A DNA stretch of 48,684 nt, taken from an uncultured bacterium (GTDB taxonomy: Bacteria > Acidobacteriota > Thermoanaerobaculia > Thermoanaerobaculales > Thermoanaerobaculaceae). Positions 1-48,684 of the stretch are shown piece by piece (the first letter of the stretch is position 1; each line of letters begins with the position of its first letter). The notes beneath the pieces were generated by a model. It was given only the letters and a program-made list of their open reading frames with translations. It ran no database searches and was not told the DNA's origin. The position numbers were made by a program, and so were the translations under genes. The stretch lies in assembly GCA_937924755.1 (NCBI GenBank), contig CALEVZ010000051.1:1-48684 (forward strand). The letters run 5' to 3'.

Positions 1-83
1 CGGGGGTGGGGGAAGGGGGTGGGTTTTCCCAGGGGCTGCGGGAAGGTGGGGGCGGAGGGCTGGGGGCCGGCTTTTTGCTCTCA

Positions 84-129
84 CATGAGGCAACGATTCC
101 CCGTCGAATCGATTTCTCATGAGGCAACG
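84..129. repeat. Direct repeat pair upstream of tRNA-fMet promoter
   Basis: The 12-mer CATGAGGCAACG occurs at 84-95 and again at 118-129, 34 bp apart. Between the copies lies an inverted repeat, GATTC (95-99) and GAATC (106-110). The second copy ends 7 bp before the -35 box of the tRNA promoter, so the pair could be an activator site or a leftover duplication. No protein partner can be named. Confidence 0.5.
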
Positions 130-136
130 CGGGTGG

Positions 137-164
137 TTGACATCGCTGCGGGATTGACTATCAT
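137..164 (+). promoter_or_regulatory. Sigma70-type promoter of tRNA-fMet
   Basis: A perfect TTGACA -35 box (137-142) is followed after 16 bp by TATCAT (159-164). The predicted transcription start falls near 171, about nine bases before the tRNA 5' end at 180, which suits a stand-alone tRNA unit with a short 5' leader for RNase P. Confidence 0.7.
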
Positions 165-179
165 AGGGCCCCCGGATGA

Positions 180-256
<77 letters not shown>

Positions 257-404
257 CGCGCTCTTTTCGGCCGCCGCCCGGCGGCCGATGGCGTTCATGC
301 TGCAGCCTGCGCAGGCTGGAGCCCGAGGCGAGCGGCGCCCGACGGACCGTGCCAGTGTCGCCACTTACCGGAGCGGTGCGTTGCCCACCGGCCGACCGGC
401 CGAA

Positions 405-629
405 TCAGCGGGTGGAGACCGGCCGGTTTGCCCCAGGGTGCCCCTCGGCGGCGGCGCTGGTCTCGTCGATGCTGCGGAAGCCCCGCACCCCGGGGGTTGG
501 GGTGGAGCGCGAGAGCAGGATGAGCGCGGGCCACACCCCGGCGATGCGCCGCCAGTGGGTTTCGCAGCCTTTGGCGGGCGCTCCGCGCTCAAGCCTGTCT
601 CCCTCTGACCGGTACTTGAACACCGGCAC
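405..629 (-). CDS. Small protein of MPVFKYRS type, possibly remnant
   Basis: This is a 74-codon frame starting with GTG at 629. It begins VPVFKYRS and ends with a PGVRGFRSIDE motif. Both match my memory of a small-protein family (MPVxKYRSxEEM ... FPPGVxRFRSIEE) found beside nucleotidyltransferase genes in two-gene, toxin-antitoxin-like modules. The neighbour upstream on the same strand is indeed a nucleotidyltransferase remnant. The middle of the protein is poorly conserved and rich in Arg/Ala, so the gene is probably decaying with its partner. There is no strong ribosome binding site. The family match is from recall, without a search. Confidence 0.4.
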   Translation of the reverse strand: MPVFKYRSEGDRLERGAPAKGCETHWRRIAGVWPALILLSRSTPTPGVRGFRSIDETSAAAEGHPGANRPVSTR

Positions 630-639
630 GGGTGACCGC

Positions 640-1000
640 GCTCCTCCCTGGCCAGACCGCAGGTCTGGCGGATCAGGCGGGGGTTCAGCCGGTCCCTGGG
701 GGCGGGCGGTGTCGCGCTTCATGCGGTAGAGGGGGCGGGGGGTGGCCGCCCGCACCGGAATGCCGCGAATGTCGAGCGCTTCGGATTCGAGATCGGCCGA
801 GGTGAACGCCTCTTCCAGATGGTGAGAATGTCCAGCTGGAGTCGGCCGCCGGAGTCACGCATTGGACGGCCGGGTACTCGCCCTGCAGATCCTCGGCGGT
901 GAGTTCGCCGATTGCCGGGCGGCCGGGCCCGTCCGTGAGTGCCGCCTTGCGGCGATCGATGTTGACCGCCTCGGGGCGGGCGCGAACTTCGGCCTCGTGG
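640..1000 (-). pseudogene. Nucleotidyltransferase remnant (C-terminal part, frameshifted)
   Basis: Conceptual translation on the minus strand gives separated blocks that line up with the C-terminal half of AbiEii/MNT-like nucleotidyltransferases. These are RPEAVNIDRRKAAL (about 970-1000), IGELTAEDLQGEYPAV (near 870-920), GGRLQLDILT (near 835), then EEAFTSADLESEALDIRG and ATPRPLYRMKRDTARPQ (about 690-820). The blocks lie in different frames, so at least two frameshifts are needed, and the catalytic N-terminal GS-x-D region is missing. The small MPVFKYRS-like gene follows at once, as expected for the intact module. Read as a dead toxin-antitoxin-like pair between tRNA-fMet and katG. Exact ends are uncertain. 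Confidence 0.5.
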
Positions 1001-1023
1001 TGGCACGCACGATCTGGGACGAT

Positions 1024-1054
1024 ACGGCCCCGGCGGGGTGGCCGCCGGGGCCGT
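1024..1054 (-). terminator. GC-rich hairpin downstream of katG
   Basis: A perfect 13-bp inverted repeat, ACGGCCCCGGCGG and CCGCCGGGGCCGT, with a 5-nt loop (1037-1041) sits 22 bp after the katG stop. There is no U-tract on either strand, so it may be an L-shaped terminator or an mRNA-stabilising hairpin instead of a classical intrinsic terminator. Confidence 0.5.
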
Positions 1055-1075
1055 GGCGGTCTCGGTTAAGGGGGG

Positions 1076-3801
<2,726 letters not shown>

Positions 3802-3807
3802 CTTTCC

Positions 3808-3836
3808 AGCTTAGATCGAAATTTAGACTTTGTCAA
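3808..3836 (-). promoter_or_regulatory. furA-katG promoter (leaderless)
   Basis: Read on the minus strand: TTGACA (3836-3831), a 17-bp AT-rich spacer containing TCTAAATTTCGATC, then TAAGCT (3813-3808), then six bases to the GTG start at 3801. The AT-rich spacer is the natural place for a Fur/PerR operator. The promoter begins only a few bases after the stop codon of the upstream 5'-nucleotidase gene. Confidence 0.75.
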
Positions 3837-3839
3837 GCT

Positions 3840-5471
3840 TCAGATTGAGCCAGCGTCTCCTTGACCTCGCCCTCGGCGGGGCCCGGGGGTGGCCGCCGGC
3901 CTGGCCGGAGCGGCCACCGCGATCCGCCCCTCCAGGGTGTTGGCCACCGGTGTGTGCTCACGGATGTACTGCACCAGCGCGTCTACGTCCAAAATGCCGG
4001 TGTCGTAGCGGTATCCTTCCGCCCTGGCAATCACCGAGTGGCCATTGCCGCCGCCGGCAATGAAGCTGGGCACGGTGACGCGGTAGGTGGCGGCGAGGTC
4101 CACGGGTTGGCCGGCCACCTCGAGCTCCACCACCCGCTGCCCCGGCGGGCGGGAAGGATCGATGCGGTACCTGGTCCCCCGGGAGGGGTGAAGCAGCCCG
4201 TCCGCCTCGGCGGGGAACTGCCCCAGGGGCTGGGCCAGCGCCGCGAGCAGTTGCAACCCTGTCAGCTCCACCTGCACCAGCGTATTGCTGAAGGGCTGCA
4301 CGGTGAGGGCCTGCCCGTAGGTCAGCGGTCCCGCCTCGAAGCTGGCCCGCACCCCGCCTTGGTTGATGAACGCCGCCACCGAGCCGGCTCTACCGGTGGC
4401 CGCCAGCATGGCATCGGCCACCAGGTTGCCCATGGGGCTTTCGGCGTGCTGCGGGGTGATGCGGGTGGCAGGGATGGCGGAGGCGGCTTCGCCGATCACC
4501 GCGTCTCGCACGGAGGCCAGGGGCTTTTCCAGGGCGGCCAGGAGGGCGCGGGCCACCGGGTCTTCGGGTATGGTCATTTCCACCGGAATGGGGCCGGTCT
4601 GGTCCCATCTCTGCACCCGACCCTGGCCGTCAAAGGTGACCCGGAGGCGCCCCAGGACCAGCCCACGGTGCCAGGCCTGGACGATGAGGACAGTGTTCCC
4701 CGCCGCGTCTTTAACCACGGTGGGGTACTCCCCGCGGGGTTGGGGGAGCCCCGGGACCGCTCCCAGCAAGGTGTGACTGTGTCCGCCGACGATCACGTCC
4801 ACCCCGGCGAGCTTGCCGGCGAGCTCGAGGTCTCGCTCGAAGCCCAGGTGCGAGAGCAGAATCACCTTGTTGACCCCGCTGGCGGTGAGGGCGTCGATGG
4901 CCCGTTGCACCGCCTCCCGCGCCGCCCCGGCCCGCACGGTGGGACCAGGGTTGGAGATGGTGGCGAGGTCCTCTGGGGTGGCGCCGATAAGGCCCAGCCG
5001 CTCTCCATCGACCTCGATCACCACCCAGGGGTGGATGAGGCCGGCCAGGAGCGGTTCCTGGGAGACGTCCAGGTTGGCCGACAGCAGCGGAAAGGTGGCC
5101 AGGGAGGCGAAGCGGGCCAGAGGACCCGGACCGCGATCCAGCTCGTGGTTGCCTACCGCCATGGCCTGGTAGCCGATGAGATTCATGAAGGCCAGGTCCG
5201 CCAGCCCCTCATAGAGGTTGAAGTACAGGGTGCCCTGGAAGACGTCCCCGGCCGAGAGCAGCACCGCCATGGGGTCGGAGGCACGAAACTGGCGAATGAG
5301 CGACGCCTGCCGGGTGTAACCGCCCAGGGTGAGCCCTCGGGCGGTGAGGGGCTCCACCTGGGCGTGCACATCGTTAGTGTGCAGGATGGTGAGAGTAAAC
5401 GGTTGTTCCGCCAGAACCGGCGTTGCGCCGAACAGTGCGATGAGGAGAAAACACGCGAGACGACGCACCAT
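3840..5471 (-). CDS. Periplasmic 5'-nucleotidase/UshA-type metallophosphoesterase
   Basis: A 543-aa exported phosphohydrolase expected to dephosphorylate nucleotides or related esters in the periplasm. A signal peptide (MVRRLACFLLIALFGATPVLA) is followed by the two-metal calcineurin-like domain: HTNDVHA, GDVFQG, GNHELD, SHLGFE and GGHSHT. The C-terminal 5'-nucleotidase substrate domain covers about residues 320-500, with NQGGVR and the motif AGGNGHS near the end. The start is ATG at 5471 with GGAGGG about six bases upstream. The last 25 residues are Ala/Pro/Arg-rich and probably disordered. It lies 38 bp upstream of furA on the same strand; furA has its own promoter in that gap. The substrate (nucleotide, UDP-sugar or 2',3'-cyclic nucleotide) is not resolved. 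Confidence 0.93.
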   Translation of the reverse strand: MVRRLACFLLIALFGATPVLAEQPFTLTILHTNDVHAQVEPLTARGLTLGGYTRQASLIRQFRASDPMAVLLSAGDVFQGTLYFNLYEGLADLAFMNLIGYQAMAVGNHELDRGPGPLARFASLATFPLLSANLDVSQEPLLAGLIHPWVVIEVDGERLGLIGATPEDLATISNPGPTVRAGAAREAVQRAIDALTASGVNKVILLSHLGFERDLELAGKLAGVDVIVGGHSHTLLGAVPGLPQPRGEYPTVVKDAAGNTVLIVQAWHRGLVLGRLRVTFDGQGRVQRWDQTGPIPVEMTIPEDPVARALLAALEKPLASVRDAVIGEAASAIPATRITPQHAESPMGNLVADAMLAATGRAGSVAAFINQGGVRASFEAGPLTYGQALTVQPFSNTLVQVELTGLQLLAALAQPLGQFPAEADGLLHPSRGTRYRIDPSRPPGQRVVELEVAGQPVDLAATYRVTVPSFIAGGGNGHSVIARAEGYRYDTGILDVDALVQYIREHTPVANTLEGRIAVAAPARPAATPGPRRGRGQGDAGSI

Positions 5472-5639
5472 GGCACCCTCCCTGCCAGCGACCTGCGGGC
5501 ACGACTTGTGCCGTAGGGGTCATTGGAAAGGAAATTATCGCCCAGGTTTTTGAAGCTCCCGTGAGGCACCCGAGGGCGAGGATGGAGGTTCTTTTCCACC
5601 CCTTGTCCCAGGCCGGGGTGGTGACTTCTTGGCGGGGGG

Positions 5640-6115
5640 TCAGGACTCGCTCACGCGCGCTTTGCGCCCGGAACGGCAAGGGGGCGAGAAACTCGAGAGC
5701 TGCAGGACCGGCAATCCTGGCAGCGAGGGGAGGGCGCGGTCGTTGGTGACGAACGCGGTGCAGCGGTGACAGAGGGCGGTGGCGAGCTGAATGGCATCCG
5801 CAGCACCAAGGCCCAAAGCCGCGCGCAAGGCGCCGGCATCCCGGGCAATGGCCCGGGAGACCTCCACGAGAAAGAGCCCCCGACCAAGGCTCAGCAGCTG
5901 TTTTTAGCGGGACGCCGGCTCCACGTCGCCATGCCGAGGGGTACCACCGACACCTCCCACGGCGTGAGCGGGGAGGTCACGGCAGCCACCTCCCCGCGGT
6001 CCAGCGCCCTGAAGAGCGGCTCCACCATCTCCGGGTAATCGTGGTGCTCCTCCAAGAAGTAGACGAAGACGGCCGTATCCAGCGCCACCGGCCCCGTCCC
6101 CAAGGCGCTCAGCAT
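5640..6115 (-). pseudogene. vapC: VapC-type PIN-domain toxin, disrupted
   Basis: The PIN-domain ribonuclease is split. The first part, from ATG 6115, holds the first acidic motif (VALDTAVFVYFLEEH) and reads to SPLTPWEVSVVPL near 5940. The frame then shifts: the neighbouring frame gives RHGDVEPASR, a TAA, then KQLLSLGRGLFLVEVSR. It continues with GLGAADAIQLATAL and AFVTNDRALPSL, the last PIN acidic motifs. One frameshift plus one nonsense codon are therefore needed to join it. The start overlaps the end of the vapB-like gene (ATGCTGA), the usual VapBC arrangement. Toxin activity is presumably lost. A sequencing error could explain one lesion but hardly both. Confidence 0.8.
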
Positions 6116-6381
6116 TCCCACGAGTCCCTCTCGGCGGCCACGTGGCGGGCGGGGTCCACCCCCGGCCAGTACTCCTTCCCCAGACCGCGGAGAGCCAGCG
6201 GGGACACCGGCTCGGCCTCAGCCACCGCCGCCTCCAGTACGGTGATGACTTCCTGGGCCACCGACCGGCGCTGTCGCTTGGCGCGTTGCCGCAGCCGCGA
6301 GTACCGCTCGTCGAGAAAGTCGTTCACGTCGAGCGTCGCTATCACTTCCTCCATGGCAAGAATGATTTCGCATGTTTCCAT
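6109..6381 (-). CDS. vapB: VapB-like antitoxin
   Basis: A small protein (90 aa from ATG 6381, or 81 aa from ATG 6354). The segment LDVNDFLDERYSRLRQRAK followed by RRSVAQEVITVLEAAV looks like a ribbon-helix-helix N-terminal module that binds its own promoter. The C-terminal tail (WPGVDPARHVAAERDSWEC) would wrap the PIN toxin. Its stop overlaps the start of the broken vapC. Neither start has a clear ribosome site. With the toxin disrupted, it is an orphan antitoxin that might still act as a repressor. Confidence 0.75.
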   Translation of the reverse strand: METCEIILAMEEVIATLDVNDFLDERYSRLRQRAKRQRRSVAQEVITVLEAAVAEAEPVSPLALRGLGKEYWPGVDPARHVAAERDSWEC

Positions 6382-6541
6382 CGCCCGCTTCAGGCCGTCG
6401 GGCTCGGTGGGGGGGCGGGAATGAAAATCGCGTCGGGTCGGGTTGCTCAGGTAAGTCTGTCTTGCCGCGGCGCGGCACGCCGACTACCTTGGAACTGGGC
6501 TCGAGCGTCGCGCGCAGCAGGCACAAAACTGGAGGAACCCC

Positions 6542-8416
6542 ATGCCCCCCCGACTGGAGTTTCGCAGTTCCGCGAAAGCGTACCCCGACGTGGTCACGCC
6601 CGCCGCAATGGCCGCCCTGGAGGCCCTGGCTCCCCTGGAGGGGGACCGACGGCAGGTAATGGCAGCGCGCCTGGCTCGTCGCGCCCGCCGCCATGCCGAG
6701 CGGCGCCCCATCGAGTTTCTCTCCCCCGAGGCGGTGATCCCCCGGACTGGCATCCGGGTGGCCGACGCCCGCGCCGGCCTGTTCGACGGGGCGGAGATCC
6801 CCAAGGATTTGCGTCGGCAGTGGATCCAGGGCACCGGCCCGGCCACCAAGCCCCGCGCCTCTACCCGAGCCGGTTTGCGCAACGTGGCCTACGCCCTGCT
6901 CTCCGGAGCGGACGGGTGGATGTTCGACGGCGAAGACGCCCTGGGGCAGGTGCAGACCATGTCCCTGGACAACCACCGCAACCTGAAACTGGCCATCGCC
7001 CGGGACGAGCTCTTTTTGGAGGTGGCGCGGGAGGTGGCGGCGGAGATGAACGCCTGGGCGCGTGACTTCTTCGGCCGGGAGATCATCGCCGACTGGCGAG
7101 AGCAGCTGGAGTTCACTACCGTGCTGTACCGCGCCCGGGGGCTGCACCTGGATGACCGCCACGTGCGCTGCGCCGACGGCACCGGCTTCTCCGCCTCCAT
7201 GGTGGATCTGGTGCTGTATGTCGTGAACAATTACGAGCGCCTGCTCGCGGCAGGACGCTCCATCGTCCTCTACCTGCCCAAGATCCAGACCGCCGAGGAG
7301 GCCGCTCTGTGGAACGACATGCTCCACGCCCTGCAGCACCACCTCGGCTTGCCGGCAGGTACCATCAAGGTGTACGTCCTCGTCGAACAGATCGAGGCCA
7401 CCTTCCAGCTCATGGAGATCCGCGCCGCCCTGGCGCCCCACTTCGTGGGGTTCAACACCGGGCGGTGGGACTACATCAACTCCGTCTCCGACGCCCTCGC
7501 CTGGGACGAGTCGTTCATCAACCCCAACATCGATGCCATCGTCATGACCTACGGGTACATGCGGACCTACGAGGACCGCGTGCGGCGGGCCGTCAATATC
7601 CCCGACCGCAACGGCCGCTGCGCCCTCTGGCAGGGAGGGATGGAGACCAACATCCCGGTGGGCACCCCCGAGGGGGTCGCGGCGGGGATGACCCGGGCGG
7701 TGGCCGGGGCGGAGCGGGAGCAGCGCGCCGGAGCCTCGGGGAAGTGGGTGGCTCACTGGAAGATGGTCCACATCGTCCGGCCGGTTTGGGAGAAGGTCGG
7801 CGAGGACAACCAGTTGGGCCGCCCCTTCCCACCCCTCACCTACACGGAGGAGGACGCCGCCGGCCTGCGCCTGCTGGAGCCCGCCCCCCGCACGGTGCGG
7901 GGGGCGCGGGATTTGTTGAGCGTGGCTCTGCAGTACGGCAACGCCTTCGGCCAGGGATACCAGGCGGCGGCCTTGAAACCCGCCGATTTCTTCGGGGACG
8001 ACAGCGTCCTCTACCTGATGGAGGACATGGCTACGGGCGAAATCCGCCTGTCCATCCTGTGGGAGTGGCTGCACAAGGGGGCCCGTTTCAGCGAAGACGA
8101 CCCGGAGACCGGGGTGCGGGCCGGGGAGGTTTTCGACCGCCGGCTGTTCGACCACCTGCTGGAGGAGGAGTACCAGAAGCTGCGCCGCGCCTCCCACCGG
8201 GACGTCTACGAAGAGTCCAAAGACACCACCCTGCCCATCGCCCGGGAGATCGTCGCCGCCTATGTCACCCATCCGCTCAAGGCGCCCTGGTACATCGATC
8301 TGTTGAACCTGAACCTCGATAATCACGACCTCGGCCGGGCCCGCGAGCGCATCTCCCTCTACTTGGGGACCTATGAGCGCGAGGGCCGGCGGGTGACGGA
8401 AAACCTGGACTTTTGA
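6542..8416 (+). CDS. aceB: Malate synthase
   Basis: A 624-aa malate synthase that condenses glyoxylate with acetyl-CoA to malate, the second step of the glyoxylate shunt. Family signatures include DGEDALGQVQTMSLDNHRNL near residues 130-150, YLPKIQTAEEA around 244, the active-site stretch VGFNTGRWDYINSVSD near 302, and GYMRTYEDRV. The C-terminal PADFFGDDSVLYLMEDMATG region and the late ESKDTTLPIAREI stretch are also typical. It is longer than E. coli AceB (about 533 aa), mainly through internal and C-terminal extensions. The start is ATG 6542 with GGAGGAAC just upstream. Isocitrate lyase follows 21 bp later in the same orientation, so the shunt forms a two-gene operon. Confidence 0.93.
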   Translation: MPPRLEFRSSAKAYPDVVTPAAMAALEALAPLEGDRRQVMAARLARRARRHAERRPIEFLSPEAVIPRTGIRVADARAGLFDGAEIPKDLRRQWIQGTGPATKPRASTRAGLRNVAYALLSGADGWMFDGEDALGQVQTMSLDNHRNLKLAIARDELFLEVAREVAAEMNAWARDFFGREIIADWREQLEFTTVLYRARGLHLDDRHVRCADGTGFSASMVDLVLYVVNNYERLLAAGRSIVLYLPKIQTAEEAALWNDMLHALQHHLGLPAGTIKVYVLVEQIEATFQLMEIRAALAPHFVGFNTGRWDYINSVSDALAWDESFINPNIDAIVMTYGYMRTYEDRVRRAVNIPDRNGRCALWQGGMETNIPVGTPEGVAAGMTRAVAGAEREQRAGASGKWVAHWKMVHIVRPVWEKVGEDNQLGRPFPPLTYTEEDAAGLRLLEPAPRTVRGARDLLSVALQYGNAFGQGYQAAALKPADFFGDDSVLYLMEDMATGEIRLSILWEWLHKGARFSEDDPETGVRAGEVFDRRLFDHLLEEEYQKLRRASHRDVYEESKDTTLPIAREIVAAYVTHPLKAPWYIDLLNLNLDNHDLGRARERISLYLGTYEREGRRVTENLDF

Positions 8417-8437
8417 GGGTGCGCGCAGGAGGAGACG

Positions 8438-10693
8438 ATGGACGACATGAAGGCTGAGGTGGAGGAAATTCAACGCTGGTTCCAAAGTGACCGCTTTGCC
8501 GGCATCACCCGCCTGCACACCGCCCGGCAGGTGGCGGAGCAGCGGGGCACCATCCGGGTGGAGTACCCGGTGGCGCGCGATGCGGCGGTGGGTCTTTATT
8601 CTCGACTGCGGGAACTGTTTACCCAGGGCAGGTGCATCACCACCTTCGGTCCCTACTCGCCGGGGCAGGCGGTGACCATCAAGCGCATGGGCATCGAGGC
8701 CATCTACCTGGGCGGCTGGGCCACCTCGGCCAAGGGGTCGGTGAGCGAGGACCCCGGCCCCGACCTGGCCAGCTACCCCTTAAGCCAGGTCCCCGACGAG
8801 GCGGCGGTGATCGTGCGGGCGTTGCTGACCGCCGACCGCAACCAGGTCTACCAGCGGGCGCAGATGAGCGAGAAACAGCGCCAGGAGACGCCGGTCGTCG
8901 ACTACCGGCCGTTCATCATCGCTGACGCCGACACCGGCCACGGTGGCGACGCCCACGTGCGCAACCTCATCCGCCGCTTCGTGGAGGTGGGCGTACCCGG
9001 TTACCACATCGAGGACCAGCGGCCGGGCACCAAGAAGTGCGGCCACCAAGGGGGCAAGGTGCTGGTCTCCTGCGACGAGCAGATCAAGCGTCTGAACGCC
9101 GCCCGCTTCCAGCTGGACGTCATGGGGGTGCCCGGCATCATCGTCGCCCGCACCGACGCCGAGGCGGCCAACCTGCTGGATAGCCGCGCCGACGAGCGGG
9201 ACCAGCCGTTCATCCTCGGCTCCACCAACGTCAACATTCCCTCCTACAAAGCCGCCTTCGTGGCGCTGCTGCGGCGGCTTTATGGTCTGGGCCTGACCGA
9301 GTTCAACGGCCACCTGCTGTACGGCCTGTCCGAGGACGAGCTGGCGGCCGCCGACGGCTGGCTGGAGCGCTCGGGGCTGGCCGGCATCATCGCCGGCGCC
9401 GTCCGGTCGTACCGGGAGCGGCCGGGCAGCAACCCCGATCACTTCTTCGACGGCATCACCGGGAAGTTCGCCGAACAGTGGGAACTGGAGGCGGGGCTGC
9501 ACACCTACGGCGAGGCGGTGGCCGAGGTGCTGGAGTTCCGGGCCGCCGAGGGGGAAATCCCGGACAGCGTGGTTGGTGAGTGGCGCCAGTTCGCTCGCAC
9601 GGCGTCGTTCGCCGATGCCCGGCGGCGCGCCCGGGCCCTAGGGGTGAGCATCGTCTGGGACTGCGAGCACGCCCGCACCCCCGACGGCTACTACCAGGTG
9701 CAGGGCGGCATTGAGTACGCCATCGCCAAGTCCCTGGCGGTGGCTCCCTTCGCCGACCTCCTGTGGATGGAGACGGCCACCGCCAACCTCGCCGAGGCCC
9801 GCCACTTCGCCGAGGCCATCCATGCCGTCTACCCCGACAAGATGCTGGCCTACAACCTATCCCCCTCCTTCAATTGGGACTCCACCGGGATGAGCGACGA
9901 CGAGATGCGGCGCTTCCCCGAGGAGTTGGGCAAGCTGGGGTTTGTCTTCAACTTCATCACCTACGGCGGGCACCAGATCGACGGCGTGGCCGCCGAGGAG
10001 TTCGCCACCGCCCTCCGCCAGGACGGCATGCTGGCCCTGGCCCGCCTGCAGCGCAAGATCCGCCTGCTGGAGTCCCCCTACCGCACGCCCCAGACGCTCG
10101 TCGGGGGCCCCCGCGTCGACGCCGCCCTGGCCGCCTCCACCGGTCGCACCGCCACCACCAAGGCCATGGGTCAAGGCTCCACCCAGCACCAGCACCTCCT
10201 GCAGATCGAAGTGCCCAAGAAACTCCTGGAGGAGTGGCTGGAGGTCTGGTGCGCCCACTACCAGATTCCCGATCGTCTTCGGGTGGACCTGAAGCCCTAC
10301 CGGGCCGGCTCGGAGCTGCTGGAGCTGTCCATCCGGCGGGGCGGCGAGAAGGTAGCCAACGTCATCTTTGCCGCCATTCAGGACCGCCAGGAGCGGGTCA
10401 TCCTCTCGGTGCGAGACCAGAACACCTTCGACGAGGGCCTGCGCAAGAAGCGCCTCATGACCCTGGTGCACCTGTGGCTGGTGCACCGCTACAAGGCCGA
10501 ATCGGTGCACTACGTCACCCCAACCGAGGACAACCGCTACCAGGCCGGCAAGATGCGGGACCAGGGGCTGTTCCGCCAGGTCTCCGAGGAGGTGGGCCAG
10601 ATCATCGTGGCCGACATCAACCCGGAGCGGGTGGCCGAGCTGCTGCAGCCAGACCGGGTCGCCCTGGGCCGCCTCATCCGCAAGGAGGGATAG
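8438..10693 (+). CDS. aceA: Isocitrate lyase, long (AceA2-like) form
   Basis: A 751-aa isocitrate lyase that cleaves isocitrate to succinate and glyoxylate. The active-site loop is intact: KKCGHQGGK with catalytic C201. Metal/substrate residues lie in [11 protein letters not shown] (161-170) and [12 protein letters not shown], and NLSPSFNW and the C-terminal STQHQH segment are present. The usual bacterial enzyme is about 430 aa. This length matches the long AceA2 class known from mycobacteria, which carries an inserted domain (about residues 280-360) and an extra C-terminal region (about 590-751). The start is ATG 8438 with AGGAGG seven bases upstream. It is cotranscribed with malate synthase. 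It implies growth on acetate, fatty acids or other C2 sources. Confidence 0.95.
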
Positions 10694-10748
10694 TCCGCAC
10701 CCGGCCGCGCCGCCGGATTAGCAGACCGCCCGAACCATCGACCAACCG

Positions 10749-10769
10749 GGGGGCAGCGCCGCTGCCCCC
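10749..10769 (+). terminator. Hairpin downstream of aceBA
   Basis: GGGGGCAGC and GCTGCCCCC form a perfect 9-bp stem with a 3-nt loop, 55 bp after the aceA stop. No U-tract follows, so it is a weak or atypical terminator candidate. Confidence 0.45.
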
Positions 10770-10879
10770 GTCGCATGTCCCGAAGCGCCGGTCCGACGTC
10801 GGGTCTGGCTGAATCTGGTCGCGCCCCGACGCCCCCCCGTTTTCCCAGGCGACAGAAAAAGCCTTTCGGCCGCAGGGCG

Positions 10880-10925
10880 ACCCATCGATCGGTACAATTG
10901 TATATTAATTTAACAGATCATAGCT
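10880..10925 (+). promoter_or_regulatory. AT-rich promoter region before the S8 protease gene
   Basis: The 297-bp gap between aceA and the protease start (10694-10990) holds the terminator-like hairpin and one sharp AT-rich island (about 10890-10925) with overlapping -10-like hexamers TACAAT (10893-10898) and TATATT. No convincing -35 box is seen. It is the only AT-rich stretch near and probably drives the protease gene. Confidence 0.4.
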
Positions 10926-10990
10926 TTGCGCCTCCCGCGCCGTTTGCTACCAGGTTAAGAATGGTCGGCGGGGGCACCGCGGAGGTGGGA

Positions 10991-13414
10991 ATGCCTGGGC
11001 GGGTTGATCTTACGTTCAGAAAAAGGGAATTTTTGTGGGCAGGACGGTGCCGATGGCTGGTGTACGGGACGCTCCTCGTGCTGGGCGCTGTCGGGCCTGG
11101 AGCCCGATCCTCGGTGGCGGCTCCGATGGAGGCGTCCCTTCCAGGGCGGCCCATCCACCTCCTCAACGGAGCCATCACACCTGCAACCAGGTTGTCCCCC
11201 GAGGCGGCCGATCTCCTGCGTCGGCCGCCCCAGGGGACCGCGCACGTGCTGATGCAGCTCTCCGGCATTCCGGGACCCGCGGAGCGGGCGCAACTGGCCC
11301 GGTTGGGTGTCGAGCTCCACGATTACATCCCCGAGGGGGCCTGGATTGCCGCCCTGCCCGGGCGGAGCCTGCCCACCCTGGCCGAGCTCGAGGGGATGAC
11401 GTTCCTGAAGCTGTGGGGGCCCCACGACAAGCTCCACCCGGACCTCACCCGGGGGCAGGTGGGGCCCTGGGCGGCGGATGAAAAGAGTGGGTTAATCAAC
11501 CTTTTTCTTTTTCTGCACAAGGACGTGGACCTGGGCGAGGCCAGGACGCTCATCGAGCGGCATGGGGGACTAGCGGTGCAGGAGTGGGTCTCCGACCATG
11601 CCTGGTCCTGCTGGCTGCCGCGGGAGGCGGTGGCGGCCCTGGCCCAGCTGGAAGAGGTGTACTGGCTTGAGGTCTACCCCCCGCCGCTGGAGCCCAGCAA
11701 CGACGGCGCCCGTGCCAACCTCAACGTCAACGCCGTCGCCGCCGCCCCCTTCAACCTCACCGGCAGCGGCATCAACGTCTTCGTCTTCGACGGCGGGCGC
11801 GCCCGTACCACCCACGAGCAGCTAGCGGGCAAGATCACCTCCGTGGACAGCGCCTCGGTGAGCGACCACCCCACCCATGTGGCCGCCACCGTGGCCGGCA
11901 CCGGCACTGGGCAAGCCCGGGCCCGGGGGATGGCCCCCGGGGCGTGGATCCTCACCGCCGGCTACGCCCAGGGTGGGGGGGGGTTGTTTTACGACTCCTA
12001 CGGCGATATGGTCACCGACTATTCGGCGGCCCGCAACACCGCCGGCCGGCCGGCCAACATGGCCACCAACTCCATCGGTTCCAACGTCGCTGCCAACGGC
12101 TACGACTGCAACCTGCACGGCGTGTACGGGCAATCCTCTCGCATGATCGACCGCATCGTGCGCGGCGACGAGGCGGGCATCGCCGGCGACTACAAGCGCT
12201 ACATCGTCACCTGGGCGGCGGGCAACGAGCGCACCGGCGGCACCCCCGCCGGCCGCTGCGGGGGAGGGTTCAACACCCTGGGGCCGCCCTCCAGCGCCAA
12301 GAACCCCATCCACGTGGGGGCTACCAACTCCGACTACGACAGCATGGCCTCTTTTTCGTCCTGGGGACCCACCGCCTCGGGGTGGCTGAAGCCCAACGTC
12401 ACCGGCCCCGGGTGCGAGATCTACGGGGAGGGCAGCATTTACTCCGCCACCTCCTCGTCCGCCACCTCCTACGGCCTCATGTGCGGCACCTCCATGGCCA
12501 CCCCGGCGGTGGCCGGGGTGGTGGCGCTCGTCCTGCAGGACTACCGCGCCCAGTACAATACCACCGACGACCCCCTCAACGCCGCCGTCAAGGCCCTACT
12601 TATGCACACCGCCAAGGACCTGGGCCCCCCCGGGCCCGACTACATGGCGGGTTACGGACGGGTGGACGCGCTCGCGGCGGTGTCCCTGCTGCGGCGGGCG
12701 GCGGCCGGCCAGACCGACGCCTATTTCCACGATGTGCTGCGCCACGCCCCCGTCGCCGTCAACCACGGGGACACCCACGTCTTCACCGTGCCGGTGCCCG
12801 CCGGTACCGCCGAGCTGAAGGTCACCCTGGCCTGGGACGACCCGGCGGCGGCGGCCCCCTCCACCGGGGCCCTCACCAACGACCTGGACCTGGAGGTGCG
12901 GGACTTTGCCGACACCGTGTACTACCCCTGGATCCTCAACCCCAGCCAGCCGTGGCTCTGCGCCACCACCGGGGTGAACACCGTGGACAACCAGGAGCAG
13001 GTGGTGGTGAAGAACCCCACCCCCGGCACGTGGACCATTCACCTCAAGGGCACTTCGGTACCCCAGGGCCCCCAGAGCTTCGGCCTGGTGTACTCCCTCA
13101 CCCCGGACCCGGGGGACACCGTGACTCGAGTCATCGACTACGACCCGGCGGTGGCCAACGGCGGATTCGAAGGCGATGGCTCGTGGACCTATTCCGGTAG
13201 TCCGGTGCGGGACAACTCCCAGGCCCGCTCGGGGAGCTGGTCGCTGCGGCTCGGTGGGGCCAACAACCGGGACGACCGAGCGAGCCAAGTGCATACCATC
13301 CCCGCCAACGCCACCGCCGCCCGGCTCTCCTACTGGCTGCGCATCTCTACCGCCGACAACACCTCGGGCAACGACTGGCTGGCCGTCTACGTCATCCCCA
13401 CCGACGGTAGCTAG
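10991..13414 (+). CDS. Secreted subtilisin-like (S8) serine protease, ends at in-frame TAG
   Basis: This is the first and catalytic part of a very large secreted protein. The start is ATG 10991, preceded by GGAGGT; a hydrophobic signal segment (WLVYGTLLVLGAVGPGA) follows. Residues about 60-240 look like a propeptide. The S8 domain has catalytic D267 (VFVFDGG), H296 (SDHPTHVAA), oxyanion N412 (WAAGNE) and S501 (GTSMATPAVAGV), all intact. A P-proprotein-like beta domain follows (about 570-720). The next domain, a MAM/CBM-like jelly roll (NGGFEGDGSW onward), is cut in its middle by TAG at codon 808. The frame stays open beyond, see the following entries. If TAG stops translation, an active protease with a truncated C-terminus could still be made. 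Confidence 0.85.
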   Translation: MPGRVDLTFRKREFLWAGRCRWLVYGTLLVLGAVGPGARSSVAAPMEASLPGRPIHLLNGAITPATRLSPEAADLLRRPPQGTAHVLMQLSGIPGPAERAQLARLGVELHDYIPEGAWIAALPGRSLPTLAELEGMTFLKLWGPHDKLHPDLTRGQVGPWAADEKSGLINLFLFLHKDVDLGEARTLIERHGGLAVQEWVSDHAWSCWLPREAVAALAQLEEVYWLEVYPPPLEPSNDGARANLNVNAVAAAPFNLTGSGINVFVFDGGRARTTHEQLAGKITSVDSASVSDHPTHVAATVAGTGTGQARARGMAPGAWILTAGYAQGGGGLFYDSYGDMVTDYSAARNTAGRPANMATNSIGSNVAANGYDCNLHGVYGQSSRMIDRIVRGDEAGIAGDYKRYIVTWAAGNERTGGTPAGRCGGGFNTLGPPSSAKNPIHVGATNSDYDSMASFSSWGPTASGWLKPNVTGPGCEIYGEGSIYSATSSSATSYGLMCGTSMATPAVAGVVALVLQDYRAQYNTTDDPLNAAVKALLMHTAKDLGPPGPDYMAGYGRVDALAAVSLLRRAAAGQTDAYFHDVLRHAPVAVNHGDTHVFTVPVPAGTAELKVTLAWDDPAAAAPSTGALTNDLDLEVRDFADTVYYPWILNPSQPWLCATTGVNTVDNQEQVVVKNPTPGTWTIHLKGTSVPQGPQSFGLVYSLTPDPGDTVTRVIDYDPAVANGGFEGDGSWTYSGSPVRDNSQARSGSWSLRLGGANNRDDRASQVHTIPANATAARLSYWLRISTADNTSGNDWLAVYVIPTDGS

Positions 13415-13756
13415 CAGTACCTCCTGGACCTTTATCACAACGGCATCATGAAGCGGGGCAACAACGACTTCGAGACGCCCCGTTGGGCGGAGGTGGGCAA
13501 CATCGACCTCCTGCCCTGGGCCGGCAAGGAGGTGCGCATCCTCTTCCGGGGGTACACCGGCGCCAGCGGGGTGACCACCTTCTGGGTCGACGACGTACGT
13601 CTGGAGATGGCCACTCCCACCCCCTGCACCCCGCCCGCGGCCCCCGCCGACCTGCAAGCCGTGGCGGCGGGGGACAACCGCATCGACCTCAGCTGGAGCC
13701 CGGTGAGCGCCGCCAGCTACCTGGTCTACCGGGCCACGGCGGCGGGCGGGCCTTAG
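13415..13756 (+). pseudogene. Continuation of the S8 protease frame between two TAG codons
   Basis: Directly after the first TAG (13412-13414) the same frame continues as QYLLDLYHNGIMKRG and completes the jelly-roll domain (TTFWVDDVRLE). A fibronectin type III-like domain then begins (PAAPADLQAV, then IDLSWSPVSAASYLVYRA). It stops at TAG (13754-13756), exactly where such domains usually carry Tyr (GGP-stop-SQIAAGL; compare GGPYxQIA). Protein domain boundaries run straight across both stops, so this is one ancestral gene with two nonsense codons, not separate genes. An internal ATG (13448) gives a short frame with no plausible ribosome site. Confidence 0.75.
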
Positions 13757-13804
13757 AGTCAGATTGCCGCCGGCCTGACCGGGACCTCCTACAGCGACCC
13801 CGAC

Positions 13805-16087
13805 GTGCACGGCGGGGTGACCTACTACTACGTGGTGCGGGCCTTCAACCCCCCCTCCTGCGAGTCGCCGGACTCGGCGGAAGCCTCAGCCACGGCGCAG
13901 GGGAGCTGCACCCTCGCCCCCTCCTTCGCCGGACTCACCTCGGTGGGGGCTTCCGGGGAGAGGTGCCTGCTGGAGCTCAGCTGGGCGGCGGGGACGGCCC
14001 GCTGTTCGGGCGGCAACCCGTTGGTGTACAATGTCTACCGCTCCACGGTGGCCAACTTCACCCCCGGGCCGGGCACCCTGCTGGCCAGCTGCGTCACCGC
14101 TACCCGCTTCGAGGACGCCAGCGCCGTGGCGGGCACCACGTATTACTACGTGGTGCGCGCCGAGGACTCGAGCCGCGACGGCGCAGGCCCCTGCAACCGC
14201 GGCAACGAGGAGGGCAACGGGGTGCGCCTGTCGGGGGCCGCCGGCAGCTTCGGCTCGGTGGTTCTCTACGCCCACAACTTCGACGATCCCCCCTCCCCCG
14301 CTGACTGGTGGGGGACCGGATACACCTTCGGCAACCCCTACACGTTGGGCACCTGTGCCTCGCGGACCTTCGTCACGGACTGGCACTACCCCACCACCGG
14401 CCGGTGCACCGGCAACACCGCCGCCGCCTTCCAGGCGGGCTCCAACCCCAAGCGCTACCGCAACTACAACAACGGGGCGCTGATCCTGGGCCTGCCGCCG
14501 GCGGGCGGGGATCCCGGCGGCATTCTCCTGCCAGCCAGCGCCACCACCGTCACCCTCACCTTCAACCACTGGTACAGCTTCGAGTTGGGGGGGTGGGACG
14601 GAGGACGACTGATGCTATCCACCAGTTGGCCCTCCTTCATCCAGATCGCCCCGGTGGGGGGCTATTCGGGTACGATTCAGAACACCACCGGGTACTGCCA
14701 CCCCTTCCCGGGCCAGCCCGCCTACGTCAACGCCTCTTCGGGGTGTGCCTCGGCCACCTTCGACCTTTCAGCTTACGCCGGGCAGCGGGTGTGGCTGGCC
14801 TGGAACCTGGGGGCCGACAGCAGCGGTACCGCCGAGGGGTGGTACATCGACAACGTGCAGCTCACCGCCACGGTGCCCACCTCCTGCACCCCCGTGCCGC
14901 AACCGGTGGGGGCGTTCACGGTGCGTTCGGGGGACGGGGCGAATTTCTTGGAGTGGGTGAACCCCACCAACGGCCCCTACGCCGGCACGGTCATCCGCGC
15001 CCGCACCGACACTTTCCCCGTAAGCCCCACCGACGGGGTGGCGGTGACCACCCACAGTGGCGGGCCGGGATCCTACGGCAGCTTCACCCACGCCGGGTTG
15101 ACCAACGGCACCACCTACTATTACGCCGCCTTCGTGGACGACGGCGGCGGCGGCTACTCCGCCGCTCGCCGGGCCACCGTCGAGGTGACCCGGGAGGTTG
15201 CCCTGGGGGGCACCTGCGTGCGAGTCCCCAACGTCCGCCTGGAGCGCTGTCGCGCCTGTGGTTGGGAGGCCCCGTCGGGGCGGGATGTCGGGGTGGCTGA
15301 GCTGCTCCTGGCGCCCCAGTACTCCTCGGTCGGCGAGGTGGTGGATGCTCTAAAGGCCGCCGGCTACAGGGAGCTGTTTCTCACCGAAGATGTAATCGCG
15401 GAGGTGCTGACCTTCGGTCCGCGCGTGTACGTGGCGAGTCTGACTGGGGACTTGCGCGACCTCTACCTGGACAGCGAATCCAGCCACGTGCTCGCCCAGC
15501 TGGCGACCGCTGGGCAGGGTGGGGTGCCGCTGGACCTCGGCCAGCGGCGCTGCACGGTGCGCCTGCCCAAGGTGGGCGAGGGGGAAAACGGGGTCGTGTT
15601 CGATTACGAGGAAGCCGATAACTCGGTGCTCAAGCTGGCCAAACCGCGCCCCTACTCCCGCGAGCACATCCGCGAGGAGTGCGAGGTGACCGCCTTCTTC
15701 TCGGGCCAAGGGATTCCCGTTCCGGCCATCCTCGACCACGACCCGTGGGGCAGCTTCTGCATCAAAAAGCGGCTGGCCGGGCAGTCGCTGGCGGTGCTGT
15801 ATGACCAGTTGGGACCCGCCGAGGCGCCGCTGCACCGGCGGGTCCGCCGGGAGGTGGAGCGCTTCACCCTTCGTCTGATCGAACTGTTCGAGAACTACCC
15901 CGAGGCCAAGACCTCGTTGTCTCCCAACAACATCTTCGTCGTGGTGGACGGCGAGGAATGCCGCTGTCTGCTGGTGGACACCGGCCCGGCACCCAGTCAC
16001 GACTACTCGCGTTTCGATTTCACGGAGTACTGGGAGCGGGTGGTCCCGGAAAAGATCGCCCGCTACCGTCAGGTGGGATATATCTAG
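13805..16087 (+). CDS. C-terminal part of protease frame: Fn3/jelly-roll domains fused to kinase-like domain
   Basis: Open for 760 codons from GTG 13805, in the same frame as the protease (readable from 13757). Order: rest of Fn3-1, Fn3-2 (about 13905-14230), a second MAM-like jelly roll (VVLYAHNFDD to GWYIDNVQL, 14260-14860) and Fn3-3 (14890-15180). Then the character changes abruptly. VRVPNVRLERCRACGW (15218 on) resembles the second half of a YgiT/MqsA zinc finger, followed by a protein-kinase-like fold: a glycine-rich loop VGEGENGVVFDY (near 15575), VLKLAKP with a candidate ATP Lys, IREECEVTAFF, IKKRLAGQSL, SLSPNNIFV and LLVDTGPAP. The HxD catalytic motif is not recognisable. An extracellular array joined to a cytosolic-type kinase suggests a deletion fusion. 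A separate kinase gene could start at GTG 15218. Confidence 0.6.
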   Translation: MHGGVTYYYVVRAFNPPSCESPDSAEASATAQGSCTLAPSFAGLTSVGASGERCLLELSWAAGTARCSGGNPLVYNVYRSTVANFTPGPGTLLASCVTATRFEDASAVAGTTYYYVVRAEDSSRDGAGPCNRGNEEGNGVRLSGAAGSFGSVVLYAHNFDDPPSPADWWGTGYTFGNPYTLGTCASRTFVTDWHYPTTGRCTGNTAAAFQAGSNPKRYRNYNNGALILGLPPAGGDPGGILLPASATTVTLTFNHWYSFELGGWDGGRLMLSTSWPSFIQIAPVGGYSGTIQNTTGYCHPFPGQPAYVNASSGCASATFDLSAYAGQRVWLAWNLGADSSGTAEGWYIDNVQLTATVPTSCTPVPQPVGAFTVRSGDGANFLEWVNPTNGPYAGTVIRARTDTFPVSPTDGVAVTTHSGGPGSYGSFTHAGLTNGTTYYYAAFVDDGGGGYSAARRATVEVTREVALGGTCVRVPNVRLERCRACGWEAPSGRDVGVAELLLAPQYSSVGEVVDALKAAGYRELFLTEDVIAEVLTFGPRVYVASLTGDLRDLYLDSESSHVLAQLATAGQGGVPLDLGQRRCTVRLPKVGEGENGVVFDYEEADNSVLKLAKPRPYSREHIREECEVTAFFSGQGIPVPAILDHDPWGSFCIKKRLAGQSLAVLYDQLGPAEAPLHRRVRREVERFTLRLIELFENYPEAKTSLSPNNIFVVVDGEECRCLLVDTGPAPSHDYSRFDFTEYWERVVPEKIARYRQVGYI

Positions 16088-16124
16088 GGTTTCGGCTCGA
16101 CGGCGCGAGGCCGGGCTTCGCGGG

Positions 16125-16173
16125 GGTGTCCGCACCGCTGGGTGCACGGGCCTCTGGCCCGCCCTCACGGTCG
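16125..16173. repeat. Dispersed intergenic repeat, copy A
   Basis: The stretch from GGTGTCCG through CTGGGTGC and TCTGGCCC to CCCTCACGG matches 28225-28272 at roughly 80% by eye, with one single-base gap. More GTGCCCGTGTCC-like units follow at 16215-16230. It fills the gap between the kinase-like domain and the porin pseudogene. Confidence 0.55.
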
Positions 16174-16279
16174 GCATGCTTTGCCCCAGCCGGAACGGGG
16201 GCCGTTTCCCTGTCGGTGCCCGTGTCCGCCTCCCTAACTGCGTTCACGGGCAGTGGCAGCCGGCGGAGAAAAGGCAACC

Positions 16280-16302
16280 GCCGCCGGGGGGTTCCCGGCG
16301 GC
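16280..16302 (-). terminator. Terminator-like hairpin of the porin-cytochrome operon
   Basis: GCCGCCGGG and CCCGGCGGC form a perfect 9-bp stem with a 5-nt loop. On the minus strand it is followed by GGTTGCCTTTTC, a displaced T-run. It lies just past the recognisable end of the porin pseudogene. Confidence 0.5.
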
Positions 16303-16320
16303 AGTTGGGAGTGTTCCGAG

Positions 16321-18029
16321 GGTCAGGTTACAGGGTCCGGCGGAGAGCTGGTCGCACGATATCGAGGTGCCCGTGAGGTTGTCGAGATAGCGGGCGTTGT
16401 CGTTGAAGTCCATAAAGGTGTAAAAGAAGAGTCCCGCCAGGCGAGGCGCCAGCCGGGCCTCGGCGCGGAAGGTGGCATTCCACGAGGTGGAGTCCAGGCG
16501 GGAGCAGATGTGCCAGGCGGTGAAATCGTAGGAAAGGCCCCAAAGCTTGGCGAGGATGTCGGGGGGTGCGCCGAGCCCCAGAGGGTCGGGCCCCTCCTTG
16601 GCCTTCGTGCAGCTGGCATCGAGACCCAGGGTGAGACGGGACCGGCCCTGAGGGTGGTTCCCGTGGCCGGCGTGCAGTAGGTCATTTTAGAGGAGAGTGA
16701 AGCGCCGCTCGTGCCAAACGGTCCGAGTGTAGATCCGCCCGCTCAACCATTCAGGAAGACGCACACCCAGCTTTCCATTGGGAGCACTGCAGCAGGGTGT
16801 CGGTCTTGTCGGGGGCGAGCTCGTAGTTGGCCCGGTCAATGTTTTGGAGGGGTGTTCACCGATGAGGGAGCTCTCCTTGCCCAGGCGGTATGAGGAACGG
16901 GCCGAGGCTCCAGCACGTCCCGGTCGATGGTGGACTGGCGCAGGAAGTCCGGTGGGAAGCCGGACCGCTGGTGGTAACTCTTGCCGCTAAAAGGCCCGGC
17001 GACCGCCTCGGGCTCTGGCACGGCCACGAAGTAGTCGGTGGAGTCGATGCTGTAGGAGCGTGCCCGCATGGCGAAGGTGCCCTTCTTTCCCAGCCGCCGC
17101 CCCGCCGCCAGGGCCAGGGCGTCGAAGTCCGCCTTGTTGTTGGTGGAGATATTCTCCAGGCGGGCTGACACCGCCGTCAACACCGTGGAAAACCCGCCCA
17201 AGTTGGGGTTGGAGATGCGCAGGGTGGTGGTGTTCTTCTCGCTCGGCGGAATCACTCCGCAGGGGAGCACGCCATCGCGGGAGTCGTACCAGACCCGGTC
17301 GTTGAAGACCGGCTGGCGCAGAGCGGGTCGCTCCGTCAGCCCGTAGGTCGGGGTGGGGGCGGGGGCCCGTCCTTCGAACTTCCGGGAAACGGAGCTGCCC
17401 TCCAGCTTCCACGCCTTTCCACGCACATCAGCGACGACACCGGCGTCGCGGGTGCGTTCGTCCACCGTGCGGGTCTGCGACAGCACCTGGCAAGTGGAGC
17501 AGTGGGACGGGGCCAGGGCCTGCCGGTGCCCTTCCCGCCACTTTTCGCGGTAAACGGCCGAAACGGTGAGCCAGCCCGCCGAGGGGATCTCAAGGTCGGT
17601 GCGGTGGTCGAGGAGGTCGTAGTTCACGCGGTACCTGGCGGTGGGGTGGAGGTCGGTGGACCGGGCGACCACCGGCATCTTGACCGCTCCCCGCAGATTG
17701 AGCAGGGGATCGGGGACGAGCCGATGGGGCAGTCGAGTGAAGGAGGTATGGGAACGCACCACCCGGTTGATTTCGATGGCCAGCTGGTGCACCTGGTCGT
17801 GTCCCTCTGGGGCGTCGCTGGACACGGCGAGGAACAGCGTGTCGAAGGCCGCCTCCAGAGCCAGCTCTAGCTCCGATCCCCAGGTGGTGGGGAGGTACTC
17901 GGCGGTCCGCTCGGCCTTGCCGTGGTCATCCACGGCGCGCCCCCCAACGGTGACCGTCCCCGTGCTTTAGGCCAGCGCCGGGCCAGCGAGGAGAGCCAGA
18001 ACGAGCGAATCATGAATGACTCTTCGCAT
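16321..18029 (-). pseudogene. MtrB/OmbB-like outer-membrane porin of an electron conduit, heavily disrupted
   Basis: A beta-barrel outer-membrane protein gene from ATG 18029 with a strong AGGAGAAGG site at 18032-18040. The signal peptide MRRVIHDSLVLALLAGPALA is followed immediately by TAA (17967-17969), then STGTVTVGGRAVDD. The frame runs open to about 16890 with amphipathic beta-strand pattern and a CSTC motif followed by VLSQTRTVDERT, which I associate with porins of porin-cytochrome complexes. Frameshifts follow near 16890-16905 (ARSSYRLGKESSLIG), 16842 (SKT to DRANYELAPDKTDT) and 16780 (GKLGVRLPEWLSGRIYTRT), and a second TAA at 16687-16689. The barrel end (SRLTLGLDASCTKAK, then FYTFMDFNDNARYLDN) is still readable. 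At least five lesions make it a clear pseudogene. Family assignment rests on motif recall and its cytochrome neighbour. Confidence 0.75.
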
Positions 18030-18038
18030 GGCCTTCTC

Positions 18039-18794
18039 CTAACGGGTGAGGTTGCGGCCCTGGCTCGTGATGCCCTGGGAGGGCAGGTCAGAGCCGTGGA
18101 CCTTGGTGTGGCACTGCGTGCACTTCGTGCCGAAGCTCTTGCTTTAGCCGTACTTTCCCAGCACATTGGGGTACGGCTTGCCGCCGACGATGACGGTGCC
18201 AACGGTATCCACCGGCTTCTTCCCCATGTGGAAGTGGAAGCTGTGGCACTGCAGGCAGATCACCGGGTCGTTGGCAACCAGGAGGTTGTCCGCCACCGAT
18301 CCGTGGGGGGTGTGGCAGATGGTGCAGTCCTCCTCCACCGGGTGGTGGGAGGGCAGGAGCATGAGGGCGTGCACCTCCTGGTGGCAGGAGGCACAGGTGG
18401 AGGAAGGGGCCTTCACGGCGTGGATAAAGTGGCACTCGGTGCAGGCCAGCTGATGCGCGTGCGCCGCCGCCGCCCACTCCTCGGCGCCCCGGCTGGCGTG
18501 ACAGGTCAGGCAGGCAGCGCTGTCGCCAGCGGGATCGCCGGTGAAGCGCACCAGGCCTTCCATCTCACCGGTTTCCAGGTGCTGGGTGGGGTCGCCGTGA
18601 CACGCCGCACATCCCACCTCGCCGCCGCGCACCTCCCAGGACTTCAGGCGACCGTGCGTGCTACGCCCGAAGGGAGCGACGACCTGCTCGTGACAGTCAG
18701 CGCAGGCGCTCCACGCGGTGGCGGCCGGCTTCCCCCCCGGCGGGCCGGCGCCGGCCAGGGCCAGGAAGGGTATGAGAAGCACGATGAAGACCAT
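18039..18794 (-). pseudogene. Multiheme c-type cytochrome (DmsE/OmaB-like), premature TAA before last heme
   Basis: A periplasmic multiheme cytochrome expected to pass electrons to or from an outer-membrane porin. The start is ATG 18794 with TGAGGAAAT upstream and a short signal segment (FIVLLIPFLALAGAG). Seven CXXCH heme sites are readable: CADCH, CAACH, CLTCH, CTECH, CASCH, CTICH and CLQCH. TAA at 18144-18146 interrupts GKYG[21 protein letters not shown], removing the eighth heme (CTQCH). The tail [13 protein letters not shown], typical of DmsE-family C-termini, then ends in TAG at 18039. The porin gene begins ten bases later, so this was a two-gene operon. A seven-heme truncated product (651 bp, 18144-18794) could still be made, but its partner is also broken. 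Confidence 0.8.
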
Positions 18795-19215
18795 ATTTCC
18801 TCAACTGTTCTCGAAGATCTAGACAAGTGGCTGAAAGAATAGTAACCTGCCGGTCGATTCTGGTGGCCCGCGGTGGGTGATGACTAGTCGCCTCCGGCAC
18901 GGCGTCGAGGTCTGGATAAAGCCTCCCATGGTCGCCCCACCGGGGCGAAGCGAGGGGCTTCAGCGGAAGCATGTCGTCATCACAGCGTCATTATTGGATC
19001 GGGAATCTGTCGATTCAACCAGCGACGCATCAAGATAGATGCCCACCGAAAGATGTAGCGATAGATTCTCTTGACGGCGGCAGAATCTCGTGTCCGGCGA
19101 GCCTTCGCTTGCCGGAAATGCGAGCGACCGCGAGCGAATCAGGTGACCGGAGTACAATGCTGCGCCCTACGTCGGCGCCGCGGCAGTCGGACGCTGAGGG
19201 CGGGAGGAGGGTGAC
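18795..19215. other. Intergenic region between divergent cytochrome and lysS genes
   Basis: A 421-bp gap with no supportable gene. It holds a 7-bp hairpin TCGCCCC/GGGGCGA (18932-18948), an inverted repeat AGATTCT/AGAATCT (19063-19069 and 19082-19088), and a 9-bp stem TCCGGCGAG/CTTGCCGGA with loop CCTTCG (19093-19116, one G-U pair). A TACAAT -10-like box (19153-19158) lies about 58 bp before lysS. Promoters for both directions must lie here, but no clear -35 box pairs with the TACAAT. Confidence 0.5.
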
Positions 19216-20682
19216 TTGGAACCCATCGAGGTGCTGCGCGCCCACCGCCGGGCCAAGCTGGAGGAGTTGCGCAGGCGGGGGGTGGACCCCTATCCGACTC
19301 GCTTTCCCGTGGATGGGCGAGTGAGCGAGGTGGCCGGCCGCTTTGCCGCCCTCTCGGGGGAGGAACTTGACCGGGAGGCGCCGGGGGTCCGCGTCGCCGG
19401 GCGGGTGACGGCACTGCGTCGACACGGCAAGACGGCCTTCGTGGACCTTTCCGACGGTGATGGCCGGCTGCAGGCGTACTTCAAGCGCGATGAGCTGGGT
19501 GAGGAAGGCTTTTCGCTGCTGGACGTCGTTGATCTGGGTGATTTTCTGGGAGTGGAGGGGGTGCTCTTCCGCACCCGCACCGGCGAATTGACGGTGCGGG
19601 CGGCACATCTGCAGTTCCTGGCCAAAGCGCTGCAGCCGTGGCCCGAAAAGTGGCACGGCATTACCGACCGGGAGCTGCGAGCTCGCCAGCGCTACCTGGA
19701 TCTGGCCACCAACCCGGAGGCGCGCCGGGTTTTCAAGGTGCGGGCGGCGGTGGTGACGGCGATCCGGCGCTTCCTCGAAGGGCGGGGGTTTCTCGAGGTG
19801 GAGACGCCAATGATGCACCCCATCCCCGGCGGTGCCACCGCCCGGCCCTTCGTGACCCACCACAACACCCTGGACATGCAGCTGTTCCTGCGCATCGCTC
19901 CGGAGCTGTACTTGAAGCGATTGGTGGTGGGGGGGTTCGAGCGGGTTTTCGAGATCAACCGCAACTTCCGCAACGAGGGGATCTCCACCCAGCACAACCC
20001 CGAGTTCACCATGTTGGAGTTCTACTGGGCCTACGCCACCTACCGGGAGCTGATGGACCTCACCGAGGAGCTCATTACCGACGTGGCACGGGAGGTGGTG
20101 GGGAGCTTGCGGATACCCCGGGGGGACGGGTGGGTGGACCTGACCCCGCCCTGGCGCCGGTTGACCATGCGGGAGGCGGTGCTCGGCTCCTCGTCTCTGG
20201 AGGCTGCCGACCTCGATGACCGCCCGGGTCTGGAGCGCGCTGCCGCCGGGCTGGGGGTGGCGAACGCCCAGCGGCTGTCCTCGGGCAAGCTCCTCGCCGA
20301 GATCTTCGAGGCCACCGCCGAGCGCAACCTGCTGGACCCCACCTTCATCACCGATTTTCCCGCCGATATTTCCCCGCTGGCCAAGCGCAAACCGGCCGAG
20401 CCTCACCTGGTGGAGCGGTTCGAGCTGTACATCGCCGGCATGGAGGTGGCCAACGCCTTCTCCGAGCTCAACGATCCGGACGATCAGCGGGCCCGGTTCG
20501 AGGAGCAGGTGCGGGTGGGGGGTGGGGTGGTCGACGAGGACTACTTGCTCGCCCTGGAGCACGGCATGCCCCCCACCGCCGGCGAAGGCATCGGCATCGA
20601 TCGCCTGGTCATGCTCCTCACCGACAGCGCCTCGATTCGAGACGTCATCCTTTTTCCGCTGCTGCGTCCCCGCGAGGGGTAG
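19216..20682 (+). CDS. lysS: Lysyl-tRNA synthetase, class II
   Basis: A 488-aa class II LysRS that charges tRNA-Lys with lysine. The N-terminal OB-fold anticodon-binding domain includes VAGRVTALRRHGKTAFVDL (about residues 60-78). The class II core has motif 2 FEINRNFRNEGIS, with HNPEFTMLEFYWAY after it. Motif 3 is GEGIGIDRLVMLLTD, and SIRDVILFP is the standard ending. The length is typical. The start is TTG at 19216, supported by GGAGGAGGG five bases upstream; the first in-frame ATG lies far inside the OB fold. It is the first gene of a plus-strand run continuing into lolC, lolD and bamA. Confidence 0.97.
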   Translation: MEPIEVLRAHRRAKLEELRRRGVDPYPTRFPVDGRVSEVAGRFAALSGEELDREAPGVRVAGRVTALRRHGKTAFVDLSDGDGRLQAYFKRDELGEEGFSLLDVVDLGDFLGVEGVLFRTRTGELTVRAAHLQFLAKALQPWPEKWHGITDRELRARQRYLDLATNPEARRVFKVRAAVVTAIRRFLEGRGFLEVETPMMHPIPGGATARPFVTHHNTLDMQLFLRIAPELYLKRLVVGGFERVFEINRNFRNEGISTQHNPEFTMLEFYWAYATYRELMDLTEELITDVAREVVGSLRIPRGDGWVDLTPPWRRLTMREAVLGSSSLEAADLDDRPGLERAAAGLGVANAQRLSSGKLLAEIFEATAERNLLDPTFITDFPADISPLAKRKPAEPHLVERFELYIAGMEVANAFSELNDPDDQRARFEEQVRVGGGVVDEDYLLALEHGMPPTAGEGIGIDRLVMLLTDSASIRDVILFPLLRPREG

Positions 20683-20805
20683 CATGGGCTATCTCGCCCC
20701 CGGCGCCCCCCATCTGCTCCTGCCGGAGGTATCTGACCGGCAGCGCCCTGCTCTCACCCCCGGCGCAAGGGCCGCTGGTGGTCAGCCCTGTGCCTGGTCC
20801 TTTCC

Positions 20806-21948
20806 ATGTCGGCGGTAACCCTCCTCACCGGTCGCTGGCTGCTGGCTCTGCGCCGCCGCACCCACGTCGCCACCGTGAGCGCCATTTCCCTCGTCGCCAT
20901 GGCGTTGGGCGCCACCGCCCTGGTGGTCACCCTGGCCTTGCTGGAGGGTTTTCAGCACACCATCCGCACCCAGTTGGAGCGGGGGGGAGTCCACGCGCGG
21001 CTGGTTCCCGCCCAGGGCAGCGAGTTGCCCGGCGGCAACTGGCTCGAAAAACTGCGGCGGCGGCACCCGGACCTCGAGATGGAGGAGGTACGCAGCACGG
21101 CGGTGTGGTGCCTATCTGGCGGATCGGCGGTGCCCGCGGAGCTGGAGATTGTGAGCGGACTACATCGGGTCGAGGTGAACCGCGTCCTGGCCGCCCGGCT
21201 GGGGGTAGGTCCGGGGAGCGAGCTGGTGCTGGCCTCGCCCCACCTGGTGTTGACTCCTCTGGGACCAATGCCGTTGCGGCGGCGCTTGGAGGTGGAGGTG
21301 GTGCGGGAGGGGCGTCCCGGGGAGGAACGGGGGGTGGTGCGGGTGGGCGAGGAGCTGGCCCGGGTGTTTCACGGGGCTGACCGCCGGCCCCAGGCGGTGA
21401 CGCTGCAGGCGAAGCATGGCCGCGATGCCTGGCGGGTGGCATCGATCGTGCAAAAAGATGTACCTGAAGGCGTGGAGGTGGTTTCGTTTCGCGAGCTCAA
21501 TCGACCCCTGCTGGCGGCTCTGGAGCTGGAAAGGGTCATGATCGCCTTCGCGGTGGCGCTGGTGATGGTGGTGGCTGCCCTCAACCTGCTGTGCAACCTG
21601 GCGCTGGTGGCGGCGGAAAAGCGCGCCGATGTGGCCCTGCTGGCCGCCCTGGGACTGCCGCCGCGGGCGATCCATCGCCTCTTCTTAAGTCTAGGGGCAG
21701 GGGTGGGAGTCCTAGGGGGTGCACTGGGCACCGCCGTCGGGGCCGTGCTGGCCGGCGTGCTGGATCGCACCCGGGCCTTGCCCCTGCCGCGGGGGGTTTT
21801 CGTGGTATCGCACGTGCCTTTCCGGGTGGAGCCGGAGGCGGTGGCACTGGTGATGGCGGTGTCCTTCGGCGCAGCCGTGCTCGCCTCGCTGGCGCCGGCC
21901 CGCGCCGCGGCGCGGCGCGATGTGCTGCAGGGGCTTCGCTATGAGTGA
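20806..21948 (+). CDS. lolC: Lipoprotein-releasing ABC transporter permease LolC/LolE-like
   Basis: A 380-aa inner-membrane permease of the FtsX/MacB superfamily. It has an N-terminal transmembrane helix (VATVSAISLVAMALGATALVV), a periplasmic MacB-like domain (about 60-240), then three C-terminal helices: AFAVALVMVVAALNLLCNLAL, LFLSLGAGVGVLGGALGTAVGAVL and AVALVMAVSFGAAVLASL. The last ends in ASLAPARAAARRDVLQGLRYE, a typical family tail. With LolD it should extract lipoproteins from the inner membrane for transfer to LolA. Only one permease is present, so it may act as a homodimer (LolF-like arrangement). The start is ATG 20806 with no good ribosome site. The stop overlaps lolD by 8 bp. Confidence 0.88.
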   Translation: MSAVTLLTGRWLLALRRRTHVATVSAISLVAMALGATALVVTLALLEGFQHTIRTQLERGGVHARLVPAQGSELPGGNWLEKLRRRHPDLEMEEVRSTAVWCLSGGSAVPAELEIVSGLHRVEVNRVLAARLGVGPGSELVLASPHLVLTPLGPMPLRRRLEVEVVREGRPGEERGVVRVGEELARVFHGADRRPQAVTLQAKHGRDAWRVASIVQKDVPEGVEVVSFRELNRPLLAALELERVMIAFAVALVMVVAALNLLCNLALVAAEKRADVALLAALGLPPRAIHRLFLSLGAGVGVLGGALGTAVGAVLAGVLDRTRALPLPRGVFVVSHVPFRVEPEAVALVMAVSFGAAVLASLAPARAAARRDVLQGLRYE

Positions 21949-22633
21949 GCCGGCCGTGCGCGCCAGCGGCCTGGCCAAGGGGTTCGGTGAGGGCGCCACG
22001 CGGGTGGAGGTCCTGCGGGGTTTTGACGTGCAGGTGGAGTCCGGCGAAATGCTTGCCGTGGTGGGGCCTTCCGGGGTGGGCAAGAGTACCCTGCTGCACC
22101 TGCTGGGTCTGCTGGATCGCCCGGACCAGGGCAGCCTGGAGCTGTTTGGCACCGATACCGGCAGGCTGACCGTCGAGGAGCGGGCGCGCTGGCGCAACCG
22201 CCATATCGGCTTTGTCTTCCAGTTTCACGCGCTGCTTCCCGAGTTTACCCTGGCGGAAAACGCCGCCATGCCGCTGCTCATCGCCGGGGTGAAGCGACGC
22301 GAGGCGCTGCACCGCGCGGCGGGGCTACTGGAGCAGGTGGGGCTGGCCTCCCGGGCGAACCACTTCCCCGACCAGCTCTCCGGCGGAGAGCAGCAGCGCG
22401 GAGCGCTGGCCCGGGCGCTGGTGGCCGGGCCTCGCCTGCTGCTCGCCGACGAACCCACCGGCAATCTAGACGCGGCCAACGCGCGGGCGGTGTTCGGGTT
22501 GCTCCGCCAGCTGCATTTGAGCCGTCAGCTCACCAGTGTTATCGTGACCCACAACGAGGCCCTGGCCGGGCAGTGCGATCGCATCCTGTCCATGGCCAGG
22601 GTCGACGTAAGCGGGAGAGGAGTACGTTCGTGA
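21941..22633 (+). CDS. lolD: Lipoprotein-releasing ABC transporter ATPase LolD
   Basis: A 230-aa ABC ATPase. Walker A GPSGVGKST, Q-loop FVFQFHALLPEFT, signature LSGGEQQRGALARAL, Walker B LLLADEPTGNLD and H-loop VIVTHNE are all intact. The FHALLPEFTLAENAAMPL stretch is characteristic of LolD. It starts at ATG 21941 inside the end of lolC (8-bp overlap), so the two are translationally coupled. It powers release of lipoproteins from the cytoplasmic membrane. bamA follows 76 bp later, grouping outer-membrane biogenesis genes. Confidence 0.93.
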   Translation: MSEPAVRASGLAKGFGEGATRVEVLRGFDVQVESGEMLAVVGPSGVGKSTLLHLLGLLDRPDQGSLELFGTDTGRLTVEERARWRNRHIGFVFQFHALLPEFTLAENAAMPLLIAGVKRREALHRAAGLLEQVGLASRANHFPDQLSGGEQQRGALARALVAGPRLLLADEPTGNLDAANARAVFGLLRQLHLSRQLTSVIVTHNEALAGQCDRILSMARVDVSGRGVRS

Positions 22634-22709
22634 TCGGTCGAGCGCCGAGAAGGTCTGGAGTTGCCTCGAAGCAGGCGAGCCGAGAGGCTGTGGAGGGGAG
22701 TGCGCGGGC

Positions 22710-25112
22710 ATGCTGAGGAGGATCGTGGCGGCCGCCACCCTGCTGGCGGTGGGTGCGGCGGTGGCACAGGAGCGGGCGCCCATCATTTCCGAGGTGGTGG
22801 TCGAGGGCGGTACCACCATTACCGCCGACACCGTCGAGTACTATCTGGGCATTTCGGCCGGCGATCCCTTCGATGCCGAGGCGATCGCCAAGAGCTTCAG
22901 GCGGTTCTGGGAGTCCGGCCTGGTCGAGGATCTGCTGGTCGAGAAGGAAGACGTCGAACCAGGCAAGGTGCGGGTCATCGTGCGGCTGCGCGAGCGCCCC
23001 ATCGTGAAAGAATGGAAGTTTGAAGGTAACAAGAAGTTATCCACCACCACCCTGCGCGAGAAGCTGGACGCCGCCGGCGTGACGCTGCGGCGCAACGTGC
23101 CGCTGCGCATCTCCGAGCTGAACCGGGCCCGCCAGGTCCTCGCCGAGGCCTACGCCGCCGACGGCTATGCCTCGGCGGTGATCGTGCCCGAAATCTCCGA
23201 CGAGGCCGGCCACCTGCGCACCGTCACCTTTCGCATCGACGAGGGCGGCAAGGTGCGCATCGGACGCATCTTCTTCGACGGCAACGAACGCTTCAGCGAC
23301 TGGCGTCTGCGCCGGGCCTTGAAGAAGACCAAACAGAAATCGCTATTGCGCCCCTTCGGCAAGAAGCTCATCTGGTCGCGGGAGAACTGGGGCGAGGACT
23401 CGGAGAACCTGAAGAAGTTCTACCTCAACCGGGGCTACAAGGACATCGTCGTGGGCGAGCCGCGTACCGAGTTGGTGGCGCGTCGACCGGAGGCGGAAAC
23501 CCAGAAGAAGAAGAAATTCGCCACCCTGGTCACCATTCCGGTGCAGGAGGGGGGGCAGTTCCGCATGGGGCAGCTGTCCCTCTCCGGCGCCACCGTGTTC
23601 GAGAACGACAAGCTGCTGAGCCTGTACGAGACGCGCCCGGGCAAGGTGTACAACCACTCGCGCATCGAGGCGGGCAACGAGGCGGTGCGCACGTTGTACA
23701 ACTCGCGCGGGTACATCTACGCCTACACCAACCAGGTGCTGCAGAACGGCGCTGAGCCCGACGTGGTGGATGTGACGGTGAAGATCTACGAAGGGGACCG
23801 CTATCGCCTCGGAAGGCTGGAGTTCACCGGCAACACCAAGACCCAAGAGAAGGTGCTGCGGCGGGAGTTTCGCCTCTTCGAGGGCGACTGGATGAACATG
23901 ACCGCCTTCCGCCGCTCGGTATTCAAGGTGAATCAGCTCGGCTACTTCAAGCTCGCCGAGGACCCTCTGGAGTTCAAGTTCGACGACCAGGCCAAGCTGG
24001 TTGATGTCACCATCAAGGGGCAGGAGGTGGGTCGCACCGACATCCAGTTCGGTGCCGGCTACTCCGAGCTGGATCACTTCTTCTTCCAGTTCATGTTCAA
24101 CACCCGCAACTTCATGGGGCGGGGCGAGACGCTCGGGGTGTCCCTGTCCTCCGGCCGGCGCGCCGATTCGTACTCCATCACCTTCTCCGAGCCGTACTTT
24201 CTCGAACGCCGCATGGTCATCGGCGGTTCCATCTTCAAGCAGAAGCTCGACCTCACCACCTACCTGCAAGATCGCAAGGGGCTCACCGCCCTTTGGGGAG
24301 TGTCGGTGGGCGATTTCAGTCAGATGACCTTCCTCTACGCCTACGATGACACCGTGGCCAGGGAGGTGGTGACCCGTCTCATCACCCCCGATTTTCCCAA
24401 TCCGCCGCCGCGCCGCCGCCCGTTGCCGCCGCCCTACAAGGACATGCCCTTTGCCGAGACGTACTTCGCCACCTTCGCGGGGGTGACCTCGTCGGTGACG
24501 CCGGCGTTCTTCATCGACTCCCGCGACGATCCCTTCGATCCCAACCAGGGGCTGTCGCTGTCCACCCGACTGAAGGTAGCCGGTGGCATTCTCGGCGGCG
24601 AGTTCGACTACGTCCGCCCAGAGGCGGCGGTGGCGTATTTTTACCCCCTGCGACGGCGCTACGTGCTGGCCGCCAATCTCGAAGGCGGGCGGGCGATCCC
24701 CTTTGGCGGCGGCACGCTCCCCTACTGGGAACGCTACCGCATCGGTGGCGAGCGATCCTTGCGCGGCTTCCCCGTGTACCGAGTCTTTCCCCGGGATCGA
24801 ACCTCCGGCGAACCCTTCCTGGCCGAAAACGGCGCGCCCGAGGGGGGCGATCGCTACCTGCAGCTCAACCTGGAGTACCAGATTCGCCTGGGGGGACCAC
24901 TGAAGTTCATCCTGTTCACGGACATCGGCAACAACTGGCACGAAAAGCAAGGGTGGGAGCTGTCCAACTATCGCCACTCGGCGGGGGCCGAGCTGCGCAT
25001 CTTTCTGCCCATCTTCCAGGCTCCCCTCCGGTTCATCTACTCGAAGCCGGTAAAGAAATTCAAGCAAGATCCCTTCGAGAGCTTCACCTTCTCCATCGGG
25101 ACGACGTTTTGA
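22710..25112 (+). CDS. bamA: Outer membrane assembly factor BamA (Omp85)
   Basis: An 800-aa Omp85 protein that inserts beta-barrel proteins into the outer membrane. The signal peptide MLRRIVAAATLLAVGAAVAQ is followed by POTRA repeats to about residue 420 (SEVVVEGGTTITADTVEYYL, KEWKFEGNKKLSTTTLREKL, RIGRIFFDGNERFSD, LGRLEFTGNTKTQEKVLRRE). The C-terminal 16-strand barrel carries the conserved loop-6 region YRIGGERSLRGF (VRGF-like) and ends FTFSIGTTF with the terminal Phe recognised by the BAM machine. Its length is close to E. coli BamA (810 aa). The start is ATG 22710 with GGAGGGG upstream. Context with lolCD supports BamA over TamA. Confidence 0.95.
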   Translation: MLRRIVAAATLLAVGAAVAQERAPIISEVVVEGGTTITADTVEYYLGISAGDPFDAEAIAKSFRRFWESGLVEDLLVEKEDVEPGKVRVIVRLRERPIVKEWKFEGNKKLSTTTLREKLDAAGVTLRRNVPLRISELNRARQVLAEAYAADGYASAVIVPEISDEAGHLRTVTFRIDEGGKVRIGRIFFDGNERFSDWRLRRALKKTKQKSLLRPFGKKLIWSRENWGEDSENLKKFYLNRGYKDIVVGEPRTELVARRPEAETQKKKKFATLVTIPVQEGGQFRMGQLSLSGATVFENDKLLSLYETRPGKVYNHSRIEAGNEAVRTLYNSRGYIYAYTNQVLQNGAEPDVVDVTVKIYEGDRYRLGRLEFTGNTKTQEKVLRREFRLFEGDWMNMTAFRRSVFKVNQLGYFKLAEDPLEFKFDDQAKLVDVTIKGQEVGRTDIQFGAGYSELDHFFFQFMFNTRNFMGRGETLGVSLSSGRRADSYSITFSEPYFLERRMVIGGSIFKQKLDLTTYLQDRKGLTALWGVSVGDFSQMTFLYAYDDTVAREVVTRLITPDFPNPPPRRRPLPPPYKDMPFAETYFATFAGVTSSVTPAFFIDSRDDPFDPNQGLSLSTRLKVAGGILGGEFDYVRPEAAVAYFYPLRRRYVLAANLEGGRAIPFGGGTLPYWERYRIGGERSLRGFPVYRVFPRDRTSGEPFLAENGAPEGGDRYLQLNLEYQIRLGGPLKFILFTDIGNNWHEKQGWELSNYRHSAGAELRIFLPIFQAPLRFIYSKPVKKFKQDPFESFTFSIGTTF

Positions 25113-25870
25113 ACGCCCCCCGCACGCCCGAGAAGGCCCCACCGCTCACCGCCCCGCCGGCCGGCGGCGCCTACTGGCGCAGCGAGGAGGAGCGCATCGC
25201 CCTCACCCGTCGCCTGTTCGACGACACCGCCGTGGACTACGACCGCATCGAGAAGTTCATTGGCTTCGGCTCAGGCTCCTGGTATCGGCGGCAGGCGCTG
25301 TTGCGCGCCGGCTTGAAGGAAGGGATGCGGGTGCTGGATGTGGCGGCGGGAACCGGGTTGGTCACCCGCGAGGCCGTGCGGGTAGTGGGCAATCCCGCCC
25401 TGGTGTGGGCCCTCGACCCCTCCCCCGGGATGCTGGCCGAGGCGCGGCGCATCCTCGCCGTTCCCACGCTGCTGGCCCTGGGTGAGGCCATACCCTGCCG
25501 CGACGGGCAGTTTGACTTCCTCGCCATGGGCTACGCCCTGCGCCACCTGGCCGACCTCGAGGTGGTGTTCGCCGAGTTCCGTCGCGTGCTCACCCCTGGG
25601 GGGCGCCTGTGCCTGCTGGAAATCACCAAGCCGGCAAGCCGCATCGGCACCGCGCTGCTGAAAGCGTACATGCGCAACTTCGTGCCCCTAGCCGCTCGCC
25701 TCCTCGCCCGGCGGCGCGACACCCCCCTGCTGTGGCGCTACTACTGGGACACCATCGCCGCCTGCGTGCCCCCCGATGCCGTTCTCGACGCCCTGCGCCG
25801 GGTCGGCTTCGCGGAGGTCTCGCGCTACGTGGAGCTGGGCATCTTCTCCGAGTACACCGCCACCCGCTGA
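25109..25870 (+). CDS. UbiE/MenG-type SAM-dependent methyltransferase
   Basis: A class I methyltransferase of about 253 aa. Motif I is VLDVAAGTGLVTREA, followed by VWALDPSPGMLAEAR, GEAIPCRDGQFDF, MGYALRHLADLEVVFAEF and VLTPGGRLCLLEITKP. These match the UbiE/COQ5 family that C-methylates quinone precursors (ubiquinone or menaquinone). The best start is TTG 25109, overlapping the bamA stop (TTGA), though no strong ribosome site is seen. The C-terminal 183 bp overlap the convergent YihY-like gene. Whether the product is a quinone methyltransferase or another lipid methyltransferase cannot be fixed. Confidence 0.8.
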   Translation: MNAPRTPEKAPPLTAPPAGGAYWRSEEERIALTRRLFDDTAVDYDRIEKFIGFGSGSWYRRQALLRAGLKEGMRVLDVAAGTGLVTREAVRVVGNPALVWALDPSPGMLAEARRILAVPTLLALGEAIPCRDGQFDFLAMGYALRHLADLEVVFAEFRRVLTPGGRLCLLEITKPASRIGTALLKAYMRNFVPLAARLLARRRDTPLLWRYYWDTIAACVPPDAVLDALRRVGFAEVSRYVELGIFSEYTATR

Positions 25871-26674
25871 GGCGAGGGTGGCCGCTGCGGCCACTGGTCG
25901 GCCGACCACCCAGGAGGCCTCGGCGCCGAGCAACACGGCGAACCAGAAGAGAAAGAGAGAAACGAGGAAGAACAGCACGATGGCCAGGGAGCCGTACACC
26001 ACGTTGAGCCCGGTGGCCAGATCCAGATAGACCTGGAACCCGAGGTGGATGAGAGTCAGCGCCGCGGCGGCGACCGCCGCGCCGGCGGCGACGGCGCGCC
26101 AGGGCACGTGGGCGTGGGGCACCCAGCGGTACAGCGCCGCCAGCACCAAAAAAGCAAACAGCGCCGGCAAGGGGCGAGTGAAGGGAGTGAGGGCGCGCAG
26201 GGTCGGGTGGCTCTGTAGCCAATACAGGAAGGAGAAGAGCGCCGCCAGCAGCAGCGGACCCCACACCAGCACCGCCAGAAAGGAGGCCACCCGCCAGCGC
26301 AGCTTGCGCCGCGCCGGTACCCCCCAGATGGAATTCATCACCTCTTCGATCTGGAAGAAGGCGTTGAAGGTGACCAGCGCCGAGAGGAGGATGGCCACCC
26401 AGCCCAGGGAGACGGCGCGCTCGGCGAAGGTCGCGAGGGTGGCGGTCACCTGCTGGGAGGAGAAGGGGAAGACGGCGGCGATGGCGGTGACGATGAGCTC
26501 GGCGCGCTGCGGCTGCACCCGCGCCACCAGGGCGAGGGCGACGGTGAGCAGGGGCACCAGGGAGAGCAGAGTGGTGTAGGCCAAGGCCGCGGCGCGCAGA
26601 AGGAGCTGGTCGCGGTGCTGGGCGCGGATCAGCTCGGCCAAAAATTGCCCCAACGCGGTCGCCACCTTCCTCAA
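25688..26674 (-). CDS. YihY/virulence factor BrkB family membrane protein
   Basis: A polytopic inner-membrane protein of the YihY/BrkB (old RBN) family, function not settled. Conserved features include LRAAALAYTTLLSLVPLLTV, NAFFQIEEVMNSIWGV, WRVASFLAVLVWGPLLLAAL and LNVVYGSLAIVLFFLVSLF, with FWFAVLLGAEASWV after it. The start is probably TTG at 26674: it overlaps the MBL gene stop (TTGA) and has AGAGGAGAAGG at normal distance. An ATG at 26716 is the alternative. The recognisable family part ends near VVGRPVAAAATLASAG (about 25880). The last 60 or so codons run antisense to the methyltransferase gene and are probably a non-homologous extension created by loss of the original stop. Confidence 0.85.
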   Translation of the reverse strand: MRKVATALGQFLAELIRAQHRDQLLLRAAALAYTTLLSLVPLLTVALALVARVQPQRAELIVTAIAAVFPFSSQQVTATLATFAERAVSLGWVAILLSALVTFNAFFQIEEVMNSIWGVPARRKLRWRVASFLAVLVWGPLLLAALFSFLYWLQSHPTLRALTPFTRPLPALFAFLVLAALYRWVPHAHVPWRAVAAGAAVAAAALTLIHLGFQVYLDLATGLNVVYGSLAIVLFFLVSLFLFWFAVLLGAEASWVVGRPVAAAATLASAGGGVLGEDAQLHVARDLREADPAQGVENGIGGHAGGDGVPVVAPQQGGVAPPGEEASG

Positions 26675-28062
26675 AGCTCGACCTTCTCCTCTAGCGTCGG
26701 CACCTGGCATGCCCACCGGAACCTATCTTCGAGCCGTGCGGCGAACGCCTGGGAGGCGGGCGGCTCGCCGTGGGTCACGAAGACCTGCCGGGGGCTGGTC
26801 TCCGTACGGCTCAACCAGATGGTGAGCTCGTCGGCGTCGGCGTGGGCCGACAGCGAGCTCAGGCGCAGGATGCGGGCTGCCACTGGCACCATTTCCCCGA
26901 AGATCTTGAGCTCCTTTTCGCCGTCGATCAGGCGCCGGCCGCGCGTGCCCTCCGCTTGGTAGCCGGCGAAGAGCACGGTGGTCGAGGGATCGCCCAGGCG
27001 GTGGCGAAGGTGATGGAGGATGCGGCCGCCAGTGGCCATGCCCGAAGCCGAAATGATAATCGCGGGCCCGCGGAGGCTGTTCAGGTGCTTGGATTCCTGG
27101 ATCGTGCCGATGATGGTGAGGTTCGGCGGCGAGAAGGGATCAACCCCGTCACGCAGCAGCTCGCGCGCCTCGGCGTCGTGCTCGCTCAGGCACTGGCGGT
27201 AGATCTGGGTGGCCTCCCGCGCCATGGGAGAGTCGAGAAAGACAGGCAGCGGTTCGACGGCGCCCTCGGTGATGAGCTCGCGCAGGAAGTACAGCAGCTC
27301 CTGGGTCCGGTCGATGGCGAAGGCGGGGATGAGCAGGACGCCGCGATCCCGCTGCACCTCGCGAACGATCTCGGCCAACTGTTCGCGCGGGTCGGCGGGG
27401 TCGTGCAAACGGTCCCCGTAGGTGGACTCCACCACCAGATAGGTCGACCCGGGATAGTCCTCTGGTGGCCGCAGCACCGGCACGTCGTAGCGGCCCACGT
27501 CGCCGGAGAAGAAAATCGTGACTCGCTCCCCCCCCGCCACCTTGACCGCCAGCTCCACGGCGGCGGCGCCCAGGATGTGGCCCTGGCGGCGGAAGGTGAC
27601 CTCGAAGCCGGGGAAGAAGGTGAACCGCTCTCCGAAGGGCTTGCCCTCGACGGTGTCCACGGCGGCGTGGGCGTCACGGACGTCGAAGAGGGGAAGCGCC
27701 GGGCTGTGCTTGGACGAGCCCACCTTGTTGGCGAAGCGCGCCTCCTCTTCCTGCAGGCGGGCAGCATCGGGGAGGACTACCTGCAGCAGCCGCCGGGTGG
27801 GAGCGGTGGCCAGGGTGGGGCCGCGGAAGCCGTCCCGCACCAGGCGGGGGAGGTAACCGGCGTGGTCCACGTGGGCATGGGTGAGAATGACAGCATCCAG
27901 AGTGGCTGGCTCGGTGGGCAGACGCTGCCAGTTCCGCAGGCGCAGCTCCTTGCGCCCCTGGAACAGACCGGCGTCAACGAGGATGCGGCGACCGTGCGCC
28001 TCGATGAGATACCGCGATCCGGTGACCGTGCCTGCCGCGCCGAGAAAGGTGAGAGTGGGCAT
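26671..28062 (-). CDS. MBL-fold RNA-processing exonuclease-type protein (beta-CASP/RMMBL)
   Basis: A 463-aa metallo-beta-lactamase/beta-CASP protein like bacterial homologues of CPSF-73/Ysh1. Zinc-binding motifs are intact: THAHVDHAG (motif 2), GHILGAAAVEL (motif 3), FSGDVGRYD (motif 4). The beta-CASP part has PAFAIDRTQELL, FLDSPMAREATQIY and IIISASGMATGGRILHHL. The RMMBL end has SSLSAHADADEL and VFVTHGE. Expected activity is zinc-dependent RNA endo/exonuclease in the cytoplasm. Start ATG 28062 is favoured because TATCAT lies six bases upstream and the protein then begins MPTLTFLGAAGTVTGS; an earlier ATG at 28083 adds seven residues. It is coupled to the downstream YihY gene by a 4-bp overlap. 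Confidence 0.92.
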   Translation of the reverse strand: MPTLTFLGAAGTVTGSRYLIEAHGRRILVDAGLFQGRKELRLRNWQRLPTEPATLDAVILTHAHVDHAGYLPRLVRDGFRGPTLATAPTRRLLQVVLPDAARLQEEEARFANKVGSSKHSPALPLFDVRDAHAAVDTVEGKPFGERFTFFPGFEVTFRRQGHILGAAAVELAVKVAGGERVTIFFSGDVGRYDVPVLRPPEDYPGSTYLVVESTYGDRLHDPADPREQLAEIVREVQRDRGVLLIPAFAIDRTQELLYFLRELITEGAVEPLPVFLDSPMAREATQIYRQCLSEHDAEARELLRDGVDPFSPPNLTIIGTIQESKHLNSLRGPAIIISASGMATGGRILHHLRHRLGDPSTTVLFAGYQAEGTRGRRLIDGEKELKIFGEMVPVAARILRLSSLSAHADADELTIWLSRTETSPRQVFVTHGEPPASQAFAARLEDRFRWACQVPTLEEKVEL

Positions 28063-28068
28063 GGCGGC

Positions 28069-28074
28069 ATGATA
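28069..28074 (-). promoter_or_regulatory. -10-like box (TATCAT) six bases before MBL gene start
   Basis: On the minus strand TATCAT is separated from ATG 28062 by GCCGCC. No Shine-Dalgarno site exists, suggesting a leaderless transcript. No matching -35 box is visible. Confidence 0.4.
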
Positions 28075-28224
28075 GCTGCGCATGTCCCCGAGGCGGGGCG
28101 AAGGACGGAGAATCAGAGGTCGGCAGCTGCCGCCGAGAAACGATCCAACTCCCTCTTCTTGCGGAAGCGTGGTTCCTAGCTGTTGCCAGCCACCAACTAG
28201 GGTAGAGACTCCTCCACCCGCGTC

Positions 28225-28272
28225 GGTGTCCGTGTCCCTGGGTGCGCGGCATCTGGCCCACCCTCATGGACG
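28225..28272. repeat. Dispersed intergenic repeat, copy B
   Basis: This copy matches 16125-16173: GGTGTCCG, CTGGGTGC, TCTGGCCC and CCCTCATGG in the same order. GTG-CCC/TCC-type units continue to about 28350 (GGTGTCGGTGACAGCG, CCGTGCCCGTGACC, TTGTCCGTGTTCGTG). It sits in the divergent gap between the MBL gene (start 28062) and the SDR gene (start 28408); nothing else was found in that 345-bp gap apart from the -10-like boxes. Confidence 0.55.
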
Positions 28273-28395
28273 AGGCGACGTGCCGCGATCGTCCCGGTGT
28301 CGGTGACAGCGTTGGTCTCCGTGCCCGTGACCTTGTCCGTGTTCGTGCTTGGCCCGCCACTACCCGCCGGGCGGGCGCCCTCGCCCGCCCCACTG

Positions 28396-28401
28396 TACAA
28401 T
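28396..28401 (+). promoter_or_regulatory. -10 box (TACAAT) six bases before the SDR start
   Basis: TACAAT followed by CCCAGC and ATG 28408. There is no ribosome binding site before the ATG, so the mRNA is likely leaderless. No clear -35 box precedes it. Confidence 0.5.
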
Positions 28402-28407
28402 CCCAGC

Positions 28408-29202
28408 ATGGGGAGTGGTCTGTGGAGCGGGCGGCGGGCGCTGGTGACGGGCGCATCGTCGGGGATCGGCGCGGCGCTGGCGCGGCGGCTGGCCGAGGAG
28501 CGGGCGGTGCTGGTGCTCTCGGGGCGGGACGCCGGGGCCCTGGACGCCAGCGCCGGAGGCTGCCGGGCGGTGGGGGCACAGGTGACGGCGGTGGCCGGGG
28601 ACCTCACCGAGGCGAGGACCATCGCGGCCCTCGGTGAGGCGGTGGCCAACCTGGGGGGGCTGGACCTGTTGGTGCACAACGCTGGCGTGACCATGAATGC
28701 GCGCTTCGAGGAGGTCGAACTCGCGGTACTGAGGCGCATCATGGAGATCAACTTCTTTTCCGCGGTGGCTCTGACGAAAGAAGTGCTGCCCCACCTGGTC
28801 GCCGCCCGTGGGCACATTGCGGTGGTTTCCTCCCTCATCGGGCTGGTGGGGGTGCCGACGCGCACCGCCTACGCCGCCTCCAAGCACGCCCTGCACGGCT
28901 TTTTCGCCTCCCTGCGCGTGGAGCTGCGCGACGCCGGGGTCGGCGTGACCATCGTCTGCCCCGGCTACGTGGACACCCCCATGCGCTCCCGGGCCCTCAA
29001 GGGGGACGGGACTCCCCAGGGGTTCGACCAGGCGGCGGGCCGGGCCACCCTGACCGCCGACCAGGTGGCCCGGGCCACTTTGGAGGCGGCGGCGCGGGGC
29101 AGGCGACTGGTGCTGCTGGGCCGCGAGACCCGCCTGGCGCGGCTGCTGTCCCTGCTGGCGCCGCCGCTGCTGGATCGCCTGCTGGCCCGAACTGCCAAGT
29201 AG
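28408..29202 (+). CDS. SDR family NAD(P)-dependent oxidoreductase
   Basis: A 264-aa classical short-chain dehydrogenase/reductase. The Rossmann glycine motif is TGASSGIG, with NAG (LVHNAGVTMN), catalytic Ser in VVSSLIGLVG and the YAASK motif (Tyr-x-x-x-Lys). PGYVDTPMRS follows, as in the family. SGRDAGAL after beta-2 (Arg) hints at NADPH preference. The C-terminal region LARLLSLLAPPLLDRLLA is hydrophobic and may contact membrane, as in DltE/YqjQ-type SDRs. Start ATG 28408 was chosen because the Rossmann motif follows at normal distance and a TACAAT box lies just upstream. The substrate is unknown. Confidence 0.9.
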   Translation: MGSGLWSGRRALVTGASSGIGAALARRLAEERAVLVLSGRDAGALDASAGGCRAVGAQVTAVAGDLTEARTIAALGEAVANLGGLDLLVHNAGVTMNARFEEVELAVLRRIMEINFFSAVALTKEVLPHLVAARGHIAVVSSLIGLVGVPTRTAYAASKHALHGFFASLRVELRDAGVGVTIVCPGYVDTPMRSRALKGDGTPQGFDQAAGRATLTADQVARATLEAAARGRRLVLLGRETRLARLLSLLAPPLLDRLLARTAK

Positions 29203-29513
29203 ACCCCAGTGCCGCAGGTGGGTGGGAGTCGGAAGCCGGAAGGCTCCGCGCCGGTAGGCGGAGTCGGGAGGGTGAAAAGGCTGCCGACGACAGATGGCTC
29301 CTGATCTCGCTCTCGGTCGTCATCGTGGAAGTCGTTGGCCCCCGATCGGGAATCCAGCGGCGGTGTTTCGCTTCACAGCTTCTTCCGGGACGACTGTTTC
29401 AGGTTACCTTCCCCGCCGGCCAGTTCTGGCCGCACCGTGAAGCTGCTGGGTGTTTCCACTGCCGAGCATGAGCTGCTCGCTGCGTCGGGGCGATAACCGT
29501 GGCGGTCGGGTGG
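29203..29513. other. Intergenic region between convergent SDR and NEW3 genes
   Basis: A 311-bp gap at a convergent junction, so terminators for both directions are expected. A hairpin CTCCGC/GCGGAG with loop GCCGGTAG lies near 29247-29266. No coding frame with recognisable content was found. Confidence 0.4.
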
Positions 29514-30893
29514 CTAATCGAGGCGCTGACGAAAGAGCCACGCAACCCCCGCCACGGCGGCGACGGCTGCGGCAATGGCGAGGGCGCCCCACACCCCCAG
29601 CGCGGTCTCCCGGACGACGCGCACCCGGAAGTGGCTCACACCCTCCCGGCGACCTCGCGGCTGGTTCTGGGCGCGCGGGTACAGCTCGAGGGCATATTCG
29701 CCGGGCAAGGCTTCCCCGCCGATCTCCACCAGCACCTGGAAGGCTGCCTTCTGGCCCACTGCCAGGCGCTCCACCGGGTCCCCGACGAACCCCCGCAGCG
29801 GCGCCGGCACCTCGGCCACCACCGTGACCCCGAGGGCAGGGGCGGTACCAGTGTTGATGACCTCCAGTGGCAGCGCGACGGTCTTGCCCGCCACCCCCTC
29901 CGCCAGCCAGGTGGGTGCCCGCACCTCCAGCCTCGGTGAGCCCACAGGGGTGAGCTGCAGGGGAACCTCCACCTCTTGCCCCGCGCGGCCTTGTCCTTGC
30001 AAGACCAGGTGAAAGGCAATGGGAATATCGGGCACCACGCCCGGCGCCTCGCCCGCAGGGATGGTCACCAGCAGCTCGATGTCCCGGGCTCGGCTGCCGG
30101 CCTCCATGCGCAGGGAGGAGATCCCGGCTCCCGTCGCCGTGTCCACGTATCTCGTCCGACACGCCTCGGGAAGCCCCCGGGTTTCCAGCGCGAGGGTCAG
30201 CTCATCGGCGACCAACGGCTCCACCCGCACCACAAAACGCGCCTCCTCCCCGAAGGTGGCGGCGAGTGCCGGCTGGAGAGCCAGCACCCTAAACGGCCGG
30301 GGCGAGCTCTGGGCTCGGGGGACCAGGGTGACCTGCTCCACCCGGTTCTGGTATTCCAGCTGGACCGTGGGGGCGTCCACCGCACGGAGGAGACGAAAGT
30401 GCAGCTGCGCCCGTTCCCCGGCCGCGAGGAACGGCACCACCGTCGCGTAGGGATAACCCACCACCACTCCCTCGTGGAGGAGGGAGACCTTGAGGTCCGC
30501 AACGCCGAAGCTGCGGGCGACTTCGAGCTCCTCCTCCCCCCGCCCACCGGGTGGGGGGAGGGCCAACTCCAGGCTGATGGCGTCCAGGGCGTCGGCAGAG
30601 CTGTGACGGATGCTGTCGACGACGAGCACGTGAAGGCGGCTCCCCTGCAGGGCCCAGAGCGCCTCGGCGTAGTCCAGGTCGGCCAAGGCCGCGGCGGCCT
30701 TTGCCTTTCCCAGCTCGGCCTCCGAGACCAACCCCTCGCGGGCGAGGGCCTCTACCCGGCGCTGCTCCTCATGGGCGAGCTGCCGGCGCGCGCGAGCCCG
30801 GGCGAGCGCGGTCCACTCGCTTTGTGCCATCACCGCCGTGCCGCCGAGGGCCGCGGCCAGGACCATCAGGAGGAGGGGTTTACCCCTCGGCAC
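29514..30893 (-). CDS. Membrane-anchored NEW3-like (CARDB-like) exported protein
   Basis: A protein of about 459 aa, last gene of the peptide/ABC operon. The start is probably GTG 30893 (MPRGKPLLLMVLAAALGGTAVMA signal segment) with GGAG seven bases upstream, overlapping the ATPase gene end by 14 bp; ATG 30866 is the alternative. Residues 25-80 form a charged helical hairpin (RARARRQLAHEEQRRVEALA). The middle and C-terminal parts are Ig-like beta domains: VPLQLTPVGSPRLEVRAP, then ALPLEVINTGTAPALGVTVV and LPGEYALELYPRA resemble NEW3/CARDB modules found beside ABC-2 transporters. A final transmembrane helix (WGALAIAAAVAAVAGVAWLF) and RQRLD anchor it with the beta domains outside. It probably acts as the periplasmic partner of the transporter. 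Function unknown. Confidence 0.75.
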   Translation of the reverse strand: MPRGKPLLLMVLAAALGGTAVMAQSEWTALARARARRQLAHEEQRRVEALAREGLVSEAELGKAKAAAALADLDYAEALWALQGSRLHVLVVDSIRHSSADALDAISLELALPPPGGRGEEELEVARSFGVADLKVSLLHEGVVVGYPYATVVPFLAAGERAQLHFRLLRAVDAPTVQLEYQNRVEQVTLVPRAQSSPRPFRVLALQPALAATFGEEARFVVRVEPLVADELTLALETRGLPEACRTRYVDTATGAGISSLRMEAGSRARDIELLVTIPAGEAPGVVPDIPIAFHLVLQGQGRAGQEVEVPLQLTPVGSPRLEVRAPTWLAEGVAGKTVALPLEVINTGTAPALGVTVVAEVPAPLRGFVGDPVERLAVGQKAAFQVLVEIGGEALPGEYALELYPRAQNQPRGRREGVSHFRVRVVRETALGVWGALAIAAAVAAVAGVAWLFRQRLD

Positions 30894-31572
30894 GAAAGAG
30901 CTCCACCAGCGTTGCAGCGTCTCCTCCCTGCACCTCTTTTTCGATTCGCCCTGCGCGCATGAAGCCCACGCGATGGGCAACAGTACCCAGCGCCACCACA
31001 TCGTGGCTCACCGCCAGCACGGCCACCCCGTCCCGGGCGAGCTGCCGCAGACGTTCGATCAGCTGGTGCGATGCCTCGGGATCGAGTCCCGAGGTCGGCT
31101 CGTCCAGGATGGCGACCTTCGGCTGACCCAGAAGTGCCAGGACGAGGGCGAGTTTCTGCCGCATCCCCTTGGAGTAGGTGGCGACACGCTGCCGCCACGC
31201 CTGCTCCGGCAGGCCGCCCTCCCCCAGGACCCGGGCAGCATCGACGGGGACGCCGAGCAGGTGGCTGATTAGGGTCACATGTTCCAGACCGGTGAGAAGG
31301 TCCCACAGTGACACGTTTTCCGGGACGTAGCCGAGCAACGATCGGGCTCGCCTCGGCTCGACGAGGGCATCCACACCGGCGATGACGATGCGGCCCTTTT
31401 GAGGTCGGACGAAACCCAGGATGCACCCGACCAGGGTGGTCTTCCCCACCCCGTTGGGACCGGCGAGGCAGTACACCTCCCCCGCGGCCACCGCCAACTC
31501 GGCGCTCGCCAGCACCGCCTCCCGCCGGCCTCGGTAGCGAAACTGCACCTCGCGAATTTCGAGGGCGTTCAT
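30880..31572 (-). CDS. ABC transporter ATP-binding protein
   Basis: A 230-aa ABC ATPase of the ABC-2 (CcmA/drug-lantibiotic) type. Walker A GPNGVGKTT, signature YSKGMRQKLALVLAL, Walker B KVAILDEPTSGLDPE and switch His VLAVSHD are intact. YVPENVSLWDLLTG is the Q-loop-proximal segment usual for this class. ATG 31572 overlaps the permease stop by four bases (ATGA), so both subunits are coupled. It would power the permease encoded just upstream. Confidence 0.93.
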   Translation of the reverse strand: MNALEIREVQFRYRGRREAVLASAELAVAAGEVYCLAGPNGVGKTTLVGCILGFVRPQKGRIVIAGVDALVEPRRARSLLGYVPENVSLWDLLTGLEHVTLISHLLGVPVDAARVLGEGGLPEQAWRQRVATYSKGMRQKLALVLALLGQPKVAILDEPTSGLDPEASHQLIERLRQLARDGVAVLAVSHDVVALGTVAHRVGFMRAGRIEKEVQGGDAATLVELFRAEG

Positions 31573-32984
31573 CGCACAGGCACCCGGGCCATCACCGCCA
31601 CCCCCACCGCCACCGCCACGGCGGACCACGCCGCCAGTCCGCAAAGCGCCGCCAGAAGGGAAAACCCGGCCGGCTCGGGGAGAGGCTGGGGGAAGGTGGG
31701 GAGGTCGGCAGGGTCGGGGCGACGGGACCGGTTGGGGTCCTGATCGAAGGGCATGGTGTACTCCACCGCTCCCCGCTTGGATTCCACCGTCCGCGCCAGC
31801 TGGACGGCGTAGGCCGCGACTCGCTCCAGGTAGCGGTGGAGGCTTCCCGGCCCACACGCGGCCACGCTCTCCATGGCCCCGGCCAGGAGGCCGCCGGGGA
31901 GCCATCGACTCGCCCAGCCCTCGGCCGCGGCGGCGAGAGCGCGCCGGCGCAGGTACGCGGCGAAAAGCTCCCCCAGCCGACGGTGGAGTTCCTCGTAGGT
32001 TTGCCGGCGCAGCTCGTTCATGGTCGCCTCGAAGCGAGCCTGCCCGGGTGGGCCTTCCCGCAGCCACTGGCGCATGGGCTCGAGGGACTTCTCTTCGAAG
32101 GTGCGTCGACTTTCCGCATGCAGGGAGGCGGCAGAGGCGTCCAGCAGGGCCCGCTCGGGGTAGGGAACCAGGATGCGGCTCAGGCCGGCCAGGGCCTGTG
32201 GCAGCGCCACCAGCAGAAAGACCCACATCCCCACGCAGGCCAGCAGGGCGGTGGCCGGTTCCGGGGTGGCCGCCGAGGCCGCCGCCCCGATGCTGGCAAA
32301 GACGACCCCCAGGACGGTTCCGGCCACCGCCAGGGCCAGCAGTGTGGGCCAGAAGGTGGGGTCGCGGACAAACTCCGGCGCGAAGGCGGCGGTCACCCCG
32401 CCGGCGCCGACGATCGCAGCAGCCGAACAGACTCCCACCACCATCGCCCGCGCCCCCAGCTTGATGAGGAATACCCGCTGTCGGGAGCCCACCCAGCTTA
32501 CCAGCAGGCCAAGGGTTCGACGGGAGCGCTCGAGGGCGATGCTGTCGAAGGTCAACAGCACCGCCAAGAGGGGGAAGAAGAAAAGGACGACCTGTGCCGG
32601 AGCGGGGGCGCTCGCCTGTGCCTCCCATCCGACGGGCAACGGCAGAGCCGTGGACGTCACGAGAAACCCAGGCCAGGGGCGGAGGTCCACGAGAAAGCGG
32701 CCACTGGGATGGGCGGGATGCACCATGACGCCGGTTTCGGAGAGATCGCTCCAGCTGGTCAAGGCGGCCAGGCGCTGGGCGTTGAGCTGGGTGAAGGCGC
32801 TGCTCACGTCCCGATGATCTCGCCAGGCGCGCGCCGCCACCAGGAGCGAGCCCACCGCCACCACCAGCTGCAGCGCCACCAGAAGGACAAACCGGCGGCT
32901 GCGCCGCAGCTCGACCAGCTCCTTGCGCAGGAGAGCCCACGTCGCCCGTCTCACCGCGCCCCGTCCTTCATGCGACGTCCTCAT
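31569..32984 (-). CDS. ABC-2 type permease (DUF3526-like)
   Basis: A 471-aa membrane protein. An N-terminal helix (RFVLLVALQLVVAVGSLLVAA) is followed by a large extracytoplasmic loop. A helix block comes next: APAQVVLFFFPLLAVLLTFDS, VVGVCSAAAIVGAGGVTAAF, TLLALAVAGTVLGVVFASIG and ATALLACVGMWVFLLVALPQ. Then a long, charged soluble segment (about 270-390) and a last helix near the C-terminus. ALERSRRTLGLLVSWV (coupling-helix-like) is typical of ABC-2 permeases of gliding/lantibiotic-efflux type with a big loop (DUF3526). Start ATG 32984 lacks a ribosome site; GTG 32954, after AAGGACGGGGC, is a plausible alternative. The substrate is unknown; the 62-aa peptide of the same operon is the obvious candidate. 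Confidence 0.85.
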   Translation of the reverse strand: MRTSHEGRGAVRRATWALLRKELVELRRSRRFVLLVALQLVVAVGSLLVAARAWRDHRDVSSAFTQLNAQRLAALTSWSDLSETGVMVHPAHPSGRFLVDLRPWPGFLVTSTALPLPVGWEAQASAPAPAQVVLFFFPLLAVLLTFDSIALERSRRTLGLLVSWVGSRQRVFLIKLGARAMVVGVCSAAAIVGAGGVTAAFAPEFVRDPTFWPTLLALAVAGTVLGVVFASIGAAASAATPEPATALLACVGMWVFLLVALPQALAGLSRILVPYPERALLDASAASLHAESRRTFEEKSLEPMRQWLREGPPGQARFEATMNELRRQTYEELHRRLGELFAAYLRRRALAAAAEGWASRWLPGGLLAGAMESVAACGPGSLHRYLERVAAYAVQLARTVESKRGAVEYTMPFDQDPNRSRRPDPADLPTFPQPLPEPAGFSLLAALCGLAAWSAVAVAVGVAVMARVPVR

Positions 32985-33006
32985 CGATCACCCAGGTGCC
33001 GCAAGC

Positions 33007-33543
33007 CTAGCCGCCATCGCCGGAAACTTCAACACGAGCCACCAGCGCGTCCACCAGCCGCCAGCCGAGGAGCGTCTGCTCGAGCGGTCCGGGTGGTACG
33101 CACTCCTGCAAGAGCTTCTCTCCCAGGTGCTCCAGGCGAACCTCCGGCGTGCAGGAAGGCTGGTTGTGGTCGAGCTCCCCAACGCCAATCACTGGAACGG
33201 TGAGGTCGAAACGGCGTCCCAGCTCGCCGGCCTGCTCGCTGCTACCCCCCAATACTTCGATCCTGCAGGGCACCTGCCAGTCGCGGCACACGCCATGGAA
33301 CGTGCTGACGAAATCCACACACCCGGGACAGTCGTCGAGGCGAAGGAGAAGCCGGGCCTGCACCTTGCCCTTCGTCGGAAGGGGAGCGACGAGGCTTTGT
33401 TTGGCGCGCGCCGCCAGATATGCGGACAGCGTGCTCGCACACGTTTTCTTTTCGCGCTGCAGTCGCGCGATGCTCACGGCTTGGAACACGTTGACCGCGA
33501 GGGAAAGCCATAAAGCTGCCAGGAGCAGCCAGCGGCCGGTCAT
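33007..33543 (-). CDS. Membrane-anchored thioredoxin-fold protein with CPGC motif
   Basis: A 178-aa protein. An N-terminal transmembrane anchor (WLLLAALWLSLAVNVFQAV) leaves the rest outside the cytoplasm. LLLRLDDCPGCVDFVSTF places a CPGC redox motif (C72, C75) after a beta strand, as in thioredoxin folds. RRFDLTVPVIGVGE supplies the cis-Pro loop (TVPV). Further Cys residues (C35, plus later CRDWQVPC and PSC) are present. Likely role: dithiol-disulfide exchange in the periplasm, plausibly on the Cys-rich peptide of this operon. Start ATG 33543 overlaps the stop of the preceding gene (ATGA). An MauD/DsbA-type or simple redox-relay role cannot be separated. Confidence 0.8.
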   Translation of the reverse strand: MTGRWLLLAALWLSLAVNVFQAVSIARLQREKKTCASTLSAYLAARAKQSLVAPLPTKGKVQARLLLRLDDCPGCVDFVSTFHGVCRDWQVPCRIEVLGGSSEQAGELGRRFDLTVPVIGVGELDHNQPSCTPEVRLEHLGEKLLQECVPPGPLEQTLLGWRLVDALVARVEVSGDGG

Positions 33544-34505
33544 GGTGGAGTCTCCCAGCGCTGGGGTACGAGTCGGCCACCCGGGTGGTACACGAGCAGG
33601 GCGTCTCGTGCGATGCCAACCACCTTCCCCTCGACCGGGATCGGCCGACGACCGGCTCCGCCCGGCTCGACCACCACGACCCAGCTGGTGTTGGCCTCGA
33701 GGGAGTAGTAGGGGATGACCGCGCTTTTGTCGCTTGAGAAAAAAACGCCCGTGGCGAGGGGTGCCGAGTGAAGAGCGGCTTCGAGCCTGTCTGCCTGGTC
33801 AGCCGGATATTTAACCCAGGGAATACCTGCCTTTGGTAAGTCCACCTTCTTCCATTCCTTGGCTGCCCGCGCACGGTTGAAGGCCAGCGGAGAACCCTCC
33901 GCAACAACCCAAACCGAGCCGTGCGGACTCGCGCCGACCAGGTACTTCCACGAAACCGGCCGGGCGGGAAGGGGAGGTAGCGGCGGCGTCTCGAGTCCGG
34001 AGGCTTGCCACGCGAGGGAAGGACCGGAGAACTCGTGAACCTGGAGGCAGCCCAGATCCAGATAGCCTTGCAGCGGGTAGCAACCAGTGACGAAGAGCAC
34101 TCCGGCGCCCCCGTCCACCGCCAGCCACCTCGGATAATAAGGGTATGGGTGATTCCCTCGCAGGAGGTGGGCGGATCGTTTCTCCAAAGCGCCGGTGAGC
34201 TCCACCACCTGGCCGGTCCCGTAGTCGGCCAGCAACGCGCCTTCTCGCCAGGCGGCGAGTGCTGATGGCTTGGTGACTCCAAGCGACGCGGTGGCGCGTC
34301 GCCGGAGCAGCTCTCCCGCTGGGGAGTACACGAGAATTTCGGAGGCGGAAGAGGCTTTAGCGGGTTGAAGCGGGTCATGGGTCCGGACCCAGAACTCTCC
34401 TCTGACTTCGATCAGCTGGGCCACGTTCCCGGGCGGGGGGGTGAGCACAACGCTGTCAGACAAGGGGAAAAGCGCCGCCGCCGCGGCTACAGCAACAATG
34501 ACCAT
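33540..34505 (-). CDS. Exported propeller-like protein of the peptide/ABC operon
   Basis: A 321-aa protein of unknown function. Start ATG 34505 is supported by AGGAGGAGCTC directly upstream. The first 20 residues (MVIVAVAAAAALFPLSDSVV) look like a short signal segment. The rest is beta-rich with recurring short blocks: VAQLIEVRGEFWVRTHDP, SASEILVYSPAGELLRR, PRWLAVDGGAGVLFVTGC, LVGASPHGSVWVVAEGSP and GKVVGIARDALLVYHPGG. This pattern, about five to six blades of 45-55 residues, suggests a six-bladed beta-propeller (NHL/TolB-like). The next gene overlaps by four bases. It resembles, in position, the propeller proteins that accompany small NVEALA peptides in Bacteroides; that parallel is inference from recall. 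Confidence 0.65.
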   Translation of the reverse strand: MVIVAVAAAAALFPLSDSVVLTPPPGNVAQLIEVRGEFWVRTHDPLQPAKASSASEILVYSPAGELLRRRATASLGVTKPSALAAWREGALLADYGTGQVVELTGALEKRSAHLLRGNHPYPYYPRWLAVDGGAGVLFVTGCYPLQGYLDLGCLQVHEFSGPSLAWQASGLETPPLPPLPARPVSWKYLVGASPHGSVWVVAEGSPLAFNRARAAKEWKKVDLPKAGIPWVKYPADQADRLEAALHSAPLATGVFFSSDKSAVIPYYSLEANTSWVVVVEPGGAGRRPIPVEGKVVGIARDALLVYHPGGRLVPQRWETPP

Positions 34506-34575
34506 GAGCTCCTCCTGCTGGTTTGGAGGTGGAGCGGGCGGTGGCGCCCCCGCCCGTCCACCCATGAGCCGCGTA

Positions 34576-34764
34576 TCACAAGTTGACGATTCGGCAGACG
34601 CACGTGCCGATCAGGACCGGGCATTCGCAGACGTCCGGACCGACCTTGTTCCCCGCCATGACGATGGGAGGGCGGGGCTCTGCCCAGGTCTCGAGAGCCG
34701 CCAACCCCGCCGCCGGGGCGATGATGAGGGCCACCACCGCCGAGATTTTTTGCACGTTTCTCAT
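34576..34764 (-). CDS. 62-aa secreted Cys-rich peptide (candidate RiPP-like or signal peptide substrate)
   Basis: First gene of the operon. Start ATG 34764 has an excellent site, GAGGAAGGAG (34771-34780), and a strong promoter lies 42 bp upstream of the ATG. The N-terminus is a leader (MRNVQKISAVVALIIAPAAG) with basic end, hydrophobic core and an Ala-rich cleavage region around residues 18-23. The mature part, about 39 aa, is Pro-rich (EPRPPIVMAGN) and ends with four closely spaced cysteines: VCEC (C46, C48) and TCVC (C55, C57), then RIVNL. No known family is recognised. Neighbours encode a propeller, a CPGC thioredoxin-fold protein and an ABC-2 exporter, which fits an exported disulfide- or metal-binding peptide. 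The stop lies 70 bp before the propeller gene. Confidence 0.8.
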   Translation of the reverse strand: MRNVQKISAVVALIIAPAAGLAALETWAEPRPPIVMAGNKVGPDVCECPVLIGTCVCRIVNL

Positions 34765-34805
34765 CGTTGGCTCCTTCCTCTTTTAAGTTGCCAGCCGGCG
34801 AGAGG

Positions 34806-34834
34806 AACATACGGTTGTTTTTTTTTTTTGTCAA
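34806..34834 (-). promoter_or_regulatory. Strong sigma70 promoter of the peptide/ABC operon
   Basis: On the minus strand: TTGACA (34834-34829), a 17-bp spacer beginning with a run of twelve A, then TATGTT (34811-34806). The predicted start near 34799 gives a 5' leader of about 35 nt with a good ribosome site. This is the best promoter in the window, and the A-tract spacer is unusual in such GC-rich DNA. Confidence 0.85.
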
Positions 34835-34903
34835 GCCTGCCTGCCTTCGCGAACGCCGGCGCCGGCGGCCCCCCGGTGATTTCGGCCAGTGGTAGGATCA
34901 ATC

Positions 34904-35548
34904 GTGCCTGTGGGCTGGCTGGTGGTGCCGCCGTTGCTGGCGCTGGTGGCGTGGCTGCCGCTGGTGGGGGCGTTGCGGCGCGGGCGCCGGGGCGTCGCCG
35001 CGGCGGTGGTGGCGGTCTGGGCGGTGCTCCTTGCGGGCGGGACCGCCGCGCTTGAGGTGTGGCGGCCGGGCAGCTGTGCGGCGCTCTTTCCCCGCGCCGC
35101 CGAGTACCGGGAGGAGATGTTGAGCTGGGCGCGCAGCGGCGGGGGGTGCGAGTCGAGCCCCGCCTGTTTCGTTCCCCAGCACCTTCTGCACGCTGCCCTG
35201 TTCGCCGCCGCCAGCGTGGCCACCGGCGGCTATTTGGGGCTGGTGTTCGCGAGCGTCCTGTTCGGCTGGATGGGGGCCTATTCGGGTGGGTTGGCTGGCG
35301 CGTCGGCGACGCCGCTGCCGGCGGCGGCGTTGGCCTGGCACCCCTGGGCGGTGGCGCGGGTGGCCGCCTACATCGCCCTGGGGGTGGCGCTGGCCGAGCC
35401 GCTGGTCCGCCTGGGGTTGCCGCGGCCCGCCGGATGGCGGCGCTGGCTGCTGGCGGGTCTCGCCGGCCTGGGGGTGGACATCGTCCTCAAGGCGCTGCTC
35501 GCCCCCTGGTGGTGGGCGCACGTCATTCACCCCCTGGTGACCCCCTGA
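34904..35548 (+). CDS. Polytopic membrane protein of unknown function
   Basis: About 214 aa, divergent from the peptide operon. Start GTG 34904 is likely: a TAGGAT box lies five bases upstream and an AGGA just before. Around five to six hydrophobic helices are visible: WLVVPPLLALVAWLPLVGAL, VAAAVVAVWAVLLAGGTAAL, HAALFAAASVATGGYLGLVF, AVARVAAYIALGVALAEPLV and WLLAGLAGLGVDIVLKALL. A loop with three Cys (SCAALFPR and GGGCESSPACF) lies between helices 2 and 3. It ends HVIHPLVTP. I do not recognise a family and assign no function. Confidence 0.7.
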   Translation: MPVGWLVVPPLLALVAWLPLVGALRRGRRGVAAAVVAVWAVLLAGGTAALEVWRPGSCAALFPRAAEYREEMLSWARSGGGCESSPACFVPQHLLHAALFAAASVATGGYLGLVFASVLFGWMGAYSGGLAGASATPLPAAALAWHPWAVARVAAYIALGVALAEPLVRLGLPRPAGWRRWLLAGLAGLGVDIVLKALLAPWWWAHVIHPLVTP

Positions 35549-35656
35549 GCGAGGGACCGGGCGGGAAGCCCCCCTGTGCGGGTCGGTCGATTGCCGCACT
35601 GCAGAAAACCGGGCGGTCCGCGAAGTCGTCACTGAAATAAAGCACATCGGCGGGTG

Positions 35657-35685
35657 TTGACAGCTTTGCCGCTATGCGGCACGAT
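35657..35685 (+). promoter_or_regulatory. Promoter of the GMC oxidoreductase gene
   Basis: TTGACA (35657-35662), 17-bp spacer, CACGAT (35680-35685). The predicted start falls at or next to ATG 35693, and no ribosome site precedes that ATG, so the transcript is probably leaderless. An ATG at 35684 overlaps the -10 box and is thus unlikely to be used. Confidence 0.65.
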
Positions 35686-35692
35686 GACGGCA

Positions 35693-37321
35693 ATGGGATC
35701 CGCCGACGGACGTTTCGCCAGTCCACCCGCCCACGACTTCGACACCGATGTACTCGTCGTCGGCTCCGGGTTCGGTGGCTCGGTGGCAGCGCTGCGCTTT
35801 GCCGAGAAGGGGTACCGGGTGCTGGTGCTGGAGAAGGGACGCCGCTGGCGGCCGGAGGATTTCCCGCGCAGCAACTGGAACTTTCCCAAGTCGTTCTGGC
35901 TGCCCTGGCTGGGCTGGTACGGCACCTGGGGGTTCCACCTGCTCCCTGACGTGATGATCCTTTACGGGGTGGGGGTTGGGGGGGGCTCGCTCATCTACGC
36001 CAACACCCACCTGGAGCCCGACGGGGTGGTCTGGGATGACCCCCACTGGAAGGGGCTGGAGGACTGGCGCGGCGTGATGCCGGCGCATTACACCACGGCG
36101 CGGCGGATGCTGGGGTCGGTGCCGTCACCCCGCTTCGACAAGGGGGACGAGGCGCTGCGCCGGGTGGCCGAGCGCCGGGGGCTGGCGACGACCTTCCGTC
36201 CCACCAGCGTGGGGGTGTTCTTTGGACAACCGGGGGTGGAGGTGCCCGACCCCTACTTCGGCGGCGAGGGGCCGCCGCGGACGGGGTGCCACTTCTGCGG
36301 TGCGTGCATGGTGGGGTGTCCCACCGGCGCGAAAAATACCCTTGACCGCAACTATCTGTACCTGGCGGAGAAGAAGGGTGCCCGCATCTTCCCCGAGACC
36401 CGCGTGGAGCTGCTGGAGCCGTTGCCGGGGGGCGGCTTTCGGGTGGTGTGGGCTGCCTCCACCGAACGGCTCTTTCCCCGGCGGGGGGCATTGACCGCCC
36501 GCAAGGTGGTGCTCGCCGGGGGGGTGCTGGGGACCTCCCGGCTGCTCATGGAGTGCCGCCGGGCGGGCAGCCTCGAGCACCTCTCCCCCCGACTCGGGGA
36601 GTACGTGCGTACCAACTCGGAGGCGCTGCTGGGCGTCACCTCCCGTTCCCACGACGATCTCTGGCAGGGGCTCGCCATCCAGGCCGAGGTGCACGTGGAC
36701 GAGCGCACCCGCATGGAGCTGGTGCGCTTCCCCAAAGGGTCGGACGTGGTGCTGGCCCTGGGTACGCTGCTCACGGACGGGGGCGGCCGCGTGCCCCGCT
36801 GGCTGCGCTGGGCGGGCAACGTGCTGCGCCATCCCCTGGGGGCGCTGCGCACCGCCTGGCCGCTGGGCAAGGCGGCACGCTCCCAGGTGCTGCTGGTGAT
36901 GCAGACCATCGACAACCACACTACGCTGCGGCAGACGCGCAAGGCGTACTGGCCTTTTCGTCGCATCCTGTCTTCGCACCCCCCCGATGGGCAGGGGCGG
37001 GTGCCGTCGTACATCCCCATTGCCAACGAGGTGGCGCGGGAGCTGGGGCAGGAGCTGGATGCGGTGGCGCAGTCGACGCTGGTGGAGGTGCTGCTCGACC
37101 GCTCGGTCACCGCCCACATCCTGGGCGGCTGCGCCATTGCCGGGAGCCGGGATGAAGGGGTCATTGACGCTTCTTTTCAGGTCTTTGGGTATCCTGGGTT
37201 GTACGTGATGGACGGCTCGGTGATCGGGGCGAACCTGGGCGCCAACCCCTCGCTGACCATCACGGCGCTGGCCGAGTACGCCTGCAGCAAGGTGCCGCCG
37301 GTGGGGGAGGCGGGGCGGTGA
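35693..37321 (+). CDS. GMC-family FAD oxidoreductase (cholesterol-oxidase-like)
   Basis: A 542-aa FAD-dependent oxidoreductase. The dinucleotide-binding motif is DVLVVGSGFGGSVAALRFAE, then VLVLEKGRRW. A Cys cluster CHFCGACMVGCPTGAKNT (around residue 200) is typical of the bacterial GMC/cholesterol-oxidase-like subgroup. The C-terminal HILGGCAIAGSRDEGVID and the final YVMDGSVIGANLGANPSLTITALAE hold the GMC active-site and FAD-closing motifs. Start ATG 35693 was chosen from promoter position. An acyl-CoA synthetase follows, then ArsA ATPases and an SCP2-like protein, suggesting oxidation of a sterol, hopanoid or other lipid alcohol. The substrate is inference only. Confidence 0.85.
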   Translation: MGSADGRFASPPAHDFDTDVLVVGSGFGGSVAALRFAEKGYRVLVLEKGRRWRPEDFPRSNWNFPKSFWLPWLGWYGTWGFHLLPDVMILYGVGVGGGSLIYANTHLEPDGVVWDDPHWKGLEDWRGVMPAHYTTARRMLGSVPSPRFDKGDEALRRVAERRGLATTFRPTSVGVFFGQPGVEVPDPYFGGEGPPRTGCHFCGACMVGCPTGAKNTLDRNYLYLAEKKGARIFPETRVELLEPLPGGGFRVVWAASTERLFPRRGALTARKVVLAGGVLGTSRLLMECRRAGSLEHLSPRLGEYVRTNSEALLGVTSRSHDDLWQGLAIQAEVHVDERTRMELVRFPKGSDVVLALGTLLTDGGGRVPRWLRWAGNVLRHPLGALRTAWPLGKAARSQVLLVMQTIDNHTTLRQTRKAYWPFRRILSSHPPDGQGRVPSYIPIANEVARELGQELDAVAQSTLVEVLLDRSVTAHILGGCAIAGSRDEGVIDASFQVFGYPGLYVMDGSVIGANLGANPSLTITALAEYACSKVPPVGEAGR

Positions 37322-37375
37322 GTGGCGCCGGCCAGGGGGCTGGCCCGGCCTCCATCGGGTAAAAAGGGGTTGCCC

Positions 37376-39151
37376 ATGGCGCTGCGCACCATCATGGATC
37401 TCTTCCACCGCGATACCGAGCTGCCGCGGGAGCGCCACCTCACCCACGCCACCCCCGACGGCGTGCGGACCTGGTCCACGGGGGAGGTGGTGCGCGCCGC
37501 GGCGGCGCTCGCCGAAGCGCTCAAGGGGCTTGGCGTGCGCGCCGGCTCGCGCGTCATGCTGGCCGCCGAGAACCGCCCCGAGTGGCTGGTGGTGGACCTG
37601 GCGGTGCAGTCCCTGCGGGCCATCACGGTGCCGGTGTACGGCACCCTGACGGCAGAGCAGATCACCTTTCAGGCGCGGGACAGCGGGGCTGCGGTGGCGG
37701 TGGCGGATCAACCCACCCAGATGGCCAAGCTGTTGAAGGTACAGCAGGCATGCCCCGAGCTGAAGCACCTGATTCAGATCGAAGGCCGACCGGAGCGGGG
37801 GGTGCGCCTGCTGGACAGCCTGGCCGCGGGCATGGCGGTGAACGCCGCGGTCGAACGCTTCTGGCGGCGCGCCGGGCGGGTGCGGGAGGAGGACCCGCTG
37901 ACCATTATCTACACCTCGGGCACCACCGGCGAGCCCAAGGGCGTGCTGCTTACCCACCGCAACCTGGTGCAGAACGTGCTGGCCGCCGCCCCCCGGGTGC
38001 CGGTGGGGCCCGAGGACCTGGCGTTGGAGTTCCTGCCCCTCTCCCACGTGCTGGAGCGGATGCTGTCCTACGTCTACATGTACCGCGCCACCCGGCGGGC
38101 CTACTGCTCGGTGCTGCACGTCGCCGACCTCATCGGGGAGATCGCGCCGACGGTGCTGTGCGGGGTACCGCGCTTTTTCGAGAAGATCCACGACTCCATC
38201 GTCGCCCGGGCAGCCTCCTCTGCCCTCAAGCGGGAGGTGTTCTTCTGGGCGCTGCAGGTGGGGCTGGAGGCGGCCCGCCTGCGCCTGGCCGGCAAGGAGG
38301 TGGGGCCGGTGCTGGAGGCGCAGCTCACGCTCGCCGATCGCCTGGTGTTCGAGAAGATCCGCGCCGGTCTCGGGGGGCGCCTGCGGGTGTGCGTCAGCGG
38401 CGGGGCGCCCTTGCGCCTGGACATCGCCGAGTTCTTCCACGCCGTGGGCATCCCCCTGGTGGAGGGGTACGGGCTCACCGAAACCTCCCCGGTGATCGCC
38501 GTCAACGGCCTCGCTCCCGGCACCATCCGGCTGGGCACGGTGGGCCGCCCGCTGCCCAACCTCGAGGTGCGCCTGGCCGAGGACGGGGAAATCCTGGTGC
38601 GGGGTCCCTCGGTGATGCAAGGGTATTGGAACAACCCCGCCGCTACCGCCGAGGTCATTGACGGTGATGGCTTTTTTCGCACCGGCGACATCGGCGAGAT
38701 CGACGACGACGGCTTTTTGCTCATCACTGACCGCAAGAAGGAGCTCATCGTCACCGCCGGCGGCAAGAACGTGGCCCCCGCCCCCATTGAGGCGGAGCTC
38801 AAGACCTCCCCCCTCATCGAGCAGGCGGTGCTCGTCGGTGACGGGCGCCCCTACATCGTGGCGCTGCTCTCCCCCGGCCGCGAGGCCCTGGAGGTCTGGG
38901 CCGGCGAGCGCGGCCTCGCCTGGTCCACCTGGGGGGAGCTGGTGGAACACCCCTTGGTGCAGGCGGCTCTGGCCGAGGTGGTGGAGCGGGTGAACGCACG
39001 CCTGGCTCGCTACGAGACCATCAAGCGCTTCGCCGTGGTGGCCACCCCCTTCACCATCGACGGGGGGCAGCTCACCCCCACGTTGAAGGTGAAACGGCGG
39101 GTGGTGGAGCGCCAGTTCGCCCTAGAGATCGAGCGCCTGTACGCCGAGTGA
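37376..39151 (+). CDS. Long-chain acyl-CoA synthetase (AMP-binding)
   Basis: A 591-aa ANL-superfamily ligase that activates fatty acids to acyl-CoA through an acyl-adenylate. The P-loop is IIYTSGTTGEPKGV. Others are EFLPLSHVLERM, VSGGAPLRLDIAEFFHA, GYGLTETSPVIAVN, FRTGDIGEIDDDG and DRKKELIVTAGGKNVAP, all typical of the FACL/FadD15 group. The C-terminal catalytic Lys region is TPTLKVKRRVV. Start ATG 37376 follows AAGGGG. It lies 54 bp after the GMC oxidoreductase and 10 bp before the first ArsA gene, so all are probably cotranscribed. Confidence 0.92.
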   Translation: MALRTIMDLFHRDTELPRERHLTHATPDGVRTWSTGEVVRAAAALAEALKGLGVRAGSRVMLAAENRPEWLVVDLAVQSLRAITVPVYGTLTAEQITFQARDSGAAVAVADQPTQMAKLLKVQQACPELKHLIQIEGRPERGVRLLDSLAAGMAVNAAVERFWRRAGRVREEDPLTIIYTSGTTGEPKGVLLTHRNLVQNVLAAAPRVPVGPEDLALEFLPLSHVLERMLSYVYMYRATRRAYCSVLHVADLIGEIAPTVLCGVPRFFEKIHDSIVARAASSALKREVFFWALQVGLEAARLRLAGKEVGPVLEAQLTLADRLVFEKIRAGLGGRLRVCVSGGAPLRLDIAEFFHAVGIPLVEGYGLTETSPVIAVNGLAPGTIRLGTVGRPLPNLEVRLAEDGEILVRGPSVMQGYWNNPAATAEVIDGDGFFRTGDIGEIDDDGFLLITDRKKELIVTAGGKNVAPAPIEAELKTSPLIEQAVLVGDGRPYIVALLSPGREALEVWAGERGLAWSTWGELVEHPLVQAALAEVVERVNARLARYETIKRFAVVATPFTIDGGQLTPTLKVKRRVVERQFALEIERLYAE

Positions 39152-39161
39152 GGGAACCCCT

Positions 39162-40049
39162 GTGCCACCTTTGCTGCCCCAGCTGCGCAGCCGCCGGTTG
39201 CTGGTGGTGACCGGCAAAGGGGGGGTGGGGAAGACCACTATGGCGGCGGTGTTGGCGGTGACGCTGGCCGATGCTGGCCGGCGCGTCCTGCTGCTGGAGG
39301 CCGACCCCAGGGAGAATGCCCATCAGCTTTTCGACGTGCCTCCCTCGGCGGGCGAGATCGTCCAGGTCAGCCCGCGGCTCGCCTTGCAGAATCTCTCCCC
39401 TCGCCGCGTGATGGACGAGGTGGTGAGGGAGCGCCTGCGGCTGGAGGTGTTGGTGCGGCGGGTGTTGGCGAGCCCGGTCTATGAACACTTCGCCGGCGGC
39501 GCCCCGGGGCTCAAGGAAGTGGCGCTGCTCGGGCACGCCTGGCGGGTCCTGCACGGCCGCGCCGCCGCCACCGGCCGGGTGGACACCGTGGTGCTGGACG
39601 CACCGGCCACCGGTCACGGTGTGTCGCTACTGCGCGCCCCGGCGTTGGTGACCGAGGTCATCCGCAGCGGCCCCTTTGCCCGCATGGCGCGGGACATCTC
39701 GAGCCTGGTGGGCGACGCCTCCCGTTGCGCCGTAGCGGTGGTGACCACCCTGCAGGAGATGCCGGTGCAGGAAGCGCTGGAGCTGCTAGAGACGCTGCCC
39801 GGGTTGCTCGGACGGCCGCTCGACGTGGTCGTCGCCAACGCCGTGCTGCCCCCGCTCGCCCGGGGCGCCGACGAGGCCGACGCTGCGGCCGAGGTGTGGC
39901 GGCGCATGCACGGGGCGCAGCAGCGGGAGCTGCAGCGCCTAAAGCGGGGCTGGGACGGACCGCTGGTAGCGCTGCCGCTGTTGCCGCTGCCGGCCGGGCG
40001 GGCGTTGGTGGAGGCGCTGCAGCGGCGGTGGCAGGAGGAGGCGGCGTGA
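39162..40049 (+). CDS. ArsA/Get3-family ATPase, first of a tandem pair
   Basis: A 295-aa P-loop ATPase. The deviant Walker A is LVVTGKGGVGKTTMAAVLA. Switch I is EADPRENAHQLF, and switch II is VVLDAPATGHGVSLLRAP. The ArsA signature stretch VTTLQEMPVQEALELLETL follows. The start is GTG 39162. It is a single ATPase module (half of E. coli ArsA), with its partner encoded next by an overlapping gene, like the mycobacterial Rv3679/Rv3680 pair. There is no ArsB or arsenic gene near, so arsenic resistance is unlikely; a role in membrane-protein or lipid-linked transport is inference. Confidence 0.88.
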   Translation: MPPLLPQLRSRRLLVVTGKGGVGKTTMAAVLAVTLADAGRRVLLLEADPRENAHQLFDVPPSAGEIVQVSPRLALQNLSPRRVMDEVVRERLRLEVLVRRVLASPVYEHFAGGAPGLKEVALLGHAWRVLHGRAAATGRVDTVVLDAPATGHGVSLLRAPALVTEVIRSGPFARMARDISSLVGDASRCAVAVVTTLQEMPVQEALELLETLPGLLGRPLDVVVANAVLPPLARGADEADAAAEVWRRMHGAQQRELQRLKRGWDGPLVALPLLPLPAGRALVEALQRRWQEEAA

Positions 40050-41104
40050 TCGCCGAGCCGCTGGTGGTGGTGGTGGGGGGCGGCGGCGTCGGCAAGACCA
40101 CGGTGGCGGCGGCGCTGGGGGTGGCCTCGGCACGGGGGGGGAGCGCCACGCTGGTGGAGACCTTTGACCCCTCGCGGCGTCTCAAGGACGCCCTGGGGGT
40201 GGGGGAGGAGGCGGCGGATCGCCCCGTGGCGGTTCCCTTTGAGACGCCGGCGGAGCTGTGCGCCAGCCTGCTGGACGCCAAGGGGACCTTCGACCGCCTG
40301 GTGGTGCGCTACGCTCCTGACGCCGCGGCCCGCCGGCGCATCCTCGACAATCGTTTCTACCGCCACCTTTCCGGGTCCTTGGCCGGGGTGCTCGAGTACA
40401 TGGCGGTGGAGCGGCTGTATGAGCTTTCGGAGGAAAGGCGCTTTTCGCGGATCGTCTTGGACACTCCCCCCACCGCCCAGGCGCTCGACTTCCTGAACGC
40501 GCCGGAGCGGATCGTCGCCTTTCTCGACTCGGGGGCGCTGCGCATCGCTCTCAAGCCGTGGTTCGACCCCCGCGGACGGCTGGCGCCCACACGCCGCCTG
40601 GGGGTGCTGGGGCGGGGGGTGGAAGCGTTCTTCGATACCGTGGTGGGGCTCGATCTGTTGAAAGACATGTGGGAGTTCTTCCAGGCCTTTGCGCCTCTCT
40701 TCGACGGCTTCCGCGGGCGCGCGCTGGCGGTCCAGGCGCTGCTGCGCCGCCCCGAAACCGTCTTCGTGCTGGTCGCCTCCGCCGCCCATGAGCGCATTCC
40801 CGACACCTTGTTTTTCGCCCGCAAGCTGGCCGAGCGGGGGCTGCGCCTGGCCGCAGTGGTGTTGAACCGCATCCACCCCGAGCTGCCGCCGCCGCCGGAC
40901 GGGCTGGCGCCTGCCTGGGCCGAGCAGCGCCGGCTGCTCGCCTGGTTGGGGGAGCGGGACGCGCGCGGTGTGGCGGCGCTGAAGGCGCTGTTGGGATCGC
41001 TACCGGTGGTCGAGCTGCCGTTGGTCGCGGAGGAGCCGTCGACGCTGCCGGCGCTCGAGCGCATGGCCGACCTGCTGGCGGCGCGCTGGCCTGCCGTACC
41101 ATGA
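40046..41104 (+). CDS. ArsA/Get3-family ATPase, second of a tandem pair
   Basis: A 352-aa P-loop ATPase. VVVVGGGGVGKTTVAAALG replaces the usual GKGGVGKTT (the signature Lys is Gly here). ETFDPSRRLKDALG is switch I and IVLDTPPTAQALDFLNAPER switch II. A helical middle segment (LLKDMWEFFQAFAPLFDGFRG) and SAAHERIPDTLFFARKLAERG follow. GTG 40046 overlaps the stop of the first ATPase by four bases (GTGA) and has AGGAGG upstream. The altered Walker A suggests the two subunits differ in nucleotide handling and act as a heterodimer. Confidence 0.87.
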   Translation: MIAEPLVVVVGGGGVGKTTVAAALGVASARGGSATLVETFDPSRRLKDALGVGEEAADRPVAVPFETPAELCASLLDAKGTFDRLVVRYAPDAAARRRILDNRFYRHLSGSLAGVLEYMAVERLYELSEERRFSRIVLDTPPTAQALDFLNAPERIVAFLDSGALRIALKPWFDPRGRLAPTRRLGVLGRGVEAFFDTVVGLDLLKDMWEFFQAFAPLFDGFRGRALAVQALLRRPETVFVLVASAAHERIPDTLFFARKLAERGLRLAAVVLNRIHPELPPPPDGLAPAWAEQRRLLAWLGERDARGVAALKALLGSLPVVELPLVAEEPSTLPALERMADLLAARWPAVP

Positions 41105-41158
41105 GCGGCGGCGCCGCGTGCGCTATGCTTGTCGTCAACAGGGCAGCACGGAGGGGTC

Positions 41159-41587
41159 ATGGGAGCCGAGATCTTCACCAGTGCGTGGGCCAAGGCGTGG
41201 GGCAAGAAGATCAACGCCAACGCCAACTACAAGAAGTCGGCGGCGAGCTGGGAAGGGGCGATGGTGCTGGAGATGACCGCCGATCCGGACTGGGGTATCC
41301 CCGAGGACCGGGCGGTGATCGCCGATCTCTGGCACGGGGAGTGCCGCTCGGCCGCCGCCGCCAAGCCCAAGGACGTGGAGGCGGCGCCCTACGTCATCCG
41401 GGCCACCCCCGCGGTGTGGAACGACGTGCTGGCCGGGGACGTAGACCCCATCTTCGGGCTCATGCGCGGCAAGTTGAAGCTCGCCAAGGGGGGATTGTTC
41501 TCGCTCCTGCCGTACGCGGCGGCCGCCAAGGAGCTGGTGATCGCAGCGCGCGAGGTGGACACCACCTTTCCCGAGGGGTGGAAGTAG
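41159..41587 (+). CDS. SCP2 sterol-binding domain protein
   Basis: A 142-aa protein. Start ATG 41159 with GGAGGGG just upstream. The pattern DLWHGECRSAAAA, then APYVIRATPAVWNDVLAG and DPIFGLMRGKLKLAKG, matches stand-alone SCP-2 sterol-transfer domains: a hydrophobic pocket built from a beta sheet and the C-terminal helix PYAAAAKELVIAAREV. It lies 54 bp after the ArsA pair and in the same orientation as the GMC oxidase and acyl-CoA synthetase, supporting a lipid-handling cluster. Its ligand is unknown. Confidence 0.75.
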   Translation: MGAEIFTSAWAKAWGKKINANANYKKSAASWEGAMVLEMTADPDWGIPEDRAVIADLWHGECRSAAAAKPKDVEAAPYVIRATPAVWNDVLAGDVDPIFGLMRGKLKLAKGGLFSLLPYAAAAKELVIAAREVDTTFPEGWK

Positions 41588-41599
41588 CCCTCCAGCGCC

Positions 41600-41806
41600 T
41601 TACGGCTCCAAATCCGCCGGCGTGGGCGTAAGGCGCGGCGGTGGGCCGCCCAGCTCGGGGGAGAGCCCCACCCGGCAGGAACCGGCGTGGGCGATCATCG
41701 CGACAACGAGTCCCAGCAGGGCGAGCCCCAAGGCGGCCAGGAAGTATTCGCCGGGGTTGCGCCCCTTGCTGCGTCGGCGGGGTGGAGTGCGGCTCTTTTT
41801 CGCCAT
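41600..41806 (-). CDS. Small single-pass membrane protein
   Basis: A 68-aa hypothetical. A basic N-terminus (MAKKSRTPPRRRSKGRN) leads into one transmembrane helix (YFLAALGLALLGLVVAMIAHA) and a Pro-rich tail. Start ATG 41806 has TAGAAT nine bases upstream and no ribosome site. The composition is that of a real small membrane protein and not an antisense artefact, but no family is recognised. It ends in TAA, 12 bp from the convergent SCP2 gene. Confidence 0.55.
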   Translation of the reverse strand: MAKKSRTPPRRRSKGRNPGEYFLAALGLALLGLVVAMIAHAGSCRVGLSPELGGPPPRLTPTPADLEP

Positions 41807-41856
41807 CGCCCGGGCATTCTAGCGAAACGTGCGACCCCGCGCAGCGGCCGCCGGTG

Positions 41857-43140
41857 CTACCCCCGCAGCGCCAGCAGGGGGAGGAGGCCGGCCACGGCCA
41901 GCATCCCCAACCCCGCCAACCCCCGCCACCCCGTGGCGCGGTCGGCGAAGGCCAGTGCGTAGAAGCCCTTGGCCAGGTTGTTGGCGGCGGCGGCGAGGAC
42001 CACGGCGGTGGCGGCGACCGTCACGGGTGTGACCGTGCCGGCCGTCTGCGTGAGGGAGAGGATGAACGGGTCGACGTCGGCCACGCCCAGCAGCAGCGCC
42101 AGCACATAGACGCCGGTGCTGCCCAGGTGCTCGAGCACCAGCTCGGTGCCCACCAGCACCGCCAAGAAGACCGCGGCGAAGGCGAAGGCGGCGCCCATCT
42201 CCAGGGGGTTGCGGGGCGGTTCGGCGGCCGACGGGGGCTGGCTGCTACGTTCCGAGCACCGCGTCCACAGGATCCCGGCGGCGGCCGCCGCTACACCCAG
42301 GGTGACGAACGGCACTGCCAGATGGCTGGCCAGCTCGCGATTGAAGATGGCCAGCAGCACGGCGAGGCGCAGATACATCATCCCCGAGGCCAGCACCATG
42401 GCGCCGGCGAACAGCGACGGCCGGCGGGCCGCCGCGGCGCGCCGGGCGAGGGCGACGGTGGTGACGGTGGAGGAGTACACCCCCCCGAGTACCGCCGCCA
42501 GCACGATTCCTCCCTTGTCCCGCGTCAGTCGCTGCAGCAGGTAGGAGCCGTAGGAAATGCCGCTCACCGCCACCACCACCAGCCAGGTGGTGAAGGGGTT
42601 GATGTGGAACTGGGTGAACTCGCGGTTCGGGACCACCGGCAGAATCACCGCGGTGAGCAGGAGAAACTGGGTGAAGGTGACGACTTCCTGGGGGGGCAGG
42701 CGGTGGGAGAGGGCCTCCAGGCCCGCCTTGAACTCTAAAAGCAGCACACACACCACCACCAACGCGGTGGCGATCCAGTAGTCGCCGCGCACCAGCAGCG
42801 GTCCCAGGCAAAAGGTGAGGAGTCCGGTGAACTCCGTGGTCACGCCCGCCTCGTCGGCGTTGGCCAGCTTGTGCCGGTAGGAGAGGAGCAGGAACGCCCC
42901 CACGACGGCCAGGCCGCCCAGCACGGCAAAGACGTTGGCGTCGCCCAGGCGGCCGAGGGCGTAGCCGGTAAGGCCGATGATGGGGAAGGTGCGAACTCCC
43001 CCGAAGATGTAGTGCCCGGCAGAGGCCTTGCGCCGTTCCCGCTCCAACCCCAGCAGGAAGGAGAGCGACAGGACTAAGAGGATGTCCAGCGCTGCCGGCT
43101 GGCCCAATAATCCCCCGGCGGTGGCGGCCTCCTGGTTCAT
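41857..43140 (-). CDS. MgtC/SapB-DUF4010 family membrane protein
   Basis: A 427-aa polytopic membrane protein. The N-terminal MgtC/SapB-like part has ILLVLSLSFLLGLERERR, FGGVRTFPIIGLTGYALG, and TTEFTGLLTFCLGPLLV. The C-terminal DUF4010 part starts about FTQFLLLTAVILPVVPN and includes GISYGSYLLQRL and GGVYSSTVTTVALARRA. About eleven helices in total. The function is unproven; MgtC relatives are linked to magnesium limitation. Start ATG 43140 has TAGCAT exactly six bases upstream and no ribosome site, suggesting a leaderless mRNA. Confidence 0.88.
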   Translation of the reverse strand: MNQEAATAGGLLGQPAALDILLVLSLSFLLGLERERRKASAGHYIFGGVRTFPIIGLTGYALGRLGDANVFAVLGGLAVVGAFLLLSYRHKLANADEAGVTTEFTGLLTFCLGPLLVRGDYWIATALVVVCVLLLEFKAGLEALSHRLPPQEVVTFTQFLLLTAVILPVVPNREFTQFHINPFTTWLVVVAVSGISYGSYLLQRLTRDKGGIVLAAVLGGVYSSTVTTVALARRAAAARRPSLFAGAMVLASGMMYLRLAVLLAIFNRELASHLAVPFVTLGVAAAAAGILWTRCSERSSQPPSAAEPPRNPLEMGAAFAFAAVFLAVLVGTELVLEHLGSTGVYVLALLLGVADVDPFILSLTQTAGTVTPVTVAATAVVLAAAANNLAKGFYALAFADRATGWRGLAGLGMLAVAGLLPLLALRG

Positions 43141-43146
43141 CGCCCC

Positions 43147-43152
43147 ATGCTA
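43147..43152 (-). promoter_or_regulatory. -10-like box (TAGCAT) six bases before the MgtC-like gene
   Basis: On the minus strand TAGCAT, six bases GGGGCG, then ATG 43140. No -35 match is seen. It is the same spacing as at furA, the MBL gene and the SDR gene. Confidence 0.4.
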
Positions 43153-43186
43153 GCGCAGGTGGAGGGCGGGGCGGCCCATCCCCTCT

Positions 43187-43648
43187 CTACAGCCCGCGGG
43201 CGGCGGCCAGGCGAGCGAGGGCGGCCTGGTGGGTGCGGTCGGCGTCGGCCAGGGACTGCAGGAGCCGCGACACCTCGGGCACCGCCGCCGCCACCGCCCG
43301 GCGATAGTGGCTCTCGGCAGCAGAACTCTCCAGGGCCATGGCGGTGCGCAGCGCTGCTCCCAGGGGAGGGGGGGGGCTGCTGGCGCGCAGGGTGCGGCTG
43401 GCGGCAAGGCAGCGGTCCATTCCCTCGGCGCTGGCGTCGATGGTGCCGGCGAACAGGGTTGGATTCTGGCGGGCCAGCCGCCGGATGTGATCCACCATGT
43501 TGGCGTGCCGCTTCTCGTCCATGGCCAGGCGGAAGAAGATACGCGCCGCCTCTCGGTCGGCTGCGAACGTCTCTGCCAGCCACTCGTACAGCGCCTGCAT
43601 TTCCCTCTCCACCTCTTCCAGCGGCCGCAGCAGTACCTGGATCTCCAT
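43187..43648 (-). CDS. Ferritin-like/rubrerythrin-type diiron protein
   Basis: A 153-aa four-helix-bundle protein. Start ATG 43648 with GGGGAAAGG upstream (an ATG at 43699 lacks one). Helix 1 holds EREMQALYEWLAETF, helix 2 has FFRLAMDEKRHANMV (the E-x-x-H diiron motif), helix 3 ALESSAAESHYRRAV, and helix 4 LADADRTHQAALARL. Together they give two carboxylate/His sets consistent with a diiron site, with Asp in place of one Glu. No rubredoxin domain. Likely role: iron or peroxide handling in the cytoplasm. The gap to the next gene upstream is 87 bp. Confidence 0.75.
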   Translation of the reverse strand: MEIQVLLRPLEEVEREMQALYEWLAETFAADREAARIFFRLAMDEKRHANMVDHIRRLARQNPTLFAGTIDASAEGMDRCLAASRTLRASSPPPPLGAALRTAMALESSAAESHYRRAVAAAVPEVSRLLQSLADADRTHQAALARLAAARGL

Positions 43649-43735
43649 ACGCCTTTCCCCTTCGCGTTCGCAGTCGATTTTCTGGTGGTGACCAACCACC
43701 CTGGCGATGGGATTCTTCCGCCCCCCAGGATGCTG

Positions 43736-44566
43736 CTACGGGGGCCGCTGGCATTCGTCCGCGGCATCATCCGCCAGCCCGCCCCGCGCCATGGTGGCGT
43801 TGCGCAAGGCGCGGATTTCGGCGGTGAGCTCCGCCATTTGGGCCTCCAGGGTGCGGGTGTTGTCGATGGTCATCTCGTCCACGAACACGGCGTTGGCCAG
43901 CGACAGTCCGAGAATGCCGCCGATCAACACGGCAACCACGAAATAGCCGCGGGCGGCCGCCGCCCAGCCGGGGTGGCTGGCGCGCTCGGCCAAGAGGTCG
44001 GGGATTTCGTACCACCCCTCCACGGTAAACACCTTGAACAACGAATAGAGGGACATGAGGGGGTTGCCGAAGTGCTCGGGGGCCAGCTCCCCGAACAGGA
44101 ACGAGGCGCCGGTGGCGAGGATGAAGTTGACCAGCCCGAGGGCCAGAAACACCCCCACCGAGGCGCGGAGGGCGCGCCGGATTCCGGCCATGAGATGGTC
44201 CCGGTTGGGGATGAAGGTGAGCAGGCGGAACAGGCGAAACAATCTCCCCAGGCGCAGCAGCAGCACCACCGCGAAGCCGTGCAGGTCCACCAGGGGCGTG
44301 AGAAGCACCGGCAGACTGGCCAGCACCACCAGGAAGTCGAACCGGTTCCACCCCGAAACCAGGTAGCCCCGCCAGCTGGCCTGGCGGATCTTAAGCGCCG
44401 CTTCGAGGAGGAAGAACACCACGCAGGCGTAGTCCACCCAGAACCAGAGGGAGGCGGCGGTGTCGCGCTCACTCTCGAAGCCCAGCATGAACAGCGCTAG
44501 GGCGTTGATGAGGATGGCTGCCACCACGGTGCGTTCGTGAATCAGGGCGAGGGCCAGACGGTTCAT
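43736..44566 (-). CDS. Bacterial voltage-gated cation channel (NaChBac-like)
   Basis: A 276-aa six-helix channel subunit that would form tetramers in the inner membrane. S1-S3 lie in VVAAILINALALFMLGF, FWVDYACVVFFLLEAALK and NRFDFLVVLASLPVLL. S4 is LLRLGRLFRLFRLLTFIP with four Arg at three-residue spacing. The pore loop FKVFTVEGWYEIPD gives the filter TVEGW, against TLESW in NaChBac. S6 is YFVVAVLIGGILGLSLANAVFVDEM, followed by a C-terminal coiled coil (TRTLEAQMAELTAEIRALRN). Length and architecture are standard. Start ATG 44566; an upstream ATG at 44587 is possible. Sodium over calcium selectivity is inference. Confidence 0.9.
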   Translation of the reverse strand: MNRLALALIHERTVVAAILINALALFMLGFESERDTAASLWFWVDYACVVFFLLEAALKIRQASWRGYLVSGWNRFDFLVVLASLPVLLTPLVDLHGFAVVLLLRLGRLFRLFRLLTFIPNRDHLMAGIRRALRASVGVFLALGLVNFILATGASFLFGELAPEHFGNPLMSLYSLFKVFTVEGWYEIPDLLAERASHPGWAAAARGYFVVAVLIGGILGLSLANAVFVDEMTIDNTRTLEAQMAELTAEIRALRNATMARGGLADDAADECQRPP

Positions 44567-44808
44567 GGCCCCGCCATTGTGCCGCATCTTGTCACGGGGT
44601 CGGGGGGGTGGCCGTCAGCCGCTCCCTCCCACGGCCCCAGGTGCGCAGCGAAGTGTCCGTGGCTGCCCTCAGCGGCTGCACCGTCCCACCACGGGGTGGG
44701 GAACGGCTCCCGAGCTCAGCCGTCGGTTGGTGCGGGCACGGCTGACCTTGGCGTTGCCTTCGGTGATCGAAGCGGTGGCCGGAGTTTTCGCCCGCGTCCC
44801 GGCTGCGA

Positions 44809-45330
44809 CTACTCCGCGTCGAGAATCGTTACCTTGTGCATCTTCACCGGCGTGCGGGGGCGGTCCCCGAGCCCGGTGGGGGTGCGCTCGATGGCTTGCA
44901 CCACCTCCATGCCCTTGAGGATCCGCCCAAACACCGGGTGCTTGGAAGGACCGGGGGTGAACCAGTCCAGGTAGGCGTTGTGGTTGGTGTTGATGAAGAA
45001 CTGCGAGCCGCCGGAGTTGGGGCGGCCGGTGTTGGCCATGGAAAGGGTGCCGGGCTCGTTGGAAAAGCGCGCCGAGGGGAGAAACTCGTCGGGGATGGTG
45101 CCGTGGGGGGGACCGCCGGTGCCGGCGCGGGGGCTGGCGGGGTCGCGGCTCCAGGGGCAGCCGAACTGAATCATGAAGTTGGCGATCACCCGGTGAAAGT
45201 GCAGCCCGTCGTAGAACCCACTCCTGGCGAGGGTGATGAAGTTGCCGGCAGTGACGGGCATCTCGGCCAGGAAGATCTCGGCCTGGAAGGTGCCCAGGGA
45301 GGTTTCGAACACGGCGATGGGGTTGGCCAT
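44809..45330 (-). CDS. ppiB: Cyclophilin-type peptidyl-prolyl cis-trans isomerase
   Basis: A 173-aa cytosolic cyclophilin (no signal peptide). [40 protein letters not shown] (in two pieces: residues near 90-115) and [14 protein letters not shown] are the family motifs, with the catalytic Arg in FHRV and Gln/Phe in GSQFFI. It accelerates Xaa-Pro isomerisation during folding. Start ATG 45330 with AAAGGACG upstream; a 45-codon in-frame extension lacks conservation. The 242-bp gap to the channel gene upstream of its stop (44567-44808) holds nothing recognised. Its start codon shares the CCATGG palindrome with the possible start of the divergent endonuclease V-like gene. Confidence 0.94.
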
Positions 45331-46024
45331 GGTGACGTCCTTTCGCGGGCAAGCATGCCACACTCCCGCAGGGGGGGCGGGCTGCGGCCACCCCGGCCCG
45401 GGCGGCTGGGCAGCGGCGAGAGGGTCGGGCGAACGAACAGCGGCGGAGGGGGGCATCGTCACGGCGGAGGGGGAGGTTCTGGTAGCTTGCGACGCGGCCT
45501 ACGGCGGGGCGCGGGCCGTGGCGGCGGCGGTGTGGTGCGCCGGCTGGACGGCCGGGCAGCCCCTGGGGTGGGTGGCCCGGCCCTTCGTTCCCCCGGCCCC
45601 GTACCGCCCCGGACGCCTGTACGAACGGGAGCTGCCGGGGCTACTGGCGGTGCTGGAAGAGGTGCCTCGGCCTTGGACGGCGGTCATCGTGGACGGCTAC
45701 GTGTGGCTGGACGAGCGCGCTACGCCGGGGCTGGGTGGTCACCTGTCCGCCGCTTTCGGGAGGCAGACGCCGGTGGTGGGGGTGGCCAAGCGGGTGCGGC
45801 GGGGGGCGCCGGCGCTGCCGGTGTGCCGTGGGCGAAGTCTCCGCCCCTTGTGGGTGAGCGCCGCCGGGGTGGAGATGGCCTGGGCGGCGGCGCAGGTGGG
45901 ATCGATGCACGGGCCGTTTCGCCTACCCACACTACTGCGCCTGGCGGATGCGGTGGCCCGGCGGGGCGGGCTGCCCCCTGCGCCTCAAGGTGTGCCGTCG
46001 GGAGAGGCGAGCAGCCGGCGGTAG
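45329..46024 (+). CDS. Endonuclease V-like protein (divergent)
   Basis: Recognisable from about 45470. [11 protein letters not shown] corresponds to the VDVxY strand with the first metal Asp. [16 protein letters not shown] matches the PGLLxxRE segment, AVIVDGYVW the VDGHG strand, [13 protein letters not shown] the GVAK strand. [18 protein letters not shown] then [17 protein letters not shown] matches the C-terminal SxGHxxxL...RLPEPTRLAD region. EndoV cleaves DNA or RNA near inosine. The usual His after VDGHGxAH is not seen here (LDER instead). Start is unclear: ATG 45329 gives 231 aa with an unlikely Gly/Ala-rich N-terminus. The true start may be a rarer codon after GGCGGAGGGGGG near 45450. 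The end overlaps the macrodomain gene by 40 bp. Confidence 0.65.
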
Positions 46025-46503
46025 GTGGCGGCGTCGGCGGGCAAGAAGCAGCAAAAGATAACCGTGAAGTCAGGGGGCAACTCGGGGGCGAGGGAGCGCA
46101 CCGTGCGCACCGCCACGGCGGCGGCCTCCTGCGGGGGGTAGCCGTAGGCGCCGGTGGAGATGCACGGGAAGGCGACGGACCGACAGCCGTGCTCTGCGGC
46201 CAGGCGCAGGGCGTGCCGATAGCAGGAGGCCAGCAGCTCCGGTTCCCCCTGCCGGCCTCCGCGCCAGACCGGCCCCACGGCGTGGATCACGTAGCGGGCG
46301 GGCAGACGGTACCCCCGCGTGAGTCGCGCCTCTCCTGTGGGGCAGCCACCCAGCTCGAGGCACTCGGCCAGCAGCTCGGGGCCCGCCGCCCGGTGGATAG
46401 CCCCGTCCACCCCCCCGCCGCCCCGCAGGGTGGTGTTAGCGGCGTTGACGATGGCGTCGCAGGTAAGAGTGGTGATGTCCCCTTCCAGCACCTCCAGGCG
46501 CAC
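45985..46503 (-). CDS. Macrodomain protein (O-acetyl-ADP-ribose deacetylase family)
   Basis: A 172-aa MacroD/YmdB-type macrodomain. [64 protein letters not shown] and [14 protein letters not shown] are all canonical. It should bind ADP-ribose and hydrolyse O-acetyl-ADP-ribose or mono-ADP-ribosylated targets. The start is GTG 46503 with CGGAGGG about seven bases upstream. Its 3' end overlaps the convergent endonuclease V-like gene by 40 bp. Confidence 0.95.
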
Positions 46504-46780
46504 GACACATCCCTCCGAGCATCGATGGTAGCCGCTCTAGCCGGCCCGGGCGGGGACGGTCTCGGGGGCGGAGTGCCAATCCCTGTCTGGCGCCCCTCTC
46601 GTTGCTGGGCCCGCGCCGGGCGACGGCAGCGGCGCGCTGAGGAGCCGGGCGTAAAGGGACAATGTACCCATTCATCCGGATTTTGTTCATTTTTCTTTAA
46701 TTCGGTCATGGAATATATTTAGACAGAAGTGTCTTGCTGGTTGTGTCGCGGAGAACAACACCCCGCGCAAGGAGGACGCA
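46504..46780 (+). promoter_or_regulatory. Intergenic region with AT-rich promoter of the DUF4397 gene
   Basis: A 277-bp divergent gap. From 46670 the DNA turns AT-rich (TTTTGTTCATTTTTCTTTAA), with a TATATT -10-like box (46714-46719). A small hairpin AGACA-GAAG-TGTCT (46721-46734) lies next to the predicted start of transcription. The leader of about 55 nt carries a good ribosome site before ATG 46781. The part nearer the macrodomain gene shows nothing clear. Confidence 0.5.
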
Positions 46781-48157
46781 ATGGAAAGAGTGCTTTCCGC
46801 AGTCGTTGTCGCGTTGTCACTGGCGTTGCTGGTACCGGCGTCGCAGGCCGCCACGCCCCTGCGGGCCATCTTCACCGCCGACAACCCGGCCGGGAACATG
46901 GGGACGGCCCGGGTGCGGGTGGTGCACGCTTCCCCGGATGCCCCGGCGGTGGACGTGCTGGTGCAGAACAATCCAGCCTTCACCAGCGTGGCCTTTGCCA
47001 GGGCCACCGAGTTTGCCGCCCTTCCCGCCGGCACCTACAACGTGAAGGTGGTGCCCGCAGGGAGCTCTTCCCCGGTCGTGATCGAAGCCAACCTCACCCT
47101 GGCCGGCGGCACCGACTACACGGTGGTAGCCACGGGCCTGTTGAGCGGCATTGCGCCGGTGGTGCTCACCGCCACGGGGGGCGGACCGGCGGCGGGCAAG
47201 GCATGGGTGCGTTTCCTCCACGCCTCTCCCGATGCTCCCGCGGTGGACATCGCCGTGAAGGGGGGGCCGGTGTTGTTCCCCAACGTCGCCTTCCGGCAGG
47301 GCACCCAGTATCTGGAGGTTCCGGCAGGAACCTATGACCTGGAGGCGCGCCCGGCCGGGAGCTCCACCGTGGCCTTGCCCATCCCCGGGGTGAGCTTGGC
47401 CGCCGGGGGGGTGTACACCGCCTACGCCGTTGGCTTGCTGGCAGACGTGGGCAAGCTGTCGCAGCTGTATTTCGTGCCCACCGCAGCCCGGGGCCAGGGA
47501 TTCGCCGGCTCCCAGTGGCGGACCGACGTGGACGTGCTGAACGGCTCCAACCAGAGGGCCTCTTTCAAGTACCTCTGGCTGCCCCGGGACACCGACAACG
47601 CCGAGCCGCAAGAGTCGGTCATCTTCACCCTGGAGCCAGGGGAGTCGCTCCGCCACGCCGACGTGCTGCAGGCCGCCTTCGGGGTGCGGGACGGGGTCAA
47701 CGCCTTCGGAGCCCTGGGGGTGCTGTCGGACACCAAGGTGCTCTACCTGTACTCCCGCACTTACAACGTGGGGGCGGGGGGGGCGTCGGGCACCTTCGGA
47801 CAGGGCATCCCCGGCCTGGCGGATGCCGAGCTGGTGCCCAGCGGGGTGCCGGTGCGGGTCATGTCTTTGACCGAGAACGCCGCCTACCGCTCCAACCTGG
47901 GCCTGCTCAACGGCGTGGGCAAGCCGATCCGGGTGATGTGGCGGCGCCACGCCCCCACCGGCCGGGTTATCGACGAAGGTAGCCTGAACCTGCCCGCCTG
48001 GGGCAACGCCCAGATCAATCGTGTGTTCGCCGGCGAGGCCCCTATCGAGGGAGCCTACGTGGACCTATGGACGGATACCCCCGGCGCCGCATTTCTTCCC
48101 TGGGGCTCGGTGCTGGACAACAAGACCTCTGACCCGGCCACCATCCTGCCGAGGTAG
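46781..48157 (+). CDS. Secreted protein with two DUF4397 domains
   Basis: A 458-aa exported protein. Signal peptide: VLSAVVVALSLALLVPASQA, cleaved before about residue 25. Two tandem DUF4397 domains share the diagnostic start VRVVHASPDAPAVDVLV (about 45) and VRFLHASPDAPAVDIAV (about 147), each followed by LPAGTYNVKVVPAGSS or VPAGTYDLEARPAGSS. The C-terminal 220 residues form a beta-rich domain (FAGSQWRTDVDVLNGSNQ, SRTYNVGAGG) resembling surface beta-sandwich domains. ATG 46781 has AAGGAGGACGCA upstream. The gene is monocistronic, with its own AT-rich promoter and a strong terminator. Probably a cell-surface or matrix protein; no enzymatic role is evident. Confidence 0.88.
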   Translation: MERVLSAVVVALSLALLVPASQAATPLRAIFTADNPAGNMGTARVRVVHASPDAPAVDVLVQNNPAFTSVAFARATEFAALPAGTYNVKVVPAGSSSPVVIEANLTLAGGTDYTVVATGLLSGIAPVVLTATGGGPAAGKAWVRFLHASPDAPAVDIAVKGGPVLFPNVAFRQGTQYLEVPAGTYDLEARPAGSSTVALPIPGVSLAAGGVYTAYAVGLLADVGKLSQLYFVPTAARGQGFAGSQWRTDVDVLNGSNQRASFKYLWLPRDTDNAEPQESVIFTLEPGESLRHADVLQAAFGVRDGVNAFGALGVLSDTKVLYLYSRTYNVGAGGASGTFGQGIPGLADAELVPSGVPVRVMSLTENAAYRSNLGLLNGVGKPIRVMWRRHAPTGRVIDEGSLNLPAWGNAQINRVFAGEAPIEGAYVDLWTDTPGAAFLPWGSVLDNKTSDPATILPR

Positions 48158-48178
48158 AGACAAAGGTTGCAAAGGGTT

Positions 48179-48208
48179 GCGGCGGGCCTCTGGGGGCCCG
48201 CCGCTTTT
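48179..48208 (+). terminator. Intrinsic terminator of the DUF4397 gene
   Basis: Perfect 10-bp stem GCGGCGGGCC/GGCCCGCCGC with a 6-nt loop, followed by TTTTCT. It lies 21 bp after the stop codon and is the clearest Rho-independent terminator in the window. Confidence 0.9.
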
Positions 48209-48454
48209 CTCCAAGCGCCGGCGATGGCCTCCGACCGCGGCATGGAACCGCCAAAGGAAAACACGGATAGGGACCCGCGAGGAGCAACGGCGCGGCGCAG
48301 CGGGCCGCGGTTGCCAGAAAATGGCCGACAAGAAGAGCAGGCCCTCGGAACGAAGGGAGAAGAAGGCCGGAGGGATTGAGGCCTCTCCGTGTAGGGTATG
48401 GTGATTACGGCAGACGCCACCGGTGTTTCGGCCTGTCCCAAAGTAGAAGAGACC

Positions 48455-48620
48455 TCGCCCTCTGTGCCTGTGCCCGTGCCCGTGCCCGTGATGACGAATG
48501 GGCGCAAACTTCGGTGCCAGGTACCCATAAGCCAGCACGAGCTCCTCGTCATCGAAGTGAGATGAAGAGACGGGGGGGCGGGACGCCCGCGCCCGGTGTC
48601 CGTGCCCGTGTCAGTGACAG
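48455..48620. repeat. GTGCCCGTG-type short tandem repeat region, copy C
   Basis: The terminal 476 bp (48209-48684) contain no supportable gene. At 48461-48489 the unit GTGCCY/GTGCCC repeats five times in tandem, and at 48594-48620 GGTGTCCGTGCCCGTG then GTCAGTGACAGCG recurs. These resemble the units at 28222-28350 (GGTGTCCGTGTCC, GTCGGTGACAGCG) and 16125-16230. The sequence ends inside this region. Confidence 0.5.
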
Positions 48621-48684
48621 CGAGCCCGAGGGAGGGCGCCGCGTGCCGGCGTGTGCTTCCCGCTTTCGGCGCAGCGATACGCTA

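Follow-up and report, generated by a model that had tools for sequence, protein, structure and literature searches.

In the mau cluster (MauA light chain, MauB propeller, MauD and MauE), a small disulfide-type secreted protein, a propeller and a membrane thiol oxidoreductase are encoded together, and the NVEALA loci of Bacteroides pair a small secreted peptide with a propeller. Candidate Streptomyces families detected by decRiPPter carry MauE and MauD homologues beside a small Cys-rich precursor, and a role in precursor modification was proposed for them (PMC7794033). In NHLRC2-type proteins, thioredoxin-like and propeller domains work together (PMC6107167), and in the NosDFY/NosL system NosL is a copper chaperone (PMC6530538).

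The DNA analysed here, a 48,684-nucleotide stretch from an uncultured "hot-spring-type" acidobacterium (the window), carries a six-gene operon encoding, in order, a CxC...CxC peptide, a propeller-like protein, a CPGC protein, an ABC-2 permease, an ATPase and a NEW3 protein. It shares the component classes of mau, whereas the window peptide is far shorter, its mature part lacks Trp, and an ABC-2/NEW3 module is added. None of the six genes matched MauE (PF07291). The decRiPPter precursors have at least 8 Cys, and the passages on those families mention neither a propeller nor NEW3 (PMC7794033); the window operon is without MauE. The loose resemblance to NVEALA loci drawn by the sequence-only reading holds as an analogy only: the window has redoxin and ABC-2/NEW3 genes and belongs to a different phylum, its peptide did not match PF14055 at E≤1, nor did the other peptides scanned, and 0 of 120 relatives exceeded the cut-off, while the control Bacteroides ihuae did match. 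Like NosDFY/NosL, the operon combines an ABC-2 permease and its ATPase with a partner in the periplasm, next to a small protein and a putative propeller; in the window, however, a NEW3/MFP-hairpin protein replaces the NosD β-helix and no Nos family was matched. An NHLRC2-like arrangement was observed in one genome (G142), where one protein combines a propeller with a TlpA-type domain, whereas the window encodes separate secreted proteins and a peptide. Literature on NVEALA, on NEW3 with radical SAM and on propellers with MauE yielded no description, and the trio of peptide, propeller and thiol enzyme appears to be undescribed.

Organisation of the operon

All six ORFs were confirmed on the minus strand between positions 34834 and 29514, in agreement with the six-gene operon and the single promoter read earlier from the sequence. 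One sigma-70-like site (TTGACA-17 nt-TATGTT), whose spacer contains an A-tract, is present at 34806–34834, against 0.3 expected by chance. The peptide gene (34576–34764) encodes 62 aa with a signal-type N-terminus and a mature part predicted as approximately EPRPPIVMAGNKVGPDVCECPVLIGTCVCRIVNL; its four Cys lie at positions 46, 48, 55 and 57, as first reported. A hairpin (34506–34575, z −2.3) separates it from the propeller-like gene and is a possible attenuator or processing site.

Gene 2 (33540–34505) encodes an exported propeller-like protein of 321 aa counted from the ATG at 34505. This ATG, preceded by AGGAGG, is probably the start, rather than position 34565 where the ORF opens. The protein carries a Cys pair in GCYPLQGYLDLGCL. 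Its match to Ycf48 was weak (0.006), as was that of its homologue to Kelch (0.004). The AlphaFold model was poor (mean pLDDT 40), and its Foldseek matches were mostly propellers at non-significant values (E≥0.03). A profile built from two sequences revealed no internal repeats, and hhalign against the DUF5128/NHL-like propellers of other loci returned a probability of 4% with few relatives for the profile. The product is exported and leans towards propellers in its matches, but its assignment as a β-propeller is weakly supported by sequence and model, every fold match being weak or non-significant.

Gene 3 (33007–33543) encodes a membrane-anchored, thioredoxin-like CPGC protein of 178 aa. Its AlphaFold model (mean pLDDT 54) showed one N-terminal helix followed by β-α units, and Foldseek matches were non-significant; both this model and that of gene 2 are poor because too few relatives are available. 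Profile searches against PDB sequences gave nothing useful. The thioredoxin-fold label draws on the CPxC motif, on weak Pfam matches and on a profile match to other redoxins.

The ABC-2 permease (31569–32984, 471 aa; PF12679, 2e-21), the ABC ATPase (30880–31572, 230 aa; PF00005, 3e-25) and the NEW3 protein (29514–30893; PF10633, 2e-8) agreed with their earlier labels. The NEW3 protein comprises a signal-type N-terminus, an N-terminal HlyD/MFP-like helical hairpin weakly resembling MdtN/EmrA (9e-4 to 0.03), the NEW3 domain and a C-terminal TM helix. The overlaps previously noted between genes 2 and 3 and between genes 4 and 5 are indeed ATGA overlaps. That between genes 5 and 6 exists only if gene 6 starts at the GTG at 30893 (GGAG upstream), since the alternative ATG at 30866 leaves a gap.

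Conservation and recurrence in Acidobacteriota

The complete six-gene order was also found in Thermoanaerobaculum sp. SKYB76 (locus L065) at 30–47% identity, including 33% for gene 2 and 41% for the NEW3 protein. This close form is known from two genomes only, of two genera. Invariant between them are the CPxC of gene 3 (CPGC in the window, CPNC in SKYB76), both Cys of the gene 2 pair and the motif C.C...IG.CVC.I, common to the window peptide and that at L065:4806-5006. The SKYB76 equivalent of the intergenic hairpin (z −4.1) has a 13-bp terminator-like stem with CTTTT. An A-tract likewise lies upstream of its peptide gene, where no promoter consensus was found. The co-occurrence that the sequence-only reading proposed to test was observed for all six genes in SKYB76. 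The peptide motif was found in no other peptide: among 296 genomes its degenerate DNA form was confined to these two, apart from CxC...IG.C.C matches in two further genomes that proved to be RsmH genes.

A peptide, a 6-bladed propeller and a CxxC redoxin recur together in distant Acidobacteriota with mostly dissimilar peptides. Such trios or trio-like sets were identified at L119, L157, L160 (two modules), L158, L146, L161, L199, L202, L197, L211, L216, L217 and L188. Several share the same gene order; at L199 the genes run peptide-propeller-redoxin and the last two overlap by 4 bp, as in the window. In a sample of 58 propellers fetched irrespective of their neighbours, a small secreted Cys peptide was adjacent on the same strand in 22 and on the opposite strand in none, and a redoxin was also present at 10 of those 22 loci. 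The peptide screen gave 17 matches in forward DNA against 1 in 606 kb of reversed DNA. None of the peptides scanned had a confident Pfam or NCBIfam family match. The Cys count was even in all 36 collected peptides (4–12 Cys; 13 loose sequence clusters), which argues for disulfide bonding. MauE (9.5e-26) adjoins one trio, at L160, and the redoxin of another resembles MauD (8.6e-7) and ResA.

The window likewise has a small even-Cys secreted peptide beside a putative propeller. Its redoxin profile matched the redoxins of L199 (4e-4) and L157 (1e-3), and hhalign with other trio redoxins gave E 2e-4 and a probability of 48% with CxxC aligned on CxxC, which modestly supports homology of gene 3 to these membrane-anchored proteins. 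Since the gene 2 match was non-significant and the models of genes 2 and 3 were poor, homology of the window to the trios is shown, modestly, for the redoxin alone. The earlier view of the peptide as a core component gained support, because the one relative found with synteny retains the peptide, and because propellers and redoxins across the phylum repeatedly have Cys peptides next to them.

Diverse peptides that share their genomic partners and always have an even Cys count point towards an extensive, unannotated family of microproteins secreted by bacteria, and searching beside propeller and redoxin genes provides a general rule for finding them. At somewhat less than an even chance, we tentatively suggest an undescribed, phylum-wide class of disulfide microproteins, each paired with a propeller and a thiol oxidoreductase of its own, to which some lineages add a dedicated ABC-2/NEW3 module, under diversifying use in signalling, antagonism or as enzyme subunits.

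Proposed role of the operon

We propose, with a probability of about 0.6, that the operon yields a disulfide-bonded microprotein, exported by Sec, together with proteins serving it. The peptide would cross the inner membrane by Sec. The membrane-tethered CPGC protein would oxidise or isomerise the two CxC pairs, giving a cystine-ladder hairpin, as MauD/MauE do with the MADH light chain, and the propeller-like protein may bind the folded peptide as partner or receptor. The ABC-2/NEW3 complex has relatives in loci with radical-SAM and C39-exporter genes; with the NEW3 protein as its presumed periplasmic coupler, it could release the matured peptide, move it outwards or protect the producer from it. 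The peptide itself might be a signal or an antagonist, or might serve a propeller enzyme as subunit or cofactor carrier. It had been read as either oxidised or kept reduced; oxidation is the favoured direction, given the even Cys counts and the co-occurrence of MauE/MauD relatives. Its suggested export through the ABC pair is tentative, as it carries a Sec-type signal of its own and some trios have no ABC-2/NEW3 gene nearby. The compact operon is well suited to testing the action of the propeller and of ABC-2/NEW3 on the matured peptide.

An antimicrobial or signalling cystine-ladder hairpin, for which ABC-2/NEW3 would provide immunity or export while the propeller acted as receptor, is rather unlikely. 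The CxC...CxC spacing recalls protegrin, but the net charge of the mature peptide is about 0 in the window and +1 in the homologue, unlike cationic hairpin peptides. The small, secreted, disulfide-type peptides vary greatly from locus to locus, as if under diversifying use, and occur as tandem copies in L146, L199, L207 and L216. The ATPase is nearest to DrrA-type and lantibiotic-protection NCBIfam models, all below their cut-offs, and relatives of the ABC-2/NEW3 genes lie in RiPP-like loci, adjoining radical-SAM/SPASM or C39-ABC genes in L106 (radical SAM) and L067 (a SPASM fragment). The window operon, however, has no immunity gene and no match to a known bacteriocin family. As regards RiPP clusters, its six genes include neither a radical SAM protein nor any other recognised modifying enzyme.

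In a propeller-based periplasmic enzyme of MADH type, the propeller would be the large subunit and the peptide the small one, possibly carrying a peptide-derived cofactor, with subunit maturation by the redoxin and MauE. We consider this quite unlikely. The component classes are those of the mau cluster, some trios are accompanied by a genuine MauE or by a redoxin of MauD type, and many trio peptides contain Trp. The mature window and SKYB76 peptides, however, lack Trp (none occurs after residue 30), and TTQ or CTQ therefore cannot form there. The peptides are also far shorter and very diverse, and the window genome has no match to the MADH light chain (PF02975, absent from G000 and G009 and present in G049 and G055).

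Metal maturation resembling NosDFY/NosL would have the peptide carry Cu or some other soft metal, its thiols kept reduced by the CPGC protein, and ABC-2/NEW3 act as the periplasmic coupler that loads a metal into the propeller protein. A PF12679 permease with a large periplasmic partner matches the NosFY-NosD layout, and nitrous oxide reductase is itself a propeller enzyme. CxC pairs suit Cu(I), and a MauE/DoxX protein next to one trio bears a weak resemblance to HvfX (5e-5), a maturation protein of Cu-binding RiPPs. This reading is nevertheless improbable: from locus to locus the Cys spacing changes freely but the parity does not (36/36 even), a pattern more in keeping with disulfides than with a single metal site, and the operon matched no NosD β-helix, NosL or NosZ family.

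Two separable modules

The operon joins two separable modules, the peptide-propeller-redoxin trio and ABC-2/NEW3, a division absent from the sequence-only reading. The permease, ATPase and NEW3/MFP-hairpin protein are encoded together in the window and elsewhere, and NEW3-protein relatives were found in 25 of 246 genomes. Trios without nearby ABC-2/NEW3 genes and ABC-2/NEW3 loci without a detected peptide are both common. The module meets the trio, or part of it, at three places on the NEW3 tree. L113/L068 and L119 occupy separate places; at L119 the two modules are convergent and do not form one operon, and an uncertain redoxin remnant beside the propeller of L068 was left out of the counts. 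A chance neighbourhood of unrelated modules, to which their frequent separate occurrence would point, is the least probable reading, as tight co-directional spacing is kept across two genera at 30–47% identity and the modules meet repeatedly.

No phage, plasmid, viral-contig or PADLOC links were found. Many permease matches in genus g22 were ordinary ABC-2 systems without a trio. In genome G095, a peptide and a permease lie on contig L163 and NEW3 on contig L120.

Conservation of the six-gene operon

The six genes that the sequence-only reading had assigned to one operon were all present as open reading frames on the minus strand. Its single promoter was likewise recovered as TTGACA-17-TATGTT (34834-34806), the sole one detected in 6 kb. 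The ABC-2 permease, the ABC ATPase and the NEW3 domain were each backed by Pfam, and family profile searches including Pfam returned no confident match for the peptide, gene 2 or gene 3. The most likely start codon of gene 2 is ATG 34505, which is preceded by AGGAGG. The claimed overlap of gene 6 with gene 5, the ATPase gene, holds for a gene 6 start at GTG 30893 and is lost for one at ATG 30866. Profile comparison, repeat search, structure model and Foldseek left it unproven that gene 2 encodes a propeller fold and that its product is related to the propellers found elsewhere.

A strong match to the gene 2 product was found in one other genome, Thermoanaerobaculum sp. SKYB76, where all six genes occur in identical order; these two genomes are the known carriers of the exact six-gene arrangement. 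Identity between them was 31% for the peptide, 33% for gene 2, 35% for the redoxin, 33% for the permease, 47% for the ATPase and approximately 40% for the NEW3 protein. Both retained C.C...IG.CVC.I in the peptide together with RPP where its mature part begins, CPxC in gene 3, and two Cys within GC.P.QGYLDLGC in gene 2. Searched as a DNA pattern, the peptide motif occurred in four of 296 genomes, namely these two and two with RsmH genes. In RsmH (MraW) genes at three loci (L102, L103, L026), a CxC...CxC segment resembles the motif and can mislead pattern searches. The peptide gene and gene 2 are parted by a strong hairpin in both genomes, terminator-like in SKYB76, which would raise peptide expression relative to the partner genes.

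Recurrence of the peptide-propeller-redoxin trio

Relatives of the NEW3 protein were found in 25 of 246 genomes, and in one of these (G127) a 72-aa secreted peptide with four Cys, a propeller and a CVSC redoxin adjoin the ABC-2/NEW3 genes. Using this propeller as the query, followed by a mechanical neighbour screen for peptides (short ORF, signal-type N-terminus, ribosome-binding site, at least three Cys), additional trios were obtained; signal peptides were called by a simple hydrophobicity rule, not a dedicated predictor. A profile from seven trio propellers matched in 171 of 247 Acidobacteriota genomes, and 58 propellers were examined in loci taken by descending profile score. A same-strand peptide lay within 700 bases of 22 of the 58 and an opposite-strand peptide of none, while a redoxin was nearby in 12, the CxxC calls being mechanical and a few possibly wrong. 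On reversed DNA, the peptide screen gave 1 match in 606 kb.

Trio loci also contained MauE, above the Pfam cut-off, and a MauD/ResA-like redoxin, and one genome held a propeller-TlpA fusion. Locus L199 showed the peptide-propeller-redoxin order and a 4 bp propeller/redoxin overlap, both as in the window, and its redoxin was matched by the window redoxin profile. Two tandem trio modules of opposite internal order were observed at L160:9342-13699 (G175:C22), where a true MauE gene follows one module and the redoxin-like protein of the second is without CxxC. Short AraC-like HTH genes adjoin the modules at L160:8875-9294 and L199:8390-8767, which they may regulate.

Cysteine parity and proposed mechanism

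All 36 collected peptides (13 loose clusters) had an even Cys count, ranging from 4 to 12, and differences within clusters came in steps of two. The screen applies no selection for parity, and the even counts are our main argument for disulfides. The 12-Cys secreted peptides at L206:5971-6276 and L207:1625-1921, each next to a propeller, are homologous and come from genomes of different Acidobacteriota families. Gene order, conservation, recurrence and Cys parity were observed; in the mechanism that we propose, the peptide would cross by Sec export, be oxidised by the CPGC protein and be bound by the propeller-like protein, and the ABC-2/NEW3 complex would act on the mature peptide. The window peptide would fit a cystine-ladder hairpin, its two CxC pairs lying six residues apart on either side of an I-G turn.

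The ABC-2/NEW3 module and related systems

In the NEW3 tree, peptide-linked rows fell in three places with at least two label changes forced, therefore the trio and the ABC-2/NEW3 module met repeatedly or remained associated for long periods, with losses. Consecutive genes at L106:3448-11466 encode a radical SAM/SPASM protein that includes a PqqD-like domain, an ABC-2 permease, a kinase/formylglycine-enzyme-like protein, a NEW3 protein whose frame is interrupted by stops, and an ATPase. At L067:3153-10153 (G001, from the window's family), a C39-type peptidase ABC exporter and a SPASM C-terminal fragment adjoin NEW3 and ATPase genes, making this a probable RiPP locus. A conserved protein of approximately 200-250 aa, very rich in Cys at its tail, lies 5' of permease-NEW3-ATPase at L107:6985-7677, L108:11985-12758 and L115:4626-5225; the L107 copy, of 230 aa and with CCGACCGLCCGTIGGECW in its tail, had no match in the family profile search. 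At L113, a 6-Cys peptide sits between a propeller gene and the permease genes.

Known kinds akin to the window operon and the trios are mau-like maturation modules and peptide-propeller loci, the Bacteroides NVEALA neighbourhood being the comparison for the latter. There is a fair chance that the trio and operon form a class of their own. No description of either was found in the open-access literature searched, in which the closest hint came from Streptomyces, where decRiPPter families (PMC7794033) combine mauE/mauD with Cys-rich precursors. Two genomes of the window's class encode clear light chains of methylamine dehydrogenase (E ~1e-41), at L165 (G049:C10) and L166 (G055:C6).
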